A program made the translations under genes and the position numbers. 64,000 nt of DNA from Phytohabitans houttuyneae (GTDB lineage Bacteria > Actinomycetota > Actinomycetes > Mycobacteriales > Micromonosporaceae): positions 3,959,001 to 4,023,000 of the forward strand of contig NZ_BLPF01000001.1 of the NCBI RefSeq assembly GCF_011764425.1, in the 5' to 3' direction. This document shows, one piece after another, positions 1 through 64,000 of this stretch (positions within the stretch are counted from its first letter, which is position 1; each line of letters begins with the position of its first letter). The notes under the pieces were generated by a model. The model saw only the letters and a list, made by a program, of their open reading frames with translations, had not been told where the DNA came from and ran no database searches.

Positions 1-591
1 GACGGCGAGGTGGTGAACGAGTTCGCGCCGCACCTCGGCGACCGGGCGGTGGCCATCGCCGGCTACGAGAACCACTCGGTCAACGTTGCCGGCAACGACC
101 AGATCGTCACGTACGACGACTCGAACGTCTACGTCAACCGCAACGGCGAGATCATGGGAAACACCGGCGACACCGACTCGAGCGGGCTGAACGCCCTCTT
201 CGTGGTCCGCTCGGTCGTACGCTCCGGCGACTCGGCCGACGCCCCACCCGGGCAGGAGCCGGAGGAGCCCGAGGAGCCGGAGGAAGAGGCGGACCTCGCG
301 GCCGGGACGCTCGCAGCGACGGGAGGCAGCCCGACCGGCTCCGGCGCGGTGACCGACGATGACGGCGGCACCACGGCCAGTGGCCGCAACCCGCTCGTCA
401 TCGGCGGCGACGGCTACGACGACCTGGGCATCCGGTCGAGTGGCAACCGCAACGTCGTCACGTACGACGACTCCAACGTGGTCATCGGTGGCACCGGCGG
501 CGCGATGACGCAGATCGGCGACGCGGACACCGGCGGCGCCGTGGTGATGGCCATCATCGACTCGCACGTCGAGGCCGGCGACGCGTTCTGA
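1..591 (+). CDS. Duplicated-module hypothetical protein, 5' end missing
   Basis: The reading frame is open to the left edge of the window, so the true start lies outside; a GTG at 10 is the first possible start inside. Two copies of a similar module are visible. Each carries the core TYDDSNV followed by a Gly/Asp-rich stretch and a hydrophobic strand ending in a Val/Ile-Ser pair (about residues 35-75 and 145-190 of the visible part). Between them lies a Pro-Glu linker (PEEPEEPEE) and a Gly/Ser/Thr-rich segment. No transmembrane segment is present in the visible portion. I do not recognise a named family. The duplicated strand-rich module suggests a repetitive beta-structured protein. Confidence 0.6.
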   Translation, partial: DGEVVNEFAPHLGDRAVAIAGYENHSVNVAGNDQIVTYDDSNVYVNRNGEIMGNTGDTDSSGLNALFVVRSVVRSGDSADAPPGQEPEEPEEPEEEADLAAGTLAATGGSPTGSGAVTDDDGGTTASGRNPLVIGGDGYDDLGIRSSGNRNVVTYDDSNVVIGGTGGAMTQIGDADTGGAVVMAIIDSHVEAGDAF

Positions 592-601
592 CGACGACCT
601 G

Positions 602-635
602 CGCCCCTGGCCGCACTTCCCATCCGGCCGGGGCG
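602..635 (+). terminator. Probable intrinsic terminator
   Basis: CGCCCC-TGGCCG pairs with CGGCC-GGGGCG across an 11-base loop, with one bulged T, eleven bases after the stop of the partial gene. There is no T-tract, which is usual for GC-rich actinobacteria. Confidence 0.45.
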
Positions 636-695
636 TGTAACGCCGGCGGCACGCCGGTCGCTTCCCCCTGCGGAGGAACAGCCGGGGAGGCACAC

Positions 696-1283
696 GTGGC
701 GGACGAAGGGCAGGCGGGGCGGCATCGAAGGCCGTACTCGCTGCCTGACTGGTTGCCGGACTGGCCGGGGGCACGGGCCTGGCTGCGACAGTGGTGGATC
801 ACCGTCGTGTCCGGTGGGCTGATCCTGTTGACCGCGGCGGCGGTACTCATGGTGATCGCCGGCCGGGACGGGGGCCGGCCGGCGGATGTCGCGTTCGCCG
901 CCGCGGCCCCTTCCGACGTGCCGGCGACGCCCACTGTCGACGAGCCCGCGCCCGTGGTCACGACGGTCGCACCGCCCACGCCCTCGGCCTCGCCGACCCC
1001 GCGCCGCAGGCCGGTCAACCCCATCGACCGGCTCGCCGCGGTCGCCGTGACGGCGCAACAGCTTGTCGAGAGCGGTGACCTGGACCGCCGCGCCGGGCGG
1101 GAGATCCTGCGCACACTCGCCACGATCAGCGTCGCCGTCCGTGACGGCCGGACCGATCGGGCCGCCGAGAGGCTGCGTGAGCTGGAGAATCGCCTCGGTG
1201 AGCTGCGCGAGGACGGCAAGCTCAGCCGGGCCGGCTTCGTGGCGCTGGACGTCCTCCAACCGATCATCAGCTCGCTGCGCTGA
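696..1283 (+). CDS. Single-pass membrane protein with Pro/Thr linker and helical C-terminal domain
   Basis: A 195-residue protein starting at GTG behind a GGGGAGG ribosome site (684-690). It has about 30 cytoplasmic residues, then a hydrophobic segment (about 33-52), then an Ala/Pro/Thr-rich outer linker. A charged helical C-terminal domain follows (about 110-195), with spaced Leu/Ala and repeated DGR/DGK turns. The layout resembles the extracellular tails of actinobacterial membrane kinases, but no kinase domain is present. I do not recognise a named family. It stands alone between a terminator-like hairpin and the next small gene. Confidence 0.65.
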   Translation: MADEGQAGRHRRPYSLPDWLPDWPGARAWLRQWWITVVSGGLILLTAAAVLMVIAGRDGGRPADVAFAAAAPSDVPATPTVDEPAPVVTTVAPPTPSASPTPRRRPVNPIDRLAAVAVTAQQLVESGDLDRRAGREILRTLATISVAVRDGRTDRAAERLRELENRLGELREDGKLSRAGFVALDVLQPIISSLR

Positions 1284-1354
1284 GCCACGGCGCGGGTTCA
1301 CAGTTCGGCCGGTTGGGTACTGCGAGGTTGTTCCCCCAACCAAGGAGGCCCCTC

Positions 1355-1594
1355 ATGGGTATCGGAGCCTGCGTCTTTCTCATCGCGGTCGGCGCGATTC
1401 TCACCTTCGCGGTCGACGCCACCGTCGGCGGACTCGACATCGACGTCGTCGGCTGGATCCTGATGGGCGCCGGCGTGCTCGGCCTTGTCGTGACGATGAT
1501 GATCTGGGGCAACCGCCGCCGGACCGTGGTCGCCGAGGAGCCGGTTGAGTACCGGCGGGTCGAGGAACGCCGGGACGTCGCCCCGCCGCTCTGA
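1355..1594 (+). CDS. Small two-helix membrane protein, DUF6458-like
   Basis: A 79-residue protein starting at the ATG that follows an AAGGAGG site (1342-1348); an in-frame ATG at 1313 lacks such a site. Helix 1 covers about residues 2-20 and helix 2 about 34-52. Between them lies the conserved GGLDIDVVGWILMGAGV-type segment typical of a small actinobacterial membrane family annotated as DUF6458. A basic stretch (NRRRT) and an acidic C-terminus follow. The molecular function of this family is unknown. Confidence 0.75.
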   Translation: MGIGACVFLIAVGAILTFAVDATVGGLDIDVVGWILMGAGVLGLVVTMMIWGNRRRTVVAEEPVEYRRVEERRDVAPPL

Positions 1595-1600
1595 CAAAAG

Positions 1601-1670
1601 GTCGGCTGGGGCGAGGACCTCGGTTACCTGGGGCACCGAGTTCGATTCAGGCGATCCCACCCCAGCCGAC
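1601..1670. other. Long inverted repeat with nested stem
   Basis: GTCGGCTGGGG (1601-1611) pairs perfectly with CCCCAGCCGAC (1660-1670). Inside the 48-base loop CTCGGT (1619-1624) pairs with ACCGAG (1635-1640). It follows the stop of the small membrane gene by seven bases and precedes the next gene's ribosome site by about 40. A terminator or a structured leader are both possible. Confidence 0.4.
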
Positions 1671-1722
1671 ACCTGCATCAGCGTTCCCACACCCCCTCGC
1701 GTTACTCCCCAGGAGATTTCTC

Positions 1723-2025
1723 ATGTCTGAGCCGGCACGCCGGCACGGGCGGACCGTCGGCAGGGCGGCGGTCCGCCGAACCGTGGCCCGAGCCAACCCA
1801 CAAGTGACCCGACGACCTGCGGCGCGAGGCGTCGCCGAGCCGATCGACACGTCGACCCGGCCGGTGCCTCCGCCCGATGCCACCGCCCCGATATTCGTCG
1901 ACCACTCCGGGCGGCGGGCCCGCGTGCTGCGCCGGGTCGCGTACAGCCTTGTCCTGATCGCCCTCGCCCTGCTCGCGCTGCTGTGGCTGAGCCAGGCCTC
2001 GGTCCTCGGCGCGGAGGTGCCCTGA
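1723..2025 (+). CDS. Small membrane protein coupled to the deacetylase/glycosyltransferase
   Basis: A 100-residue protein with an AGGAGA site at 1711-1716. The first 65 residues are basic and Pro-rich. A single hydrophobic helix (about 74-95) sits near the C-terminus, so it should be a membrane-anchored protein with a cytoplasmic tail. Its TGA overlaps the ATG of the next gene (TGATG), so the two are translationally coupled. A helper or regulatory role for that polysaccharide enzyme is likely but inferred only from position. Confidence 0.65.
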   Translation: MSEPARRHGRTVGRAAVRRTVARANPQVTRRPAARGVAEPIDTSTRPVPPPDATAPIFVDHSGRRARVLRRVAYSLVLIALALLALLWLSQASVLGAEVP

Positions 2026-4187
2026 TGGGTGTCTGGCATGGACGGCGGCGCGTTGGCGGCACTGGCGAGGTACCGCTCCCGCCCCGCCGCCGCACCCGGT
2101 GGGTCGTGCCGCTCGCCGTCACGTTCATCCTGGCCAACCTGCTCGCGATCGGCGCGTACACGAACTCCCGCTTCGCACCCGACGCCGAGCACGCGGGCGC
2201 GGGCGGCGGGGCGGTACCGGCGCCGGTGCGGGACGGCGGCGCCGTCGTGGACACCCGCGACAAGCGGAACTCGTCGTACCGGATGCCGGCCCGGACGATC
2301 GCGCTGACCTTCGACGACGGGCCGGATCCCGTGTGGACGCCACGCGTGCTCGACGTGCTCGCCAAGCACCGCACGCGCGCCACGTTCTTCGTCGTCGGTG
2401 CGCAGGTGGCCCGCCATCCCGACCTGACCCGGCGGCTGCTGCGCGAGGGGCACGAGCTCGGCGTCCACACGTTCACCCACCCGGACCTGGCCGAGCTGCC
2501 CTCGTGGCGGCGGCGGCTCGAGTACGCGCAGACCCAGGACGCGATCGCGTACACCACCGGCGCCACGACACCGCTGGTCCGGCTGCCGTACTCCAGCGGC
2601 GTGGACGCGCTCGACGGCCCGGAGTGGTCGGTGGCGCGCGAGGCCGGCGGCTGGGGCTACGTGCCGGTCTTCAACGACATCGACAGCCGCGACTGGGCCC
2701 GTCCCGGCGCCGCGTCGATCGTGCGCAGCTCAACCCCGGAGGGCGACCGCGGCGCGGTGGTGCTCATGCACGACGCCGGCGGCGACCGGGCGCAGACCCT
2801 TGCCGCGCTCGACCGGCTCATCCCCAGCCTGAAGCAACGCGGGTACCGGTTCACGACGGTCTCCGAGGGTGTTGCCGGTGCGGTGCCGGGGCTCGACCGC
2901 GACCGGGAGCCCAGCCGGGGTCAGGCGGTCCGCGGCGCGGCACTGGTGTGGGGTGTCACGATCGCCGACGGCGCGCTCCGCGTGCTCTGGGTACTGCTGA
3001 TCGTCGTCGGGGTCTTGACGCTCCTGCGGACCCTGCTGATGTTCGCCATCGCGGTCCGGCACGCCCGTCGACGGCGGGCCGCCGCGTGGTCCTGGGGGCC
3101 GCCCGTCACGCCGCCGGTCACCGTCATCGTGCCGGCCTACAACGAGCACGACACGATCGGCGCGACGGTGCGGTCGCTGGCGGCCAGCACGTACCCGGAC
3201 ATCGAGGTGCTCGTCGTCGACGACGAGTCAAGCGACGGCACGGCCGAGGAAGTGGAGCGGCTCGGCCTGCCCGGCGTACGGCTGGTGCGGGTGCCCGCCG
3301 GCGGGAAGGCGGCCGCGCTGAACGCGGGCATCGCGCTGGCACGGCATCCGATCGTGGTCATGGTGGACGCCGACACGGTGGTCCCGCCGGAGGCAATCGC
3401 CGAGCTGGTGAAGCCATTCGCCGACCCGTCGGTCGGCGCGGTCGCCGGCAACGTCAAGGTCGGCAACAGGCGCGGCCTGATCGGCCGGTGGCAGCACATC
3501 GAGTACGTGATCGGCTTCAACCTGGACCGCCGGCTCTACGACGCGCTGGGTTGCATGCCCACGGTCCCCGGCGCGCTCGGTGCGTTCCGGCGGGACGCCG
3601 TGCGCCCGGCCGGTGGCCTCAGCCGGGCCACGCTCGCCGAGGACACCGACCTCACGATGGCGTTGCACCGGGCCGGCTGGCGAGTGGTCTACCAGGAGAG
3701 CGCGGTGGCGAGCACCGAGGCGCCGAGCACGCTGCGGGACCTGTGGCGCCAGCGGTACCGGTGGAGCTACGGCACCATGCAGGCGATGTGGCGGCACCGC
3801 CGCGCGATCGTCGAGCGCGGGCCGTCGGGCCGGTTCGGCCGCCGCGGGCTGCCGTTCATCGCGCTGTTCACCGTGCTGCTGCCGCTGTGCGCGCCGGTCC
3901 TGGACGTGTTCGCGGTCTACGGGCTCGTCTTCCTCGATCGCGTGGAGACGCTCGTCGCGTGGCTGGCGGTGCTCGCCATCCAGATCGTCACCGCGGTACT
4001 GGCGTTCCGGCTCGACCGCGAGCCGCTCCGCCCCCTGTGGGCGCTGCCGATCCAGCAGGTCGTCTACCGCCAGCTCATGTACCTCGTGCTGCTCCACGCC
4101 GCCGCGACCGCGCTCTCCGGCGGCCACCTCAAGTGGCAGAAGCTGCGCCGCACGGGCGAGCTTGCCGGCAAGCCGTCGCCCGGCTGA
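2025..4187 (+). CDS. Polysaccharide deacetylase - family 2 glycosyltransferase fusion
   Basis: A 720-residue membrane protein. The ATG chosen overlaps the preceding stop and has a GCGGAGG site. Order: basic N-terminus, membrane helix (about 25-42), NodB-type deacetylase domain (about 88-285), membrane helix (about 305-335), GT2 domain (about 360-590) and several C-terminal helices. The NodB domain has the metal motif TFDDGPD (about 94-100) and an HTFTHPDL motif. The GT2 domain opens VTVIVPAYNE and carries DDESSDGT, DADT, EDTDLT and QRYRW, the D,D,D,QxxRW set of processive beta-glycan synthases such as poly-N-acetylglucosamine and hyaluronan synthases. It probably makes, and partly deacetylates outside the membrane, an aminosugar polymer. 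The product cannot be told from sequence. Confidence 0.88.
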   Translation: MGVWHGRRRVGGTGEVPLPPRRRTRWVVPLAVTFILANLLAIGAYTNSRFAPDAEHAGAGGGAVPAPVRDGGAVVDTRDKRNSSYRMPARTIALTFDDGPDPVWTPRVLDVLAKHRTRATFFVVGAQVARHPDLTRRLLREGHELGVHTFTHPDLAELPSWRRRLEYAQTQDAIAYTTGATTPLVRLPYSSGVDALDGPEWSVAREAGGWGYVPVFNDIDSRDWARPGAASIVRSSTPEGDRGAVVLMHDAGGDRAQTLAALDRLIPSLKQRGYRFTTVSEGVAGAVPGLDRDREPSRGQAVRGAALVWGVTIADGALRVLWVLLIVVGVLTLLRTLLMFAIAVRHARRRRAAAWSWGPPVTPPVTVIVPAYNEHDTIGATVRSLAASTYPDIEVLVVDDESSDGTAEEVERLGLPGVRLVRVPAGGKAAALNAGIALARHPIVVMVDADTVVPPEAIAELVKPFADPSVGAVAGNVKVGNRRGLIGRWQHIEYVIGFNLDRRLYDALGCMPTVPGALGAFRRDAVRPAGGLSRATLAEDTDLTMALHRAGWRVVYQESAVASTEAPSTLRDLWRQRYRWSYGTMQAMWRHRRAIVERGPSGRFGRRGLPFIALFTVLLPLCAPVLDVFAVYGLVFLDRVETLVAWLAVLAIQIVTAVLAFRLDREPLRPLWALPIQQVVYRQLMYLVLLHAAATALSGGHLKWQKLRRTGELAGKPSPG

Positions 4188-4197
4188 CCGGTTCTGT

Positions 4198-4839
4198 CTA
4201 AATAGGATTGTCGAGCTGGTTGCCCGCGCGCAGCGCGCGGTCGATGCGGTCGACGGCGTCCGCCCACGGCCGTGCGGCCACCACCGGCACGCCCGCGTCG
4301 GCCGCGCGCTCGGCCAGCCGCCGCTCCACCAGCGCGCTGATCAGCGCCCGGCCGCGCGGCACGCCGCTGCCCGGCTCGCGCGCCCGGTAGTTGGCGACGA
4401 CCTGGTCGGCGACCGGCTCGGACACGACCACCGCGCGTACCGCGCCACCAAAGCCGCCGACCAGGTCGGGCACGAGGTAGTCGCCCTCCAGCAGCACCGG
4501 CGCGGGCCCCTCGACGTGATCGGCGATCACGGCCCGGAACGCCGGCCGCAGCGCCTCGGCGACCGCCAGGTGCAGGTCCGCGATCTTTTCCGGCTCCCAG
4601 CCGGCGGCCTCAGGGTGCGTGTCCCAGTAGTGCAGGACCGGCTGCTGCTCAGCGGTGGTCACCGCCTTGATGCCGGTCACGAGGTCGTCGGCCTCCGCGA
4701 GGGGCACGCCGTACCGCGCGGCGAGCAGGCGGGCCACGGTCGACTTGCCGACACCCGACGCACCGCAGACCAACGTCACCGTCCAAGGTGGTGGATCCCG
4801 CGGCACGACCATGCGTCCCATTCTGAACACACGCGCCAT
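4198..4839 (-). CDS. P-loop kinase-like ATP-binding protein
   Basis: A cytoplasmic protein of about 213 residues. A Walker A motif (CGASGVGKSTVA) lies near the N-terminus and is followed by an acidic pair (EADD). A likely Walker B strand (PVLLEGDYLVPD) lies mid-protein. The size and fold pattern match small-molecule kinases of the P-loop (AAA_33 / nucleotide-kinase-like) group. The substrate is unknown. The start is uncertain: ATGs at 4839, 4821 and 4812 are all in frame with weak ribosome sites. A longer reading to 4938 would overlap the divergent regulator and is unlikely. The stop lies only ten bases from that of the convergent fusion gene. Confidence 0.6.
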   Translation of the reverse strand: MARVFRMGRMVVPRDPPPWTVTLVCGASGVGKSTVARLLAARYGVPLAEADDLVTGIKAVTTAEQQPVLHYWDTHPEAAGWEPEKIADLHLAVAEALRPAFRAVIADHVEGPAPVLLEGDYLVPDLVGGFGGAVRAVVVSEPVADQVVANYRAREPGSGVPRGRALISALVERRLAERAADAGVPVVAARPWADAVDRIDRALRAGNQLDNPI

Positions 4840-4900
4840 CAGTTGGACCGGCGGAGCTAAATTGACGAACGAGAATCGACCAAAGTCCTGGGGGTTGGTC

Positions 4901-7900
4901 GTGGAGTTGCGCTTGCTCGGTCCGGTGGAGGTGCACACAGGGACGCGGCGACTCGCCGGCGGGCGTCCTCAGCAGGCGGTGGTGCTGGCGGCGCTCGCGG
5001 TCGACGCGGGCCGGCTTGTGCCGGTGGAGTCGCTGATCGTGCGGGTGTGGGGGTCGTCGCCGCCGCCCCGGGCGCGCCAGCTGCTCCAGACCCACATCAA
5101 CCGGATCCGCCGCATGCTCGGCGAGGCCGCCGGCGGTGGCGGCCTTGTCGTCCGGCGCGCCGACGGGTACCTGCTGGAGCTCGCACCCGAGCGAGTTGAC
5201 ATGCACCGCTTCGGCCGCCTCGTCGAGCGCGCCGCCGCTGCCGGCCACTCGGCCGAGGACCGCGTCGAGCTGCTGCGCGAGGCGCTCGGGCTCTGGCGCG
5301 GTGAGCCGCTTGCCGGGCTGTCCGGCCAGTGGGTGGAGCACACCCGGCACGTGTGGCGCCAGCAGCGGCTCTCCGCACTGCTTGCCTGGGCACGGGCCGA
5401 GCTGGAGGTGAGCAACGCACCCGCCGTGATCGACCGGGTGACCGGTGAGCTGGCCGAACATCCGCTGGTCGAGCCGCTGGCGGCGGTGTTGATGCGGGCG
5501 CTGGCGGCAGCCGGGCGGGCTGCCGAGGCGCTGGACCGGTACGCCGCCACCCGCGCACACCTGGCCGAGGAGCTGGGCGCCGACCCCGGGCCGGAGCTGC
5601 AGGCCGTGCACCAGGCGATCCTGCGCGGCGAGGGTGGCCCTCCCCCGCCGGCAGCGACGGCGGCAGCCAGCCAGCACACGCCGGCCCAGCTGCCGGCCGA
5701 CGTGGCCGCGTTCACCGGCCGCGGTGACGAGCTGGAGCGGCTCGACGCCATCCTCGCCGCCCCGGGCGGGACAGCGGCCGCCGCCGTTGTGCTCTCCGCG
5801 GTGTCCGGCACGGCCGGGGTCGGCAAGACCGCCCTCGCGATCCACTGGGCGCACCAGGTCCGCGGCCGGTTTCCTGACGGACAGCTTTATGTCAATTTGC
5901 GTGGGTACGACCCGGACCAGCCGGTCACCGCCGCCGACGCGCTGGCCCGCTTCCTTGCCGCGCTCGGCGTGCCCGGGCCGGAGATCCCGCTCGACCAGGA
6001 CGAGCGGGCGGCCCGGTACCGCTCGGCGCTCGCGGGCCGCCGGATGCTGATCCTGCTCGACAACGCCTCGTCGGCGGAGCAGGTCCGGCCCCTCCTGCCC
6101 GGCACCGGCGGCTGCGCGGTCGTGATCACCAGTCGTGACCGCCTGGCCGGCCTCGTCGCCCGCGACGGGGCGCACCGGCTCGATCTCGACCTGCTGCCGC
6201 CGGCCGACGCGTACGCGCTGCTGCACCGCCTGATCGGTGACCGCACCCACGCCGAGCCGGTCGCCACCGCGTCCCTTGTGGACCTTTGCGCGCGCCTGCC
6301 GCTGGCCCTGCGCGTCGCCGCTGAGCTGGCCGTCTCCCGCCCCGGTACCTCCCTGACCCGACTGGCAGGCGAGCTGGCCGAGCGGCAGCGCCGGCTGGAG
6401 CTGCTGGACGCGGGCGGTGACCCGCGCTCGACGGTGGCGATGGTCTTCTCGTGGTCGATCCAGCACCTGCCGCCCGAGGCCGCCCGCACGTTCCGGCTGC
6501 TCGGCCTCCACCCGGGCGCGGACGCCGACGCGTACGCGGTCGCCGCCCTCACCGGAGCGGACCTCGCGGCGACCCGCCGTGATCTCGACACGCTCACCCG
6601 CGCGCACCTCGTGGACCCGACGGCACCGGGGCGGTACGGGATGCACGACCTCCTCCGCGCGTACGCGGCGAGTCTTGCCTCCACACAGGACACCGAGGAC
6701 ACGAGGTCGGCCGCGCTCGACCGGCTGTACGCGTACTACCTCGCCACCGCCATGACCGCGATGGACCACCTCTACCCCGCCGAGTCGCATCGCCGACCAC
6801 GGGTGCCCCCGCCGTCCACGCCGAGCCCCGCGCTGGCCGGCGCCGGCAGCGCGCGGGCCTGGCTGGACGCCGAGCGGGCCGCGCTCGTGGCGACGGTGCG
6901 CGGCGCGCCGCCCGGCTCCGCGTACCCGACGCTGCTGTCCACCACGCTCTTCCGCTACCTCGACGGCGGCCACTACACCGACGCGATGGCGGTGCACGAC
7001 GCCGCGTACGAGGCCGCCCGGCAAGCCGGTGACCTGGCTGGACAGGCACACGCTCTGCGCGGCATCGGCGCCGTGCACCTGAAGCTCGGCCGCTACACCG
7101 CCGCCGCCGAGCACTTCGAGCAGGCCGCGACCCTCTTTGCGAAGGCGGACGACCTCGCCGGGCAGGCGGTCGCGCTGACCGCCCTCGGCACCGTCGAGCA
7201 GCGGCAGGGCACCTACGCCTCGGCCGCCGACCACCACCAGCAGGCGATGGCCCTCTTCCGCCAGGCGGGCGACGGCTCGGGCGAGGGGCGCGCGCTCAAC
7301 AACCTGGCCATCATCGAGACCCTGCTGGGCCGGCACGCCGAGTCCGCCCGCCACCACGAGGAAGCGGCCACCCTGGCCCGCCAGGCCGGTGACGGCTCGG
7401 GTGAGGCGGCCGCGCTCAACAACCTCGGCCTCGTCGAGCAGCGGCTCGGCCGCGACGAGGAGGCGGCCGAGCACCATCGGCAGGCGGTGGCGCTGTTTCG
7501 CCAGCTCGGCGACCGCTCCGGCGAGGCCAGCTCGCTCGACAACCTGGGGATCGCGCACACCCGCCTGGGTCAGCCGGCGCAGGCCGCGACGTACTTCGAG
7601 CTGGCGCTCACGCTGTTTCGCGAGATCGGCGACCGCGAGGGCCAGGCGTGGGCGCTCAACGGGCTCGGCGAGGCCGCGCACGCCCGCGGGGAGCCGGGCG
7701 ACGCCCTCGAACACCACGGCGCCGCGCTCGCGATCACGCTCGACATCGGCGCCGTCGACCAGCAGGCCCGCGCGCTCGCCGGTCTCGGCCACGCCCATCA
7801 CGCCTTGGGCGACGCGGAGCGGGCCCGCTCACGCTACGGCGAGGCGCTGGTCCTCTACACCGACCTGGAGTCCTTCGAGGCGGCGAAGGTGCGCACACGC

Positions 7901-7927
7901 CTGGCAGCACTCCCGCCCCAGCCCTGA
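4901..7927 (+). CDS. AfsR/SARP-family transcriptional regulator with NB-ARC and TPR domains
   Basis: A protein of about 1008 residues. The GTG at 4901 gives the family's usual N-terminus (MELRLLGPVEV); an in-frame ATG further upstream would add 82 atypical residues. Order: OmpR-type winged helix (about 1-95), bacterial transcriptional activation domain (about 100-240), and an NB-ARC ATPase with P-loop GTAGVGKTALA near residue 304 and LILLDNASS as Walker B. C-terminal tetratricopeptide repeats follow (about 700-990), recognisable by repeated ALNNLGxVEQRLGR units. AfsR-like proteins bind direct repeats near -35 elements and integrate phosphorylation or ligand signals to control secondary metabolism or development. 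No biosynthetic cluster is next to it here, so its targets are unknown. Confidence 0.88.
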   Translation: MELRLLGPVEVHTGTRRLAGGRPQQAVVLAALAVDAGRLVPVESLIVRVWGSSPPPRARQLLQTHINRIRRMLGEAAGGGGLVVRRADGYLLELAPERVDMHRFGRLVERAAAAGHSAEDRVELLREALGLWRGEPLAGLSGQWVEHTRHVWRQQRLSALLAWARAELEVSNAPAVIDRVTGELAEHPLVEPLAAVLMRALAAAGRAAEALDRYAATRAHLAEELGADPGPELQAVHQAILRGEGGPPPPAATAAASQHTPAQLPADVAAFTGRGDELERLDAILAAPGGTAAAAVVLSAVSGTAGVGKTALAIHWAHQVRGRFPDGQLYVNLRGYDPDQPVTAADALARFLAALGVPGPEIPLDQDERAARYRSALAGRRMLILLDNASSAEQVRPLLPGTGGCAVVITSRDRLAGLVARDGAHRLDLDLLPPADAYALLHRLIGDRTHAEPVATASLVDLCARLPLALRVAAELAVSRPGTSLTRLAGELAERQRRLELLDAGGDPRSTVAMVFSWSIQHLPPEAARTFRLLGLHPGADADAYAVAALTGADLAATRRDLDTLTRAHLVDPTAPGRYGMHDLLRAYAASLASTQDTEDTRSAALDRLYAYYLATAMTAMDHLYPAESHRRPRVPPPSTPSPALAGAGSARAWLDAERAALVATVRGAPPGSAYPTLLSTTLFRYLDGGHYTDAMAVHDAAYEAARQAGDLAGQAHALRGIGAVHLKLGRYTAAAEHFEQAATLFAKADDLAGQAVALTALGTVEQRQGTYASAADHHQQAMALFRQAGDGSGEGRALNNLAIIETLLGRHAESARHHEEAATLARQAGDGSGEAAALNNLGLVEQRLGRDEEAAEHHRQAVALFRQLGDRSGEASSLDNLGIAHTRLGQPAQAATYFELALTLFREIGDREGQAWALNGLGEAAHARGEPGDALEHHGAALAITLDIGAVDQQARALAGLGHAHHALGDAERARSRYGEALVLYTDLESFEAAKVRTRLAALPPQP

Positions 7928-7970
7928 GCGCGGGCGCGCACATGCCCGCCTGCCTCGGCCGTGAGCGAAG

Positions 7971-7997
7971 GTGCCCGGCGCGGGGGACGCCGGGCAC
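7971..7997. terminator. Bidirectional hairpin terminator
   Basis: GTGCCCGGCG (7971-7980) pairs perfectly with CGCCGGGCAC (7988-7997) between the convergent AfsR-type gene and moeA. Confidence 0.6.
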
Positions 7998-8068
7998 CAG
8001 CTGTGCGACTCCCCGCAGACTGTGCCGCCGACGACTGGACGCGCACTGGACAGAAAATGGACGCGCCG

Positions 8069-9223
8069 CTACGGCACGGGGAGCACCGCGGCAGAGCTGC
8101 CGGTGACCCAGTCGGGTTCGAGCACCGCGACGGCGTCCGCCATCGCGGCCGCCCGGAGGCTGCCGGCACGGGCGCCCGGCAGGATCCGCGCCTGCCCGCC
8201 GCTGACCTCGACCGGCGCGAGACGCACCCCGTCCGGGTACGGGCGCCCGGCACCGAAGACCGGCAGCGTGGCCGGTGCCGGCAGCGAGCGGCCGGCCAGG
8301 GACGCCACGAGCGGTTCGAGGATCGTCAACCCGGCGACCAGGCCGGCGAACGGGTTGCCCGGCAGCCCCACGACCCATCGCCCATCGGCGGTCACCGCCA
8401 GCGCCTGTGGATGACCGGGCCGGCAGCGGACACCGTCGACGAGCCGGCGCGCGCCGAGCCCGCTCAGCACCGGCCCCAGGTGGTCGGCGGCGCCGGCCGA
8501 CGAGGACCCCGTCACGACCACCACCTCGGCGTCCGTGGTTTCGATCGCGGTCCGCAGCAGCCCGGCGCCGTCACGCAGATGGTGGTACGCGACCGGCTGG
8601 CCGCCTGCCCGCGTGACGAGTGCCGTGACGATCGGGCTCAGCGCGTCCCGCACCTGCCCCGGGCCGGGCAGCCCACTGGTCACCACCTCGTCGCCGGTCA
8701 CGAGCACGGCGACGCTGGGCCGGCGGTGCACCGTCAGCTCGCCGGCACCGGCCTGCGCGGCCGCGCCGAGCACCGCGGCCGTCACGATGCGGCCGGCGGG
8801 CACAAGCTCGTCGCCGGGCCGCGCGTCCTCACCGGCGCGCCGGATGTGGTCTTTGGTCTTCCGCGCACCCCGCACCAGGTCGCCGTCGACCTGGCATTCC
8901 TCGTACGGGAGTACCGCCTCTGCCGTGGCCGGCACGATCGCCCCGGTGGCGATCTCGACCGCCTCGCCCTCGGCCAGCTCGCCCACCCAGCCGGGACCGC
9001 CGGCCAGCACCCGGCCGCCGATCCGCCACGGACCGGGCCCGGCGACCGCGAAGCCGTCCATCGCCGCGGTGTCGAAGGCGGGCGCCGGGACGGCTGCCCG
9101 CAGCGGCGCGGCGAGTACCCGGCCGGCCGCTTCCGCCAGCAGGACGCGCTCGGTCCCCGGCATCGCGGACACGCCGGCGGCCAGCGCCCGCGCCCGGTCC
9201 CACGGCATGGCCAGGTCCGGCAT
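8069..9223 (-). CDS. moeA: Molybdopterin molybdenumtransferase MoeA
   Basis: A 384-residue cytoplasmic enzyme that inserts molybdate into adenylated molybdopterin, the last step of molybdenum cofactor synthesis. Visible signatures are FDTAAMDGFAV (the family's D-x-S/A-AMDG motif), VLVTGDEV, a VVVTGSSSAG segment in the MPT-binding (MoCF) domain, and GLPGNPFAG near the C-terminus. Most family members have VTSGGVS where this one has VTGSSSAG, a modest departure. The ATG at 9223 is chosen because a GGAGAGAGG site precedes it; a GTG at 9244 would lie on that site. No other cofactor genes are adjacent. Confidence 0.85.
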   Translation of the reverse strand: MPDLAMPWDRARALAAGVSAMPGTERVLLAEAAGRVLAAPLRAAVPAPAFDTAAMDGFAVAGPGPWRIGGRVLAGGPGWVGELAEGEAVEIATGAIVPATAEAVLPYEECQVDGDLVRGARKTKDHIRRAGEDARPGDELVPAGRIVTAAVLGAAAQAGAGELTVHRRPSVAVLVTGDEVVTSGLPGPGQVRDALSPIVTALVTRAGGQPVAYHHLRDGAGLLRTAIETTDAEVVVVTGSSSAGAADHLGPVLSGLGARRLVDGVRCRPGHPQALAVTADGRWVVGLPGNPFAGLVAGLTILEPLVASLAGRSLPAPATLPVFGAGRPYPDGVRLAPVEVSGGQARILPGARAGSLRAAAMADAVAVLEPDWVTGSSAAVLPVP

Positions 9224-9256
9224 GCGACGAATGCCTCTCTCCACCGGCGGTACGAA

Positions 9257-9291
9257 GCCGCCCGGGTCCGATGTGGACGGACCCGGGCGGC
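9257..9291 (-). terminator. Hairpin terminator of ahcY
   Basis: A perfect 14-bp stem (9257-9270 with 9278-9291, GCCGCCCGGGTCCG and its complement) around a seven-base loop, just past the ahcY stop. Confidence 0.6.
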
Positions 9292-9303
9292 CTCAGGACT
9301 GGA

Positions 9304-10764
9304 TCAGTAGCGGTAGTGGTCCGACTTGTACGGACCCTCGACGTCGACGCCGAGGTACTCCGCCTGCTTCTTGGTGAGCGTGGTCAGCCGCACGCCGAGC
9401 GCGTCGAGGTGCAGCCGGGCCACCTTCTCGTCAAGGTGCTTCGGCAGCGTGTACACCTTCGTCTCGTACTCACCCGGCTTCGTGAACAGCTCGATCTGCG
9501 CCATCGTCTGGTTGGTGAACGAGTTGGACATCACGAAGCTGGGATGACCGGTGGCGTTGCCGAGGTTCATCAGGCGCCCCTCGGAGAGCACGAGGATCGC
9601 GTGCCCGTCCGGGAAGAGCCACTCGTGCACCTGCGGCTTCACCTCGGTCTTGACGATGCCCGGCACGCGCGCTAGCCCCGCCATGTCGATCTCGGTGTCG
9701 AAGTGACCGACGTTGGCGACGATCGCGTTGTGCTTCATCCGGCCCATCTGCTCGGCCATGATGATGTCGGTACCGCCGGTCGTGGTGATGAAGATGTCGC
9801 CCTGCTCGACCACGTCTTCGAGCTCCACGACCTGCAGGCCCTCCATCGCGGCCTGCAGCGCGCAGATCGGGTCGATCTCGGTCACGACGACCCGCGCACC
9901 CTGGCCGCGCAGCGACTCGACAGCGCCCTTGCCGACGTCGCCGAAGCCGCAGACCACCGCGAGCTTGCCGCCGAGCATCACGTCGGTGGCGCGGTTGAGA
10001 CCGTCGACAAGGGAGTGGCGGATGCCGTACTTGTTGTCGAACTTCGACTTGGTCACCGAGTCGTTGACGTTGATCGCCGGGAAGAGCAGCCGCCCCTCGC
10101 GGGCGAGCCGGTAGAGCCGGGCGACGCCGTTCGTGGTCTCCTCGGAGACACCGCGGATGCCGGCCGCGAGCCGGGTGAAGCGCTTGGCGTCGGCCGCGAA
10201 GCTGGTCCGCAGCGACTCGAGGATCAGCTGGTACTCCTCGTGGTCGTCCGCCTGCGCCTCCGGCACCGCGCCGGCCGTCTCGAACTCCACGCCCTTGTGC
10301 ACCAGCAGCGTCACGTCACCGCCGTCATCGACGATCATGTTCGGCCCCTGGCCGTCGCCGAAGTCGAACAGCTGCATCGTGCACCACCAGTACTCCTCCA
10401 GCGTCTCGCCCTTCCAGGCGAACACCGGGGTGCCGGACGGCGCCTCGGTGCTGCCCTCCGGGCCGACGACGACCGCGGCCGCGGCCTCGTCCTGCGTGGA
10501 GAAGATGTTGCAGGAGACCCAGCGCACCTGCGCACCGAGCGCGACGAGCGTCTCGATCAGGACCGCGGTCTGGATGGTCATGTGCAGGGACCCGGCGACC
10601 CGCGCCCCCCGCAGCGGCTGCTGCTCGGCGAACTCGCGCCGGATCGCCATCAGACCCGGCATCTCCTGCTCGGCGAGGCGCATCTGGTGCCGGCCGAAGT
10701 CGGCCAGCGAGAGGTCGCGGACAGCGAACTCGACACCGTTGAGCTTTTGGATGGACAACGACAT
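9304..10764 (-). CDS. ahcY: Adenosylhomocysteinase (SAH hydrolase)
   Basis: A 486-residue cytoplasmic enzyme that hydrolyses S-adenosylhomocysteine to adenosine and homocysteine, clearing the by-product of methyl transfer. It shows the substrate/NAD segment SVTKSKFDN (about 238), the NAD-binding GFGDVGKG (about 270), the GHFDTEID segment and the KSDHYRY C-terminus, whose Lys-Tyr reaches the neighbouring subunit's NAD. The roughly 40-residue insert seen in many bacterial enzymes appears to be present around residues 145-185. The start is ATG 10764; an in-frame GTG at 10815 lies inside the leader RNA and is rejected. Expression is probably controlled by the SAH riboswitch directly upstream. Confidence 0.96.
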
Positions 10765-10776
10765 GAGAAGAGGACA

Positions 10777-10860
10777 CCTCCTCTGTAGGAGGCGCCCTTC
10801 AAACCTGGCAACCATGTCGAGCGTGGCGGGCTCGGTGGCCCGTTGCAGCGCCTCTCGACC
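10777..10860 (-). promoter_or_regulatory. S-adenosylhomocysteine (SAH) riboswitch
   Basis: On the minus strand GGCGCTGCAACGGGCCA (10852-10836), a GCCAGG segment (about 10808-10803) and the GAAGGGCGCC strand resemble the SAH-riboswitch core as I remember it. P1 forms between GAGGCGC (10854-10848) and GCGCCTC (10795-10789). An inner stem forms between CGAGC and GCTCG (about 10834-10818). CCTCC (10792-10788) can instead pair with the ahcY ribosome site GGAGG (10781-10777). P1 formation and ribosome-site masking are therefore mutually exclusive, which gives an on-switch when SAH binds. It lies immediately before ahcY, the expected target. Confidence 0.85.
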
Positions 10861-10885
10861 GGTGCTACGCCGTGACGGCGTCTCA

Positions 10886-13063
10886 TCACGATAACGCAGA
10901 CGCCCGCGTTTCGTCAGCGGGCGCCGGCGAGGCTAACTGATGGCGGAGCTTCTCACCCTCGACGTCGACGTTGGGCAGGATGCGGTCGAGCCAGCGGGGC
11001 AGCCACCACGCCGAGCGGCCGAGCAGGGTCATCACCGCGGGCACGATCGTCATCCGGACGACGAACGCGTCGAAGAGGATCGCCACCGAGAGCGCGAAGC
11101 CGATCGACTTGATCAGTGACTCGTGGGACAGGATGAAGCCGGCGAAAACGCTGATCATGATGATGGCCGCCGCGGTGACCACTCGCGCGCCGTGCCCGAA
11201 GCCGGTCACCACCGCCTCGGTGGGCTCGGCGCCGTGCACGTACTCCTCGCGCATCCGGGTCACCAGGAAGACCTGGTAGTCCATGGCGAGGCCGAAGACG
11301 ATGCCGACCAGCAGCACCGGCAGCAGCGACATGATCGGTGCGGTCTCCTCGACGCCGAAGAGCCCGGCCAGCCAGCCCCACTGGAAGACCGCCACCACCG
11401 CGCCGAACGTCGCCACCACCGAAAGCAGGAAGCCCAGCGTGGCCTTGAGCGGCACCACGATCGACCGGAAAACGAGCGCCAGCAGCACGAACGCGAGGCC
11501 GACCACCACCGCGAGGTACGGCACGAGCGCGTCACCCATCCGGTCCGACACATCGATGTCCATAGCCGTCTGCCCGGTCACGGAGAGGTCGCCGCGGAGC
11601 GCGCCGTCAGTGTCGCGGATAGCCGTCACGAGGTCTTCGGTCGCGGCGCTGCTCGGCGCGCTGGCCGGGATCACGGTGAGCAGCGCGGTGTCGCCGGCCG
11701 GGTTGACCACCGGCGGTACGACGGCGGCCACGTCGGGCAGGGCCTGGATGGCCTGTGCCGCCTCGTCCGCCGCGCCCTGCGCGTCCGGTGCGTCGACCAC
11801 GACCGTGAGCGGGCCGTTGAAGCCCGGACCGAACCCCTGGCTGAGCAGGTCATACGCCTTGCGCTGGGTGGTGTCGGGCGCGGCGGTGCCGTCGTCCGGC
11901 AGGCCGAGGCGCAGGCTCAGCGCGGGGATCGCGATCACGCCGAGGGCGAGCACCGCGGCCGCCAGCACCGCGGCCGGCCGCCGGGTGACGAAGCGTGCCC
12001 ATCGGGTACCGGCGGTGGGCTTGCCGTTGCCGGCGGTCTCCGGGTCACGACCGCGCCGGCCCACGATCCGCCGTCCGGCGAAGCCGAGCAATGCGGGCAG
12101 CAGGGTCAGCGCGATCAGCACGGAGACGACCACTGTGGACGCCGCGGCGAGGCCCATCTCGGTGAGCAGCGGGATGTTCACCACGGCGAGCGCGGCCAGC
12201 GCGATCACCACGGTCAGGCCGGCGAAGACCACCGCGGAGCCGGCGGTACCCACCGCGCGGCCGGCGGCCTCCTCACCGTCCCGGCCGGTCGCCAGCTCGT
12301 GCCGGTACCGGGAGACGATGAACAGCGCGTAGTCGATGGCCACCGCCAGGCCCAGCATCAGCGCGAGGATCGAGGTCGTCGACGCCATGTCCACGAAGCC
12401 ACTGACGATCATGATGCCGCCGATGCCGATACCGATACCGATGATCGCGGTCAGCAGGGGCAGTCCCGCCGCGACTAGCGAGCCGAACGTGATGACCAGA
12501 ACGACCGCCGCGACGGCGATGCCGAGCACCTCCGTGGCCGAGGTGCCGACCGGCGGATCGAGCGCGTCGCCGCCCATCTCGACGGTCAGCCCGGCTGCCC
12601 GGGCCGGCTCCGCCGCGGCGCTCAGCGCATCCCGCGAGGCATCGGTGATGTCCATGCCCTGCACCGTGTAGGTCACCTGGCTGTACGCGATCGTCCCGGC
12701 CGGGTTGACGCCACCCACCTGGTACGGGTCGGTCGCCGCACTCACCTGCGGCGCCACTTTCAGCGCGGCAACCGTCTCCTCGATCGCGGCCTTGCTGGCC
12801 GGATCGGCGACAGTCCGGCCGTCCGGTGCGGCGAAGACGACCCGCGCTGTCGCACCACCCGCGCCGGCCTGCGGAAACCGCTCGCCGAGCAGGTCGATCG
12901 CCTTCTGCGACTCGGTGCCCGGGACGGTGAACGCGGTGGACGTGGGTCCCGACAGCGTGAGAGCGCCGGCACCGAACGCGGCCAGCACCGCCAGCCACAG
13001 CACCAGGACGAGCCGCCGGCGCCGGTACGAGAAACGCGCCAGCCGGTACAGATAGGTAGCCAT
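10886..13063 (-). CDS. MMPL/RND-family membrane transporter
   Basis: A 725-residue integral membrane protein with the duplicated RND layout. It has one N-terminal helix, an outer loop domain (about 45-170), a cluster of five to six helices (about 175-330), then a second copy (helix near 370, loop domain 395-520, helices 530-690). The second bundle contains [18 protein letters not shown], and the first [20 protein letters not shown]; these paired motifs are typical of MMPL transporters that use proton flow to export lipids or hydrophobic compounds. GGAGAAAC is the ribosome site. A TetR gene sits just upstream on the same strand, so drug- or lipid-responsive control is likely. Confidence 0.88.
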
Positions 13064-13100
13064 GGGAAGTTTCTCCGTGTGTCGAGGGCGTGGTTGATCG

Positions 13101-13126
13101 GCCCCGCCACCGGTCGACGGCGGGGC
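13101..13126 (-). terminator. Hairpin between tetR-type gene and MMPL gene
   Basis: GCCCCGCC (13101-13108) pairs with GGCGGGGC (13119-13126). It lies after the TetR stop and before the MMPL ribosome site, so it may end the regulator's transcript or attenuate read-through into the transporter. Confidence 0.45.
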
Positions 13127-13145
13127 TTGACGGGCTGTTCAGGTG

Positions 13146-13748
13146 CTAGCGGGGCGGCTCGCGCAGCCCGGCGCCGAGCTGGTCGAACGCCTCTTTCAGC
13201 AGGTCGGTCAGGTCGCGCCCGGTCTTGCCGGCGCGCCAGACGTCCATCGAGGCGATGAGCGCGGCGTGCAGGCTGGCCACGAGCAGGCGGGGGTAGAGGT
13301 CGCGGTCGGGGTCGGTGCCGGAGCGCTCGGCCACCGCCTCGACGACCATGCGCCCGACCTCTTCGCGGAGCACGTCGTTGCGCGAGGAGAGCGCCGGGCT
13401 GGTCTCCATCAGGCGCATGCGGACCGCGATCTGCTCGACGCTGCCGCCGCTCGTGGCGATCAGGTCGTCGGCGATGTGGCGCATCGCCTCCAGCGCCGAC
13501 TCCCGCGCCGGCCGGGCCCGCAGGGCGGCCACCACGTCACGGACGAAATCCCACGTCGCGGCGAGGATGGCCTCTTCCTTGTTGGCGAAGTAGTTGTGGA
13601 ACGTGCGCGGCGAGACCCCCGCCGCCTCGGCGATGGCCTCCGCGGTCACGTGCTCCACGCCGCGCTCCTCGGCGAGCCGCATGGCGGCCTCGCTCAGCGC
13701 CACGCGCGTCGCCGCCTTCTTCCGCTCCCGCAGTCCGGCATCGATCAC
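13146..13748 (-). CDS. TetR-family transcriptional regulator
   Basis: About 200 residues. The N-terminal helix-turn-helix reads EAIAEAAGVSPRTFHNYFANKEE, the standard TetR recognition helix, and is followed by an all-helical ligand-binding domain. The GTG at 13748 gives the cleanest N-terminus; an in-frame ATG at 13769 lies inside an inverted repeat that looks like its operator. It probably represses the MMPL transporter gene directly downstream and itself. The ligand is unknown. Confidence 0.85.
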   Translation of the reverse strand: MIDAGLRERKKAATRVALSEAAMRLAEERGVEHVTAEAIAEAAGVSPRTFHNYFANKEEAILAATWDFVRDVVAALRARPARESALEAMRHIADDLIATSGGSVEQIAVRMRLMETSPALSSRNDVLREEVGRMVVEAVAERSGTDPDRDLYPRLLVASLHAALIASMDVWRAGKTGRDLTDLLKEAFDQLGAGLREPPR

Positions 13749-13768
13749 CCTGCCGAAGGTAGCAAACA

Positions 13769-13810
13769 AACTTGCCGGGAGCCAGCAAAATTGCTGATAC
13801 CCGGCAAGTT
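13769..13810. promoter_or_regulatory. Inverted repeat, likely TetR operator
   Basis: AACTTGCCGGG (13769-13779) and CCCGGCAAGTT (13800-13810) are perfect complements. The 20-base spacer holds a second dyad, CAGCAA-AA-TTGCTG (13783-13796). It lies directly before the TetR coding region. A terminator reading is possible, but the nested AT-rich dyad favours a protein-binding site. Confidence 0.5.
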
Positions 13811-13891
13811 GTGCTCCAGCACACAGACCAGCTCGGGTACGAGCCGGAGCCGGCCGCCGCGAGCGCGAAGCGTCGTTTCATCAGATCCTCC
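13800..13891 (-). pseudogene. Orphan gene start, possible remnant of a secreted protein
   Basis: A strong GGAGG site (13891-13887) precedes an ATG at 13881 by five bases. The reading begins MKRRFALAAAGSGSYP, the basic-then-hydrophobic opening of a signal peptide. After about 15 residues it loses hydrophobic character and would run out of frame into the TetR gene. It sits right after the pectate lyase terminator. I read it as the surviving 5' tip of a deleted secreted-protein gene; a short leader peptide is the alternative. Confidence 0.3.
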
Positions 13892-13902
13892 ACAAAGGAA
13901 GG

Positions 13903-13939
13903 TGCCGGCCTTCCCCCGTGGGAAAGGGGAAGGCCGGCA
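13903..13939 (-). terminator. Strong hairpin terminator of pectate lyase
   Basis: A perfect 14-bp stem, TGCCGGCCTTCCCC (13903-13916) with GGGGAAGGCCGGCA (13926-13939), nine-base loop, eight bases past the pectate lyase stop. Confidence 0.7.
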
Positions 13940-13947
13940 GGTCGGAT

Positions 13948-15420
13948 TCAGTTGCCGATGCTCGCCTGCGGTCCGGCGTACTGGCGCAGCAGCCGAGGCA
14001 CGTCTGCCGCGTTGTGCAGCGTGTACGAGTAGAAGCTGGACGGGTTGAAGGCGGAGCCCTTCGAGGTCACCTTGCCCGAGTCCCACGGGCTGTTGACCCG
14101 GACGTTGCCCCGGTTTACCAGCTCGCCGGCCTCGACGTAATACGGGTTGCGGACGTTCTCGAAGTAGCTGTTTTCGATGACCGCCTTGGTCAGACCGCGC
14201 ACGTAGTTGCCGTACGAGCTGTTGTTCTGCAGGAAGTTGTTGTACATGTGGCAGTACGCGATGTTGTCCGCGCTGGGGTTGCGCGTGACCGTGTTCTGAA
14301 ACCAGTTGTGGTGAATGGTGATCCGTGCGGTCACGTTCTCAGTCCAGCCGATGCCGAACGTCTTGTTGTGGTCCACGAGGTGGTTCCACGAGACGGTCAG
14401 GTTTGTGGTGTCCTTGCGGCTGTCGATGAGGCCGTCGTTCATCCGCGTGAGGCGGTTGTGGTCGATCCAGATGCGGTTCGCGGTGTCCATCTGGATCGCG
14501 TCGTAGTCGTACGCGTCGTCGCCCGGGTCGTCATCGGTCATCTGGGTGTCGCGGATCGTCAGGTTCCGGATGATCACGTTACTGACACCCACGCCGAGGA
14601 AGAACCCGCCGCCCACGATGTGCCCGCTGGTGCCGACGCCGATGATGGTCTTGTTGGAGGCCACCCGCAGCTCGGTCCCCTTGGGACTGATGTTGATCGT
14701 CCCGGCGACCCGGATCACGTACGCGCCGCTCGCCGTCACGTACTGGTTGAGCTGCGACTGGTTGGTGACCGTCACGGTCTGCCCGCCGGCGCCGCCGGTG
14801 ACGCCCTGCGCGAAGCCGTCTGGCACGTTCGAGTACGGCACGCCAGCCGACGGCGGCGGCGTGGTCGGGTTGGGGCTGCCGCCGACCTGGTTGAACGTCC
14901 ACTGCATCCGCGCGGCGTCGCCGCAGGTCTCCTGGACGACCGGGTTGTTGCCCGCCGTCGAGCCGTCCCGGTTGCTCACGCACAGCGCGCTCGCCGCGCT
15001 CGTGACGATGTACTTGCCGGCGGCCGCGCTCGACGGGGAGAAACCCCACCGCTGGTTGAGCTTCGTGCCGTCACCGCAGCCCCACTGCTGCAGCTGCACG
15101 CCGGACGACGACGAGCTGGAGGGTACGTCCGCGCAGCGGGTGCTGCCCGCGTTCACCAGGTTGAAGCCTCCGGCCGAGGACGACTGGACCCGCCAGTGCT
15201 GCCGGGTCGCACCCGAGGAGCAGGAGGCCTGCTGGAGCAGCGCACCGTTGTCGGCGGAGCCGCCGGCGACCTCCAGGCACTTGCCGGAGGAGGCGGAAAC
15301 CACCGTGTAGACGCCGCCGTTGGCCGGCACCGCGGCGTTGGCCGGCAGCACCGAGACCGCGACGATCGCGGCCGGCACGGTCAGGCCGATCACGGCGAGG
15401 CCGATCAGTTTCCGTTTCAT
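13948..15420 (-). CDS. Secreted pectate lyase (PL1) with ricin-type CBM13
   Basis: A 490-residue secreted enzyme that cleaves polygalacturonate by beta-elimination. It has a signal peptide (1-29, ending LPANA-A) and a ricin-type beta-trefoil carbohydrate-binding domain (about 33-165) with repeated GKCLEV, RCADV and QxxWGC motifs. A Pro/Thr linker (PNPTTPPPS) leads to a PL1 parallel beta-helix (about 185-490). The helix carries the family's WIDHN segment (about 316) and a catalytic-site RNPSA near 381. ATG 15420 is chosen because it opens the signal peptide; upstream in-frame sequence belongs to the pectinesterase gene region. Only 26 bases separate it from the pectinesterase stop, so both form one transcript. 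Confidence 0.92.
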   Translation of the reverse strand: MKRKLIGLAVIGLTVPAAIVAVSVLPANAAVPANGGVYTVVSASSGKCLEVAGGSADNGALLQQASCSSGATRQHWRVQSSSAGGFNLVNAGSTRCADVPSSSSSSGVQLQQWGCGDGTKLNQRWGFSPSSAAAGKYIVTSAASALCVSNRDGSTAGNNPVVQETCGDAARMQWTFNQVGGSPNPTTPPPSAGVPYSNVPDGFAQGVTGGAGGQTVTVTNQSQLNQYVTASGAYVIRVAGTINISPKGTELRVASNKTIIGVGTSGHIVGGGFFLGVGVSNVIIRNLTIRDTQMTDDDPGDDAYDYDAIQMDTANRIWIDHNRLTRMNDGLIDSRKDTTNLTVSWNHLVDHNKTFGIGWTENVTARITIHHNWFQNTVTRNPSADNIAYCHMYNNFLQNNSSYGNYVRGLTKAVIENSYFENVRNPYYVEAGELVNRGNVRVNSPWDSGKVTSKGSAFNPSSFYSYTLHNAADVPRLLRQYAGPQASIGN

Positions 15421-15446
15421 CGTGTTCCTTCCGTGGGAGAGCGGGT

Positions 15447-16892
15447 TCACATCGGGTTCCAGCCGTCGGAGCCGGCGAGGTAGCGCTGCGGCGTGTAGTT
15501 GGCGGCCTGGGAGTCGGACAGCTGCGGGCGGTTGCTGTTTGTGCCCGCGCCCGAGCCGGTGTTGCGGTACTCGAGGAAGCGCGCGTTCTGCCAGAGGTTG
15601 CCGGACATGTCGGTCCACGGCTGCGCGGTGCGGACGGTGGCACTGAGCGTCGACTCGCGGTACAGCACCTGGGCATCCGGACGCCACGGGCGGCCGAGCT
15701 GGGTGACGTTGTTCGCCGCGCCGGTGATGTTCGAGCGGTAGAAGAGGAACCCGTACGTCTTGGTGGCAGCGGTGCTGGCCGCGGTGATCGGCCCGCCGGT
15801 CGAACGCTTCTCGTAGATGTTGCAGTTGTTGAAGACGATCGTGCCGCCGCCGAAGATGAAGTCGACGGTGCCCTCCACATAGGAGTTGACCATGTAGGCG
15901 CGGGTGGCGTCGTTCACCAGGAAGGTGTCCTGCGCCCCGAGGAGCCGCACGTTGTTGAAGACCGCGCGGTCCGCGTTGAGGTTGAGCGCGACGGCCTGGC
16001 TGCCCTCGCCGTAGTCGTTGGACATCGTCAGGTTGGTGGCGATGAAGTTGGCGCCGTTGACGAAGACGGTGGCGCTGCCCGACGTGCCCCAGCCGCCGGC
16101 GGAGCTGTGGTTGTTGACGATGACCGTGTTGCTGGCGGACGAGCCCAGCCCCTGCAGCGTGATGTGCGGCTTGTTCGAGGGGACCGTGACGATCTCCCGG
16201 TACGTGCCGGCCTTGATAGTGATGACCCGGCGGGAGGTGTTGTTCGCCGGCACCGCGTCGACCGCCGCCTGCACCGTGCGGTACGTGCCGGTGCCGTCCG
16301 CGGCCACCGTCGGCGTGCCGGTCGGCGGCGGCGTGGTCGGGTTGGGACTGCCGCCGACCTGGTTGAAGAGCCACTGCATCCGGGCGACGTCGGAGCAGGT
16401 CTCCTGGACGATCGGGTTGTTGCCCGCGGTCGAGCCGTCGCGGTCGCTCACGCACAGCCCGCTCGCCGCGCTGGTGACCGTGTATTTCCCGGGCGCCGCG
16501 CCCGACGCCGCGAAGGACCACCGCTGGTTGACCTTCGTACCGTCGCCGCAGCCCCACTGCTGCAACTGCACACCCGACGTCGTCGAACTCGACGGGACGT
16601 CGGCGCAGCGGGTGCTGTTCACGTTAACCAACGTGAACCCGCCGGCGGACGACGACGTCACCCGCCAGTGCTGCCGCGTCGCGCTGGCACTGCACGACGC
16701 CTGCTGGAGAAGCGCACCGTTGTCGGCGGAGCCACCCGCGACCTCGAGGCACTTGCCCGAAGCCGCGACGGCGAGCGTGTAGACGCCGCCATTCGCCGGG
16801 GTCGCGGCGTTGGCCGGCAGCACGGATACGGCGACTATCGCGGCCGGTACCGCCAGAGCCACGGCGCCGACCAGCGTGAGTCGTTTGAACAT
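15447..16892 (-). CDS. Secreted pectinesterase (CE8) with ricin-type CBM13
   Basis: A 481-residue secreted enzyme that removes methyl esters from pectin, making polygalacturonate for the pectate lyase encoded next. It has a signal peptide (1-29), a CBM13 trefoil (about 33-165) very similar to that of the lyase, a PNPTTPPPTG linker and a CE8 beta-helix (about 185-481). The catalytic motifs are GAQDT (about 320), DFIFGGG (about 345) and LGRPW (about 400). ATG 16892 follows a GAAGGG site; ATG 16898 is a near alternative. The promoter at 17050-17093 drives both genes. The signal peptides and CBM13 domains of the two genes are near-duplicates, implying domain copying within the pair. Confidence 0.93.
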   Translation of the reverse strand: MFKRLTLVGAVALAVPAAIVAVSVLPANAATPANGGVYTLAVAASGKCLEVAGGSADNGALLQQASCSASATRQHWRVTSSSAGGFTLVNVNSTRCADVPSSSTTSGVQLQQWGCGDGTKVNQRWSFAASGAAPGKYTVTSAASGLCVSDRDGSTAGNNPIVQETCSDVARMQWLFNQVGGSPNPTTPPPTGTPTVAADGTGTYRTVQAAVDAVPANNTSRRVITIKAGTYREIVTVPSNKPHITLQGLGSSASNTVIVNNHSSAGGWGTSGSATVFVNGANFIATNLTMSNDYGEGSQAVALNLNADRAVFNNVRLLGAQDTFLVNDATRAYMVNSYVEGTVDFIFGGGTIVFNNCNIYEKRSTGGPITAASTAATKTYGFLFYRSNITGAANNVTQLGRPWRPDAQVLYRESTLSATVRTAQPWTDMSGNLWQNARFLEYRNTGSGAGTNSNRPQLSDSQAANYTPQRYLAGSDGWNPM

Positions 16893-17049
16893 TCGCATCC
16901 CTTCTTCGCGCGGGTACGGCCGACCGCACACGGATAGGGATGGCGTCGGCCGTCATGGAGTGGCTGCGTGTGTTCGCCGCGAGCCCGGACAGGCGACGAG
17001 ACTGTGGACGGCGGTTGCCCAGCCACCGATCCCAGTCGATGCGTAGTTG

Positions 17050-17093
17050 AGGCTATGCCACGCCAGAGTGTTATGTCAATCGATGAAACAAAC
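17050..17093 (-). promoter_or_regulatory. Promoter and shared operator of the pectin genes
   Basis: On the minus strand TTGACA (17079-17074) and TAGCCT (17055-17050) are separated by 18 bases. The -35 overlaps GTTTGTTTCATCGATTGAC, a dyad of TCA-N5-TGA type. The 23-base block 17071-17093 matches 26149-26171 at 20 positions, in front of the ABC transporter operon. Confidence 0.65.
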
Positions 17094-17121
17094 CCCGCTG
17101 GCTGCGGTTTCTTCCGGAGAT

Positions 17122-18357
17122 TTACCGGACGGTCGGCTGGTGGAGCAGCCACGTGGCGGGACGCTGGCGGATCTGGTCGATCGAAGTGAGAGCCGCACCG
17201 ATGACCGCCGCGTCGGGGCCGAGGATCGCCGGGCGCACGGTGACCGGCGCCCAGTCCGTGGTGAGCACCCGCTGGTTGATCTCGGCCCGCGCGTTGGCGG
17301 TGAGCCAGGACGTGAGGAGCGCGTAGCTGCCGCCGAGCAGCACGGTGTCGATGTCGAGGATGTTCAGCACGTCGGACAGGGCGATGCCGAGCGTGGTGCT
17401 GGCCGTGTCGAGCGCGGCCAGCGTGGCCGGCTCGCCCGCGTCGGCACGGGTCAGGATCGCGGCGTCCGGCGTGACGCCGGCCGGTGCCGGGTCGTCGCCG
17501 AGGATCGCCTCCAGGCTCGCGTACGTGTGCAGGCACCCGCGCGCACCGCAGGGGCAGGGCTTGCCGTCCGGGTACACGGTGACGTGTCCCAGCTCGCCGC
17601 TCCAGCCGCGCATGCCGCGCAGCAGCTGTCCATCTAGGACAATGCCGGCGCCGATGCCGAGCCCGCCGGAGACGTACACGAAGCCGGCGCCGGCATCCCC
17701 ACCGGCGTACAGCTCGGCCAGGGCGGCGAGGTTGGCCTCGTTTTCCACGGTCACCGGGAGGTTGAGGTGGCTTGTCGCGTTGCGCAGCAGGGCGCCGGCG
17801 TCCACGTCGCGCCAGCCCAGCGCGGGCGCCGAGCGGACGATGCCGGCGTCCACCGGCCCGGGTACCGCCAATGTCGCCGTCACGACGGTGAGGCTCTCCG
17901 CGGCGATGGCCTCGATCGCGGCGTCGGCCATGCGTGCCAGGTCGGCCAGCACCGCGTCGGCCGTCCGCCCCGCGTACGGCGACGGCGCGAAGGCCAGGTG
18001 GCGGACGTTGCCGGTCAGGTCGACGGCGCAGGCGGCCAGGCCGTCCGCGCGGATGTCGAGGCCGAGCCCGGCCGGTCCCCGGTCGGAGAGCGTGAGACCC
18101 ACACGGGGCCGCCCGGCGCGCCCGTCGTGTGCGATGCCGGTCTCGGTGATGAGCTGGCCGGCGAGGAGGTCTTCGACGATCCGCGTGATGGTCGGCCGGG
18201 TCAGGCCGGTCGCGGCCGCCAGCTCGGTGCGGGAGATCGGGTGGGTCGCGGCGAGGATGTGCCGGAACACAAGCTCGAGGTTGATGGTGCGCAGGCTCTC
18301 CTGCCGGACCGGCTCTTCGCGTCGTCGTGAGCTGCTCGGCCGGATCGGAGTCGTCAT
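17122..18357 (-). CDS. ROK-family transcriptional regulator
   Basis: A 411-residue protein. An N-terminal MarR-like winged helix (about 25-85; ISRTELAAATGLTRPTITRI) precedes a ROK sugar-kinase-like domain. The domain carries GGLGIGAGIV (about 232), the GELGH segment and the zinc motif CPCGARGC (about 269). Such proteins repress sugar genes and release DNA when a sugar or sugar phosphate binds. The ATG overlaps the stop of the PmoA-like gene by ATGA, so it is the last gene of the ABC operon. Its probable operator is the element shared by 17050-17093 and 26128-26171, which would make it the common regulator of the pectinase pair and of its own operon. Confidence 0.88.
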   Translation of the reverse strand: MTTPIRPSSSRRREEPVRQESLRTINLELVFRHILAATHPISRTELAAATGLTRPTITRIVEDLLAGQLITETGIAHDGRAGRPRVGLTLSDRGPAGLGLDIRADGLAACAVDLTGNVRHLAFAPSPYAGRTADAVLADLARMADAAIEAIAAESLTVVTATLAVPGPVDAGIVRSAPALGWRDVDAGALLRNATSHLNLPVTVENEANLAALAELYAGGDAGAGFVYVSGGLGIGAGIVLDGQLLRGMRGWSGELGHVTVYPDGKPCPCGARGCLHTYASLEAILGDDPAPAGVTPDAAILTRADAGEPATLAALDTASTTLGIALSDVLNILDIDTVLLGGSYALLTSWLTANARAEINQRVLTTDWAPVTVRPAILGPDAAVIGAALTSIDQIRQRPATWLLHQPTVR

Positions 18358-19241
18358 GTCGCCTGCCGGGCGAGAGCGGCGGCCGCGGCCGGCGTCAGCG
18401 GCCCGTCCACGACGACGGTGACGAGGCTGCGCTCGATCGTCTCGTCCGGACCGAGGACGAGCGGCTCGTCCCAGGCCAGCGAGGAGCCGACCCCGAGGTA
18501 GTCGCGGGCACGGACGAACCAGCGGTCGCGGGCGGTGGTCTCGTCTCCGGGTACGAAGAGGACGGTCCAGGTGTCCCCCGACGTGACGCCGGTGACGGCG
18601 AGCCAGGCCGCGGTGCCGCCGTGCACCGAGCGCACGTCGCTGCCGGCCGGGCTGAGCACCTGCGCGGTGTCCGCCGCGGCGCCACGCCAGAAGAAGCCGC
18701 CGTACCCCGCGCCGGGGCGCCCCTGCGCGGCCGGGCTGCGGATCGGCAGCGGCGCGCCGGTGAGGTTGGTGAGCCGGGTGTGCATGGCCAGCGCCCAGGC
18801 TATGTCGGTCAGCGGGCGGCACGCGATCGTCCGCTGCTCGCGCAGCAGCGCCGCTCCGTGCGCGTCCGCCCAGCGCAGCGCGTGCGCGAGCTCGTCGCCG
18901 CCGTGCCGCAGCCACCGCTCGTGGTGCTGGACGCCGTGGTTGTCGAGCCACGCCGGTCCGTGGCCGGCGACGAACGTCCGCCCGCCCCAGAAGTTGTGCC
19001 CGCCCACGTCCGGCGCCGCGATGCTGATGCCGAACTGGTGGCGGTGCGAGTCCGGGGCCGCGTCGGTGACCGTGACGCCGGCGAGCGTGCGCACGGGATG
19101 CAGGTACGGGCGCGGCGACATGGCGAGAGGCAGGTCGGGCTGCCACACGTACCGCGCGACGTCGTGTCCCCGCACGCGCAGGGTGGCGGTGCCGTGCGGC
19201 TGGCCATCCAGCGCCTGCGGGTGCACGCCGGGACCCGCCAT
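18354..19241 (-). CDS. PmoA-like (DUF6807) protein, copy 2
   Basis: About 295 residues of the PmoA/DUF6807 family, a beta-rich fold found in sugar operons of actinobacteria and planctomycetes; the biochemical function is unknown. Conserved blocks shared with the neighbouring copy are SPRPYLHPVRTLAG, HRHQFGISIA, GGHNFWGGRTF, GRPGAGYGGFFWR and GSSLAWDEPL. ATG 19241 has a GAGGTGA site. A GTG at 19343 overlaps the upstream stop (GTGA) and is an alternative that adds 34 Arg/Pro-rich residues. Lies between its paralogue and the ROK gene. Confidence 0.78.
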   Translation of the reverse strand: MAGPGVHPQALDGQPHGTATLRVRGHDVARYVWQPDLPLAMSPRPYLHPVRTLAGVTVTDAAPDSHRHQFGISIAAPDVGGHNFWGGRTFVAGHGPAWLDNHGVQHHERWLRHGGDELAHALRWADAHGAALLREQRTIACRPLTDIAWALAMHTRLTNLTGAPLPIRSPAAQGRPGAGYGGFFWRGAAADTAQVLSPAGSDVRSVHGGTAAWLAVTGVTSGDTWTVLFVPGDETTARDRWFVRARDYLGVGSSLAWDEPLVLGPDETIERSLVTVVVDGPLTPAAAAALARQAT

Positions 19242-19339
19242 GGTCACCTCGCCGTCTCTCGTCGCCAGACCTGTGCCGTGTCCCGGCCGGCGCGCCGGGT
19301 GGCCGGGCCAGATGGCTGGGACGGACCGGCGGCTGGTGG

Positions 19340-20212
19340 TCACGGTGGCCGCTCGTCGTCGAGCGCCGCAACCTCACCGGCGATGTCGGCGACCTCGCGC
19401 GAGCGGAGCCGGCCGTCGGCCACGACGGTGATGATACGGCGACTGAGCGAGGTGCCCGAGCCCACGACGAGAGGCTGGTCCCAGGCGAGCGAGGAGCCGA
19501 CGCCGGCGTAGTCGCGGCTGCGGACGAACCACAGGTCCGCCGGCTGGGCCGGGTCGCCCGCCACGAAGATCAGGGTCCACGGGTCGCTGCCCGCGCCGGT
19601 CAGCGCGAGCCACGCGGTGCGCTGGCCGTGCAGGCGCCGCTCACCGGTCCGGTCCGGGCCGAGCACGTGTATCCGGCGGTCCCCGCGGCGGGCCCGCCAG
19701 AAGAAGCCGCCGTACCCGGCGCCGGGGCGCCCGTTTGTCGCCGGGCTCGCGAAGGCGAGCGGCTCGCCGGTCACGTTGGTGAGCTCGAACCGGAAGTCGA
19801 GCGCCCACGCGCGGTCGTTGACGGGGACCGCGGCGATGTGGCGGCGCTCGCGCACGAGGTCGGTGCCGGCCGGGCCGATCCACCGCAGCTCGTGGCGGAC
19901 GCTGGCGGCCTCGCGCGTGGTCCAGCGGTGGTGGCGCTGGGTGCCGTGGTTGGGCAGGTACACCGGCCCGCGCCCGGGCACGAACGTGCGGCCGCCCCAG
20001 AAGTTGGCCCCACCAACGTCCGCGACCGCGACGCTCACGCCGAGGTGGTGCTGGTGGTCGGCGGGCATCGACTCGGTGACCTCGGTACCCGCGAGCGTGC
20101 GCACCGGATGCAGGAACGGGCGCGGCGACACGGTCTCGGGCAGCCGCGGCTGCCAGGCGTAGTCGGCGACCCGGCGGTCGCCGATCCGGAGGCTGATCGG
20201 CTCCGTCAACAT
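19340..20212 (-). CDS. PmoA-like (DUF6807) protein, copy 1
   Basis: A 290-residue paralogue of the next gene, with aligned blocks SPRPFLHPVRTLAG, HQHHLGVSVA, GGANFWGGRTF, GRPGAGYGGFFWR and GSSLAWDQPL. The clustered His residues (DHQHHLG) could bind metal, but no reaction is established for the family. The ATG at 20212 overlaps the GH43 stop by seven bases, so translation is coupled. The tandem pair probably arose by duplication and then diverged. Confidence 0.8.
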   Translation of the reverse strand: MLTEPISLRIGDRRVADYAWQPRLPETVSPRPFLHPVRTLAGTEVTESMPADHQHHLGVSVAVADVGGANFWGGRTFVPGRGPVYLPNHGTQRHHRWTTREAASVRHELRWIGPAGTDLVRERRHIAAVPVNDRAWALDFRFELTNVTGEPLAFASPATNGRPGAGYGGFFWRARRGDRRIHVLGPDRTGERRLHGQRTAWLALTGAGSDPWTLIFVAGDPAQPADLWFVRSRDYAGVGSSLAWDQPLVVGSGTSLSRRIITVVADGRLRSREVADIAGEVAALDDERPP

Positions 20213-21687
20213 GCCGTCACACCCAGCGCGGCGAACTCCGCGGCGCCGTCCTCTCCGGTGGCGAAAAGCCCAAGCGTGGCGCCGACCCATTGGCCGGCCG
20301 TCGCCACGAACGGCGGCCCGATCGGGCGGTCCCCGGCCAGAAACTGGCAACGCGCGTCCGGTGCCACCTCGACACCGACCGCGACCGGCGAACCTCCGAG
20401 GGCCGCCGGCGGCGCGGCGTCCCGCTCGGGTTCGCCCGGTGCGGCCGCGCGCTGGACCAGCACGGGGCCGTCCCTGGTGTGCTCGATCCCGATCCAGGCG
20501 TAGCCGCGGCCGACGATCGCGAGGCCGGCCCGCGCGCCGGGAGCGGTGCCGGTCAGGCGGAGCGCCGCCGTGGCGCGGAAGCGGTCGGCGGGCAGCCGCT
20601 GGCCGAGCACATTCGGCAGCTGTCGCAGGTCGCCTTCCCCGGGCACGCAGGCGAGCCGCAGCCCGCCGCCCGGCGGGAAGCTCGCCCACCCGTCTCGCGG
20701 GTTGCCCGCCCAGGACCACTGCGCGCCGAGGTCCGGCCCGGCGAAGTCGTCGCCCGCGGCGGGCGCGGTGGGCACACCGGCCCCGGCCGGCTTGGCGAAG
20801 GACGGCACCGGCTGGCCCGGTGGTGCACCGATCGACGGCCAGCCGTCCACCCACCGCATGGGCTGCAGGTGTACGACCCGGCCGAACGCGCCCTTGTCCT
20901 GGAAGTGCAGGAACCAGTCCGCGCCGTCCACTGTGGTCACCCAGGCGCCCTGGTGCGGGCCGTTGACCTGAGTGTCGCCCTGTGCCAGCACGATCCTGTC
21001 CTCGTACGGGCCGAAGACGTGCCGCGACCGGAACGCCGACTGCCAGCCCTCCGGCACGCCGCCGGCCGGGGCGAAGACCCAGTACCAGCCGTCCCGGCGG
21101 TAGACCTTCGGCCCTTCGAGCGTGCGGTATCCCGGCAGCGCGTCGCCGTCGACGATGTGCCGCCCGGCGTCGAGGAGCACCGTGGCGTCCGGGCTCATGC
21201 GGTGGCAGGTGAGCTTGTTGTTGAAGCCGGCGCGGCTCTTGGCCCAGGCGTGCACCAGGTACGCCGAGCCGTCGTCATCCCACAGTGGACACGGGTCGAT
21301 CAGGCCCCGCCCGCCCTTGAGCAGGTGGGGCCGGCTCCACGGCCCGGCGGGATCGGTGGCGGTGATGACGAAGATGCCCCGGTCGGGGTCGGGGTAGACG
21401 ATCCAGAAGCGGCCGTCGTGGTGGCGGATGGCCGGCGCCCATACGCCGCACCCGTGCTGCGGAGTGTCGAACTCCGGCCCGAGGCTCGGCAGGCCGTGGC
21501 CGATGATCGACCAGTTGACGAGGTCACGGCTGTGCAGGATCGGCAGGCCGGGCACGCGGTGAAAGCTCGACGCGACGAGGTAGAAGTCTTCGCCGACGCG
21601 GATCACGTCCGGATCGGACCAGTCCGCGTGCAGCACCGGATTGCGGTACGTACCGTCGCCGTTGTCGGCCACCCATGGCATGGTCAT
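20206..21687 (-). CDS. Glycoside hydrolase family 43 (arabinosidase/xylosidase type)
   Basis: A 493-residue protein without a signal peptide, so probably cytoplasmic. A five-bladed propeller (about 10-310) carries the three GH43 acids: Asp in DWSDPD (about 24, general base), Asp in LIDPCPLWDDDG (about 131, pKa modulator) and Glu in TLEGPKVYR (about 190, general acid). A C-terminal concanavalin-like domain (about 320-493) matches the beta-xylosidase C2 domain that often closes the active site. It should release arabinose or xylose from imported oligosaccharides. Start and stop overlap both neighbours (ATGA, and seven bases). Confidence 0.88.
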   Translation of the reverse strand: MTMPWVADNGDGTYRNPVLHADWSDPDVIRVGEDFYLVASSFHRVPGLPILHSRDLVNWSIIGHGLPSLGPEFDTPQHGCGVWAPAIRHHDGRFWIVYPDPDRGIFVITATDPAGPWSRPHLLKGGRGLIDPCPLWDDDGSAYLVHAWAKSRAGFNNKLTCHRMSPDATVLLDAGRHIVDGDALPGYRTLEGPKVYRRDGWYWVFAPAGGVPEGWQSAFRSRHVFGPYEDRIVLAQGDTQVNGPHQGAWVTTVDGADWFLHFQDKGAFGRVVHLQPMRWVDGWPSIGAPPGQPVPSFAKPAGAGVPTAPAAGDDFAGPDLGAQWSWAGNPRDGWASFPPGGGLRLACVPGEGDLRQLPNVLGQRLPADRFRATAALRLTGTAPGARAGLAIVGRGYAWIGIEHTRDGPVLVQRAAAPGEPERDAAPPAALGGSPVAVGVEVAPDARCQFLAGDRPIGPPFVATAGQWVGATLGLFATGEDGAAEFAALGVTAC

Positions 21688-22883
21688 CGCGCGCCGAGCT
21701 CCTCGACGCGCACGGCCTGTCCGGTGCGCAGCGACTCGTTGCCGGCGATGCCCACCAGCACGCTTGCCGCGCCGTCGGCGAAGCCGGCAGCCCGGCGAAG
21801 CGGATCGTCACCCGGCCCGTGGAAGACGTCGTCGAGCAGCATCCCGTCGCCGCCGCCGTGCTCGCCCCGCCCCACCGGGATGGGCACCTCCTGCGCGGCC
21901 TCCCAGTGGCGCTGCAGCAGCAGCCGCGACCCGCGCGGCCGCCCGCGCTCCACGACGTCCAGCTCGATCCGCCCGCCAGTGCCGTTGACCGCCACCCGGT
22001 AGCCCTCCCACGGGCTGTGCGCGTGCAGCGTGTACGACATCGCGGCCCCGGACCGGTAGCCGACCACCACGTTGAGGTTGTCTTCGATGGTGATTCCGGC
22101 CGAGAACACATCCCGGTCCCGGATGTACCCGTCGAGGTGCTCGCCGTCCTTGTAGAGCTCGCGCAGCTCGGTCGTCAGCTCCAGGCCGAACCGGTCGCCC
22201 GCCGGGTCACGGTGCCGGGCGTTGCCGGCGCCGTAGAAGCGCAGGCCGCCACGGGCGAAGGCAACCTCCGGCCGGTCGGCGAGCCACCAGTTGACGAGGT
22301 CGAAGTGGTGGGTCGCCTTGTGCACCAGCAGCCCGCCGGAGTTGGCCTTGTCGCGGTGCCACCGGCGGAAGTAGTCGGCGCCGTGCACGGTGTCCAGGCA
22401 CCACTCGAACGCGACCGAGGTGACCTCCCCGATCGCGCCCTCCGCGATGAGCTGCCGCACGAGGGCGTTGCGCGGCGAATAGCGGTAGTTGAACGTGACC
22501 GTGAGCTGCCGGCCGCTCTCCGCGAGCGCGTCGCGAATCTCGCCGAGCCCCGCCGCGTCGGTGGTCATCGGCTTTTCGACCACCGCATCCGCGCCGTGCC
22601 GCAGCGCCGCGGCGACGTAGCGGGCGTGGGTGGCGTCCGGCGAGGTCACGACCACCACGTCGGGCTTTTCCCGCGCCAGCAGCGTGTCGAAGTCGGCCGC
22701 CGCGTAGTGCGGCACCGACAGTTCCGGGCGGGCCTTTCGCACGATCCGGTCGTGATACGCCATCCGCACCTCGTTGGTGTCGCAGAAGGCGACCGGCTCG
22801 CCGGCGGCCGCGTGCGTGTCGAGCAGCGCGCCGAGGTACATGCGCGCCCTTGAGCCGGTGCCGACGAACGCGTACCGCCTCAT
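21684..22883 (-). CDS. Gfo/Idh/MocA-family oxidoreductase
   Basis: A 399-residue NAD(P)-dependent sugar oxidoreductase. The N-terminal Rossmann domain begins RRYAFVGTGSRARMY and carries VVVTSPDATHARYV, followed by the family's EKP motif (VVEKPMTTD, with the lysine that contacts the substrate). The C-terminal alpha/beta domain includes HKATHHFDLVNWWL with the catalytic-region histidines. Family members oxidise sugars, inositols or their acids. The position in an ABC-importer/GH43 operon suggests action on the imported sugar. ATGA overlaps at both ends. Confidence 0.87.
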   Translation of the reverse strand: MRRYAFVGTGSRARMYLGALLDTHAAAGEPVAFCDTNEVRMAYHDRIVRKARPELSVPHYAAADFDTLLAREKPDVVVVTSPDATHARYVAAALRHGADAVVEKPMTTDAAGLGEIRDALAESGRQLTVTFNYRYSPRNALVRQLIAEGAIGEVTSVAFEWCLDTVHGADYFRRWHRDKANSGGLLVHKATHHFDLVNWWLADRPEVAFARGGLRFYGAGNARHRDPAGDRFGLELTTELRELYKDGEHLDGYIRDRDVFSAGITIEDNLNVVVGYRSGAAMSYTLHAHSPWEGYRVAVNGTGGRIELDVVERGRPRGSRLLLQRHWEAAQEVPIPVGRGEHGGGDGMLLDDVFHGPGDDPLRRAAGFADGAASVLVGIAGNESLRTGQAVRVEELGAR

Positions 22884-23707
22884 TTGAGTCCCGTCGTCGC
22901 GATGCCCTTGACCAGGTACTTCTGTCCGGCGATGAAGAAGCCGATGACCGGCGCCAGCGACAGGAACGACATGGCGAACATCTGTCCCCACTGCGACTGC
23001 CCCTCCGAGTCGATGAACTGCCGCAACGCCAGCGGCACGGTGTAGAGCTCCGAGTCGGTCAGGTAGATGAGCGGGCCGAAGAACTCGTTCCAGACCGAGA
23101 TGAACGTGAAGATCGCGGTGGTCGCGAACGCCGGCAGGCACAGCGGCATGATCACGCTCCAGAACGTGCGGAACGGCCCGCAGCCGTCGATCCGCGCGGC
23201 GTCGTCGAGCTCGCGCGGCAGCGAGCGCATGAACTGGACCATCAGGAAGATGTAGAACGCGTTGGTGGCGAGGAAGTTCGGCACCAGCAGCGGGTAGTAC
23301 GTGTTGATCCAGTCGAGCTTGGCGAACACGATGTACTGCGGCACCAGCAGCACGTGGCCGGGGAGCATCATCGTGCCGAGCATCAGCGCGAAGAAGAGCT
23401 TGCGTCCGGTGAAGTTGAGGCGGGCGAAGCCGTACGCCGCGAGCGAGCACGAGACAAGGTTGCCGATGATGCTGAGCACCACGATGACGAACGAGTTGAC
23501 GAAGTAGAGGCTGAACGGGTGCTCCAGCGCCGTCCAGCCGCCCGGATAGTTGCTCAGGTCCCATTCCGACGGCCACAGCGCCAGGTCGGTGAAGATCGTC
23601 TTGCTGGGCTTGAGCGAGCTGGAGACCATCCACAGCAGCGGGTACATCATGACCGCACCGGCGAGGCAGAGCAGCACGTGCCGGGCGAAGCGCCTTCTAG
23701 TTGTCAT
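22880..23707 (-). CDS. Carbohydrate ABC transporter permease, MalG type
   Basis: A 275-residue inner-membrane protein with six predicted helices and the ABC permease EAA loop (ELDDAARIDGCGPFRTFW), which docks the ATPase. It belongs to the CUT1 sugar importers. ATG 23707 begins MTTRRRF and overlaps the stop of the partner permease by 11 bases. No ATP-binding subunit is encoded here; actinobacteria often use a shared MsiK-type ATPase from elsewhere. Confidence 0.9.
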   Translation of the reverse strand: MTTRRRFARHVLLCLAGAVMMYPLLWMVSSSLKPSKTIFTDLALWPSEWDLSNYPGGWTALEHPFSLYFVNSFVIVVLSIIGNLVSCSLAAYGFARLNFTGRKLFFALMLGTMMLPGHVLLVPQYIVFAKLDWINTYYPLLVPNFLATNAFYIFLMVQFMRSLPRELDDAARIDGCGPFRTFWSVIMPLCLPAFATTAIFTFISVWNEFFGPLIYLTDSELYTVPLALRQFIDSEGQSQWGQMFAMSFLSLAPVIGFFIAGQKYLVKGIATTGLK

Positions 23708-24638
23708 AGAACACCCAATACTTCGCGGCCAGGAAGTTGAGCGCGGTGAACGCGGCGATGATGACCAGCAGCATCCAGGCCATGGCCGAGGCGTAGCCCA
23801 TGTTGAACTGCGAGAAGCCCTGCTGGTACAGGTAAAGGTTGTAGAACATCGTGGAGTCGGCCGGGCCACCCGTGCCGCCGCTCATGATGAAGCCCTGGGT
23901 AAACGTCTGAAACGACGAGATCAGCGACTGGATCAGGTTGAAGAAGATGATCGGGCTGAGCAGCGGCAGCGTGATCGAGCGAAACTGGTGCCACTTCGAG
24001 GCGCCGTCGACGGCCGCCGCCTCGTAGTACATCGTGGGGATCTGCCGCAGCCCGGCCAGGAAAATCACCATCGGCGAGCCGAACGTCCAGATGTGCAGCA
24101 CGATCAGCGTGGTCAGCGCGTAGTCGGGATCCGATGTCCACCCTGGACCGTCGATGCCGAACCAGCCGAGGAAGGCGTTGACGATGCCGTTGAGGCCGAA
24201 GATGTACCGCCACAGCAGCACGACCGCGACGCTGCCGCCGAGCAGTGACGGCAGATAGAAGATCGCCCGGTACACCGGCAGACCGCGCACGCCCCGGTTG
24301 AGCAGCATCGCCACGCCCAGCGCCACCACCAGCGACAGCGGCACGGACACGAACGTGTAGACGAACGTGACCTTCAGGGACTGCCGCAGCAGCGGGTCGT
24401 CGAGCATCTCCCGGAAGTTGCCCAGGCCGATCCACTGTGGAGCGTTCAGCAGGTTGTAGTCGGTGAAGGCCAGGTAGAGCGAGGCGAAGAACGGGATGAC
24501 CGTGAAGAGCATCCCGATGAACCAGGGCAGCAGGAATAGGTACCCGGCCCGGTCCTTGCGCGGCCTGACCCGGCGTGGCGGTGGCGCGGGCGACGTCGCC
24601 GGGCCCGCGGGCAGCGCGACCCTCGTCGTGGTGGTCAC
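23697..24638 (-). CDS. Carbohydrate ABC transporter permease, MalF type
   Basis: A 313-residue partner permease with six helices and the loop YYEAAAVDGASKWHQFRSIT. GTG 24638 overlaps the solute-binding protein stop (GTGA), so it is translationally coupled to it. The basic N-terminus (about 20-30) precedes the first helix. Confidence 0.9.
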   Translation of the reverse strand: MTTTTRVALPAGPATSPAPPPRRVRPRKDRAGYLFLLPWFIGMLFTVIPFFASLYLAFTDYNLLNAPQWIGLGNFREMLDDPLLRQSLKVTFVYTFVSVPLSLVVALGVAMLLNRGVRGLPVYRAIFYLPSLLGGSVAVVLLWRYIFGLNGIVNAFLGWFGIDGPGWTSDPDYALTTLIVLHIWTFGSPMVIFLAGLRQIPTMYYEAAAVDGASKWHQFRSITLPLLSPIIFFNLIQSLISSFQTFTQGFIMSGGTGGPADSTMFYNLYLYQQGFSQFNMGYASAMAWMLLVIIAAFTALNFLAAKYWVFYDN

Positions 24639-25960
24639 TTGCCGAGGGCTTTCCGTCCCGCGTCAAGGAACGCCTTCGCGGCCTGCTGCGGGGTCTGCCG
24701 CTTGAACTCCACCTCGGCGGCGATGCTGAGCAGGCTCGACGCGATCTTGGAGGAGCCCGGCGGGTAGGTGAACGAGCGCGGCAGCGTCTCCTTCTGCAGC
24801 CCGCCGAGGTACTCCGTCGCCACCTGGTCGTCCGGGCTGAGCGTCGGCTTGATCTCGTCGGCGACCTTGCTGCTCGGCGGCACGCCCCGCGTCGTCCCGG
24901 TGGCCTTGGACGCCTCGACGTCGTTGACCAGGAAGTTGAGCAGCTTGAGCGCCTCGTCTTTGTGCTTGGACTGCGCGGCGACCGACCACAGGTGCGGGCA
25001 GTCGACTGACTGGCCCCGCCGCACGCCCTGCGTCTCGCCCGGGATCCGCAGCAGCGCCAGGTTGCCACCGGCTGCCGCGTTGTACGACAGGAAGTTGTTG
25101 GTCGGGATGATCTGCGAGGCGATCGAGCCCTTGGCCAGGTAGGACTGGTCGGCCGACGCGCCCACGTTTTCGATGAAGCCGGGCGGCGGGAAGCCGCGCT
25201 CGGCCCGCATCTTGTTGACCATCTCGAACCAGCTGACGACCGTGGCCTCGCTGATCCCGAGCGCGCCGTCCTCGGTGTAGAAGTCCTCGCCGCGCTGCCG
25301 CGTGTACACGATGATGTTGGCCAGTGTCGCCGGCTCGAACGCCGTGCCGTAGATCTTCCCCCCGCTGGCCTTGGTGAAGTCGCGGGCGAACTTCGCCAGG
25401 TCGTCCCAGCTCCACGTGTTGCCGTCCGGGATCGCCACGCCGTACTTCTCGGTCACGGTCTTGTTGATCACGAAGCCGATCGCGTTGAGCCCGGCCGGCA
25501 CCCCGTAGGTCTTGTCGGAGACCGCGGCCAGCGCCTTCGCGTTTTCGCTCAGGCCGGACAGGTCCACGGCGCCGGCGTGCTGGCCGAGGTCGAGCAGGGC
25601 GCCGCGGTCCGCGTACTCCCGGAGGCTGTCCATGCGCATGGCCATCACGTCCGGCGGGTCACCCGCCGCGAAGCGGGTCGCCAGCTTGTCCTTGTACGGC
25701 GTGCTGTCCTGATATTCGATCTTGACGGTGATGCCCGAGTTCTTCCGCTGGAAGATGTCCAGCGCGGCCTGCGTCTTCTCGGCGCGCTTGGCGTCGCCCC
25801 ACCACACCATGTTGAGCTGCACGGCACCGCCGGCCGGCTCGTCGTCACCGCCGCCGAAGCCCCGGCCGCACGCGGCGAGGCCCATCCCGAGGCCGGCGAG
25901 CCCGGCCATCCTCAGCACGTGCCGCCGGTCGAAGGCGTTTCTTACCGGCTCATCGGTCAT
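24635..25960 (-). CDS. Sugar-binding lipoprotein of ABC importer
   Basis: A 441-residue extracellular solute-binding protein (family 1). The N-terminus has a twin-arginine pair (FDRRHVLRMAG) and a lipobox LAAC at about residues 28-31, so it is probably exported folded and lipid-anchored. The mature part shows the usual two-lobe pattern with VVWW-like opening strands (LNMVWWGDAK). It is the first gene of the operon running down to the ROK regulator. Two copies of a 21-bp repeat, which supply a short leader peptide, lie just before its start. The ligand is probably an arabino-, xylo- or pectic oligosaccharide, judged from the GH43 neighbour. Confidence 0.9.
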   Translation of the reverse strand: MTDEPVRNAFDRRHVLRMAGLAGLGMGLAACGRGFGGGDDEPAGGAVQLNMVWWGDAKRAEKTQAALDIFQRKNSGITVKIEYQDSTPYKDKLATRFAAGDPPDVMAMRMDSLREYADRGALLDLGQHAGAVDLSGLSENAKALAAVSDKTYGVPAGLNAIGFVINKTVTEKYGVAIPDGNTWSWDDLAKFARDFTKASGGKIYGTAFEPATLANIIVYTRQRGEDFYTEDGALGISEATVVSWFEMVNKMRAERGFPPPGFIENVGASADQSYLAKGSIASQIIPTNNFLSYNAAAGGNLALLRIPGETQGVRRGQSVDCPHLWSVAAQSKHKDEALKLLNFLVNDVEASKATGTTRGVPPSSKVADEIKPTLSPDDQVATEYLGGLQKETLPRSFTYPPGSSKIASSLLSIAAEVEFKRQTPQQAAKAFLDAGRKALGK

Positions 25961-25967
25961 GGGCGTG

Positions 25968-26009
25968 TCCCTTCACAAGGCATGGCGATCCCTTCACAAG
26001 GCATGGCGA
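25968..26009 (-). repeat. Tandem 21-bp repeat carrying a leader ORF and duplicate ribosome site
   Basis: Positions 25968-25988 and 25989-26009 are identical. On the minus strand each unit contains an ATG followed by GAAGGGA. The GAAGGGA of the first unit serves the ATG of the second (25983), encoding MPCEGTRP. Its TGA (25959-25957) overlaps the ATG of the binding-protein gene. The second GAAGGGA serves that gene. This is a duplicated, coupled initiation region. Confidence 0.7.
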
Positions 26010-26127
26010 ACCGGGCGCCGCGGGGAGGCGGTGTTCAGGTCGGACGTGGGGCCGCGCGTCATTGGCCCCGCACCGGGCCGGGCAGACGCCCCGGTTGGGG
26101 AAGACAGGGAGTTAAACCGCTCGATGT

Positions 26128-26171
26128 ACGGTACGGTCGAGCCTCAGGTTACGTCAACCCATGAAACAAAC
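26128..26171 (-). promoter_or_regulatory. Promoter and shared operator of the ABC/GH43/ROK operon
   Basis: On the minus strand TTGACG (26157-26152), 18-base spacer, TACCGT (26133-26128). The -35 overlaps GTTTGTTTCATGGGTTGAC, the same element as at 17050-17093, with the TCA-N5-TGA dyad kept. Between it and the first gene lie about 170 bases of leader that include the tandem repeat. The rest of 26010-26127 and 26172-26293 shows nothing I recognise. Confidence 0.65.
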
Positions 26172-26293
26172 TGGCGCACCAGCGCGTCCGGCTGATCGAG
26201 GTGCACGTCGTGCCCAGCCGCGCGAATCCTCACGTGCCGCACGTCGGGCCGGCGGGCGAGCGCTCGCCGGCCCGAGCAGCGTCGGGCAGCGCG

Positions 26294-27154
26294 CTACAAC
26301 GCGGCGGTGATGGCGGCGGCCAGGTCGGCGGGCGCCTCGACCGGCACGAAGTGGCCCACCCCGTCGAGGCGACGCAGCCGCAGGTCGCTGAAGAAGAGGT
26401 CGAGCCGGTCGGACCACTCGCGCGGGAAGAGCGGATCGTGCTCGGGCCAGAGCACGGTCGTCGGGGTGGCGACACGGTCCGCCCGGTCCGGTGTCCGCTC
26501 GGCGAGGGAGCGGGCGACCGCGCCGGCGCCGGCCCGGTACCACCCGATCGAGGTGACGAACGCACCATGCGGTGAGTAGACGGCGACGAGGTGGTCCAGG
26601 TGCTCCTCGGCGAGCACGAAGCCGGGACCGGACCAGTGGGTCCAGAAGTGCCGCAGGTAGGCGCGCACCGCGTCGGGGCGCCCGTCGATGAGCTGCTCGG
26701 CGAGCGGGAGCTGGTGAAACGGCTGGTACCAGAACTCGCGCTGCGCGTCGGCGGCCAGGATGCGCTCGCCGGTCCCGGGCAGTGGCGGCGACACCACCAC
26801 CGCCCGCACCAGGTCCGGCCGGACCGCGGCGACCCGCTGCGCGATGCGGCTGCCGATGTCGTACCCGGCGAGCACCGGCCGCTCCAGCCCCAGCTCCTCG
26901 ATCAGCCCCACGACGCTGCGGGCCTGCGCGTCCGCGCTGTACTGCTCGGCCGGGTCGGCCGGGTGCTTGTCCGATCCGCCGAATCCCCGCAGGTCCGGCA
27001 CCACCACCTCGGCCGACGCCGTGAGCAGGGGCGTGACGAGCCGGTAGTCGGTGCGGTCGCCCGGCCACCCGTGCAGCAACAGGACGGCGGGACCGCTGCC
27101 GGTCCGCTCGTACGCCAGGCGGAACCCGTCCACCGGTGCGCTCTGATCGGCCAC
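26294..27154 (-). CDS. Alpha/beta hydrolase, epoxide hydrolase/dehalogenase-like
   Basis: A 286-residue cytoplasmic hydrolase. It has the oxyanion motif HGWPG (about 30) and a nucleophile elbow AGYDIGSR with Asp rather than Ser (about 97), which places it with epoxide hydrolases and haloacid/haloalkane dehalogenases. The acid is in EHDPLFP and the catalytic histidine in GVGHFVP. GTG 27154 is chosen; TTG 27157 is adjacent and ribosome sites are weak. It follows the GH42-like gene by 27 bases and is probably the last gene of that operon, but its link to sugar use is not obvious. Confidence 0.82.
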   Translation of the reverse strand: MADQSAPVDGFRLAYERTGSGPAVLLLHGWPGDRTDYRLVTPLLTASAEVVVPDLRGFGGSDKHPADPAEQYSADAQARSVVGLIEELGLERPVLAGYDIGSRIAQRVAAVRPDLVRAVVVSPPLPGTGERILAADAQREFWYQPFHQLPLAEQLIDGRPDAVRAYLRHFWTHWSGPGFVLAEEHLDHLVAVYSPHGAFVTSIGWYRAGAGAVARSLAERTPDRADRVATPTTVLWPEHDPLFPREWSDRLDLFFSDLRLRRLDGVGHFVPVEAPADLAAAITAAL

Positions 27155-27181
27155 CAACCGAGGGTAAGCCGGACATCGCGG

Positions 27182-29197
27182 CTACGGGTCGAGGAGCGCC
27201 ATCCCGGAGCGCGCCGGCACGACCACGGTGGTGACCGGCTCGTCCTCGCCAGGCGGGACCAGCGCCTCGGCGAGCGTGGCCTTCTGCGGTGTGCCGGTCC
27301 AGTTGACCGCGACGATCACGCGCCGCCCGTCCGGTCGTACCCGGGCGCGGCTGTAGCGGCCCGGCCCCGGGTCGGCCCACACAAGCTCGCGAGCCGGCGC
27401 CCCGATCAGCTCGACCAGTGCCGCCCGCGAGGGGGCGTCCGGCCGGGCGGCGTACGCCAGCGACGGATACGTGGCGATGAGGACGGCTGTCCCGCGGCGG
27501 GTGACCGCCGGTGTGCCGTCGGGGAAGGCCTCCACGCACTCCGCGCCGTCGAGCTTGAGCGTCTCGCGCTGCCAGCGGCCGGACAGCCCGGACGGCAGCG
27601 TCACCGTGTCGACGATGTCGGCGTCGACCTGGCGCACACCGAAGAGCGCGTCCAACCCGGCACCCGGCACCGACGGGCGGCGAGCGCCGTGCTCGTCGTA
27701 CTCCCCCGGCGCCGCCTCGGCGACCAGCCTCCCGCCGCGCGCCACGAAGCCCGCGAGGGCAGCCGCGAGCGCGCCGATGGACGTTGCCGGCATCGGCCAG
27801 TACAGCGCCTCGATGTGCGCGGGCACCCCGCGCTCCGCGACAAGCTCGTCGTGCAGCACCTCGACCGGCAGGTCGGTGTCGACAAGCGCGCGGTACGCGC
27901 CGAGCACGGCATCGCGGTAGAGGGCCATGTCGCGGTCGGTGGCAAACGCGTGCAACGCGCTCCGCCGCGATACCAGCAGGCCAACGCTGCCGGGCGACGG
28001 TGCGCTCGCGGCCACCGCCGGGTGGCGTGCGACGGTGGCCAGCGCGGTCACGGCGTCCACCCGTGCGGTGGTGGTGCCGTCGGGGGCGCAGAGGCCGTAC
28101 CCGGGACTCTCCGGGCCGAGCAGCTCCGGCCGCCACTGCCAGAAGACGATGCCGGTGGCGCCGGCGGCCAGCGCGTTCCACATCCACAGGCCGACCGTGT
28201 CCGGCGCGGGGTGCGGCGTGCTCAGCCCGGCGTTGCGGCGGCCCCGCCCACCCTGGAGCTCCGCCTGCCAGAAGGGCTTGCCGGCCGCGGCGCCGCGCGC
28301 GGTGTCCAGGTTGAACAGGTGCTCGACCGGATCGTCGGCCATGAGCCAGGTCGGGAAGCTCGACGTGCCGAACGCGTCGACCGGGCCGGTGAGCGTGTAC
28401 TCGTCGAGCGTGTGCGTGGCGAGCTGTCCGGTGAAGCCGCTCAGCGCGACGTGCGTCATCACCACATGTCCCGGATCGGCCTCCCGCACCACCGCCACGC
28501 GGCGGTCGAGCCAGCCGGCAAGGTTGTCAAACCAGAACTCCCGCCAGTCGAGCATGTCCGGCACCGCCTCGAAGACGCGCGGCGGTCCCACCTGTGCCCA
28601 GTCCGAGTACCGGCGGCGCCAAGCCGCGTTGAGCGCGTCCACAGTGGAGTAGCGTGCGGTCAGCCAGGCGCGGAAGCGCTCCAGCGAGGCCGGGCAGTAG
28701 CAGTAGACGCGGTCCGGGAAGTACGACGCGGGCTCAAGGTGCGGCTCGTTCCACACGTCCCACACGCGCAGCGCCGGGTGGTCGCGGTACCGGCCGGCGA
28801 CCGTGCCGAGGAACGACGCGGCGGCGGCCCACACCTCCGGGTCGTCGTTGCACAGGCCCGGCCAACCGCCGCCCGGGGTGTTCATCGCAGCGGTCAGCCG
28901 CACCGGCCGGTCCTCTTGGTCGAGGTAGTGCGCGTCCGGTCGCCGCTGCTCCAGCCAGTACGGCGCGTTTTCGAGGATCGTGTTGACGACCACGCCGAGC
29001 CGGTGCTTGGCGGCCAGGTCCATCAGCTCGTCGAGGTCGGCGAAGTCGACCGCGTCCGGGGTCGGCTGCATCCAGCTCCAGCACGCCCAGAGCTTGACCG
29101 TGTCGAGCCCGGCGGCCCGCATGCGGCCCAGGTCGCGGTCCCAGTCTTCGCGGGGTGGGTTGGGCGGGCGGTAGTACTGCGCGCCAACGACAATCAC
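27182..29197 (-). CDS. GH42-like beta-galactosidase family protein
   Basis: A 671-residue protein with no signal peptide. An N-terminal TIM barrel (about 1-390) carries the acid/base Glu in VWDVWNEPH (about 150) and the nucleophile Glu in WQAELQGG (about 311). A trimerisation-like Rossmann domain (about 400-600) and a short C-terminal beta domain follow, the GH42 layout. GTG 29197 has an AAGGGA site and begins MIVVGAQYYRP, matching the family opening. The substrate is probably a beta-galactoside or related glycoside brought in by the adjoining importer. Confidence 0.85.
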   Translation of the reverse strand: MIVVGAQYYRPPNPPREDWDRDLGRMRAAGLDTVKLWACWSWMQPTPDAVDFADLDELMDLAAKHRLGVVVNTILENAPYWLEQRRPDAHYLDQEDRPVRLTAAMNTPGGGWPGLCNDDPEVWAAAASFLGTVAGRYRDHPALRVWDVWNEPHLEPASYFPDRVYCYCPASLERFRAWLTARYSTVDALNAAWRRRYSDWAQVGPPRVFEAVPDMLDWREFWFDNLAGWLDRRVAVVREADPGHVVMTHVALSGFTGQLATHTLDEYTLTGPVDAFGTSSFPTWLMADDPVEHLFNLDTARGAAAGKPFWQAELQGGRGRRNAGLSTPHPAPDTVGLWMWNALAAGATGIVFWQWRPELLGPESPGYGLCAPDGTTTARVDAVTALATVARHPAVAASAPSPGSVGLLVSRRSALHAFATDRDMALYRDAVLGAYRALVDTDLPVEVLHDELVAERGVPAHIEALYWPMPATSIGALAAALAGFVARGGRLVAEAAPGEYDEHGARRPSVPGAGLDALFGVRQVDADIVDTVTLPSGLSGRWQRETLKLDGAECVEAFPDGTPAVTRRGTAVLIATYPSLAYAARPDAPSRAALVELIGAPARELVWADPGPGRYSRARVRPDGRRVIVAVNWTGTPQKATLAEALVPPGEDEPVTTVVVPARSGMALLDP

Positions 29198-29199
29198 GG

Positions 29200-30020
29200 C
29201 TATCCCTTCACGGCGCCAAACGTCAGGCCACGGACCAGGAAGCGCTGCGCGGCGAGGCCGAGCACGAACACCGGCACCATCGCGAGCACGGCCGCGGCGG
29301 AGCTGCCGCCCCAGTCGACCGAGACGGTCCCGATGAACGAGGCCACCCCGATCGGCACGGTCTGCGTGCCGCGCCCGGAGAGGACCAGCGCGAAGAGGAA
29401 CTCGTTCCAGGAGAAGAGCAGGCACAGCACCGACGTCGCGGCGAGCCCCGGCGCGGTCAGCGGCACCGCCACCCGCAGGAACGCGCCGAGCCGGCCGGCG
29501 CCGTCGACAAGTGCCGCCTCCTCCAGGTCGGGCGGCAGCTCCTCGAAGAACGAGCGCATCATCCACACGACGATCGGCAGGTTGAACGTCGTGTGCGCGG
29601 CGATGAGCGCCGTGTACGAGCCGAGCAACTCAAGCCGCTGGAAGATCACGTACATCGGCACGACAAGCGCGACCGCCGGCACCATGCGGGTGAAGAGGAT
29701 CGCGCCGGCCCACAGCTCGCGCCCGCGGATCGGCAGGCGGGCCAGCGCGTACGCCGCCGGCACACCGACCACGATGGACAGCACGGTGCTGCCGGCCGCC
29801 ACCAGGGCGCTGTTGACGAGGAAGTCCTGAAACTGCAGCTGCCCGAGCACCTTGCTGTAGTTGTCCAGCGTGGGCGTGAAGGCGAGCTTCAGGCCGGACG
29901 AGAAGATGTCGTTCGGCCGCTTGAACGAGTTCAGCACGACCGCCGCGATCGGTACGAGCACGCCGACGAGAAACGCGCCGACGACGGCGTAGCTGGCGAT
30001 GGACCAGCCCCGGCTTGTCT

Positions 30021-30024
<4 letters not shown>
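29200..30024 (-). CDS. Carbohydrate ABC transporter permease, MalG type
   Basis: A 274-residue membrane protein with six helices and the EAA loop LEEAALVDGAGRLGAFLRV. GTG 30024 overlaps the preceding permease stop (GTGA) behind a GGGAGGTG site. Second permease of the LacI-regulated importer. Confidence 0.9.
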
Positions 30025-30911
<887 letters not shown>

Positions 30912-30981
30912 CCGTCCTCCGTGGTGGTGGCCCCGGGCCGGCGCGGGTGCCGCGCGCCGGCCCGGGTCTGTGGTGGTGGCA

Positions 30982-32310
30982 CTAGCCAAGGGCATCGGTG
31001 ACTGCCTGTCCCATGGCGTCGGCCGCCTGGTCCGGCGTCTTCTTGCCCTCGATCGCCTCCTGCACCGCCAGCTCGATCTGGTCCTGCGCCTTGGGCCAGG
31101 TGGCGAGGCTGGGCTGCGGGTTGGAGGTGGTGAGGGCCTGGTTCATCGCGGAGAGGAACGGCAGCTTCGCCGCCACCTCGGTGTTCGTGTAGAAGTCCTT
31201 GGTGGCGCCTGCGGTGGCGGCCGCGACGGCCACCTTCGCCTGCTGCGGCCCGTTCGTGTACCACTGCAGGAACGAGTAGGCGGCGTCCTTGTTCGTGGAC
31301 TTCTCGGCGATGCACCAGTTCCAGTAGATGAGCTCGCCGGCCGGCTTGTCCGCGGTGAACGCGAGCGGCACGTAGCCCCACTTGCCCGCGGTCGTCGACT
31401 TCGCCGGGTCCTCCAGCGCCTGCAGCGACGGCGTGGTACTGATGATCATGGCGGCCTTGCCCTGCGCCGCCGCGGTCGCCGCCTCGTCGACGTGGAAGTT
31501 GAGCACACCGCTCGGCGCGGTCTTGGCCACCTTGGCGTAGAAGTCGACCGCCTTGGCCGCCGCCGCCTTGTCCAGCGTGGACTTGCCCTGCGCGTCGTAC
31601 CACCAGTTGCCCTGCGCGGTGAGCAGCGAGCCCATGATGTCCGCGACCGCGCCGCCCCGCTTGCCCGGTATCGACATGCCGGCGAGGCCGTTCTTGCCGT
31701 TCAGCTGGGCCGCGGCCGCCGCGACCTCGTCGAGCGTCTTCGGCTCGGGGATGCCGTTGGCCTCGAACACGTCCTTGCGGTACGCGAGCACGGTCGTGGA
31801 GACGAAGTCGGGCAGGCAGTACTGCTTGCCGTCGTACTTGCCCTGCGCGAGCACGTTCGGCAGGTACGAGTCGGCCGAGAAGCCCGACGGGTTGCGGTTG
31901 GCGTCGCCGAGGTAGTCGTCGATCGGCGCCAGGTAGCCGGCCTTGGCGAACTCGCCGAACCAGCTCGGGTGGACGTAGATGATGTCGTACCCGCCCGCGC
32001 CGGTGAGGGTGAGCGCCTGCTTGTCGTGCAGGTTCTCGTACGGGACGGCGTCGATGTCGAGCGCGCCGCCGGTCGCGGTGGCCCACTCGCCGGCGGCCGT
32101 CTTCTGGCCGCTGGTCCACGGGTCGCCCGCCCACCGGGAGAGCACGAGTTTGGCTCCGGGGAAGCGGCCCATCGGACCGCCCGCGGTGGCCGGTGCGGCG
32201 TTCGGGTCACCGGACCCGCTGCCGCCACCGTCGTCGGAGCCGCACGCGACGAGTCCCGCCGCGGCCAGAAGCGCGACCGCCGCTACGGACCATCGCCTAT
32301 GTACAGCCAT
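30982..32310 (-). CDS. Sugar-binding lipoprotein of ABC importer
   Basis: A 442-residue extracellular solute-binding protein with a short basic N-terminus, hydrophobic core and lipobox LVAC (about 20-23), followed by a Gly/Ser-rich tether. The mature protein shows the family 1 pattern (LVLSRWAGDPW, YDIIYVHPSWFGEFA). A GGAAGGAGA site precedes ATG 32310. It sits between the oxidoreductase genes and the two permeases, so the oxidised or reduced sugar is probably its ligand. Confidence 0.9.
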   Translation of the reverse strand: MAVHRRWSVAAVALLAAAGLVACGSDDGGGSGSGDPNAAPATAGGPMGRFPGAKLVLSRWAGDPWTSGQKTAAGEWATATGGALDIDAVPYENLHDKQALTLTGAGGYDIIYVHPSWFGEFAKAGYLAPIDDYLGDANRNPSGFSADSYLPNVLAQGKYDGKQYCLPDFVSTTVLAYRKDVFEANGIPEPKTLDEVAAAAAQLNGKNGLAGMSIPGKRGGAVADIMGSLLTAQGNWWYDAQGKSTLDKAAAAKAVDFYAKVAKTAPSGVLNFHVDEAATAAAQGKAAMIISTTPSLQALEDPAKSTTAGKWGYVPLAFTADKPAGELIYWNWCIAEKSTNKDAAYSFLQWYTNGPQQAKVAVAAATAGATKDFYTNTEVAAKLPFLSAMNQALTTSNPQPSLATWPKAQDQIELAVQEAIEGKKTPDQAADAMGQAVTDALG

Positions 32311-32362
32311 TGCGCATCTCCTTCCAGGAATGAGAACGCGAAGATCGGCCAGACCGGTACGC

Positions 32363-33468
32363 CTACGCGCCGGCCGGCAAGGGGTCGCGGTCGACGGCTA
32401 CCGCGCCGCCGCCCGCCGCGGCCGAGGCGTACCCCGCCGCGATGACCGAAAGGCAGGCGAGCCCGTCCTCGAGCGTCGGGCCGAACGGCCGCTGGCCGGT
32501 CAGCACCCGGTGCACGTAGGAGGCGACCTCGCGCTTGTAGTGATGCGTGTGCGGCGGCCAGGACCCGTAGTCGTGGGGCTCGGCCGCGTCGGGTTCGATG
32601 TGTGGTGTGGTCCAGCCGCGGTAGAGCGGGTCGTCGCCCCCGCGGTAGACCTCGACGCGGGGAAACGGGTCGGTGGCCCGCATCGAAAGGGTGCCGTCGG
32701 TGCCGTATATCTCCAGCAGGTTTCGCATGCCGATGTCGGCGTTCATGCTCCAAACCGTGCCGATTTCGCCGAGCCCGCCGCTCGCGTAGCGCAGGATGGC
32801 GGCGGCGAGGTCTTCGCCGTCGAAGCCGGGTTTGGCCCGGTTGGCCGTGAACGCGGACACCTCGGTGATGTCGCCGACCAGCCAGCGCAGCAGGTCGATG
32901 CCGTGCGAGCCTTCGTCGATCCAGGCGCCCCACCGCCCAGCGCCGGGTCCTGCATCCACGCCGTCATGTCCGGCGGGCAGCCGATCTCGGCGATGCCGGC
33001 GAGGCCGATGAAGCTCCGCGTCATCAGCACCTGGCCGAGCACTCCACTGTCGACGATCCGCTTGGCCCGGTCGGCTTCCTTGCTGAAGCGGCTCACGAAC
33101 GCGGCGGTGCCGTCGACGCCGGCCGCGCGGACCGCGTCGACCATCGCGCGGGCGTCGGCGACCGTGGTGGCGACAGGCTTCTCGCAGAAGACGTGCTTGC
33201 CCGCCTCGGCGGCGGCGATGACCTGCTCGGCGTGGCGGGAGTTTTCCGAGTGCACCATCACGACGTCGACGTCGTCACGGGTGACCAGGTGCCGCCAGTC
33301 CGGTACGAAGTCGGCAACGCCGAAGCGCTCGGCCGCCGCCCGGCCACGCGCGGCGTCGTCGTCGGCGATGGCGACCACGCGGGCGCCGGGGATCTCGGCG
33401 AGCGCCTTGGCGCGGAACTCGGCGTGCACGTGCGCCCAGCTCACCATGCCGATACGGACCTCGTTCAC
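32363..33468 (-). pseudogene. Gfo/Idh/MocA-family oxidoreductase, frameshifted
   Basis: The N-terminal half (from GTG 33468) reads a normal Rossmann domain with RIGMVSWAHVHAEFR and the FCEKPVATT motif up to MQDPALGGG. It then falls into an Arg/Ser/Pro-rich stretch. The C-terminal half continues in another frame, with WGAWIDEGSHGIDLLRW onward to the stop at 32363. Adding one base near 32928-32940, in GGCGGTGGGGC, restores one protein of about 368 residues. Either a recent 1-nt deletion or an assembly error. The GTGA overlap with the upstream gene shows it belongs to the operon. If intact it would be a fourth sugar dehydrogenase. Confidence 0.85.
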
Positions 33469-34460
33469 GGTGTGACGTCCTCTCTACGGCCGCTCGCCAC
33501 CGAGCGGAGTGCGGCGTCGACCACGGCGAGCACGTCGCGGCCCACCTGCCCGTCGGACAGCGAAGGGCCGCCGTCGCGGATGCGGTCGATGAAGTGGGTG
33601 AGCATGTCGAGGTGGCCGTCGGCCAGGAGTCCGGGCACGGGCAGCGGGTACGACCAGCCGGCGCGCTCGCTCACCGCCTGCAGCGGCTGGCGGTGGAGGT
33701 TGTCGACGAGGATGCGGCCCTCGGTGCCGAAGATCTCGAAGCGGGAGTCCATCGCGCCGGCGAGGCTCCAGCTGTCTTCGCACTGGCCGATGGCGCCGTT
33801 GGCGAAGCGGAGCGTGAGGACGGCGGTGTCCTCCGCGGGCGTGCGGTCGGCCCAGCGGAAGGTGCCGGCCTCGGCGTACACGGAGGCGACCGGCGCGCCG
33901 GCGAAGAACCGGCAGAACTCGATGCTGTGTACCGCCATGTCGAGGATCGCGCCGCCGCCGCTGCGGGCCGGGTCGAAAAACCAGGGCGAGTGCGGCTCGC
34001 CGATGCCCTCGCACGCCTTGACCCGGAAGACGTCGCCGATCTGGCCGCTGTCGACGAGCTTGCGCGCCTCCTGGAGCGCCGGGATGAAGGGCACGTTTTC
34101 GGCGTAGAAGAGGCGGGTGCCGGCCGCGGCGACGGCGGCGAGCATCTCGTCGGCCTCCGCGAGTGTACGGCCGAGCGGCTTGATGCAGATCGCGTGCCGG
34201 CCGTGCCGGGCGGCGGCGAGCACCGCCGGCAGGTGCACGTCGGGCGGGGCCACGACATCGACCACGTCCACCTCGGGGTCGGACACGGCCGCCTCGAGGT
34301 CGGTGAACGCGCGGGCGCCGTACGGGCCGGCCGCCGCCTTGGCCGACTCCTCGCTGGTCGCGACCACGCTAATGATCTTGGCACCGGGAATCCTGGCGAG
34401 CGCCGGCAGGTGCATCTCCCGCGCCCAGAACCCCGCCCCGACGACACATACCCCGCTCAC
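33465..34460 (-). CDS. Gfo/Idh/MocA-family oxidoreductase
   Basis: A 331-residue oxidoreductase with Rossmann start GVCVVGAGFWAREMH and ICIKPLGRT, where the usual EKP is IKP (the Glu is replaced, the substrate-contacting Lys kept). The helix AILDMAVHSIEFCRFF carries the family histidine. GTGA overlaps occur at both ends, so it is coupled to its neighbours. The EKP change suggests a different substrate fit from the sister genes. Confidence 0.87.
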   Translation of the reverse strand: MSGVCVVGAGFWAREMHLPALARIPGAKIISVVATSEESAKAAAGPYGARAFTDLEAAVSDPEVDVVDVVAPPDVHLPAVLAAARHGRHAICIKPLGRTLAEADEMLAAVAAAGTRLFYAENVPFIPALQEARKLVDSGQIGDVFRVKACEGIGEPHSPWFFDPARSGGGAILDMAVHSIEFCRFFAGAPVASVYAEAGTFRWADRTPAEDTAVLTLRFANGAIGQCEDSWSLAGAMDSRFEIFGTEGRILVDNLHRQPLQAVSERAGWSYPLPVPGLLADGHLDMLTHFIDRIRDGGPSLSDGQVGRDVLAVVDAALRSVASGRREDVTP

Positions 34461-35446
34461 AGGACCACCGCCCGGCGCTGGTCCAGCGCCTGCTGGGCGG
34501 CGAGCACCAGCGCGAGCGCGTCGCGGGCCTGCGCCGGCGTGGCCGCCCGATCGCCCGGCTCCCGGCCGGCGACCCGGTCCACGAAGTACTGCTGCTCGCC
34601 CTGGTAGCCGTAGTCCCACAACATGTCCGGGTAGCCCCAGCCGGAGCCACCGCGGTCGAAGGTGCGCATGACCTGCGAACGCACGAGGTCGACCGCCGCG
34701 CTGCCGTCGCTGCCGTACACCTCGAAGGTGAAGTTGCCGTGCCCGGCGGTCCACGTGACGTACATGCTGGTCACCACGCCGGATACGTGCCGGACGGTGA
34801 CGGTCGCGTTGTCCGGGCTGTTGTGGCGCTTGGCGCCTTCCAGCACGTACGCGCCGCCCTCGGTGTGCACGCTCGCCGCCGGGCCGAAGAGCCACAGCAC
34901 CAGGTCCGCGAAGTGCACGAGCGTGTCGAGGATGACGCCGCCGCCCTGCGCCGGGTCGTAGAACCAGTCGTTTGTCGGCTCCCACCCGAAGACCGCGGCT
35001 CGCGATGCGATCATCTCGCCGAGCTCACCGCCGGCCACCCGGTCGCGCAGCTGCGGCAGCGGCGGGGTGAAGCGCAGCATGAACCCGTGCTGGAGTACCC
35101 GATCTGTGCCCTCCGCCGCGGCCACGACGCGGTCGGCGTCGGCGAGCGTGAGCGCGATCGGCTTCTGGCAGAAGACGTGCTTGCCGGCGGCGAGCGCGGC
35201 GACCGTCTGGTCCGCGTGCACGGCGTTGGGCGAGGCGATCAGCAGCGCGTCCACGCTCTCGTCGGCCAGCAGCGCGTCGAAGTCGGGCGCCACCTTGAGG
35301 TCGAAGTCGCGGGCGAGGGCGGCGGCCGCCTCCGCGTGCGGGTCGGTGCAGGCGACGAGCCCGCCCCGGCTCACGTGGCGGTACGCGTTCGCGTGCACCC
35401 GGGCGATCCGGCCGGCGCCGACGAGCGCGACGTTGACCCCACTCAT
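34457..35446 (-). CDS. Gfo/Idh/MocA-family oxidoreductase
   Basis: A 329-residue oxidoreductase with VALVGAGRIARVHANAY, VFCQKPIALT (QKP in place of EKP) and GGGVILDTLVHFADLVLW. ATGA overlap with the upstream gene and GTGA with the downstream one. Same order of Rossmann and alpha/beta substrate domains as the others in the operon. Confidence 0.87.
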   Translation of the reverse strand: MSGVNVALVGAGRIARVHANAYRHVSRGGLVACTDPHAEAAAALARDFDLKVAPDFDALLADESVDALLIASPNAVHADQTVAALAAGKHVFCQKPIALTLADADRVVAAAEGTDRVLQHGFMLRFTPPLPQLRDRVAGGELGEMIASRAAVFGWEPTNDWFYDPAQGGGVILDTLVHFADLVLWLFGPAASVHTEGGAYVLEGAKRHNSPDNATVTVRHVSGVVTSMYVTWTAGHGNFTFEVYGSDGSAAVDLVRSQVMRTFDRGGSGWGYPDMLWDYGYQGEQQYFVDRVAGREPGDRAATPAQARDALALVLAAQQALDQRRAVVL

Positions 35447-36516
35447 CGCGCGCCCTCCGCCAGCGGGAAGGTGACCCGGGTGCCGGTGCGGTCCGCCTCG
35501 TACGCGGCGAGGATCATCTCCAGCGCCTTGAGCCCGTCCTCGGCCGTGGGCAGGCCGTCCGGCTCTGCGCCGCCCACCCAGTCGCGGAAGGCCAGGAGCA
35601 GGTCGCGATAGCAGGCCTCGTACCGCTCCTCCCCCACGAGGTCGACGTAACGCCGGCCGGTCCACGGCTCGTCGACGCCCTGGATCTCGGTCTGCGGGCT
35701 CTTCTGGTAGTGCAGCTCGATCTCTCCGCGCGTGCCGCTCAGCGAGGCGTGGTCAGGGCTTGTGAGCGGGCCGAAGTAGTCGGCGGCGTGCCACGTGCTC
35801 TCCACGGTCACGATCGCGCCAGTGTCCAATGTGTACGTGGCGATGCCGTAGTCCTCGACGCCCAGATGCTTGTAGGTGAGCGTGCCGATGCGCGCGCTCA
35901 CGTCGACCGCCTCCGCGCCGAAGAACCATCGGAAGAAGTCGGTGAAGTGCACGCCGTGGTCGAGGAAGCCGCCACCGCCGCCGCGCACCGGGTCGGCGTA
36001 CCACCCCTGCTCGGACGTGAGCGGTGAGTCGGTGATCGCGCCGACCGGGAAGCGGATCGAGTAGAAGCCGGACGTCAGGTCACCGACCGCGCCGGCCCGT
36101 ACCGCCTCCAGCGCCTGGCGGTAGACGGGCAGGTAGCGCAGCAGGTACGCCATCATGACCTTGACCCGCTCACCGGCCGCGGCGATCCGGCGGGCGTCGG
36201 CCATCGTCGTGGCGATCGGCTTGTCGAGCAGCACCGGCTTGCCCGCCTCAGCCGCCAGCTCAACATGGTCGGCGTGTGCCGAGGTGTACGACGTGATGAT
36301 CACCGCGTCCACGTCGTCGCGGCGGATCAGCTCGGCGTAGTCGGCGGTCCAGGAGCCGTCGCAGTACGCGGCCGCGAACTCCTTCGCCAGGTCGGTCCGC
36401 TCGTCCGCGACACCCACCAGCCGCAGCCCCGGAAGCCCGCGGCGCAGATAGTCCGCGAACGGGTAGGCGTGGTAGTGGTTGTGCAGTCCCACGATGCCGA
36501 TGCCCAGGTCAGCCAT
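35443..36516 (-). CDS. Gfo/Idh/MocA-family oxidoreductase, first gene of operon
   Basis: A 357-residue oxidoreductase. The N-terminus IGIVGLHNHYHAYPFA lacks the usual GxGxxG glycine set of NAD(P)-binding folds (it has GLHNHYH), so cofactor binding may differ. The LLDKPIATT motif is DKP in place of EKP, and FLDHGVHFTDFFRWFF carries the catalytic-region histidine. ATG 36516 follows a GGGGGAGCGAAGG leader. It is the first gene after the LacI operators and so leads the transcript. Confidence 0.86.
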   Translation of the reverse strand: MADLGIGIVGLHNHYHAYPFADYLRRGLPGLRLVGVADERTDLAKEFAAAYCDGSWTADYAELIRRDDVDAVIITSYTSAHADHVELAAEAGKPVLLDKPIATTMADARRIAAAGERVKVMMAYLLRYLPVYRQALEAVRAGAVGDLTSGFYSIRFPVGAITDSPLTSEQGWYADPVRGGGGGFLDHGVHFTDFFRWFFGAEAVDVSARIGTLTYKHLGVEDYGIATYTLDTGAIVTVESTWHAADYFGPLTSPDHASLSGTRGEIELHYQKSPQTEIQGVDEPWTGRRYVDLVGEERYEACYRDLLLAFRDWVGGAEPDGLPTAEDGLKALEMILAAYEADRTGTRVTFPLAEGAR

Positions 36517-36543
36517 TCCTTCGCTCCCCCTCGGAGGTCATTG

Positions 36544-36570
36544 CGCAACCGGTTGCGTAAACCGGTTGCG
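36544..36570. promoter_or_regulatory. Two LacI-type operators before the oxidoreductase operon
   Basis: CGCAACCGGTTGCG (36544-36557) is a perfect 14-bp palindrome, and a second AACCGGTT core lies at 36560-36567, 16 bp centre to centre. AACCGGTT is the classic half-turn core bound by LacI-family regulators. They lie about 28 bases from the operon's first ATG. Confidence 0.75.
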
Positions 36571-36678
36571 TTAGCATGATCCCTGGCGCGGGTGGAGCAC
36601 AAGAGGTTTCGCGGAAGTTTCCGGCTCTCGGGTCTCCGGGCCGCGTCGCCCGCTGATAGCGTCATCGCACGGAAAGGA

Positions 36679-36690
36679 CAACCGGTTGCG
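36679..36690. promoter_or_regulatory. LacI-type operator before the regulator gene
   Basis: CAACCGGTTGCG, sharing the GGTTGCGTAA right flank with the first palindrome, 23 bases before the regulator's start. This position fits autoregulation. Confidence 0.7.
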
Positions 36691-36712
36691 TAACGGACGG
36701 AGAGGGACGCAC

Positions 36713-37741
36713 GTGGACGGGCCCAGGAAGCTGACGATCCGCGACATCGCGGCGATCGCCGGTGTCTCCGCGGGCACCGTGTCCCGTGCGATGAACGGTC
36801 AGGCCGGCGTCGGCGAGGAGACCCGCCAGCGCATCGCGCGCATCATCGACGAGCACGGCTTCAAGGTCGACCCCACCGCGCGCCAGCTGTCGACCGGCCG
36901 CAGCGACACGATCGCGGTCGTCTTTCCCCTGCACGCGTCCGAGGTCGTCATGCACCCCGTCTACCCGGCGCTCCTCGGCGCGCTCGGTGACGCGGCCGAG
37001 CACGCGGGCTTCGACCTGCTGCTGCTGACGAGCTCGACGCAGAAGGTCGCCCACGTGCTCGACACGGTCAAGCGCCGGCGGGTCGACGGCGTCGTGCTAC
37101 CGGCCGCGGGTGCGCACGACCCTCTCATCAAGCGCCTGACCGGCATCGGCGCTCCGACCGTCCTCATCGGACACCGCAGCTCGCTCAGCGGCGTCGGCTG
37201 GGTCGACTGCACGCACGACGTGGCCGCGCGCGACCTGACCCGCGGCATGCTCGCCGCCGGGCGCACAGACCTCGTGCTGCTCAACGGGCCGCCCCGGGTG
37301 TCCGCGTGCAAGCTGCGCTCGGCCGGCTTCTGGGCCGCGGTCAAGGAGGCGGGCGACGCGGTGGGCTCGGCCCGCGAGGTGTCGGTCCCGTTCGACACGG
37401 CCGCCGCGGCGGCGGCAGCGGACGAGGTGCTGGCCGGTGACATCCCGCCCACCGGCGTCGTCTGCTCCTCCGACACGATCGCGGCCGGCGTGCTCGACTC
37501 AGCCCGGCGCGCCGGTCTGAAGGTGCCCGACGACCTCGCGGTCAGCGGCTTCGATGACCGCTCGTTCGCCACGCACACGTCACCGCCGCTGACGACCGTG
37601 CGCATGCCGCTGCACGACACCGGCCAGGCCGCGGCGACGATGCTCTTCGCGATGATCGGCGGTGAGCCCTTGCCGAGCCGCCGCGTCATCCTCCCCACGG
37701 AGATCGTCCCGCGCGGTTCCACCCCGGCCGGCATGCTCTAG
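36713..37741 (+). CDS. LacI-family transcriptional regulator
   Basis: A 342-residue protein. The helix-turn-helix TIRDIAAIAGVSAGTVSRAMNG and the hinge region (RQLSTGRSDTI) at the N-terminus are followed by a periplasmic-binding-protein-like sensor domain (about 60-335) with SGFDDRSFA. GTG 36713 follows a GGAGAGGGA site; the ATG at 36686 lies inside the operator. It is divergent from the oxidoreductase/importer operon, with which it shares the operators, so it should repress both until the substrate is present. Confidence 0.92.
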   Translation: MDGPRKLTIRDIAAIAGVSAGTVSRAMNGQAGVGEETRQRIARIIDEHGFKVDPTARQLSTGRSDTIAVVFPLHASEVVMHPVYPALLGALGDAAEHAGFDLLLLTSSTQKVAHVLDTVKRRRVDGVVLPAAGAHDPLIKRLTGIGAPTVLIGHRSSLSGVGWVDCTHDVAARDLTRGMLAAGRTDLVLLNGPPRVSACKLRSAGFWAAVKEAGDAVGSAREVSVPFDTAAAAAAADEVLAGDIPPTGVVCSSDTIAAGVLDSARRAGLKVPDDLAVSGFDDRSFATHTSPPLTTVRMPLHDTGQAAATMLFAMIGGEPLPSRRVILPTEIVPRGSTPAGML

Positions 37742-37778
37742 CGCCGCGGCGGCCCCGCCGCTGCATTACGACCGCCGC

Positions 37779-37937
37779 GTGCCAGGGCCCGTCATCAGGT
37801 AGCTCAACGCGGCGGACGCCGAGCCGATCGCGGCCGCGTTCGAGGCGCTGGGCTGGCCGGCCGCCACCGCCGCGCCCGGCGCTGAGGTGCGCGTCGACGA
37901 CGACCTGGCGCTCATGATGACCCGAAAGCTCCGCTAG
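37779..37937 (+). pseudogene. Remnant of a GNAT-type acetyltransferase
   Basis: A 53-codon frame from GTG 37779 to TAG 37937 reads VPGPVIR, then an in-frame TAG (37800-37802), then LNAADAEPIAAAFEALGW, and ends VRVDDDLALMMTRKLR. The front resembles the N-terminus and the tail the C-terminus of GNAT acetyltransferases, so the middle seems deleted. The rest of 37742-37950 shows nothing else. Confidence 0.4.
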
Positions 37938-37950
37938 GCACCTGGCCCGG

Positions 37951-38763
37951 GTGCGAGACTTGGGCGTGCCCAGCTCGATCGTCCTGACCGGTGCGACGAC
38001 CGGCATCGGCCGGGCCACCGCGCTCGCGCTCGCCGGCAAGGCCGGACACCTCATCCTGCACGGCCTGGAGCCGCAGTCGCAGGTCACGGACCTGCTCGCC
38101 GAGGTGCGGGCCGCGCTGCCGGCAGGTGCCACACTCTCGTACTTCGCGGCCGACTTCAGCGAGCTCGTCGCGGCGGAGCGGCTCGTCTCGCACGTCCGCG
38201 GCGTGACGGAGCGGGTCGACCTGCTCGTCAACAACGCCGCCCGCCCGGGTGCACCCACCCGCACGGTCACCGACACGGGGTACGAGCTCACGTTCCAGAC
38301 GAACTACCTGGCGCCGGTCGTCCTCACCAGCGGGCTGCTCGACCTGATCGGCACCGGCCGGATCGTCAACGTCGCCTCGGCCACTCACCTCTCCGCGTCG
38401 CTCCACCTCGACGACCTCACGCTCGCCCGGCACGGCTACTCGCCGTCGGCGGCGTACGCGCACTCGAAGCTCGCGCTCGTCACGTACTCCTGCTGGCTGG
38501 CCTCCCACCGCCCCAGCCCGGCCATCGACGTCGTCAGCGTGCACCCGGGCGTCATCGCCACCGACCTGCTGCACGCGATGTTCGCCGTCGGCGGCGACCC
38601 GCCGGAGCACGCGGCGGCCAACCTCGAGTACGTCGCCTCGCTTCGTGGCGACAACGGCACCTACTACGACGAGCGCAGCCCGGCGCAGCCAAACCCGGAG
38701 GCCACCGACCCGGCGACGCAGGACCAGCTGCACGCCGCCACCGTCGACCTCCTCGCGTACTGA
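37951..38763 (+). CDS. Short-chain dehydrogenase/reductase
   Basis: About 270 residues. The NAD(P) motif TGATTGIG near the N-terminus, LLVNNAA, a serine in VASATHL and the catalytic YAHSK place it in the classical SDR group. GTG 37951 is used here; GTG 37966 (MPSSIVLTG) also fits and neither has a strong ribosome site. The substrate is not predictable. It stands alone after a decayed gene. Confidence 0.82.
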   Translation: MRDLGVPSSIVLTGATTGIGRATALALAGKAGHLILHGLEPQSQVTDLLAEVRAALPAGATLSYFAADFSELVAAERLVSHVRGVTERVDLLVNNAARPGAPTRTVTDTGYELTFQTNYLAPVVLTSGLLDLIGTGRIVNVASATHLSASLHLDDLTLARHGYSPSAAYAHSKLALVTYSCWLASHRPSPAIDVVSVHPGVIATDLLHAMFAVGGDPPEHAAANLEYVASLRGDNGTYYDERSPAQPNPEATDPATQDQLHAATVDLLAY

Positions 38764-38767
38764 GGCG

Positions 38768-39154
38768 TCAGGCCGGCGGCTTCTGCCGGCACAGGCAGAA
38801 GGGATGGCCGACCGGGTCGGCGAAGACCCGGTGGGTCGCCGGGCTCGTCTGGTGACCCAGCTTGGTCCCGCCCAGCCGGAGCACCGCCTGCTCTGCCGCG
38901 TCCAGGTCGGCGACCCGGAAGTGCAGGTGCAGCTGCATGGACGAGGCGGGATCGGGCCAGGTGGGCGGCTGGTAGCCGGGCGACCGCTGAAACGACAGGT
39001 GCAGGTCGGCGTCGCGGCTCTCGCCCACCGAGCACCAGTCGGGGTCGGCGAAGACGATCGGCCAACCGGTGAGACCGCTGTAGAACTCGGCGAGCGCGGC
39101 GGGGTCCGGACACTCCAGCGCTATCCCGCTCAGGCTGCCCACGCCATCGGCCAC
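38768..39154 (-). CDS. VOC (glyoxalase-fold) family protein
   Basis: A 128-residue protein of two beta-alpha-beta-beta-beta modules: LSGIALECPDPAALAEFYS at the front and LHFRVADLDAAEQAVLRLGG mid-protein, ending RVFADPVGHPFCLC. This matches the small actinobacterial glyoxalase-like group. Possible metal ligands are His/Glu in the HLHFRV and FCLC strands. GTG 39154 has an AGGAGG site. Function unassigned; convergent with the SDR gene. Confidence 0.85.
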   Translation of the reverse strand: MADGVGSLSGIALECPDPAALAEFYSGLTGWPIVFADPDWCSVGESRDADLHLSFQRSPGYQPPTWPDPASSMQLHLHFRVADLDAAEQAVLRLGGTKLGHQTSPATHRVFADPVGHPFCLCRQKPPA

Positions 39155-39215
39155 GTCACGCCTCCTCGTCGAAGACCACGAGGACATCATGCACGGCCCG
39201 CCGGCGTGAGAGACG

Positions 39216-40196
39216 TCAGCGGATGCCGGCCTCGTGCGCCAGCACCGCCGTCGAGAGCGGCTCGATCCGCGCCCGCATGTCCGCGTACGCCGTTACGGTG
39301 AGCGGGTCGGTGAGCAGCCGGATCGCGCCGCTGAGCACGACGCTGACGCCGGAGCTGACCGCGGCGGCGGCGATGATCGCACCGGTGGAGGCGGTGGCCG
39401 GCGGTGCGGCCAGGGAAGCGATCAACCCGATGGCCCCGCCGGCGAGCGCCGCTCCGAAGACGATGCCGAGGATCGTGGCCGTCCGGGCCAGCGAGGCGCC
39501 GAAGTCGCCGTGGAAGAGCTTGAAACAGCGGCCGATGCCGTTGCCCCGCTCCAGCGCGATCACCGGGGAGAGCACGAGGAGGACGGCGGCGAAGTAGAGC
39601 CCGGGCACCACGCAGGCGCACAGCCCGGCGACGATGAGCAGGCCGGCGAGCAGGCCCCAGCCGAACATCGGCCCCACGCGGCCGACGGCGGCGGCAAGTG
39701 CCGCGCCGAGGTCCGGCTCCCGACCGGTCGCTGCTTCGACGACGATGCGTACGGCGGCGAGGGTGGCGAGCATCGACACGATCATCACGACCACCGTCCC
39801 GACGATCACCAGGCCGCTGCCGGCGAAGAGCGTGATGAGGGCCGGGTCATCGCCCGCCGCGGCGGCCTGGTCCATGTCACGGGTCGCGAATGACTGCCAG
39901 GCGGTGCTGACGGTCTCCACGGTGAACGTGAGCACCCCGACGATCGCCTGGAGCGCCAGGATCTGTCGCCAGCAGCGCTTGGCGATCGTAAAGCCGCGCT
40001 GCCACCAGCCGCCGAAGTCCGGACTGATCAGCGGATCGGGCGGGTAGCCGGGCGGCGGGCCCCACTGCCCACTCCACTGAGGACCCCACTGCGGGCTCTG
40101 CGGCGGCACCCAGGGCCCGGCGTAGGGCGCCGGCGAGGGCTGTCCCCCGGGTCCGGGTGGCACCGGCTGGCTCGGATACGGCGGCAGCTCGGACAT
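39216..40196 (-). CDS. Multi-pass membrane protein with Pro/Gly-rich N-terminus
   Basis: A 326-residue protein. The first 60 residues are rich in Pro, Gly, Gln and Trp (repeats of the PQWGPQW kind). About six hydrophobic helices follow, with a CACVVPGLYFAAVLLVLSPV segment typical of actinobacterial glycerophosphodiester-phosphodiesterase-like membrane domains. No catalytic domain is attached. Its role is unknown. Confidence 0.7.
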   Translation of the reverse strand: MSELPPYPSQPVPPGPGGQPSPAPYAGPWVPPQSPQWGPQWSGQWGPPPGYPPDPLISPDFGGWWQRGFTIAKRCWRQILALQAIVGVLTFTVETVSTAWQSFATRDMDQAAAAGDDPALITLFAGSGLVIVGTVVVMIVSMLATLAAVRIVVEAATGREPDLGAALAAAVGRVGPMFGWGLLAGLLIVAGLCACVVPGLYFAAVLLVLSPVIALERGNGIGRCFKLFHGDFGASLARTATILGIVFGAALAGGAIGLIASLAAPPATASTGAIIAAAAVSSGVSVVLSGAIRLLTDPLTVTAYADMRARIEPLSTAVLAHEAGIR

Positions 40197-40276
40197 GTGA
40201 GGCTCCGATGCGCTGGCGGGGGTCGGTGCGCCACACGGTACCGCCGGCGCGCCACGTCTGGAGTCCCGGGCAAGTC

Positions 40277-40304
40277 AGGAATAGATTGACATTTATCTAT
40301 TCCT
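40277..40304. promoter_or_regulatory. AT-rich inverted repeat over a -35 element
   Basis: AGGAATAGAT (40277-40286) and ATCTATTCCT (40295-40304) are perfect 10-base arms around TGACATTT. TTGACA (40286-40291) is a -35 match; a weak -10 TTAACC lies 17 bases on. This AT-rich patch in a very GC-rich region precedes the DUF4956-VTC-CotH operon and probably binds its regulator. The remainder of 40197-40468 shows no gene. Confidence 0.6.
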
Positions 40305-40468
40305 GCCGTTAACCTTCCGGAAGTGTTCCGATAACTATAGCGAACGTTCCATGGCCCACAGATGGCCGGGTGGTAAAGGCAACGTTGCCACAGACCGACC
40401 TGGGTACCCCCGGATGTCGCGCGGCCGCCGGACGTCGGAAACACGGACATCCAGGAGGTCACCAGGTC

Positions 40469-41071
40469 ATGGCCCAGCTCATCCTGTTCGCAGCCGACAT
40501 CGTCGCGGTGAGTTTGCTCGTATTCGGGCTCTACTTCCCGCGGCACCGCCGGCGTGACCTCGTGGTCGCGTACCTCGGTGTCAACGTCGGCGTCTTGGCC
40601 GTCGCCAGCGCGCTGAGCGTCAGCACCGTCGGCACCGGTCTAGGGCTCGGCATGGCGTTGTTCGGCGTGCTCTCGATCATTCGTTTGCGCTCCACCGAGC
40701 TCGACCAGCACGAGGTGGCGTACTACTTCTCGGCCCTCGCGCTCGGCCTGCTCGGCGCGCTCGACACCAAACCGCTCTGGCGCAACGCCGTGCTGATGGC
40801 GCTGATCCTGATCGTGATCTACGCCGGAGACCACCCGCGCCTCTTCCGCGGCTACCGCCACCAGGTCGTGGTCCTGGACTCCGCGATCACCGACCACGTC
40901 GCCCTCACCGCCCACCTCGAACAGCTCCTCGGCGCGCGGGTGCACTCCGCCAGCGTCCAGCGCATCGACCTCGTCGAGGACACCACAGTGGTCGACGTCC
41001 GGTACATGCCCGGCATGCGGGCCGCCGGCACCGGACAGAGCACCACCACGCAGCTGGTCGGGCACCGGTGA
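40469..41071 (+). CDS. DUF4956 membrane protein
   Basis: A 200-residue protein with about four to five membrane helices (residues 5-130) and a small cytoplasmic alpha/beta domain (about 135-195). The segment GMALFGVLSIIRLRSTELDQHEVAYYF is the conserved DUF4956 core. ATG 40469 has an AGGAGG site. Its TGA overlaps the next GTG (GTGA). Family members often sit next to VTC-domain genes; a role in polyphosphate handling or membrane coupling has been suggested from context, not shown here. Confidence 0.85.
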   Translation: MAQLILFAADIVAVSLLVFGLYFPRHRRRDLVVAYLGVNVGVLAVASALSVSTVGTGLGLGMALFGVLSIIRLRSTELDQHEVAYYFSALALGLLGALDTKPLWRNAVLMALILIVIYAGDHPRLFRGYRHQVVVLDSAITDHVALTAHLEQLLGARVHSASVQRIDLVEDTTVVDVRYMPGMRAAGTGQSTTTQLVGHR

Positions 41072-41883
41072 GCGCGGCGCTCTCCGCACTCAGCCCGATC
41101 GGCCTCGACGACCTGCTCGACCGCGCGGCACTGCAGACGCGCGTCGACCGCAAGTACGTCGTGCCGCGGGCGGCTGTCGACCACCTGCTGGCGGAGCTCG
41201 ACAGCGACGCCGAGGTGCTGGAGATCGGCGGGCTGCGGACCTTCACGTACGAGACGCTCTACTTCGACACACCCGAGCTGACCAGCTACCGGCTCACCGC
41301 GTACCGGCGCCGCCGGCGGTTCAAGGTGCGCACGCGCACGTACGTCGACTCCGCCGAGTGCTGGCTGGAGGTCAAGCTTCCCGGCGCCCGCGGGAGCACT
41401 GTCAAGCACCGCGCGGCGTACGACCGCGAGCATCGGGCCACTCTGGACCCCGGCCGGAACTTCGTCGACGAAGTGCTCGGCGCCCAGGGCGCGGGGGACT
41501 TCCAGCCCACGCTCGTCAGCCGGTACCGGCGCAGCACGCTCTACCTGCCGTCCGCCACCAGCCGCGTCACCATCGACACCGACCTGGCCTGGTACGACGA
41601 GCACCACGCCCTGCACCTGCCAGACCTCGCCGTCGTCGAGACCAAGACCGGCGCTCGGGCGTCCAGTGTGGACCGCCGGCTCTGGCGGCTCGGCATCCGT
41701 CCCACCCGCATCTCGAAGTACGCGACCGCGCTGGCCGCCCTACGGACCGAGCTGCCCGCTCCATCCTGGCGGCGACTGCTCCGCCGCCATTTCCAACCCA
41801 CCCAACGGTCACTCCCCGCGCCGGGAGCGGACCACCTCTGGCCCTGGAAGGAGCTTCCGTGCGCACTGCCGTCCGTTCGGTAG
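41068..41883 (+). CDS. VTC-domain protein, polyphosphate polymerase type
   Basis: A 271-residue protein with the VTC tunnel-fold (triphosphate tunnel metalloenzyme) motifs: DRKYVVP near the N-terminus, YFDTPELTSYR, the basic strand KVRTRTY, the acidic strand CWLEVKLPG, and VVETKTG with ISKYAT near the end. These correspond to the basic and acidic residues that hold polyphosphate and metal in yeast Vtc4. It has no membrane helix, so it acts on the cytoplasmic face, probably with the DUF4956 protein. Translation is coupled to both neighbours (GTGA in front; the next gene starts 25 bases before its stop). Confidence 0.88.
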   Translation: MSAALSALSPIGLDDLLDRAALQTRVDRKYVVPRAAVDHLLAELDSDAEVLEIGGLRTFTYETLYFDTPELTSYRLTAYRRRRRFKVRTRTYVDSAECWLEVKLPGARGSTVKHRAAYDREHRATLDPGRNFVDEVLGAQGAGDFQPTLVSRYRRSTLYLPSATSRVTIDTDLAWYDEHHALHLPDLAVVETKTGARASSVDRRLWRLGIRPTRISKYATALAALRTELPAPSWRRLLRRHFQPTQRSLPAPGADHLWPWKELPCALPSVR

Positions 41884-43955
41884 CCGTCCTGGCATCGGCG
41901 ATCCTCGTCGCCGGCCTCACCCTGCCGGCCAGCGCCGGCACCACCCGTGCCGCGCCCGACCGACCACAAGCAGCACCCGCCGTTTCCGCGGCGGACACCG
42001 AGGCGCAGGCCGCGGCCCAGGCGGACCTCGCCGGCGACATCACCTTCTCGGCGCCGAGCGGCACCTTCCAGGGCGAGCTTTCCGTCTCGCTGAGCACCGC
42101 GGTCAGCGGCGCGCAGATCCGCTACACGACCAACGGCCAGCCGCCGAACGCGTCCTCCGCGCTCTACAGCGCTCCCCTGCGCCTGACCGCGACGACCCAG
42201 CTGCGCGCGCAGGCGTTCGTCTCCGGCGCCGCGTCCGGCGAGCCGGGCACGGCGCTCTACGTCGCCCGCTCCTTCAACGCCAACCACGACCTCCCGCTCG
42301 TCGTCGTCGACGCGTACGGCGCCGGCCGTCCCGGCCGGGAGTACGTGAACGCGGCCACGATGGTCTTCGGCGCGTCCGCCGGCGCCGCGACCTCGCTGTC
42401 CGCCGCACCGGCCGTGGCCACACGCTCCGGCATCAGGCTGCGCGGCAACTCGTCGGCCACTTTCGAGAAGACGCCGTACCGGCTCGAGTTCTGGGACAAC
42501 CAGGACGACGACCTCGACTGGCCGGTGCTCGGCATGCCGGCCGACTCGGACTGGGTCCTGCGTGGACCGTTTACCGACAAGGCCCTGATCAGGGACGCGT
42601 TCGTCTACGGCCTCGGCCGCGACATGGGCATACACGCGCCGCGCGTCGCGTTCGTCGAGTTCTACCTCAACACGGACGCCAGCCCGCTCACCGCGAGCGA
42701 CTACATGGGCGTCTACATGATCGTCGAAACGATCAAGAACTCGAAGGACCGCCTCGACCTGAAGCAGCTCGACGAAGAGGACACCACCCTTCCCAAGCTC
42801 ACCGGTGGCTACATCTTCAAGTTCGAGTGGATGGCCGCCGAAGAGCCGATCCTGGAGTGCACCGGTGCCGCGGCGACCTGCTGGAACTACCTGGAGGTCG
42901 AAGACCCCGACCCCCTCGTGCCACAGCAGGAAGCGTGGCTCACCCAGCACCTGCAACAGTTTCACAACCTGATGCACACCACGGGGTACGCCGATCCACA
43001 GACCGGCTATCCCGCCTGGATCGACGTCGGCTCGTTCATCAACCAGCTCATCATCTACGAGCTGAGCCGCGAGATGGACGCGTACGTGCGCAGCGCCTAC
43101 TTCCACAAGGACCGCGACGCCAAGATCGTGGCTGGACCGCTGTGGGACTACGACCTGAGCTTCGGCGTCGGCGGCTTCTTCAACAACACGCAGACCTCCG
43201 GGTGGCAGCACCAGCAGACCCGCCAGCCCGTGGCGAACGACTGGTTCCAGATCCTCCTGCGTGACCCGGCCTTCCTGAACCAGGTGCGGATCCGGTGGCA
43301 GCAGCTGCGCCAGGGCCTGCTCTCGCCGGCCTCGCTCAACGCCCGGATCGACTCGCTGGCCGCCCCGCTCACCAACGCGGCGCAGCGAAACTTCCAGCGC
43401 TGGCCCAACCTCACCTCGCCCACGGTCGGGTTCTTCCAGACCCCGACGGCCAACACCTGGCAGGGCCAGGTGCAGGTGATGCGGACCTGGCTGACCCAGC
43501 GGGCGTCCTGGTTGGACAGTACGAGCGGATGGGGTGGCGCCACGACCACGCCGCCGCCCACGACCCCACCGCCCTCCACGCCGCCGCCCAGCACCCCACC
43601 GCCCAGCACCCCGCCGCCGAGCACGCCCCCGCCGAGCACACCGCCGCCGGGCGGCCGGGCCTGCACGGCCACCTACAGCGTGACCAGCCAGTGGACTGGC
43701 GGCTTCCAGGGTGAGGTACGGGTCACCGCCGGCACCGCGCCCATCACGGGCTGGACGGTCACCTGGACCTACGCCAACGGGCAGAGCGTCAGCCAGGCGT
43801 GGAACGCCACGGTGTCCACGAGCGGTACGAGCGTGACCGCGCGCAACGTGGCGTACAACGGCTCGCTCGGCGCCGGCGCGAGCACCGCGTTCGGCTTCAT
43901 CGGCTCGTGGAACGGCACCAACGCCGCACCGGCGGTGACCTGTACGGCGACCTGA
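41859..43955 (+). CDS. Secreted CotH-family kinase-like protein with chitobiase-type and CBM2 domains
   Basis: A 698-residue secreted protein. GTG 41859 has an AAGGAG site and opens a signal peptide (about 1-27). Order: chitobiase/hexosaminidase C-terminal-type beta domain (about 60-125, IRYTTNGQPPN), CotH atypical kinase domain (about 130-540), a TPPPS repeat linker (about 559-596), and CBM2 (about 597-698) with paired Cys and exposed Trp residues. The CotH domain carries LRGNSSATFEKTPYRLEF, ALIRDAFVYG, YMGVYMIVETI, a GGYIFKFE strand and the metal motif WDYDLSFG. CotH of Bacillus phosphorylates spore-coat proteins. Here the carbohydrate-binding parts imply a target on a cell-wall or substrate polysaccharide. 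Phosphate donor and target are unknown. Confidence 0.87.
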   Translation: MRTAVRSVAVLASAILVAGLTLPASAGTTRAAPDRPQAAPAVSAADTEAQAAAQADLAGDITFSAPSGTFQGELSVSLSTAVSGAQIRYTTNGQPPNASSALYSAPLRLTATTQLRAQAFVSGAASGEPGTALYVARSFNANHDLPLVVVDAYGAGRPGREYVNAATMVFGASAGAATSLSAAPAVATRSGIRLRGNSSATFEKTPYRLEFWDNQDDDLDWPVLGMPADSDWVLRGPFTDKALIRDAFVYGLGRDMGIHAPRVAFVEFYLNTDASPLTASDYMGVYMIVETIKNSKDRLDLKQLDEEDTTLPKLTGGYIFKFEWMAAEEPILECTGAAATCWNYLEVEDPDPLVPQQEAWLTQHLQQFHNLMHTTGYADPQTGYPAWIDVGSFINQLIIYELSREMDAYVRSAYFHKDRDAKIVAGPLWDYDLSFGVGGFFNNTQTSGWQHQQTRQPVANDWFQILLRDPAFLNQVRIRWQQLRQGLLSPASLNARIDSLAAPLTNAAQRNFQRWPNLTSPTVGFFQTPTANTWQGQVQVMRTWLTQRASWLDSTSGWGGATTTPPPTTPPPSTPPPSTPPPSTPPPSTPPPSTPPPGGRACTATYSVTSQWTGGFQGEVRVTAGTAPITGWTVTWTYANGQSVSQAWNATVSTSGTSVTARNVAYNGSLGAGASTAFGFIGSWNGTNAAPAVTCTAT

Positions 43956-43965
43956 CCCGTGACAT

Positions 43966-44008
43966 GCGGAAGGGGCCGTGCGGTGCCATTGGGCACGGCC
44001 CCTTCCGC
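43966..44008. terminator. Strong bidirectional terminator
   Basis: Perfect 16-bp stem, GCGGAAGGGGCCGTGC (43966-43981) with its complement (43993-44008), followed by TTT, between the convergent CotH and GH87-type genes. Confidence 0.8.
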
Positions 44009-44023
44009 TTTACCTGCCGCCGG

Positions 44024-46050
44024 TCACCAGGGGGATGGCGGCGCCGGCGGCACGACCGGTGGGCGGTCGTCGCAGGTGATGGTGTTGGGCAGCATCCACG
44101 GGGCGAGCCACGGGCCGGTGACCCCGCCGCCCTCGTTGCCGCCGAGGTCGGTCACCGCAAACTCGGAGCCGGCCGGTGTGAAGTGGAACGAGCCGCAGTT
44201 GTTGACGCCGACCGCGCCGACGTTGCGGGCGTCCACGTTTTCGAACGAGGCACCGCCGGCGACGCGGGCGCTCACCACGGAGGTACCCGTGCCGTCGACC
44301 CTGATGTCCTTGAACTTCACGCCCGTGATCGAGTAGAGGTCCTTCACGGGCCAGTCGCTGACCAGCATGACCGCGTTGTACGTGCTGTCGAGGTAGTGGT
44401 CGCCGGTGACCTGCACGTCGGCCGCGATGCTCTTGTCGAGCGCGTAGAACCAGATCGCGCCGAGGCCGATGTTCCAGTTCAGCTCGTACGTGCCGGCCCG
44501 TACCACCGTGTTGTTGGTGATCGAGAGCTTCCCGCCGAACGCCTCCGCGCCGAAGCGCGAGCCCGCGTGGATGCCGCTGCCCTCGCGGATCGGGTCGGCG
44601 ACGAGGTTGTTCGACACGGTGTTGTCGGTACCGCCGTAGATCGCGATGCCGTTGGCCAGCGTCGGCGTCTGCACGGTGTTGTGGTCGAAGGTGTTGCCCG
44701 AGTTCGTCGTCTTCTCGGCCCACATGGCCAGGCCGTCGTCGCCGGTGTTGCGGATGAAGTTGTTGGAGACGACCGAGTTGGTGACGCCGGTGTGGAAGTT
44801 GAGCGCGTCGGCGATCTGGTCGACGATCACGTTGTTGGTGATCCGCGTGTTCGTCATCGGCCCGTCAAACCACATGCCGACCTTGGTGTGGCGGATGTAG
44901 AGGCCGTCGATCGTGGAGTTGCTCAGCGCGCCACCGATGCCGTTGACCTGGTCGGTGTCGATCCGCTCGCGGACGTCGCCCTCGATCGTAAAGCCGGACA
45001 GGTGGACGTTGCTGCTGCCACCGTCCTTGACGTACTTGCCGTAGAAGCCCACGCCCGTGTGCACCGACAGGTCCGGCGCCGGCTCGGGGAGCGCGACCTC
45101 CTTGCCCTTGATGATCGTGTACCAGCTGCCCGCGCCCTCGATCGTCACGTTGTCCACGATGATGTGGCGGTTGACCTGGTACGTGCCCGGCGGGATGTAA
45201 ACCTTGAGCTTGGCCCGCTTGGCGAAGGCGATCGCCCGGTCGAACGCGTCGGACGACTCCCGGCGGCCCGTCGGGTCGGCGCCGAAGAGCAGCACGTTGG
45301 CCGCGACGAGCCGCACGTGCGGCGGCGCGACGAGCTGCGAGTCGAGCAGGTCGATGACCGTCCAGGCGGCGTTGGTGCCGGCCGGCGCGGTGAGCCGCAC
45401 GCGATCGCCCGCCTTGTACGTCTTGCCGAGCAGGAGCCGCTGCTCGTCGTAGAAGTGCATCGGGCGGAACGGCTTGGTGATCGTGGGAGTCGGCGTGGTG
45501 GCCGCCGGCACGCACGCGCACTCGGTGATCCACCAGTCGGGGTGCAGCAGGTCCGCATTGGGATCGTTCGTGAACGGGTACTGGTTGTACAGCCACGCGT
45601 ACTGCGACGTGAGCGTCATGGTCTGTCTTTGCCCGCCCCGACCCGTACCCTTGCCGTTGACCGTGACGTCGAGCGGCGCGGTGATGCCACCCCCGTTGGG
45701 CGCGTCGGGGATGCTGTAGCGCACGTTGATGGCGTTGGCCGCGGCCGGCAGCGTGAACTCCACGTACTGCCCGGGGCGGAGCCGCACCGCCTTGCGGCCG
45801 GACGCCTCCGCCGGCAGCGTGTAGGCCGTGCGGTCGGGGCCGATGATCGCGCCGTTGGTCACGGCGTTTTCGGCCTCCTGCTCCAGGAAGTCGACGCGGG
45901 CGCCGCGGCCGGCGACGAGCGCGGGATCGAGGGCGGCCCGGGTCACGACCGGAGCCGCGGTGGTCCGGGCACCAGCGCTCGCCGGTGCGGCCCAGGCGGC
46001 CGCGGAAAGTGTCAACACGAGGGCAGTGCCAGCATGCGTCTGTGGGTCAT
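44024..46050 (-). pseudogene. Secreted GH87-type alpha-1,3-glucanase, frameshift in signal peptide
   Basis: About 675 residues. The catalytic beta-helix has QIADALNF (Asp about 414) and, 23 and 24 residues further, the Asp pair of NTGDDGLAMW. This equals the spacing of the three catalytic Asps I recall for GH87 (Asp1067/1090/1091 in Bacillus Agl-KA). An N-terminal carbohydrate-binding-like domain (about 45-190) is also found in the large GH87 protein at 58.8 kb. The only sensible start, ATG 46050 (MTHRRMLAL), is in a different frame from the rest of the signal peptide (ALVLTLSAAAWAAPASA). One missing G near 46039 would join them. Hence either pseudogene or assembly error. Predicted activity: cutting alpha-1,3-glucan or mycodextran in fungal walls. 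Confidence 0.8.
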
Positions 46051-46088
46051 CAGCACGGGCTCGTTTCTGCGAGTTCGGGAGTGTTGCA

Positions 46089-46787
46089 GTGACGTTAAAT
46101 CCCGACGCGGAAGGAGACAAGAGCCGATTGGATGACGAAAAAAGTCGTGCCGATGACGCAAGAACCGTACACCCGCTGTTGACGCACCTCCTCGCCGCAG
46201 CCGAAGGACGGTTTGCGCCGGTCGATGGCGGCTGCACCGTACTCCCTTCGCTGCCCGGCGGCCTGGCCTGCTCGGTCGCGTTCACCGGCCACGCGTTCGT
46301 GGCCAGCGCACACTCCGCGGAGGACGTGCTGGCCCGCGGCGCGGACGGGTTCGGCGGCTCGCTGGCACCGGACTTCCTGCGCTGGCTGGCCGGGCCGACC
46401 GGATGGATCGACGTCGTCGACGCGACGCTTGTCGCCCGCGGCACCGGCGGTCCCGGCCTGCCGGCCCGCACCGACGTCGAGGGGCACCCGCGCGTCCAGC
46501 ACGCGAGGAGCCTGCGCCGCGACGTCCGGGTGTACGGCGACGAGCGCGGCCTCGTCACGCTCGCCTCCGGCCTGGCCGGCCGCACCGAGCTTGGCATCGA
46601 GGCGGCGCCGGAGGGCCAGGGCCGAGGCTGGGGACGGGCCCTGCTGCGCGACGCGCTCGGGCTGGTGCCGGCCGGCGAGCCGGTGTTCGCGGGGGTGGCG
46701 CCGGGCAACGCCCGCTCGCTGCGTGCGTTTCTCGCGGTCGGCTTCGTACCGCTCGGCAGCGAGGTCACGATCCGACCTGGACAGTGA
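46089..46787 (+). CDS. GNAT-like acetyltransferase
   Basis: About 232 residues. The C-terminal half has the acetyl-CoA loop GQGRGWGRALLRDA and the closing GNARSLRAFLAVGFVPLG, the usual GNAT end. The N-terminal half (HPLLTHLLAAAEGRFAPVDGG) is seen in an actinobacterial GNAT subgroup. GTG 46089 has a GGAG site. The start region is antisense to the promoter region of the GH87-type gene. The acceptor is unknown. Confidence 0.75.
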   Translation: MTLNPDAEGDKSRLDDEKSRADDARTVHPLLTHLLAAAEGRFAPVDGGCTVLPSLPGGLACSVAFTGHAFVASAHSAEDVLARGADGFGGSLAPDFLRWLAGPTGWIDVVDATLVARGTGGPGLPARTDVEGHPRVQHARSLRRDVRVYGDERGLVTLASGLAGRTELGIEAAPEGQGRGWGRALLRDALGLVPAGEPVFAGVAPGNARSLRAFLAVGFVPLGSEVTIRPGQ

Positions 46788-46817
46788 ACGGGCCGGGACC
46801 CGAAAGTCCCGGCCCGT
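46788..46817. terminator. Bidirectional hairpin terminator
   Basis: ACGGGCCGGGAC (46788-46799) pairs with GTCCCGGCCCGT (46806-46817), loop CCGAAA, between convergent genes. Confidence 0.7.
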
Positions 46818-46831
46818 CCGAAATAGCGTCC

Positions 46832-48673
46832 TTACGGAATCGGGTACTCCGCGATGTAAACGGGGACGCCGATCTTGGTGGTGTCGGCCGCCTCGCCGAC
46901 GCCGTTCACGACGTGGTCGATCGTGCCGGCGCTCAGGTTGACCGTCATGATGTGGTGCAGCTTGACGCCCGGCCGCTCCGGCACCTCGAAGCCGTTCTCG
47001 GTGTGGATGGACGGGTTGTTCTGGTTGAAGACGTAGACACCCGCGCCGTACAGCGTGTGGGTCCGCACCTTGTCACCGACCTTGTAGCCGGCGTAGCCCT
47101 CGACCGCGCCGTTCATCCAGTCGGCCTGCGTCGGCGGGTCGTACGGCAGCTCGTTCTGGTAGAGGATCACCGTGCCCCGCTCGCCGTTCCACACGGTGTT
47201 GTACCGCTGGAAGTGCTCGACGAAGAGGCCGGTGGCCGTCACGTCGTCGCCGTTGATCACGGCTCCGTACCGCCCGGTGTTGGTGTTCCACCGCTCGGTG
47301 TCGGTGAAGCCCTCGACGCCGTGGTCGCCGCGCCACACCCAGGTGTGGTCGATGAGCACGTTGTCGCTGTTGACCTCCAGCGCGATGTTCGTCTTGCCGA
47401 CGTGCGGGCCACCGACCCGGAAGTACACGTCGTTGAGGGTCGTCGGGTTGCTCGGCGAACTGAAGCCGAGGCCGTGCTTCCTGCCGACCCGAAGCAGCAT
47501 CGGCGACTCCTTGAGCCCCGCGTCGATGGTCACGCCGGCGACGATCACACCGGGCACGTCCGCGACGTCCAGCGGGATCGAGCCGTTCACCGCGGTCAGC
47601 GTCGCGTGGCCGAGGCCGAGGACGACCGTGTTCGGGCGCCAGACCTCGATGCTGCGGGCGATGTCGTACACGCCCGGGGTCAGCAGCAGGTGCTTGCCGA
47701 GCGCCAGCGCCAGGTTGATCTTCAGGACCGAGTCACCCGGCTTCGCGACGTAGAAGTCGGAGAGCGGGATGGTGCGACCCGGGGTGAGGCCGTTGGCCCA
47801 ACTGACGCCGCTCGTGTTGCGGTGCGCCGAGGGCACGCGGACCTGGTACTTGCCCTTCGCGTCGACGAACAGGTACGGCTTCTCCCGGCTCAGCGGGGTG
47901 GTCGTCAGCGTCGTGTATGGCGGGCTGGGGAACGCCGAGTCGTCCGGTGCACCGGTGACGCCCGCGAAGACCTGGTTCCACACGCCGTTCGACCAGCCGG
48001 CGATCTCGCTGTTGCGGGTCAGCCACTGCTGCTGCGACCCATTCGTGGTGGCCGGCAGGCGCGAGTCGGCGATGAAGCCGCCGCTGGCGTACTGCGGGCC
48101 GGCCGTGCAGTAGTCCATCAGCGACAGGTTGCCGCCGGTGATGTTCATGCGGCGCAGGGAGACCGCCTGCGAGACGGCCCAGAAGTTCGCCGACGCCCGG
48201 CAGCCGTCCTGCCCCAGCGCGTTGATGTTGAGGGAAAGGTTGGAGAGCGTGCGCCAGAAGTTGACCAGCGCGAGGCAGTTGCTCGTGCCGCCGTTTTCCA
48301 GGCAGCGGTTGTAGACCTCGACCTTGCCGTTGATGACGACGTCGGTGGGCGAGGCGCCGAGGCCGGCGATCTCGGTGTAGTAGCCGACCTTGATCTGCAG
48401 GGGCTGCTCGGCCGTGCCGTACGTGCCGGGCTTGAACAGGAACGTGTACCGGTTGGTGCCCATCTCGGCGTTGACCTGGGCTGCGTGGGTGGCGTCGAGC
48501 TTCGCCTGGATCTCGCTGACCGGCGTGCCGGGGTCGAAGACCGTGACGTTCGGTCCGAAGATCGACGCGGGGGTGGCGGGCGGTGGTCCGGCGACGGCGG
48601 CGGTGCCGCTCGCCGCGGTGACGGTGGCCAGCGTCAGGCCGATCGTCAGCGCCCGTTTCAGGAGCCTTGCCAT
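46832..48673 (-). CDS. Secreted double beta-helix protein of unknown activity
   Basis: A 613-residue secreted protein with signal peptide (1-28). Two pectate-lyase-3-like beta-helix halves can be seen, opening FLFKPGTYG (about 80) and LLLTPGVYDI (about 330). Each begins with the same turn, as in the paired helices of GH55 glucanases. Conserved blocks are YYTEIAGLGASPTD, SNGVWNQVFAGVTGAP and WRGDHGVEGFTDTERW. Homologues in Streptomyces are often labelled adenylyl cyclase, but no cyclase signature is present. A polysaccharide-degrading role (beta-glucan) is my inference. ATG 48673 has a GAGAGGA site, and a LacI-type palindrome lies about 30 bases upstream. Confidence 0.8.
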   Translation of the reverse strand: MARLLKRALTIGLTLATVTAASGTAAVAGPPPATPASIFGPNVTVFDPGTPVSEIQAKLDATHAAQVNAEMGTNRYTFLFKPGTYGTAEQPLQIKVGYYTEIAGLGASPTDVVINGKVEVYNRCLENGGTSNCLALVNFWRTLSNLSLNINALGQDGCRASANFWAVSQAVSLRRMNITGGNLSLMDYCTAGPQYASGGFIADSRLPATTNGSQQQWLTRNSEIAGWSNGVWNQVFAGVTGAPDDSAFPSPPYTTLTTTPLSREKPYLFVDAKGKYQVRVPSAHRNTSGVSWANGLTPGRTIPLSDFYVAKPGDSVLKINLALALGKHLLLTPGVYDIARSIEVWRPNTVVLGLGHATLTAVNGSIPLDVADVPGVIVAGVTIDAGLKESPMLLRVGRKHGLGFSSPSNPTTLNDVYFRVGGPHVGKTNIALEVNSDNVLIDHTWVWRGDHGVEGFTDTERWNTNTGRYGAVINGDDVTATGLFVEHFQRYNTVWNGERGTVILYQNELPYDPPTQADWMNGAVEGYAGYKVGDKVRTHTLYGAGVYVFNQNNPSIHTENGFEVPERPGVKLHHIMTVNLSAGTIDHVVNGVGEAADTTKIGVPVYIAEYPIP

Positions 48674-48702
48674 GCGGTTCGTCCTCTCCGCGGCGGCCCA
48701 GT

Positions 48703-48714
48703 GAGAGCGCTCTC
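48703..48714. promoter_or_regulatory. CebR/LacI-like palindromic operator
   Basis: GAGAGCGCTCTC is a perfect 12-bp palindrome with flanks resembling the TGGGAGCGCTCCCA box of actinobacterial CebR. It lies 30 bases before the double beta-helix gene. No CebR gene is in the window. Confidence 0.55.
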
Positions 48715-48845
48715 CCACCGGGCCACTTCGTTCACGTCGTGGAATAAGGGGACGCTTGTTTCTACCCCGTGAATCGACGCGGCGCCATGCCCGTACGGGT
48801 GCTGATTTCCGTACGGGCCGGCGAAGGAAAACCGTAAGGCGGGGT

Positions 48846-49850
48846 TCAGACCGTGATGACGACCTTCGCGCGCGCGTGCTCCGCCTCGAGGTACCGGATC
48901 GCCTCCGGCACCTGCGCGAGCGTGAACGTGCGGTCGATGGCCGGTGCGACCTTGCCCGACTCGATGAGCTCGCGCAGCGTCGCGAGGTGCTCCGCACCCG
49001 GCGTGACGCCAGACAGCGACGTCAGGCGGTGGCGGACGAAGCGCGCCGCGACCTGCGCCTTGATCTGCAGGCCCATGGGTCCGGTGACGTACGGGCGGCC
49101 GTTGCGCGATACGCCGCCGCCGGAGAGCAGGAGCAGGCCGGTGGGCGTCAGCACCCGCCGGAGGTCCGCCAGCGTGCGGTTGGCAACCAGATCGAAGACC
49201 ATGTCGTAGCGCTGGCCGCCCTGGGCGAAGTCCTCCCTGGTGTAGTCGATGACGCGGTCCGCGCCGAGCGACCGCACGAGCTCGACGTTGCGCGTGCTGC
49301 ACACCCCGGTCACCTCCGCGCCGAACGCCTTGGCGATCTGGACGGCGAAGGTTCCCACGCCGCCCGACGCGCCGTTGATCAGGATCCGCTGGCCCGCCGC
49401 GAGGCGACCGACGTCGCGCAGGCCGGCGAGCGCCGTGCAGCCCGCCATCGGCACTGCGGCCGCCTGCTCGAACGTCAGGTTGGCCGGCTTGTGCTCCAGC
49501 TGCCCCTCCGGCACGCACACGTACTCGGCGAACGCGCCGTCGAGGTCGCACACGTCCCCGTACACCTCGTCGCCCGGCTGGAACCGGGTCACCCCGCCGC
49601 CGACCGCCTCGACCCGGCCCGCCACGTCGCTGCCCCGGATCGGGTGCTTGGGCCCGCTGAAGCCGAACACGCTCGGCATGGCCAGGCGGGCGAGGTAGGG
49701 GTCGCCGCGCATGACGTGCCAGTCGCGTGCGTTGATCGCCGCCGCGTGCACACGGACGAGTACCTGGCCGGCGGCGGGCGCTGGTTTGTCCACCTCGCGG
49801 AGCGCGAGGTCGCTGGGTGAGCCGTACCGCTCCTGGACGATCGCCTTCAT
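48846..49850 (-). CDS. NADPH:quinone reductase-like zinc-free alcohol dehydrogenase
   Basis: A 334-residue medium-chain reductase. It begins MKAIVQERYGSPSDL and keeps GSDVAGRVEAVG, AGCTALAGL and the nucleotide motif GASGGVGTFAVQIAK. The zinc-ligand Cys/His set of alcohol dehydrogenases is absent, so it is a quinone-oxidoreductase-type enzyme. ATG 49850 starts the conserved part; upstream ATGs at 49886 and 49910 would add unrelated residues. The substrate is unknown. Confidence 0.83.
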   Translation of the reverse strand: MKAIVQERYGSPSDLALREVDKPAPAAGQVLVRVHAAAINARDWHVMRGDPYLARLAMPSVFGFSGPKHPIRGSDVAGRVEAVGGGVTRFQPGDEVYGDVCDLDGAFAEYVCVPEGQLEHKPANLTFEQAAAVPMAGCTALAGLRDVGRLAAGQRILINGASGGVGTFAVQIAKAFGAEVTGVCSTRNVELVRSLGADRVIDYTREDFAQGGQRYDMVFDLVANRTLADLRRVLTPTGLLLLSGGGVSRNGRPYVTGPMGLQIKAQVAARFVRHRLTSLSGVTPGAEHLATLRELIESGKVAPAIDRTFTLAQVPEAIRYLEAEHARAKVVITV

Positions 49851-49966
49851 GACATCGATGGTGGCGGCCGGGGAGCGCCACTTCATCGGTACATGGGCCG
49901 CGGCTTGCACGGCTGATGGTCGGGGCCGCCGACCGTACTAAAGGACGAGTCTATTGATGCCCGTGC

Positions 49967-49993
49967 CAACAGTTAATAAAGTTGTCTAATTAG
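49967..49993. promoter_or_regulatory. AT-rich element before the GH20 gene
   Basis: An AT-rich island (AGTTAATAAAG then TTGTCTAATTAG) in a GC-rich leader, 24 bases before the GH20 start. It resembles operator-like elements in front of secreted actinobacterial glycosidase genes, but arms are imperfect. The rest of 49851-50016 shows nothing clear. Confidence 0.35.
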
Positions 49994-50016
49994 GCCCCTC
50001 GCCCCGGAGGCCCAGC

Positions 50017-52053
50017 ATGAGATCTCGGGTCGTAACAGCCGCCGTCGCGACGATCGTGGGCGCCTCGGCCGCCCTGGTCGTCACCATCACCTCCGCCACC
50101 CCGGCCGCCGCGGCGGCCCTCTCGGACGTCGTGCCCGCGCCGGCCAGCGTCCAGCCGACCTCCGGCGTGACGCACACGATCCCGTCCTCGGCGACCATCC
50201 ACGCGGCGCCCGGCGCCACCGAGGTCGCGAGCTACCTCGCCGCGCTGCTGCGCCGGTCCACCGGGTACGCGCTGCCCGTCGCGACCGCCGGCACGGCCCC
50301 GCCGGGCAGCGGCATCTCGCTGCTGCTGTCCGGCGCCGACGCCGCCGTGGGCACGGAGGGCTACCAGCTCGACGTGACCTCGGCCGCCGTCGTCATCCGC
50401 GCGCAGACCGCGGCCGGCCTCTTCCATGGGGTACAGACGCTGCGCCAGCTCCTGCCCGCGTCTGTGGAGAGCGTGAGCGTGCAGCCGGGCCCGTGGACGC
50501 TGCCCGGTGGCCGCATCGTCGACCACCCGAGGTTCGCCTACCGCGGCGCGATGCTCGACGTGGCCCGGCACTTCCACCCGGTCGCCACGGTCAAGCAGTA
50601 CCTCGACCAGATCGCGCTCTACAAGATCAATTATCTGCACCTGCACCTCTCCGACGACCAGGGCTGGCGGATCGCCATCGACAGCTGGCCGCGACTCGCC
50701 ACGCACGGCGGCAGCACCCAGGTGGGCGGCGGGCCCGGCGGCTACTACATGAAGGCGCAGTTTCAGGAGATCGTGGCGCACGCGGCCAGCAGGTACATCA
50801 CAGTCGTGCCGGAGATCGACATGCCGGGCCACACGAACGCCGCGCTCGCCTCGTACGCCGAACTGAACTGCAACGGCGTCGCCCCGCCGCTCTACACCGG
50901 CACCGAGGTGGGCTTCAGCTCGCTGTGCACGACCAAGGAGATCACGTACACCTTCGTCGACCAGGTGCTGGGCGAGCTCGCGGCGCTGACACCGGGGCCG
51001 TTCCTGCACATCGGCGGCGACGAGGCGAACGTGACGCCTGCCGCCCAGTACGCGGCGTTCGTCAACCGGGTACAGCCGATGGTCCCCGCGCGCGGGAAGG
51101 CGGTGATGGGCTGGCACCAGATCGGCGCGAGCGCGGTGCAGCACTCCGCCAACCGGGTGGTGCAGTACTGGGGACTCAACACCTCGGACGCCCTGGTCAG
51201 CACGGCCGTGTCGCGCGGCGCCCGGGTGGTCATGTCCCCGGCCAACCGCGCGTACCTCGACATGAAGTACAACTCGTCGACGCCGATCGGCCTCTCCTGG
51301 GCCGGCTTCGTGGAGGTGCAGACCGCGTACGGCTGGGATCCCGGCGCGTACCTCTCCGGCGTCCCCGCGTCCGCCGTACTGGGCGTCGAGGCGCCTATGT
51401 GGACGGAGACGATCGTCACGGCCGACCACATCGAGTTCATGGCGTTTCCGCGCCTGCCAGCCATCGCGGAACTGGGCTGGTCGCCCTGGTCCACGCACAG
51501 CTGGGACAGCTTCCGGCTGCGGCTGGGCGCGCAGGGTCCACGGTGGACGGCGATGGGCATCGACTTCTACCGCTCAACACAGGTGCCCTGGGCGACGGCC
51601 TCGCCCACCACCGCCCCGCCGACGACGCCGAGCACGCCGCCGACCAGCTCCCCACCCAGCGGTGGAGTGGTCAACGGCGGGTTCGAGAGCGGCTCGCTGA
51701 TCCCGTGGACCGGTACCCGCTGCTCGATCGTGACCTCACCCGTGCGCTCCGGCTCGCGGGCTCTGGCCGGCGCCGTCACCGCCTCCGACAACGCCCGCTG
51801 CCAGCAGGTTGTCGCCGTCCGTCCGAACACGACATACCGGCTGCAGGCCCACGTGCGGGGGTCCTATGTGTACCTCGGCGCCGCCGGTACCGGCACATCC
51901 GACGTGAGCGCATGGACGCCGAACACGGGCGGCGCATTCTCGCCATTGACTGTGACGTTTACCACTGGGCCGTCAACCACCTCGACCACCGTCTACTTGC
52001 ATGGCTGGTACGGCCAAGGCAATTACCACGCCGACGACGTGAGCCTATCCTGA
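50017..52053 (+). CDS. Secreted GH20 beta-N-acetylhexosaminidase with carbohydrate-binding domain
   Basis: A 678-residue secreted enzyme that removes terminal N-acetylglucosamine from chitin fragments and glycans. Order: signal peptide (about 1-34), GH20b domain (about 38-165), GH20 TIM barrel (about 170-520). The barrel contains FAYRGAMLDVARHF, LHLHLSDDQGWR and the catalytic Asp-Glu in HIGGDEA (about 336-337); the neighbouring Asp polarises the substrate acetamido group. A Thr/Pro linker (about 525-545) leads to a C-terminal beta-sandwich (about 548-678) beginning NGGFESGSLIPW, a CBM4/16-like module. CGGAGG precedes the ATG. Confidence 0.9.
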   Translation: MRSRVVTAAVATIVGASAALVVTITSATPAAAAALSDVVPAPASVQPTSGVTHTIPSSATIHAAPGATEVASYLAALLRRSTGYALPVATAGTAPPGSGISLLLSGADAAVGTEGYQLDVTSAAVVIRAQTAAGLFHGVQTLRQLLPASVESVSVQPGPWTLPGGRIVDHPRFAYRGAMLDVARHFHPVATVKQYLDQIALYKINYLHLHLSDDQGWRIAIDSWPRLATHGGSTQVGGGPGGYYMKAQFQEIVAHAASRYITVVPEIDMPGHTNAALASYAELNCNGVAPPLYTGTEVGFSSLCTTKEITYTFVDQVLGELAALTPGPFLHIGGDEANVTPAAQYAAFVNRVQPMVPARGKAVMGWHQIGASAVQHSANRVVQYWGLNTSDALVSTAVSRGARVVMSPANRAYLDMKYNSSTPIGLSWAGFVEVQTAYGWDPGAYLSGVPASAVLGVEAPMWTETIVTADHIEFMAFPRLPAIAELGWSPWSTHSWDSFRLRLGAQGPRWTAMGIDFYRSTQVPWATASPTTAPPTTPSTPPTSSPPSGGVVNGGFESGSLIPWTGTRCSIVTSPVRSGSRALAGAVTASDNARCQQVVAVRPNTTYRLQAHVRGSYVYLGAAGTGTSDVSAWTPNTGGAFSPLTVTFTTGPSTTSTTVYLHGWYGQGNYHADDVSLS

Positions 52054-52228
52054 GTGGACGTTTGCCGCTTTTCCAAAATGACGAAAGATCCATCTGTTGA
52101 CGTCAATGGCTCCGTGGCGCGCAAGGTTCTTCCGCTATCGTCCCTCTTTCGTACTGCTTGGGCTTGTGGTTCGGCGGCGGGGAGGGCAACCGGATGCAGC
52201 CTTGCGGGACAAAGGGAGGGGTCTGCCT

Positions 52229-52582
52229 ATGACCCTGAAACGTGCGGCGGTCGTGGCGGCGACCGTCGCGGTCACCCAGTGCCTAACTGTCAACATCCTC
52301 GTCGGAGCGCTCACCAGCGGCGAGGTCCCCATCATCGTCAACCTGCTCACCGTCGCGGCCGCGTCGGTGGCAACCGTCATCGCAGTGCAGGCCGAATTTC
52401 ACAACCGCACTCAAGACCGGCTGATCGCACTGTCCGACTTCCTCGTCACCCGGCTCGCCGAAATCGACGAACGGAGCAACGACCACCACGCCGGATTCGT
52501 GGAAGGTTACCTGCTCAGCCACGGACGCGAGAGCGCCGTGCGGCCGTTGGCATCGCCAGGCAACGGACGTCGTACCGACTGA
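52229..52582 (+). CDS. Small two-helix membrane protein
   Basis: A 117-residue protein starting at the ATG after a GGGAGGGG site; an in-frame ATG at 52097 lacks one. Helices lie at about residues 6-27 and 33-52. A charged C-terminal tail follows with RLIALSDFLVTRLAEIDERSN. I recognise no family. The region 52054-52228 holds a possible TTGACG -35 but no gene. Confidence 0.6.
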   Translation: MTLKRAAVVAATVAVTQCLTVNILVGALTSGEVPIIVNLLTVAAASVATVIAVQAEFHNRTQDRLIALSDFLVTRLAEIDERSNDHHAGFVEGYLLSHGRESAVRPLASPGNGRRTD

Positions 52583-52674
52583 AAAACCCCACCCCGCCGC
52601 CGAGCTCCTACGGCTGCGCGGTGTCAGGGCCGCCGGGCCGCGGCTCTGGCACCGCTCGGGAGTACCTTCGGCTG

Positions 52675-53649
52675 ATGCCTTCACCGCCCGTCACCGCCGC
52701 GGCCGCCGGGACCTGGAAGCTCGCCGACCGCACCGTCCACCGGATGGGCTTCGGCTCGATGCGGATCACCGCCAACCCCGACCGCGAGCTGGCCCTCACC
52801 GTGCTGCGGCGGGCGGTCGAGCTCGGCGTCAACCACATCGACACGGCCGCCTTCTACTTCTCGCCCGGCGGTACGCTCCGCGTGGGCAGCGGCCCGACCC
52901 GCTACGCGACGGAGCTGATCCGCGAGGCGCTCTGGCCGTACCCGGAGGATCTGGTCATCGCGACCAAGGTGGGACCCGGCTACGACCCCGTGACCGGCGC
53001 GTTCATGCAGGCGCTCACGCCGGCGGCGCTGCGCGCCCAGGTGGAGGAAAACCTGCGTCGCCTCGGCCGCGACCACCTGGACGTGGTCAACCTACGGATC
53101 CTGAAGAAGCCCGGCCACGACTCGGTGGCGGAGCGCTTCGGTGTGCTCGCCGAGCTGCGCGACGCCGGCCTGATCCGCCACCTGGGCCTGTCCAACATCC
53201 GGGCCGACCACCTCGACGAGGCGGCGGCCATCGCGCCGGTGGTGTGCGTGCAGAACAGCTACGGGCTCGACAACAACCGGCAGGACGACGCGCTGCTGCG
53301 GATCTGCGGCGAGCGGGGCATCGCGTTCGTACCCTTCTTCGCGATCGCCGGCGCCCGGCGCGAGGACGGCGCCGGCAGCGACCACGACGCCGCGCTGTGG
53401 GACGTCGCCCACGCCCACGGGGTGACGCCGCACCAGGTGCGCCTGGCGTGGACGCTGCACCAGGGCCCGCACGTGCTCGCGATCCCGGGCACCGGCGACC
53501 CCGACCACCTCGTGGACAACATCGCCGCGGGCGCGCTGCGCCTCTCTCCCGCCGAGGTGGCGCGGCTAGACAGTCTCGTCGTTGAGGACGCTGCTGCACC
53601 GGCGGATGGTCGCCAGGTAGATCCGGCCCATCGGGCGCGCACCGAGTAG
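52675..53649 (+). CDS. Aldo/keto reductase
   Basis: A 324-residue NADPH-dependent reductase of TIM-barrel type. The catalytic set is partly visible: Asp in HIDTAAFY, the Tyr within the following AFYFSPGG segment, Lys in VIATKVGPG. LGLSNI and IPGTGDPDHL mark the cofactor site. ATG 52675 fits the family opening, though its ribosome site is distant. The last 28 codons run antisense to the 3' end of the FAD-monooxygenase gene. Confidence 0.84.
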   Translation: MPSPPVTAAAAGTWKLADRTVHRMGFGSMRITANPDRELALTVLRRAVELGVNHIDTAAFYFSPGGTLRVGSGPTRYATELIREALWPYPEDLVIATKVGPGYDPVTGAFMQALTPAALRAQVEENLRRLGRDHLDVVNLRILKKPGHDSVAERFGVLAELRDAGLIRHLGLSNIRADHLDEAAAIAPVVCVQNSYGLDNNRQDDALLRICGERGIAFVPFFAIAGARREDGAGSDHDAALWDVAHAHGVTPHQVRLAWTLHQGPHVLAIPGTGDPDHLVDNIAAGALRLSPAEVARLDSLVVEDAAAPADGRQVDPAHRARTE

Positions 53650-54702
53650 GCGGCCGCCGGCCCGGGCGAGCGCCGAGGGCGGGCGGTTGGTCACCTCGCT
53701 CGCCGCGAGCCGGGAGATGCGCCGCACCCGCCGGGCACGCAGGCGCTCGTAGCGGCGCAGCGCGTCCGCCACCGGGCCGGACCCGTCCAGTGCGCGGCGC
53801 AGCAGCCACGCGTCTTCGAGCGCCTGGTTGGCCCCCTGCGCCTGCGAGGGCGGGAAGGCGTGCGCCGCGTCGCCGAGCAACGTGGCCGGCCCGCGCCCCC
53901 ACTCGTTCCGCACCTCGTGCAGGACGTGCGGAAACTCCTGCACGTCCGCGCTGTTCAGGCCGGCGAGCAGCTGGTCGACCGGCTCGGCGTAGCCGGTGAA
54001 CCGGGCACGTAGCCAGTCGACGACCGGCCGGCCGGCGGGCGCGGGCTCCGGCACGTCGAACCACCACTGGAGCAGCCCGTCGCCGGCGGGCATGAGCCCG
54101 CAGAGCCCTTCCGGGCCGACGAGGCAGCGGGCGTGTGCGCTCTCCGCGATCTCCGGCACGGAGCGGGTCAGCCCTTGCCAGCTCACCCACCCGTTGCGGG
54201 CGGCCGGCGCCGGGTCGAGCACCGCCCGGCGCACAGCGCTGCGGTAGCCGTCGGCGCCGACCACGACGTCGGCGGCGTGCCCGACACCCTCGCCGTCCAC
54301 GATGGACACGCCGTCCGGCCGCAGGGTGACGGACGTGACCTCCCGCCCATACGTGATCGTGCCGGGCGGGAGCGCGCCGGCGAAGCGGGCGAGGATCGCG
54401 GCGCGCGGCACGGTCGCCACGCCGAAGCCGGTGCGGGCGCGCATCACCTCGAGGTCGGTACGGACGAACGCCCGCCCGTCCGACAGGCAGAAGGTGAGCG
54501 TCTCGATGCGGCCGCCGAGCCCGTCAAGCGGCACCCCGAGACCCGCCGCGGCCGCCGCACCATTGCTGAAGATCGTCACAGCCGCGCCGTCGGTGCGGGG
54601 TGCCGGCGCCCGCTCGAACACCCGCACCCGGTGCCCGCTCGCCACGAGGCCGCTGGCCAGCGCGAGCCCGCCGACGCCCGCTCCCACGATCACCACGTCC
54701 AC
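53566..54702 (-). CDS. FAD-dependent monooxygenase
   Basis: A 378-residue class A flavin monooxygenase with the FAD motif VVIVGAGVGGLALASGL at the N-terminus, VVVGADGYRSAVR (DG motif) mid-protein and LLGDAAHAFPPSQAQGANQALEDA (GD motif). Such enzymes hydroxylate aromatic or polyketide compounds, including antibiotics such as rifamycin or tetracycline. GTG 54702 has an AAGGAGGTG site. A divergent TetR gene 59 bases away is its likely regulator. Confidence 0.88.
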   Translation of the reverse strand: MDVVIVGAGVGGLALASGLVASGHRVRVFERAPAPRTDGAAVTIFSNGAAAAAGLGVPLDGLGGRIETLTFCLSDGRAFVRTDLEVMRARTGFGVATVPRAAILARFAGALPPGTITYGREVTSVTLRPDGVSIVDGEGVGHAADVVVGADGYRSAVRRAVLDPAPAARNGWVSWQGLTRSVPEIAESAHARCLVGPEGLCGLMPAGDGLLQWWFDVPEPAPAGRPVVDWLRARFTGYAEPVDQLLAGLNSADVQEFPHVLHEVRNEWGRGPATLLGDAAHAFPPSQAQGANQALEDAWLLRRALDGSGPVADALRRYERLRARRVRRISRLAASEVTNRPPSALARAGGRLLGARPMGRIYLATIRRCSSVLNDETV

Positions 54703-54761
54703 TGCCCACCTCCTTATTCACTACGGGCGTTGTACTACGCATACTGTCATAGGATGAGGAA

Positions 54762-55349
54762 GTGCCACCACCCAACCAGCGCCGCCGGGCCCAGCTCGCC
54801 GACGCCGCCATCGCGCTGCTGGCCCGCACCGGCGTGCACGGCGTCACGCACCGCTCGGTCGAGCGCGAGGCGGGGCTGCCGGCCGGGACCGCGTCCAACT
54901 ACTTCCGCAGCCGGGAGGCGCTGCTGGTCGCCGTGGCCGAGCGCATCGGCGAGCTGCACTACGCGGACATGGACGCGGCCGGCGCGGCGTTCGAGCCACC
55001 CGCCGGGTCGAGCACGCGGGCCCGTGCCACCGACCTGATCGCCGCCTCGCTGCTGGCCGCCGCCACCGTGCATCGCGAGCGCTACCTGGCGATCTTCGAG
55101 CTCCGCCTGGAGAGCCTGCGCCGACCCGCACTCGTCGAGGCGCTCGCCGCCCTCATGCGCAACTCGGTGGCGTTCACCGCCGGACACCACGCGGCGCTCG
55201 GGCTGGAGATCCCGCCGGAGGCTGTGCCGACGCTGGTGACGCTCTACGGCGGGGCGCTCTTCACCCTGGTCAGCAGCCCGCCCGAGGAGATCACCCCGGA
55301 GCTGGCCCACCAACTGGCCGCGGGCATCGTCCGCGCCGCGCTCGGCTAG
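54762..55349 (+). CDS. TetR-family transcriptional regulator
   Basis: A 195-residue protein with helix-turn-helix GVTHRSVEREAGLPAGTASNYFRSREAL and an all-helical ligand domain. GTG 54762 is preceded by AGGATGAGG. The 59-base gap to the divergent monooxygenase gene contains GTACTACGCATAC, a possible dyad for binding. Its stop overlaps the convergent MFS stop by four bases. Confidence 0.87.
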   Translation: MPPPNQRRRAQLADAAIALLARTGVHGVTHRSVEREAGLPAGTASNYFRSREALLVAVAERIGELHYADMDAAGAAFEPPAGSSTRARATDLIAASLLAAATVHRERYLAIFELRLESLRRPALVEALAALMRNSVAFTAGHHAALGLEIPPEAVPTLVTLYGGALFTLVSSPPEEITPELAHQLAAGIVRAALG

Positions 55350-56671
55350 GCGGCCGAACCGACAAGCTCCTTGGCCGGGGTGACCTCGATGTCCTCGCTC
55401 GGCTCGTCGCCGGCCGGCTTGATGTCCAGTGGGTGTGCCAGCTCGTCCTTCGGCATCTTGGCCAGCACGATCGCGAGGACAGCGATGCCGGTCGGCACCA
55501 GGCCGGCGACCGCGAACGTCGCGCCAAGGCCGATGCCGCTGCTGACCGGGCCGGCAAGCGCCATCGACACCGGCATGAAGACCAGCGAGACGAAGAAGTC
55601 GAGGCTGGAGACGCGGCCGAGCATGTGCGGCGGCACCCGGCGCTGCAGCAGCGTGCCCCAGATGACCATCGGCGCCGAGAAGCAGATGCCGACCACGAAG
55701 ACGGCCGCGGCGATGACCCACACGTTGGCGGACAGGCCGATCAGCACCAGCGGGAGGCAGCCGGCGCCCCAGAAGAGGTTCATGACGGTGAGGTAGCGGC
55801 GGGGCATCTTGAACATCGCCATGCCGAGCGAACCGATCGCGCCGCCGACGCCGAACGCCGCCATGACGATCGCGTGGTCGCCGGGCCCGCCGCCGGCGCG
55901 GTCCTTGATGACGAACGGGATCAGCACCTCGACCGGACCCATGATCAACAGGATCAGCGCCGAGGCGAAGAGCAGCGTGGCGAGCAGCCAGGGCGTGCGC
56001 ACCATGTACACGAAGCCGGCCTTGAGATCGACCACCGCGGAGCGGACCGGATGGGCCGGCTCGGCGACCTTGTCGCGGCGCAGCGGCACCTGGCGCACGA
56101 GCAGCAGGAACGCGACCCCGATCGCCTCCAGCACCGCCACCACGGCGATCGCCGCGCCCGGCGAGGAGGCCGCGATCAGCGCGCTGGCCAGCGCGGGTCC
56201 CGCGGCCTGCATGATGGTCGGCCGCAGCATGCCCTCGACGCCGTTGGCCGCCATCAGGTCTTCGGCCGGCAGGATCGAGGGGAGCATCGCCGAATACGCC
56301 GGGTAGGTGAACCCATTGCCGAGGCCGATCACGCCGGCGGCCACGATCAGATGCCACAGGTGCAGCACGTCACCAACCGCGAGCGCGGCGACCGCGGCGA
56401 TCGCCACCGTGCGCGCGCCGGCGACGGCGAGCAGGATCCGGCGCTGCGGCACCCGGTCGGCCAGCACGCCGCCGAGCAGCGTGGTGGCCACCATGCCGCC
56501 CGCCGCCGCGGCCGACACGAGCGAGAGCTCCGTGGGCCCGCCCCCGAGCGCGATGACCTGCCAGACCAGCGCGATCAGCCAGACACCCGCGGCGAACAGG
56601 GACATCGTGACCGAGCCGGCGAGCAGCCGGTACTGCCCCAGCGGAACGGGCGCAGCGGCCCCCGCATCCAT
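55346..56671 (-). CDS. MFS transporter, EntS/TMEFS-like
   Basis: A 441-residue protein with 12 hydrophobic helices, VLADRVPQRRILL in the loop after helix 2 (the MFS signature) and the MFS_3 type layout of siderophore and drug exporters. ATG 56671 (MDAGAAAPVPLGQY) has a poor ribosome site. A much better site (GGGGCAGGACG) precedes an ATG at 56703 reading MSEVTATSGSR in the other frame; one missing base near 56680 would join that start to the transporter. A frameshift in the first codons is therefore possible, but the listed start may work. Confidence 0.82.
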   Translation of the reverse strand: MDAGAAAPVPLGQYRLLAGSVTMSLFAAGVWLIALVWQVIALGGGPTELSLVSAAAAGGMVATTLLGGVLADRVPQRRILLAVAGARTVAIAAVAALAVGDVLHLWHLIVAAGVIGLGNGFTYPAYSAMLPSILPAEDLMAANGVEGMLRPTIMQAAGPALASALIAASSPGAAIAVVAVLEAIGVAFLLLVRQVPLRRDKVAEPAHPVRSAVVDLKAGFVYMVRTPWLLATLLFASALILLIMGPVEVLIPFVIKDRAGGGPGDHAIVMAAFGVGGAIGSLGMAMFKMPRRYLTVMNLFWGAGCLPLVLIGLSANVWVIAAAVFVVGICFSAPMVIWGTLLQRRVPPHMLGRVSSLDFFVSLVFMPVSMALAGPVSSGIGLGATFAVAGLVPTGIAVLAIVLAKMPKDELAHPLDIKPAGDEPSEDIEVTPAKELVGSAA

Positions 56672-56703
56672 CGCGACCCGCTTGTGGCGGTGACCTCGCT
56701 CAT

Positions 56704-57465
56704 CGTCCTGCCCCTCGTGTGGTGTGCGTACACCTTCTGAGGACTATGACGACTGGCACCGACAAAACTCATCGGCGTTTGCGCTACTGCGCAGGTCGGG
56801 TGCCGGTGGCGGGCATGCGGTGGGCCCGCCACCGGTCACCCTGGTCGCTTTCTCAGGGAGGAGGAGCCCGCGGCGAAGGAGGGGGCCTCCGGCGCGGGCG
56901 TACCACGAGAAGAGCGACCGCGCCCGCCGGGCCCGCACCAGCCATACCGGAGGCCGGACCGCGTGACGTGGCGAGCGCGCCCGAGCCGGAGACGGTGGGC
57001 GTTGGGGGGCGCGCCACCGCCTCCGGCCGGACGGCTGGGGCATGGGTCGAACGCCGTGGTGGGCACGCTGCCGAGGGCGGCGCCGGCCGTCGTGCCGGCC
57101 GGGCGGGCGCCACCGCTCCGACCGCGGCCGACAGCCGCCCCGGCCAATGTGCCCCCATTGTGGATTCCTCCTACGTGCCCACCAGGCGCTTCCGGAAGTC
57201 GATGCCAACAGACCCGGTACAAGCGGCGCGACCGGTCGATCGGGCCGAGGCCGTGGGCAAACAGGTAACGGGTGCCGACGTCTGGGCACATTTCGCGTCC
57301 GGGGCCGTTTCCCGGTAACGCGATGCGGGACACCTTGCGCGTGCCGGACTCAACAATGCGCCCACCGACGGTAGCCACGGTCCCCCGCGACAGGTGTAAC
57401 GTGCTGGCTCGGCGGGGTTCGACGGGGGGCGGACGAAACGGACCAGCGCGACAGGAATCGAGGCT
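56704..57465. other. Intergenic stretch without a supported gene
   Basis: About 760 bases between the MFS gene and the sigma factor. The frames here have third-position GC well below neighbouring genes and no good ribosome site with conserved protein. The last 60 bases (GGTGTAACGTGCTGGC) probably hold the sigma-factor promoter. I see no RNA gene. Confidence 0.5.
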
Positions 57466-58068
57466 TTGGACGACGAGGAACTCGCGGGCGCCCTCGCCGA
57501 TGCGGCACGAGGAGACTCCGTGGCCTTCGCCGCCCTGTGGCGGGCGCAGCAGCCAGCACTGCTGCGCTACCTGCGGGTGATCGTAGGCGATACGGCCGAG
57601 GACGTGGCATCCGAGACGTGGCTTCAGACGGCAAAGGCCCTGCGCGACTTCAGCGGGACGCCGGCCGGCTTCCGGGTGTGGCTGTTCACGATCGCCCGCA
57701 ACCGCGCGATCGACGAGCGGCGGCGGGTCCGGCGCCGGCCCGAGGAGCCTCGCGACCTGGTCGAGCGTGAGCTGCCCGGCGCGCATCCCGACGTGGCCAA
57801 CGAGGTGATCCAGCGGTCCGAGACCGACTGGGCACTGAGCGTGATCGCCACGCTGCCCAAGGACCAGGCCGAGGCGGTGACGCTGCGGGTCGTGGCGGGG
57901 CTCGACGTCGCGCAGACCGCCCAGGTGCTGGGCAAGCGCCCAGGGGCGGTGCGGATCGCCGCGATGCGGGGCCTGCGCCGCCTCGCCGAGCACGCCGAGG
58001 TCAAGACCCGTCGCGCCGACTCGCGGCCGCCGCTGGACCTGCAGTCACCGCGCACCGAGGGGGTGTAA
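57466..58068 (+). CDS. ECF-type RNA polymerase sigma factor
   Basis: About 200 residues. Region 2 (about 20-90) has LLRYLRVIVGDTAEDVASETWLQ and FTIARNRAIDERRR, the -10 recognition and core-binding parts. Region 4 (about 135-185) has LPKDQAEAVTLRVVAGLDVAQTAQVLGKRPGAVRI. TTG 57466 is the likely start. It recruits RNA polymerase to a small stress- or surface-related regulon. The next gene, five bases on, encodes a membrane protein that may be its partner. Confidence 0.88.
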   Translation: MDDEELAGALADAARGDSVAFAALWRAQQPALLRYLRVIVGDTAEDVASETWLQTAKALRDFSGTPAGFRVWLFTIARNRAIDERRRVRRRPEEPRDLVERELPGAHPDVANEVIQRSETDWALSVIATLPKDQAEAVTLRVVAGLDVAQTAQVLGKRPGAVRIAAMRGLRRLAEHAEVKTRRADSRPPLDLQSPRTEGV

Positions 58069-58072
58069 CGCC

Positions 58073-58822
58073 GTGCCACTTTGGGACGCTTTTTCCAATG
58101 TCATGCGTATCTCGCGAAGGCGCCGTGTGCGGCGGGACGAGGCCGAGCGCCTCCTCACCGGCGGCCACGACGCTGCCCACCCTGAGCTGAGCCGCCTGCT
58201 CGCCGCGGCCGCCGCGCCGCCGCAGCCGCACGAGCTGACCGGGCTGGACGCGGCCCTGGCCGCCTTCGAGCAGGCGGGCCGGGTCGAGCAGCGGGTTTCC
58301 GCGCCCCGGCGACGGCGGGTGCTCCGGCCGCTGGCCGCCGTCGCAGCGGTGTCCGGCCTGCTCGTGGGCGGCGTCGCCGTGGCGGCCGAGACCGGGTACC
58401 TGCCCGGCACCGATCCGCCGCCGTCGCGGCAGAGCCTCGACAGCCGCGAAGCGCCGCCCGCCTCGACCCGGACAAGCCCCGGCCGCGGGAGCGGCCCGGT
58501 CGGTACGCCCGCCCCCTCCGCGACCTCTCCGCCGGCGGCGACCCGCGACATGGCCAAGCTCTGCAAGAGCTGGGAGCAGGCGCGGGAAAAGGGCAAGAAG
58601 CCGATGAAGCCGGAAGACCTGCGCGAGCTGGCCAGCGCGGCCGGCGGCGAGGACAGGATTCCCGGCTTCTGTGCCCCGCTGCTCCAGCCGCCCGGCAGGC
58701 GGTCGGCGACTCCCACTCCCTCGCGGACGCATCCTTCGCCGAGCCATCCAAATCCACCGGGAGCGTCCGACCGCCCCGGCAACGACAGGGGCAACCAAAG
58801 GGACGGTGGCCCGGCCGGTTAG
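58073..58822 (+). CDS. Membrane protein paired with the ECF sigma factor
   Basis: A 249-residue protein. The cytoplasmic part (about 1-80) has the basic RISRRRRVRRDEAERLL and HELTGLDAALAAFEQ. One membrane helix spans about 85-107, followed by a Pro/Ser-rich outer tail with a Cys pair (LCKSWEQ and GFCAPLL). Position after an ECF sigma gene fits an anti-sigma or sensing role, but no zinc-containing anti-sigma motif is present. Confidence 0.7.
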   Translation: MPLWDAFSNVMRISRRRRVRRDEAERLLTGGHDAAHPELSRLLAAAAAPPQPHELTGLDAALAAFEQAGRVEQRVSAPRRRRVLRPLAAVAAVSGLLVGGVAVAAETGYLPGTDPPPSRQSLDSREAPPASTRTSPGRGSGPVGTPAPSATSPPAATRDMAKLCKSWEQAREKGKKPMKPEDLRELASAAGGEDRIPGFCAPLLQPPGRRSATPTPSRTHPSPSHPNPPGASDRPGNDRGNQRDGGPAG

Positions 58823-58836
58823 GCCAGGCCACCGTC
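58802..58836. terminator. Bidirectional hairpin terminator
   Basis: GACGGTGGCC (58802-58811) pairs with GGCCACCGTC (58827-58836), overlapping the stop of the sigma-partner gene and facing the GH87 stop. Confidence 0.6.
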
Positions 58837-58848
58837 ATCGAGGGCGGG

Positions 58849-61800
58849 CTAGCCGCCGGTGATCTGGAACTGTGAGCCCGGCTCGACCACGATGTTTCCG
58901 GTCGCCGAGTTCGTGATGGTGACGTTGGTCAGCGTCGCGCTGCCGCGGGCGCTGCCCTGCGCCAGGATGCCGGCGCCGTTGTTCGACTTGTCGATGCGCA
59001 CGTTCGTGATGACGACGCCCGGTATGTTGCCGCCGCCGCCCTTGAACTGGATGCCGTCGTACGTGGAATCGATGATGTCGCTGTCGCGGATGACGACACC
59101 GGGGATGTCCCGCCCGGGGGCAAATATCGTGATGGCGCCAAACTTCTGCTGCTCGCCCCAGAAGACGCCGCCGCACCGGTAGAGCCCGTTGTTGGCGAGC
59201 AATGTGGTGCCGGAGAAGGGCTGCGGGCTGTGATCGGTCGCCAGCATGATGCCCGGGTAGTTCATCGTGTCGTAGATGAGGTTGTTCTCGGCCGTGTTTC
59301 CGTACCCGCCGTAGATGGCGATGCCATTCGCCCGCCACGGCAGCTGGATCGTGTTGTTGGTGAAGTGGTTGTCGTGCCCGATGTCGGTGGCCTGGTCCTT
59401 GACGTAGGTGCTCGACCAGACCGCCAGAGAGTCGTCACCGGTCGTACGGAACGAGGAGTTGAAGACCCGCGAGTTTCGCGTGCTGTTGGCGAAGTTGATG
59501 CCGTCGGCGTACGTGTTGCGGATCCGCATCCCGGAGAAGTCGAGGCCGTCGCCCGGGTTCCAGTACGCGGGGGTGTCCGAGTAGTCGCGGCCGACCCAGG
59601 CTCCGACGTTGACGTGCTCGATCCACACATTGCTGATTCGGGTGTTCTTGCCGAGCCGCCCGTTGATCCCGTGACCTCGGTTGGCGCGGTTGGTGGTCAT
59701 ACCGAAGATGGCCAGGTCCGAAATCTGGGTGTTGTCGTCGATGTCGAAGCCGACGTTGCCCTCGTGCGGGTGGTTGATGTTGCCCTGCACGTTCTGCGGC
59801 TCGGTGTTCGTGTAGAGCTTGGTGTGCCACGTGCCCGCGCCGCGGATCACGGCGTTGCGGATGCCCTTCTGGTTGTACTGGCCACGGGTCGGATCCGGCG
59901 ACAGGATCTTCTGCTCCTGGCGCCACTCACCGGCCGGGATCCAGACGCAGCTGATGACGCCGTTTTCATCGTCGGTCACGGCCCGCTGGATGGCCGCGCT
60001 GTCGTCGACGCCGTCGCCCGCCACCGCGCCGTACTGCGTGATCGAGGTGCACCCGGCGGGCTGGGACAGCGCCGGAGCCACCTGCTCCAGGTCGACGAGA
60101 TCGATGATGTAGAACTGCGCGCCGTCGTTCGCGTCCCGCTGGAGCCGGAACTTGGTGCCTGGCGGGTAGCTCTGCCCGAGCAGCGCGTTCGACTCGTCGA
60201 AGAGCCGGCGGGCGTTCGCCTGCGGCGAGTTCGAGAGCCCCTCGGTGTCGTCGGTCGTGCCGTACAGCCAGCTGTTGCGCGACGACAGCGTGATCTTCCG
60301 GGAGAACGTGCCGTTGATGTAGAGGCTGATGGTGGCCTCGATGCCACCGCCGCCGGCCGAGTCCGGAATCGAGTTGCGCACCACGATCGAGTTCGCCTGG
60401 TTGGTCGAGGTGAACTCGACGTACTGACCCGTGCTGTTCAGCCGCACCGACTGGCGCCCCGAGGACTCGGTGGCGAAGTTGGTGTGCCCGAACGTGCGCA
60501 GCGGGTCGGCCACCAGCAGCGTGCCCTGGTAGTCGGCGGCCTCGGCCTCGTACTCGGTGTACGGCACCGCGGCGCCCCGCCCGACCACGATCGAACGGGC
60601 GAGCGAGTTGTTGTTCTCGTTCGTCTCGGTGACCGCGTTTGTCGCGTCGGCGGTGGCCGTGATGGTGGCGCCACCGCTTGTCGCGGTCCAGCTGCCGCTG
60701 ATTGCCACATTGACGGTCGCGCCGGCCGCGATGGAGGCGGTGTTGGTGTTCAGCGTCGTACCGCCCACGACGACCCGGGTCACCGTCGTCGCGCCGCTCG
60801 CGGTGGTGCCGCGGTTGTTGACCGCCACCGTGAACGTGACGGACGCACCGACCGCCGGGTTCGGCGGGTTCGAGGTGATGTTGGTGACCTGCAGGTCCGG
60901 CCCCGGCGCCTGGGCCACGACCAGCGGCGACGGCGCGGTGAAGCTGTTGTTCGCGTCGTCCTGCTCGACGATCTGGTTGGCCGGGTCGACCGTGGCCGTG
61001 TAGCTGTAGCTGCCCATCGGGCGGGTACCGGCGTTGAACGTGACGGTCGCCGAGGCGCCGGCGGCGAGGCCCGCCACCGGGGCGCTGCCGACCAGCCCGC
61101 CACCGAGGTTGAAGTTGACCGAGGTCGCCCCGGCGGCTGCCGAGCCGGCGTTGCGGACGGTGGCCGAGAGGTTGATTGGACTCGCCTCGTTCGGCGCGGC
61201 CGGCGTCCAGGTGGCCGCGGACACGACCAGGTCGGGGTTGGGCGCCATGGTGCCGATGACCTGCACCTCGGCGACCTGCCCACCGGGTGCGCCGCTGTTG
61301 GCCGTGAACCGCAGCTGCACGTCGGCGGTACGACCGGTGACCGGGATCGTCACCGAGTTCTGGTTGACCGACGGGCTGAAGCTGTACGTTCCCGCCGCTC
61401 GCAGCGACGTGTACCCGGTGGCACCCTGGTCCCGGCCGAGGACCTCGATGTTCTGCGTGCGCGCGCCCCACGCGGAGTCGGGGTTGAGCTTGACCGTCAC
61501 CGAGCTGATGTCGGCGTTCGCGCCCAGCTTGACGGTCAGCGTCGCGGGGAAGCCCGCCGACTCCCAGTACGTGGCGAGGTTGCCGTCGTTGGCGTTGGTC
61601 GCCACGAACGTGTGGATGTGGGAGGACTCCTCCATCGGCTTGCCGGCGGCGAGGTTGGTGCCACCCGGCGGGTTTTCACCGACCCGCGTGACGTGGTTGC
61701 TGTCGGCGGAGACGTTGTTGGCGGCGTCGCGGGCCCGCACGAAGTACTCCACGGTCGCGGTCGACGGCTGGGTGTCGGTGTACGTGAGCACGTTGCCCGC

Positions 61801-63165
61801 CACGCTCGCCCGCTCGGCGCCGTTGGCGAAGATCGTGTACCCGGTGACGCCCACGTTGTCGGTCGACGCGTTCCACGTCAGCCTGATCTGGCCGGCGGCC
61901 GGCTGGGTGAACGCGAGCCCACCCGGCGCGCTGGGCGCCTGGCTGTCGCCGCCACTGCCGGTGCGGGTGACGTGGTTGCTGTCCGCGGACTCGTTGCCGG
62001 CCGCGTCCCGGGCCCGCACGAAGTACTCGACGGTCACGTTCGTCGGCTGGTTCTCGGTGTACGAGAGCACGTTGCCGGCGAGCGTCGCGATCGGGGTGTT
62101 GTCGCGGTAGACCGCGTACCCGGTCACGCCGACGTTGTCGGTGGAGGCGGTCCAGGCGAGCCGGATCTGGCCCGTGGCCGGCTGGGTCAGCACCAGGTTG
62201 CCCGGCGCCGAGGGCGGCTGGGTGTCCCCACTTGTCGTGCCGTACACCTCGAACTCGCTGAGCTGACCGGCTGGCCAGCCGGTGTTCGCGGTGATGTTGA
62301 CCCGCACGTACCGTGCCGAGGTGGCGGTGAAGTCGATCGTGACGGTGTTGGCCGACGCCGGGTCGAACGCCCGCGCGGCCGACGCGGAGAGCGTGCTGAA
62401 CGTGCTCCCGTTCGCGCTGCCCTGCACGGACAGCGTCTGCGTGCGCGCACCCCAGCCGGTCGGCAGCTTGAGCACGACCCGGCTCACGTTCGCCGCCGCG
62501 CCGAGATCCACCTGGATCCACTGTGGAAACGCGTTGTTCGCACTCTCCCAGTAGCTGCCCTGGTTGCCGTCGTTGGCGAGGTTGGCACCGAGGCCGCCCT
62601 GCGCACTGCTCGCCGAGAGCACCTTGCCGGTGGCGAGGTTGCCGCTACCACCGCTGGCGCCGTAGATCTCCAGCTCGGAGAGCTGCGCGGCCGGCCAGCC
62701 GGTGTTGGCGGTGACGTTCACCCGGACGTACCGCGCGCTCGCGGCGGTGAAGTTGACGGTGACCGCGTTGCCGCTGGCCGGGTTGAAGACGCGGCCGGCG
62801 GACGCGGAGAGAGTGCTGAAGTTTGTGCCGTTGGTGCTGCCCTGCACGCTCAGCGTCTGGGTGCGGGTCTCCCAGTTGCTCGGGAGCTTGAGCACGACCT
62901 GGTCGATGCTCACACTGCTGCCGAGGTCGACCTGCACCCACTGGGGCAGTGAGTTGTTGGGGCTCTCCCAGTAGGAGGCCGCGTTGCCGTCGTTGACGTT
63001 GCCCGCGCCGTACGGCCCGGTGGACCCGCTGGCCGACGCGGTGCGCCCGGCGGCCAGGTTGGGTCCGCCGGCCGCCGACGCGGGTGCCGGTGCGAGCCCG
63101 GCGTAGACGAGACCGGCGGCGAGGAAGCCGCTGATCAGCCGCCAGCTGAGCTGTTTCCGTCTCAT
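58849..63165 (-). CDS. Large secreted GH87-type alpha-1,3-glucanase
   Basis: A 1438-residue secreted enzyme with signal peptide (about 1-32). Two discoidin (F5/8 C) domains lie at about 35-165 and 170-305, two fibronectin III domains at about 315-490, and a third discoidin at about 500-640. Two CARDB domains lie at about 645-860, a carbohydrate-binding-like domain at about 870-1040 and a beta-helix catalytic domain at about 1045-1438. The catalytic Asps are ADGINF (about 1220) and, 23 and 24 residues on, the pair in TTGDDSLAVW (about 1243-1244), the GH87 spacing as I recall it. Accessory domains of discoidin and CBM type are known in GH87 mutanases. It should bind and cut insoluble alpha-1,3-glucan. 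ATG 63165 has an AAGGGG site. Confidence 0.86.
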   Translation of the reverse strand: MRRKQLSWRLISGFLAAGLVYAGLAPAPASAAGGPNLAAGRTASASGSTGPYGAGNVNDGNAASYWESPNNSLPQWVQVDLGSSVSIDQVVLKLPSNWETRTQTLSVQGSTNGTNFSTLSASAGRVFNPASGNAVTVNFTAASARYVRVNVTANTGWPAAQLSELEIYGASGGSGNLATGKVLSASSAQGGLGANLANDGNQGSYWESANNAFPQWIQVDLGAAANVSRVVLKLPTGWGARTQTLSVQGSANGSTFSTLSASAARAFDPASANTVTIDFTATSARYVRVNITANTGWPAGQLSEFEVYGTTSGDTQPPSAPGNLVLTQPATGQIRLAWTASTDNVGVTGYAVYRDNTPIATLAGNVLSYTENQPTNVTVEYFVRARDAAGNESADSNHVTRTGSGGDSQAPSAPGGLAFTQPAAGQIRLTWNASTDNVGVTGYTIFANGAERASVAGNVLTYTDTQPSTATVEYFVRARDAANNVSADSNHVTRVGENPPGGTNLAAGKPMEESSHIHTFVATNANDGNLATYWESAGFPATLTVKLGANADISSVTVKLNPDSAWGARTQNIEVLGRDQGATGYTSLRAAGTYSFSPSVNQNSVTIPVTGRTADVQLRFTANSGAPGGQVAEVQVIGTMAPNPDLVVSAATWTPAAPNEASPINLSATVRNAGSAAAGATSVNFNLGGGLVGSAPVAGLAAGASATVTFNAGTRPMGSYSYTATVDPANQIVEQDDANNSFTAPSPLVVAQAPGPDLQVTNITSNPPNPAVGASVTFTVAVNNRGTTASGATTVTRVVVGGTTLNTNTASIAAGATVNVAISGSWTATSGGATITATADATNAVTETNENNNSLARSIVVGRGAAVPYTEYEAEAADYQGTLLVADPLRTFGHTNFATESSGRQSVRLNSTGQYVEFTSTNQANSIVVRNSIPDSAGGGGIEATISLYINGTFSRKITLSSRNSWLYGTTDDTEGLSNSPQANARRLFDESNALLGQSYPPGTKFRLQRDANDGAQFYIIDLVDLEQVAPALSQPAGCTSITQYGAVAGDGVDDSAAIQRAVTDDENGVISCVWIPAGEWRQEQKILSPDPTRGQYNQKGIRNAVIRGAGTWHTKLYTNTEPQNVQGNINHPHEGNVGFDIDDNTQISDLAIFGMTTNRANRGHGINGRLGKNTRISNVWIEHVNVGAWVGRDYSDTPAYWNPGDGLDFSGMRIRNTYADGINFANSTRNSRVFNSSFRTTGDDSLAVWSSTYVKDQATDIGHDNHFTNNTIQLPWRANGIAIYGGYGNTAENNLIYDTMNYPGIMLATDHSPQPFSGTTLLANNGLYRCGGVFWGEQQKFGAITIFAPGRDIPGVVIRDSDIIDSTYDGIQFKGGGGNIPGVVITNVRIDKSNNGAGILAQGSARGSATLTNVTITNSATGNIVVEPGSQFQITGG

Positions 63166-63265
63166 GGTGTCCCCTTGTGCTGGTGAACGACAGAGGTGGA
63201 GCGCCGCTGGTCCGGGACAGCCGTGCGGCATGGCGGTGTTGTTTAGTGCGAGCTTCTGCTAGCTT

Positions 63266-63277
63266 CTTGCGCGCAAG
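63266..63277. promoter_or_regulatory. Palindromic operator candidate before the GH87 gene
   Basis: CTTGCGCGCAAG is a perfect 12-bp palindrome; a further TTCTTGCGGG half-like copy lies at about 63285-63294. The span 63166-63319 otherwise holds only the leader. Confidence 0.4.
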
Positions 63278-63319
63278 CATCGAATTCTTGCGGGCTAGGC
63301 GTCTAAGGTTTCAGATATG

Positions 63320-64000
63320 TCACTGGTTCGTCAACAGCTCACGCACATCGATCGTCACGCCGGTCGATCCCTCGGAAAGCTCCCAGAGGCGGCGCTGCGC
63401 GGTGACGTCGTACGACTGCGGCGATGACTCGATCTTGGCCGGATGCCCGGTGAACTGGGTCCGGCCGGGCGGACCGAAGAAGTCGCCGCCGCGCGCGTCC
63501 GGGTCGACCGCGGCGCGCAGCGTGGCGAGGGCGCCGACCCTCGGGTCCTGCAGCAGCCACCAGGTGAGCGGCCGCAGCCAGCGGCTCATCACCGCCCGGG
63601 AGGCCGGGTCGAGCTCCCGACCGAACTCGGTCCGCGCGTTGCCCGGGTGGGCCGCCACCGCGATCGTGTGCGCGCCGGCCGCCGCGAACCGCCGCTGCAA
63701 CTCGTACGTGAACAGCAGGTTGGCGAGCTTCGACTGGAAGTAGGCGGCGCGGTCGCGGGCGCTGTAGACCCAGCCGCGGGTGAAGTGCGGGTCGTCGAAG
63801 TTGAACCCGCCGGACCCGAACCGGTGGCCAATGCTGCTCACGGTGACGACGCGCGAGCCTGGCACCGGCAGCAGGCGGTCGAGGACGAGCCCGGTGAAGG
63901 CGAACGGGCCGAGGTGGTTGGTAGCGAGTGTCCGCTCGAAACCGTCCACCGTGGTCTCTCGGCGCGGCCACAGGCCGCCGGCATTGTTGACCAGCAGGTC
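63320..64000 (-). CDS. Short-chain dehydrogenase/reductase, 5' end missing
   Basis: About 226 residues of an SDR running off the right edge; the frame is open to position 64000. The visible part begins DLLVNNAGG, the conserved NNAG, and continues with LATNHLGPFAFTGLVLD. It then has the serine in VVTVSSIGH and the catalytic AYFQSKLANLL, with the active-site Tyr and Lys. This order matches the retinol-dehydrogenase-like/WWOX-like SDR group common in actinobacteria. The nucleotide-binding glycine motif lies outside the window. The substrate is unknown. Confidence 0.85.
   Translation of the reverse strand, partial: DLLVNNAGGLWPRRETTVDGFERTLATNHLGPFAFTGLVLDRLLPVPGSRVVTVSSIGHRFGSGGFNFDDPHFTRGWVYSARDRAAYFQSKLANLLFTYELQRRFAAAGAHTIAVAAHPGNARTEFGRELDPASRAVMSRWLRPLTWWLLQDPRVGALATLRAAVDPDARGGDFFGPPGRTQFTGHPAKIESSPQSYDVTAQRRLWELSEGSTGVTIDVRELLTNQ

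Follow-up and report, generated by a model that had tools for sequence, protein, structure and literature searches.

A VTC-DUF4956 pair with a secreted CotH partner in Phytohabitans houttuyneae and its possible role in a surface-polymer cassette

The pel gene clusters of Gram-positive bacteria contain accessory genes for CotH, a poly-phosphate polymerase, DUF4956, and DUF4832 (PMC7112168, PMC12345266), and one of the papers describing the trio beside Pel clusters reports not having found it elsewhere. According to the available portion of PMC12345266, deletion of the presumed DUF4956 or CotH homologue of Streptococcus intermedius lowers aggregation, a presumed VTC mutant still aggregated, and Pel is still made without any of these genes.

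The window is a 64,000-nt stretch of the Phytohabitans houttuyneae genome (GCF_011764425.1, NZ_BLPF01000001.1, positions 3,959,001-4,023,000, forward strand) with the three families in one operon. The first-pass annotation described the genes as tightly coupled; the overlaps of 4 and 25 bases are real, and the stated domains are present. The features of the locus are as follows:

40276..40305, no strand: perfect 11-base inverted repeat, CAGGAATAGAT - 8 bases - ATCTATTCCTG (sequence)
40453..40458, + strand: AGGAGG, Shine-Dalgarno-like, DUF4956 gene (sequence)
40469..41071, + strand: DUF4956 gene, 200-aa protein (ATG 10 bases past AGGAGG; Pfam)
41068..41883, + strand: VTC-domain gene, 271-aa protein (GTG inside the 4-base GTGA overlap; Pfam)
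41846..41853, + strand: GGAAGGAG, Shine-Dalgarno-like, CotH gene, whose GTG is 5 bases downstream (sequence)
41859..43955, + strand: CotH kinase-family gene, secreted, 698 aa (Pfam; hydrophobic N-terminus)
41859..41936, + strand: probable signal peptide, 26 aa, ending ASA (hydrophobic segment; cleavage site placed by inspection)
42054..42242, + strand: CHB_HEX_C_1 (chitobiase-type), residues 66-128 (Pfam E 9.8e-17)
42432..43514, + strand: CotH kinase domain (Pfam; alignment to 5jd9)
43515..43661, + strand: proline-rich linker, PPPST repeats (sequence)
43662..43937, + strand: CBM2 (CBM_2, residues 602-693), cellulose-binding (Pfam E 2.9e-27; 6qfs E 7.5e-19)
43966..44008, no strand: perfect 16-base-pair hairpin 3' of CotH, between convergent genes (sequence)

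The ORF list also holds a longer GTG-started DUF4956 frame from 40370 and a longer CotH frame from 41358. Position 40277, where the first-pass span began, is not a gene start and falls at the inverted repeat. This repeat, upstream of the operon, is a candidate operator, and its 10-base arms have their sole match in the genome here with up to 3 mismatches allowed. The hairpin is possibly a terminator; it has no T-run and is absent from the terminator-scan list. No sigma-70-type promoter was found in 40150-44100, and an Rfam scan of 38700-45000 gave no match. The operon's neighbor is a putative alpha-1,3-glucanase (Pfam), and no polysaccharide synthase was recognised adjoining the operon. A tblastn search of the window with one PelF-like and one PelG protein (E up to 10) found no such sequence. 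The GGDEF motif occurs in 5 of 67 loci of at least 9 kb.

DUF4956 and VTC form a near-obligate pair in two phyla. A survey of co-occurrence had been proposed at first pass, and in both phyla sampled the two families share genomes: both are present in 20 of 198 genomes from the window's phylum and in 25 of 199 from a second phylum, and either alone in 0, with each sample including one known positive as its centre. The identity of the two genome sets gives Fisher p values of 8e-28 in the first sample and 3e-32 in the second, which overstate the association because related genomes are not independent. The second sample has 31 copies of each family, and copy numbers are equal in the first too if the same-frame pairs of VTC pieces in G174 and G186 are each counted as one. 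All three families are also present in Corynebacterium glutamicum, a laboratory and industrial strain that served among the control genomes. The coupling is not chance.

Of 80 named loci, which are the best 80 of at least 570 confirmed places ranked by likeness to one query, 76 have VTC no more than 250 bases from DUF4956; in one more, Cthe_2159 lies between the two genes. VTC is missing at three of the 80 (L051, L060, and L103); the L060 and L103 genomes carry a VTC at another place, and none was found in that of L051. The two genes stand together at 22/22 own-phylum loci and at 59/60 own-family loci, the latter fetched from 82 DUF4956 places outside the window's own genome (40 of 50 strong and 20 of 32 weak). 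One of the 40 strong own-family loci, L168, has no VTC beside DUF4956. VTC and DUF4956 distances are correlated across 100 loci (r 0.93). In a direct coupling analysis of the two proteins (effective 87 sequences), C-terminal columns dominated; they were judged to be gap artefacts, and the analysis was discarded.

The outer, secreted partner of this pair is swappable between two unrelated-looking families. Among 100 loci, the third partner is CotH in 65, Cthe_2159 in 25, both in one (L046), and neither in nine; Cthe_2159 genes 2.2-2.9 kb off on the other strand (L061, L072, L091, and L108) and a CotH gene 1.0 kb away (L125) are counted as partners. Leaving out L046 and the nine partnerless loci, a quick core tree with long branches gives at least 11 switches between CotH and Cthe_2159. 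The latter is a carbohydrate-binding non-kinase with a hydrophobic N-terminus in 23 of 27 hits, and the window's own genome holds both families. Of the 40 own-family loci in the window's class that were fetched, 16 have Cthe_2159 and 11 have neither partner. Four of these 11 (L173, L176, L180, and L186), all from one genus, are alike and exopolysaccharide-like by eye; Pfam searches, made for L180 only, place exopolysaccharide genes beside its VTC-DUF4956 pair. The third partner is missing at 8 of the 80 named loci, and a contig end is judged to truncate 6 of these. In the second phylum, 20 of 31 DUF4956 places have CotH no more than 4 kb away. The pair is absent from 1 of 17 CotH genomes in the window's phylum and from 4 of 27 in the second sample (one of them below the family cut-off), and CotH is absent from 4 of 20 and 2 of 25 pair genomes, respectively.

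The trio is common without Pel genes nearby, whereas one paper reports not having found it away from Pel clusters. A PelF-like or PelG sequence lies near the core at 12 of 163 loci, and PelG and CotH were also found fused in one protein.

The operon is best read as one form of a widespread surface-polymer cassette, in which a membrane, polyphosphate-making VTC-DUF4956 core serves a swappable secreted partner; the probability of this reading is roughly 0.48. Cytosolic VTC most likely polymerises polyphosphate from ATP, judging from its Vtc4-like active site. The most likely role of DUF4956 is to anchor VTC to the membrane and either to gate the product or to conduct it outwards, with its ACT-like domain probably acting as a sensor. 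The secreted CotH would be tethered to beta-glucan via CBM2, where it most likely acts on an extracellular polysaccharide or the associated proteins, either by phosphorylating them or by attaching phosphate or polyphosphate to them; the added phosphate would change the charge and cohesion of the matrix. By analogy with spore coats, the CotH target may be a protein. Modification of a surface polymer, which the first-pass annotation had suggested, gains support because of the CBM2, the PelG-CotH fusions, and the exopolysaccharide neighbors.

DUF4956 (Pfam E 9.8e-59) is modeled as five long helices followed by a ferredoxin/ACT-like C-terminal domain, and R72 (40682-40684) and R74 (40688-40690) are invariant in 59/59 aligned members. 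It resembles MgtC: the ACT-like domain is similar to that of MgtC 2lqj, although the window protein has no Pfam match to the MgtC family profile (PF02308) and a DUF4956 paralogue at L009 scores 24.3 bits against it, under the cut-off of 31.4. Among the families listed in searches of solved structures, nothing stood out for the membrane part. A weak similarity to ATP synthase c (single-sequence structure search, E 0.044) was judged to be chance. An ACT-like domain would be no less fitting in a regulator, and DUF4956 could be an MgtC-like sensor that, with a triphosphate-handling VTC, adjusts ATP, phosphate, or polysaccharide synthesis, leaving the secreted protein as part of a regulated surface programme. 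This is unlikely, as the compared polymerase residues are kept in VTC, and close linkage to secreted proteins suggests physical assembly or a shared substrate.

VTC (PF09359, E 5.8e-26, 91.9 bits against a curated cut-off of 23) gives a profile match to yeast Vtc4 (E 2.4e-24); a single-sequence search of solved structures gave no match. A hydrophobic N-terminus occurs in 0/100 VTC proteins, and neither the VTC nor the DUF4956 protein of the operon contains an SPX or Vtc1-type (DUF202) domain (Pfam, E up to 0.01). All 11 compared Vtc4 positions are kept. By alignment, R25, K29, R88, R90, K103, K113, R155, and R166 correspond to Vtc4 R196, K200, R264, R266, K281, K294, R361, and R373 and are conserved in 99/99 relatives, and E191, K193, and K217 correspond to E426, K428, and K458 and are conserved in 98/99, with one gapped. 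The positions other than K458 are presumably those that matter for the active site. K86 is also invariant among relatives, and its Vtc4 counterpart is A262.

The available portion of PMC4641920 identifies Vtc4 K458 as the catalytic lysine, describes a tunnel fold that hosts many activities, and treats an acidic residue near the site of VTC position 27 as a mark of hydrolases. Position 27, two before K29, is Glu in 90/99 relatives and Asp in 8/99 whereas Vtc4 has T198, which makes the active site less than fully Vtc4-like. VTC may be a different triphosphate-tunnel enzyme, for example a polyphosphatase, or a transferase with a lipid or glycan carrier as its acceptor; LicD-like and cytidylyltransferase-like genes lie near VTC in L036, and the literature searched yielded no report of bacterial VTC activity. 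Such an enzyme is nonetheless unlikely, as the catalytic lysine is kept as K217 and basic R25 and K193 stand at the places of hydrolase Glu-2 and Glu-171, a placement by motif reading rather than alignment.

CotH matches PF08757 over residues 192-552 (E 3.2e-63, 214.6 bits against a curated cut-off of 23.8). Its catalytic aspartates are kept: D407 (43077-43079) stands at Bacillus subtilis D228 and D430 (43146-43148) at D251, as placed via the 5jd9 alignment and the 23-residue spacing, without a B. subtilis alignment. Mutants of these B. subtilis aspartates are inactive in the available portion of PMC7821199. Among 69 CotH proteins, D430 is conserved in 65 (4 gaps), D407 in 59 (5 gaps), and E290 (42726-42728) in 67 (1 gap). 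A check for missing active-site residues, proposed at first pass, found them kept in VTC and CotH alike, so the original reading, which is partly supported, is refuted neither on that ground nor by the co-occurrence survey. The N-terminus is hydrophobic in 64/70 CotH proteins, compared with 5/70 for a control stretch. CBM2 is present in 13/13 window-class CotH proteins fetched from the own family; across CotH proteins in general, few carry sugar-binding domains (CBM2 in 1/45 and CHB in 2/45 scanned).

It is quite unlikely that VTC-DUF4956 is a polyphosphate synthase-exporter whose product is transferred or tethered to matrix polysaccharide by CotH or an anchoring Cthe_2159. The first-pass suggestion that CotH, working outside the cell, draws not on ATP but on polyphosphate synthesised by VTC and exported by DUF4956 fits the kept active sites of VTC and CotH, an exterior short of ATP, and the description of CotH's ATP source as an unanswered question in the available text of PMC7821199, but it is weakened to the point of being highly doubtful because the core accompanies non-kinase Cthe_2159 in 25/100 loci, CotH occurs without VTC in 1/17 and 4/27 CotH genomes, and the CotH studied takes ATP in vitro.

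These results take the trio far outside the Pel loci where papers describe it, and the pair with its secreted partner hints at a little-studied way to build or modify the cell exterior. With a near-obligate pair and interchangeable partners, several little-understood families can be tested for function as a group. The pair also offers a concrete route to two questions: by what means bacteria get polyphosphate to their exterior, and what supplies a kinase that works there. If the synthase-exporter reading were true, energy-rich phosphate chemistry would take place outside a bacterial cell without ATP.

Several known systems share parts of this architecture. In Clostridium perfringens NELoc-2, CotH and proteins with a polyphosphate-polymerase domain occur alongside a glycosyltransferase and a polysaccharide deacetylase; NELoc-2 is a locus of disease-linked strains, and DUF4956 is not named in the available portion of its description (PMC11677781). 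The MgtC family has the membrane helices and ACT-like C-terminal domain of the window DUF4956, which differs in having no Pfam MgtC match and in its pairing with VTC. The Bacillus spore-coat kinase CotH (5jd9) shares the CotH domain and catalytic aspartates, whereas the window CotH is secreted, bears CBM2, and belongs to a VTC-DUF4956 operon. The yeast VTC complex (Vtc4) likewise has a tunnel-domain protein, the 11 matching active-site residues, and a membrane partner; the window differs in its acidic position 27, DUF4956 partner, secreted third protein, and lack of an SPX or Vtc1-type domain. The Gram-positive Pel locus differs in that the window has no PelF-like or PelG sequence and its CotH bears CBM2 and CHB, but both loci have the three families contiguous, a secreted CotH, and a membrane DUF4956-type protein with an ACT domain.

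The DUF4956, VTC, and CotH genes of the window overlap one another, by 4 bases between DUF4956 and VTC and by 25 bases between VTC and CotH, and look like a single operon. The domains that the first-pass annotation assigned to the three proteins match the Pfam result. The genes and an upstream repeat are arranged as follows:

40276-40305, upstream of the operon: perfect inverted repeat, AT-rich, with TTGACA spanning the spacer, in surroundings of 70% GC
40469-41071, + strand: DUF4956 membrane protein gene (sequence, Pfam)
41068-41883, + strand: VTC gene, polyphosphate-polymerase-like (sequence, Pfam)
41859-43955, + strand: CotH gene (sequence, Pfam)

Even when as many as 3 mismatches are tolerated, the genome contains no second copy of the inverted repeat, which is a possible operator with a single target. 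A perfect hairpin lies downstream of the operon, and a putative alpha-1,3-glucanase gene with CatAgl domains (44024-46768) is convergent to it.

VTC and DUF4956 form a near-obligate core. The same 20 of 198 genomes carry both in the window's phylum, as do the same 25 of 199 in Bacillota sensu lato, the phylum to which Clostridium mobile (locus L089) belongs; each sample includes one known positive, the window's own genome and that of C. mobile. In the latter phylum, copy numbers are equal (31 places each), and the two genes lie at most 2.5 kb apart in 30 of 31 cases, with the remaining pair split over two contigs, near their ends. CotH is found in 17 of the 198 genomes, 16 of them within the DUF4956/VTC 20, and in 27 of the 199, 23 of them within the 25. 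Of 570 confirmed loci from named genomes, the 80 that ranked best are chiefly from Bacillota; VTC is present in 77 of them, no more than 250 bases from DUF4956 in 76, and 72 have CotH (52) or Cthe_2159 (20). These 80 also include loci from a spirochaete (L057), a Caldisericia bacterium (L073), and proteobacteria (L081, L125), and an archaeal contig (L051) with DUF4956 and without VTC.

The third partner is swappable and bears predicted export signals: an N-terminal hydrophobic stretch is present in 64 of 70 CotH proteins versus 0 of 100 VTC proteins, and some of the six exceptions look like mis-called or cut starts. The window's own 11.3 Mb genome has three matches each to VTC and DUF4956, adjoining at all three places, and two to CotH. 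Its contig 2 copy (L009) is ordered VTC-DUF4956-CotH, with a hydrophobic segment at the CotH N-terminus; on contig 3 (L010), a Cthe_2159 protein (PF14262, 2.3e-74) comes after DUF4956-VTC. Across the window's family, 48 of 101 genomes have a DUF4956 match (47 above the cut-off), and the places fall into a strong and a weak class. Sixty of 82 were examined, 40 strong (the window's class) and 20 weak (that of L009). CotH without CBM2 occurs at all 20 weak places examined. VTC is present at 39 of the 40 strong places, where the partner is CotH in 13 (all 13 with CBM2), Cthe_2159 in 16, and neither in 11.

On a quick tree of joined VTC and DUF4956 from 100 loci, which has several long branches, the partner is CotH at 65, Cthe_2159 at 25, both at 1, and neither at 9. 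At least 11 switches between CotH and Cthe_2159 are counted, versus a mean of 22 and a minimum of 18 under 100 shuffles. Of these loci, the one closest to the window is L010 (66% identity, 384 columns), with its Cthe_2159 partner. Distances correlate at 0.93 between VTC and DUF4956 (n=100) and at 0.74 between VTC and CotH (n=66). Locus L046 (5210-11407) has CotH and two Cthe_2159 ORFs flanking VTC-DUF4956, and one long frame with two CotH domain matches adjoins VTC-DUF4956 in L045 (9380-13126) and L047 (9689-13381). The same two interchangeable partners co-occur in anaerobic rumen fungi: passages of PMC6712302 list both as domains special to these organisms and describe Cthe_2159 as a beta-helix that binds cellulose and acid sugars.

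Judged from alignments, the predicted active sites of VTC and CotH are conserved. The VTC profile matches yeast Vtc4 at 2.4e-24. All 99 VTC relatives keep R25, K29, R88, R90, K103, K113, R155, and R166 (window numbering), and 98 keep E191, K193, and K217, with one gapped. According to parts of PMC4641920, a related hydrolase has glutamates in place of four basic Vtc4 residues, and K458 of Vtc4 is catalytic; with Vtc4 numbers counted along the alignment, R25, K193, and K217 are in line with a polymerase. Position 27, acidic in 98 of 99 relatives (90 E, 8 D) and T198 in Vtc4, agrees less well with this. For CotH, the profile match to Bacillus cereus CotH is 9.7e-28. Passages of PMC7821199 report that the loss of certain aspartates leaves B. 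subtilis CotH inactive; these are placed at window D407 (kept in 59 of 69, 5 gaps) and D430 (65 of 69, 4 gaps).

Polysaccharide genes are linked to some of the core loci. The PelG exporter and the CotH kinase domain form one protein in Paenibacillus abyssi (L058, 3950-7216) and in Rummeliibacillus stabekisii (L075, 4178-7267), by Pfam in both cases; L065 and L090 have ORFs of similar length with PelG matches. Of the 163 loci, 11 have a PelF-like sequence (DUF3492 plus glycosyltransferase), 10 have PelG, and 12 have at least one of the two; neither is present in the 64-kb window. In L180 (1020-6410), DUF4956-VTC adjoins GT2, sulfotransferase, WecG, and MatE genes, without CotH or Cthe_2159, in a candidate exopolysaccharide locus. 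Loci L173, L176, and L186, from the same genus, look similar to it by eye. In L174 (3270-4184; the window's genus), a divergent phosphodiester glycosidase (NAGPA) gene adjoins DUF4956, which suggests phosphodiester-linked sugars. LicD and cytidylyltransferase/kinase-like genes lie near DUF4956-VTC in L036 (9931-13922), whose genome has CotH on a separate contig. CBM2 (1), CHB (2), and LTD (4) are scarce among 45 scanned CotH proteins; therefore, obvious sugar-binding modules are not general.

In the proposed mechanism, VTC would make polyphosphate, DUF4956 would act as an anchor, sensor, or conduit, the product would reach the cell exterior, and CotH would phosphorylate or decorate a matrix polymer. 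It is possible that CotH takes its phosphate from this polyphosphate, but the core often occurs without the kinase, which argues that its product serves a purpose of its own.

In passages of PMC10657179, VTC is charted across eukaryotes and PPK1 is named the main bacterial enzyme. In passages of PMC7112168, pel clusters have cotH, poly-phosphate polymerase, DUF4956, and DUF4832 as neighbours; those of PMC11677781 include CotH and polyphosphate-polymerase-domain proteins in NELoc-2. No joint account of VTC, DUF4956, and Cthe_2159 was found in the open-licence papers searched. In Streptococcus intermedius, according to parts of PMC12345266, Pel is still produced without any one of the accessory genes. 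In sputum medium, aggregation drops to less than half on deletion of SIR_1592 (MgtC-ACT protein) or SIR_1594 (CotH). Pel is up in the former mutant and down in the latter, and a SIR_1593 (polyphosphate polymerase domain) mutant still aggregates. That report's own analyses, as stated in those parts, did not detect the arrangement beyond the Pel locus, whereas, of the 163 loci here, 151 lack both PelF-like and PelG sequence across the 3-19 kb examined per locus (64 kb for the window).
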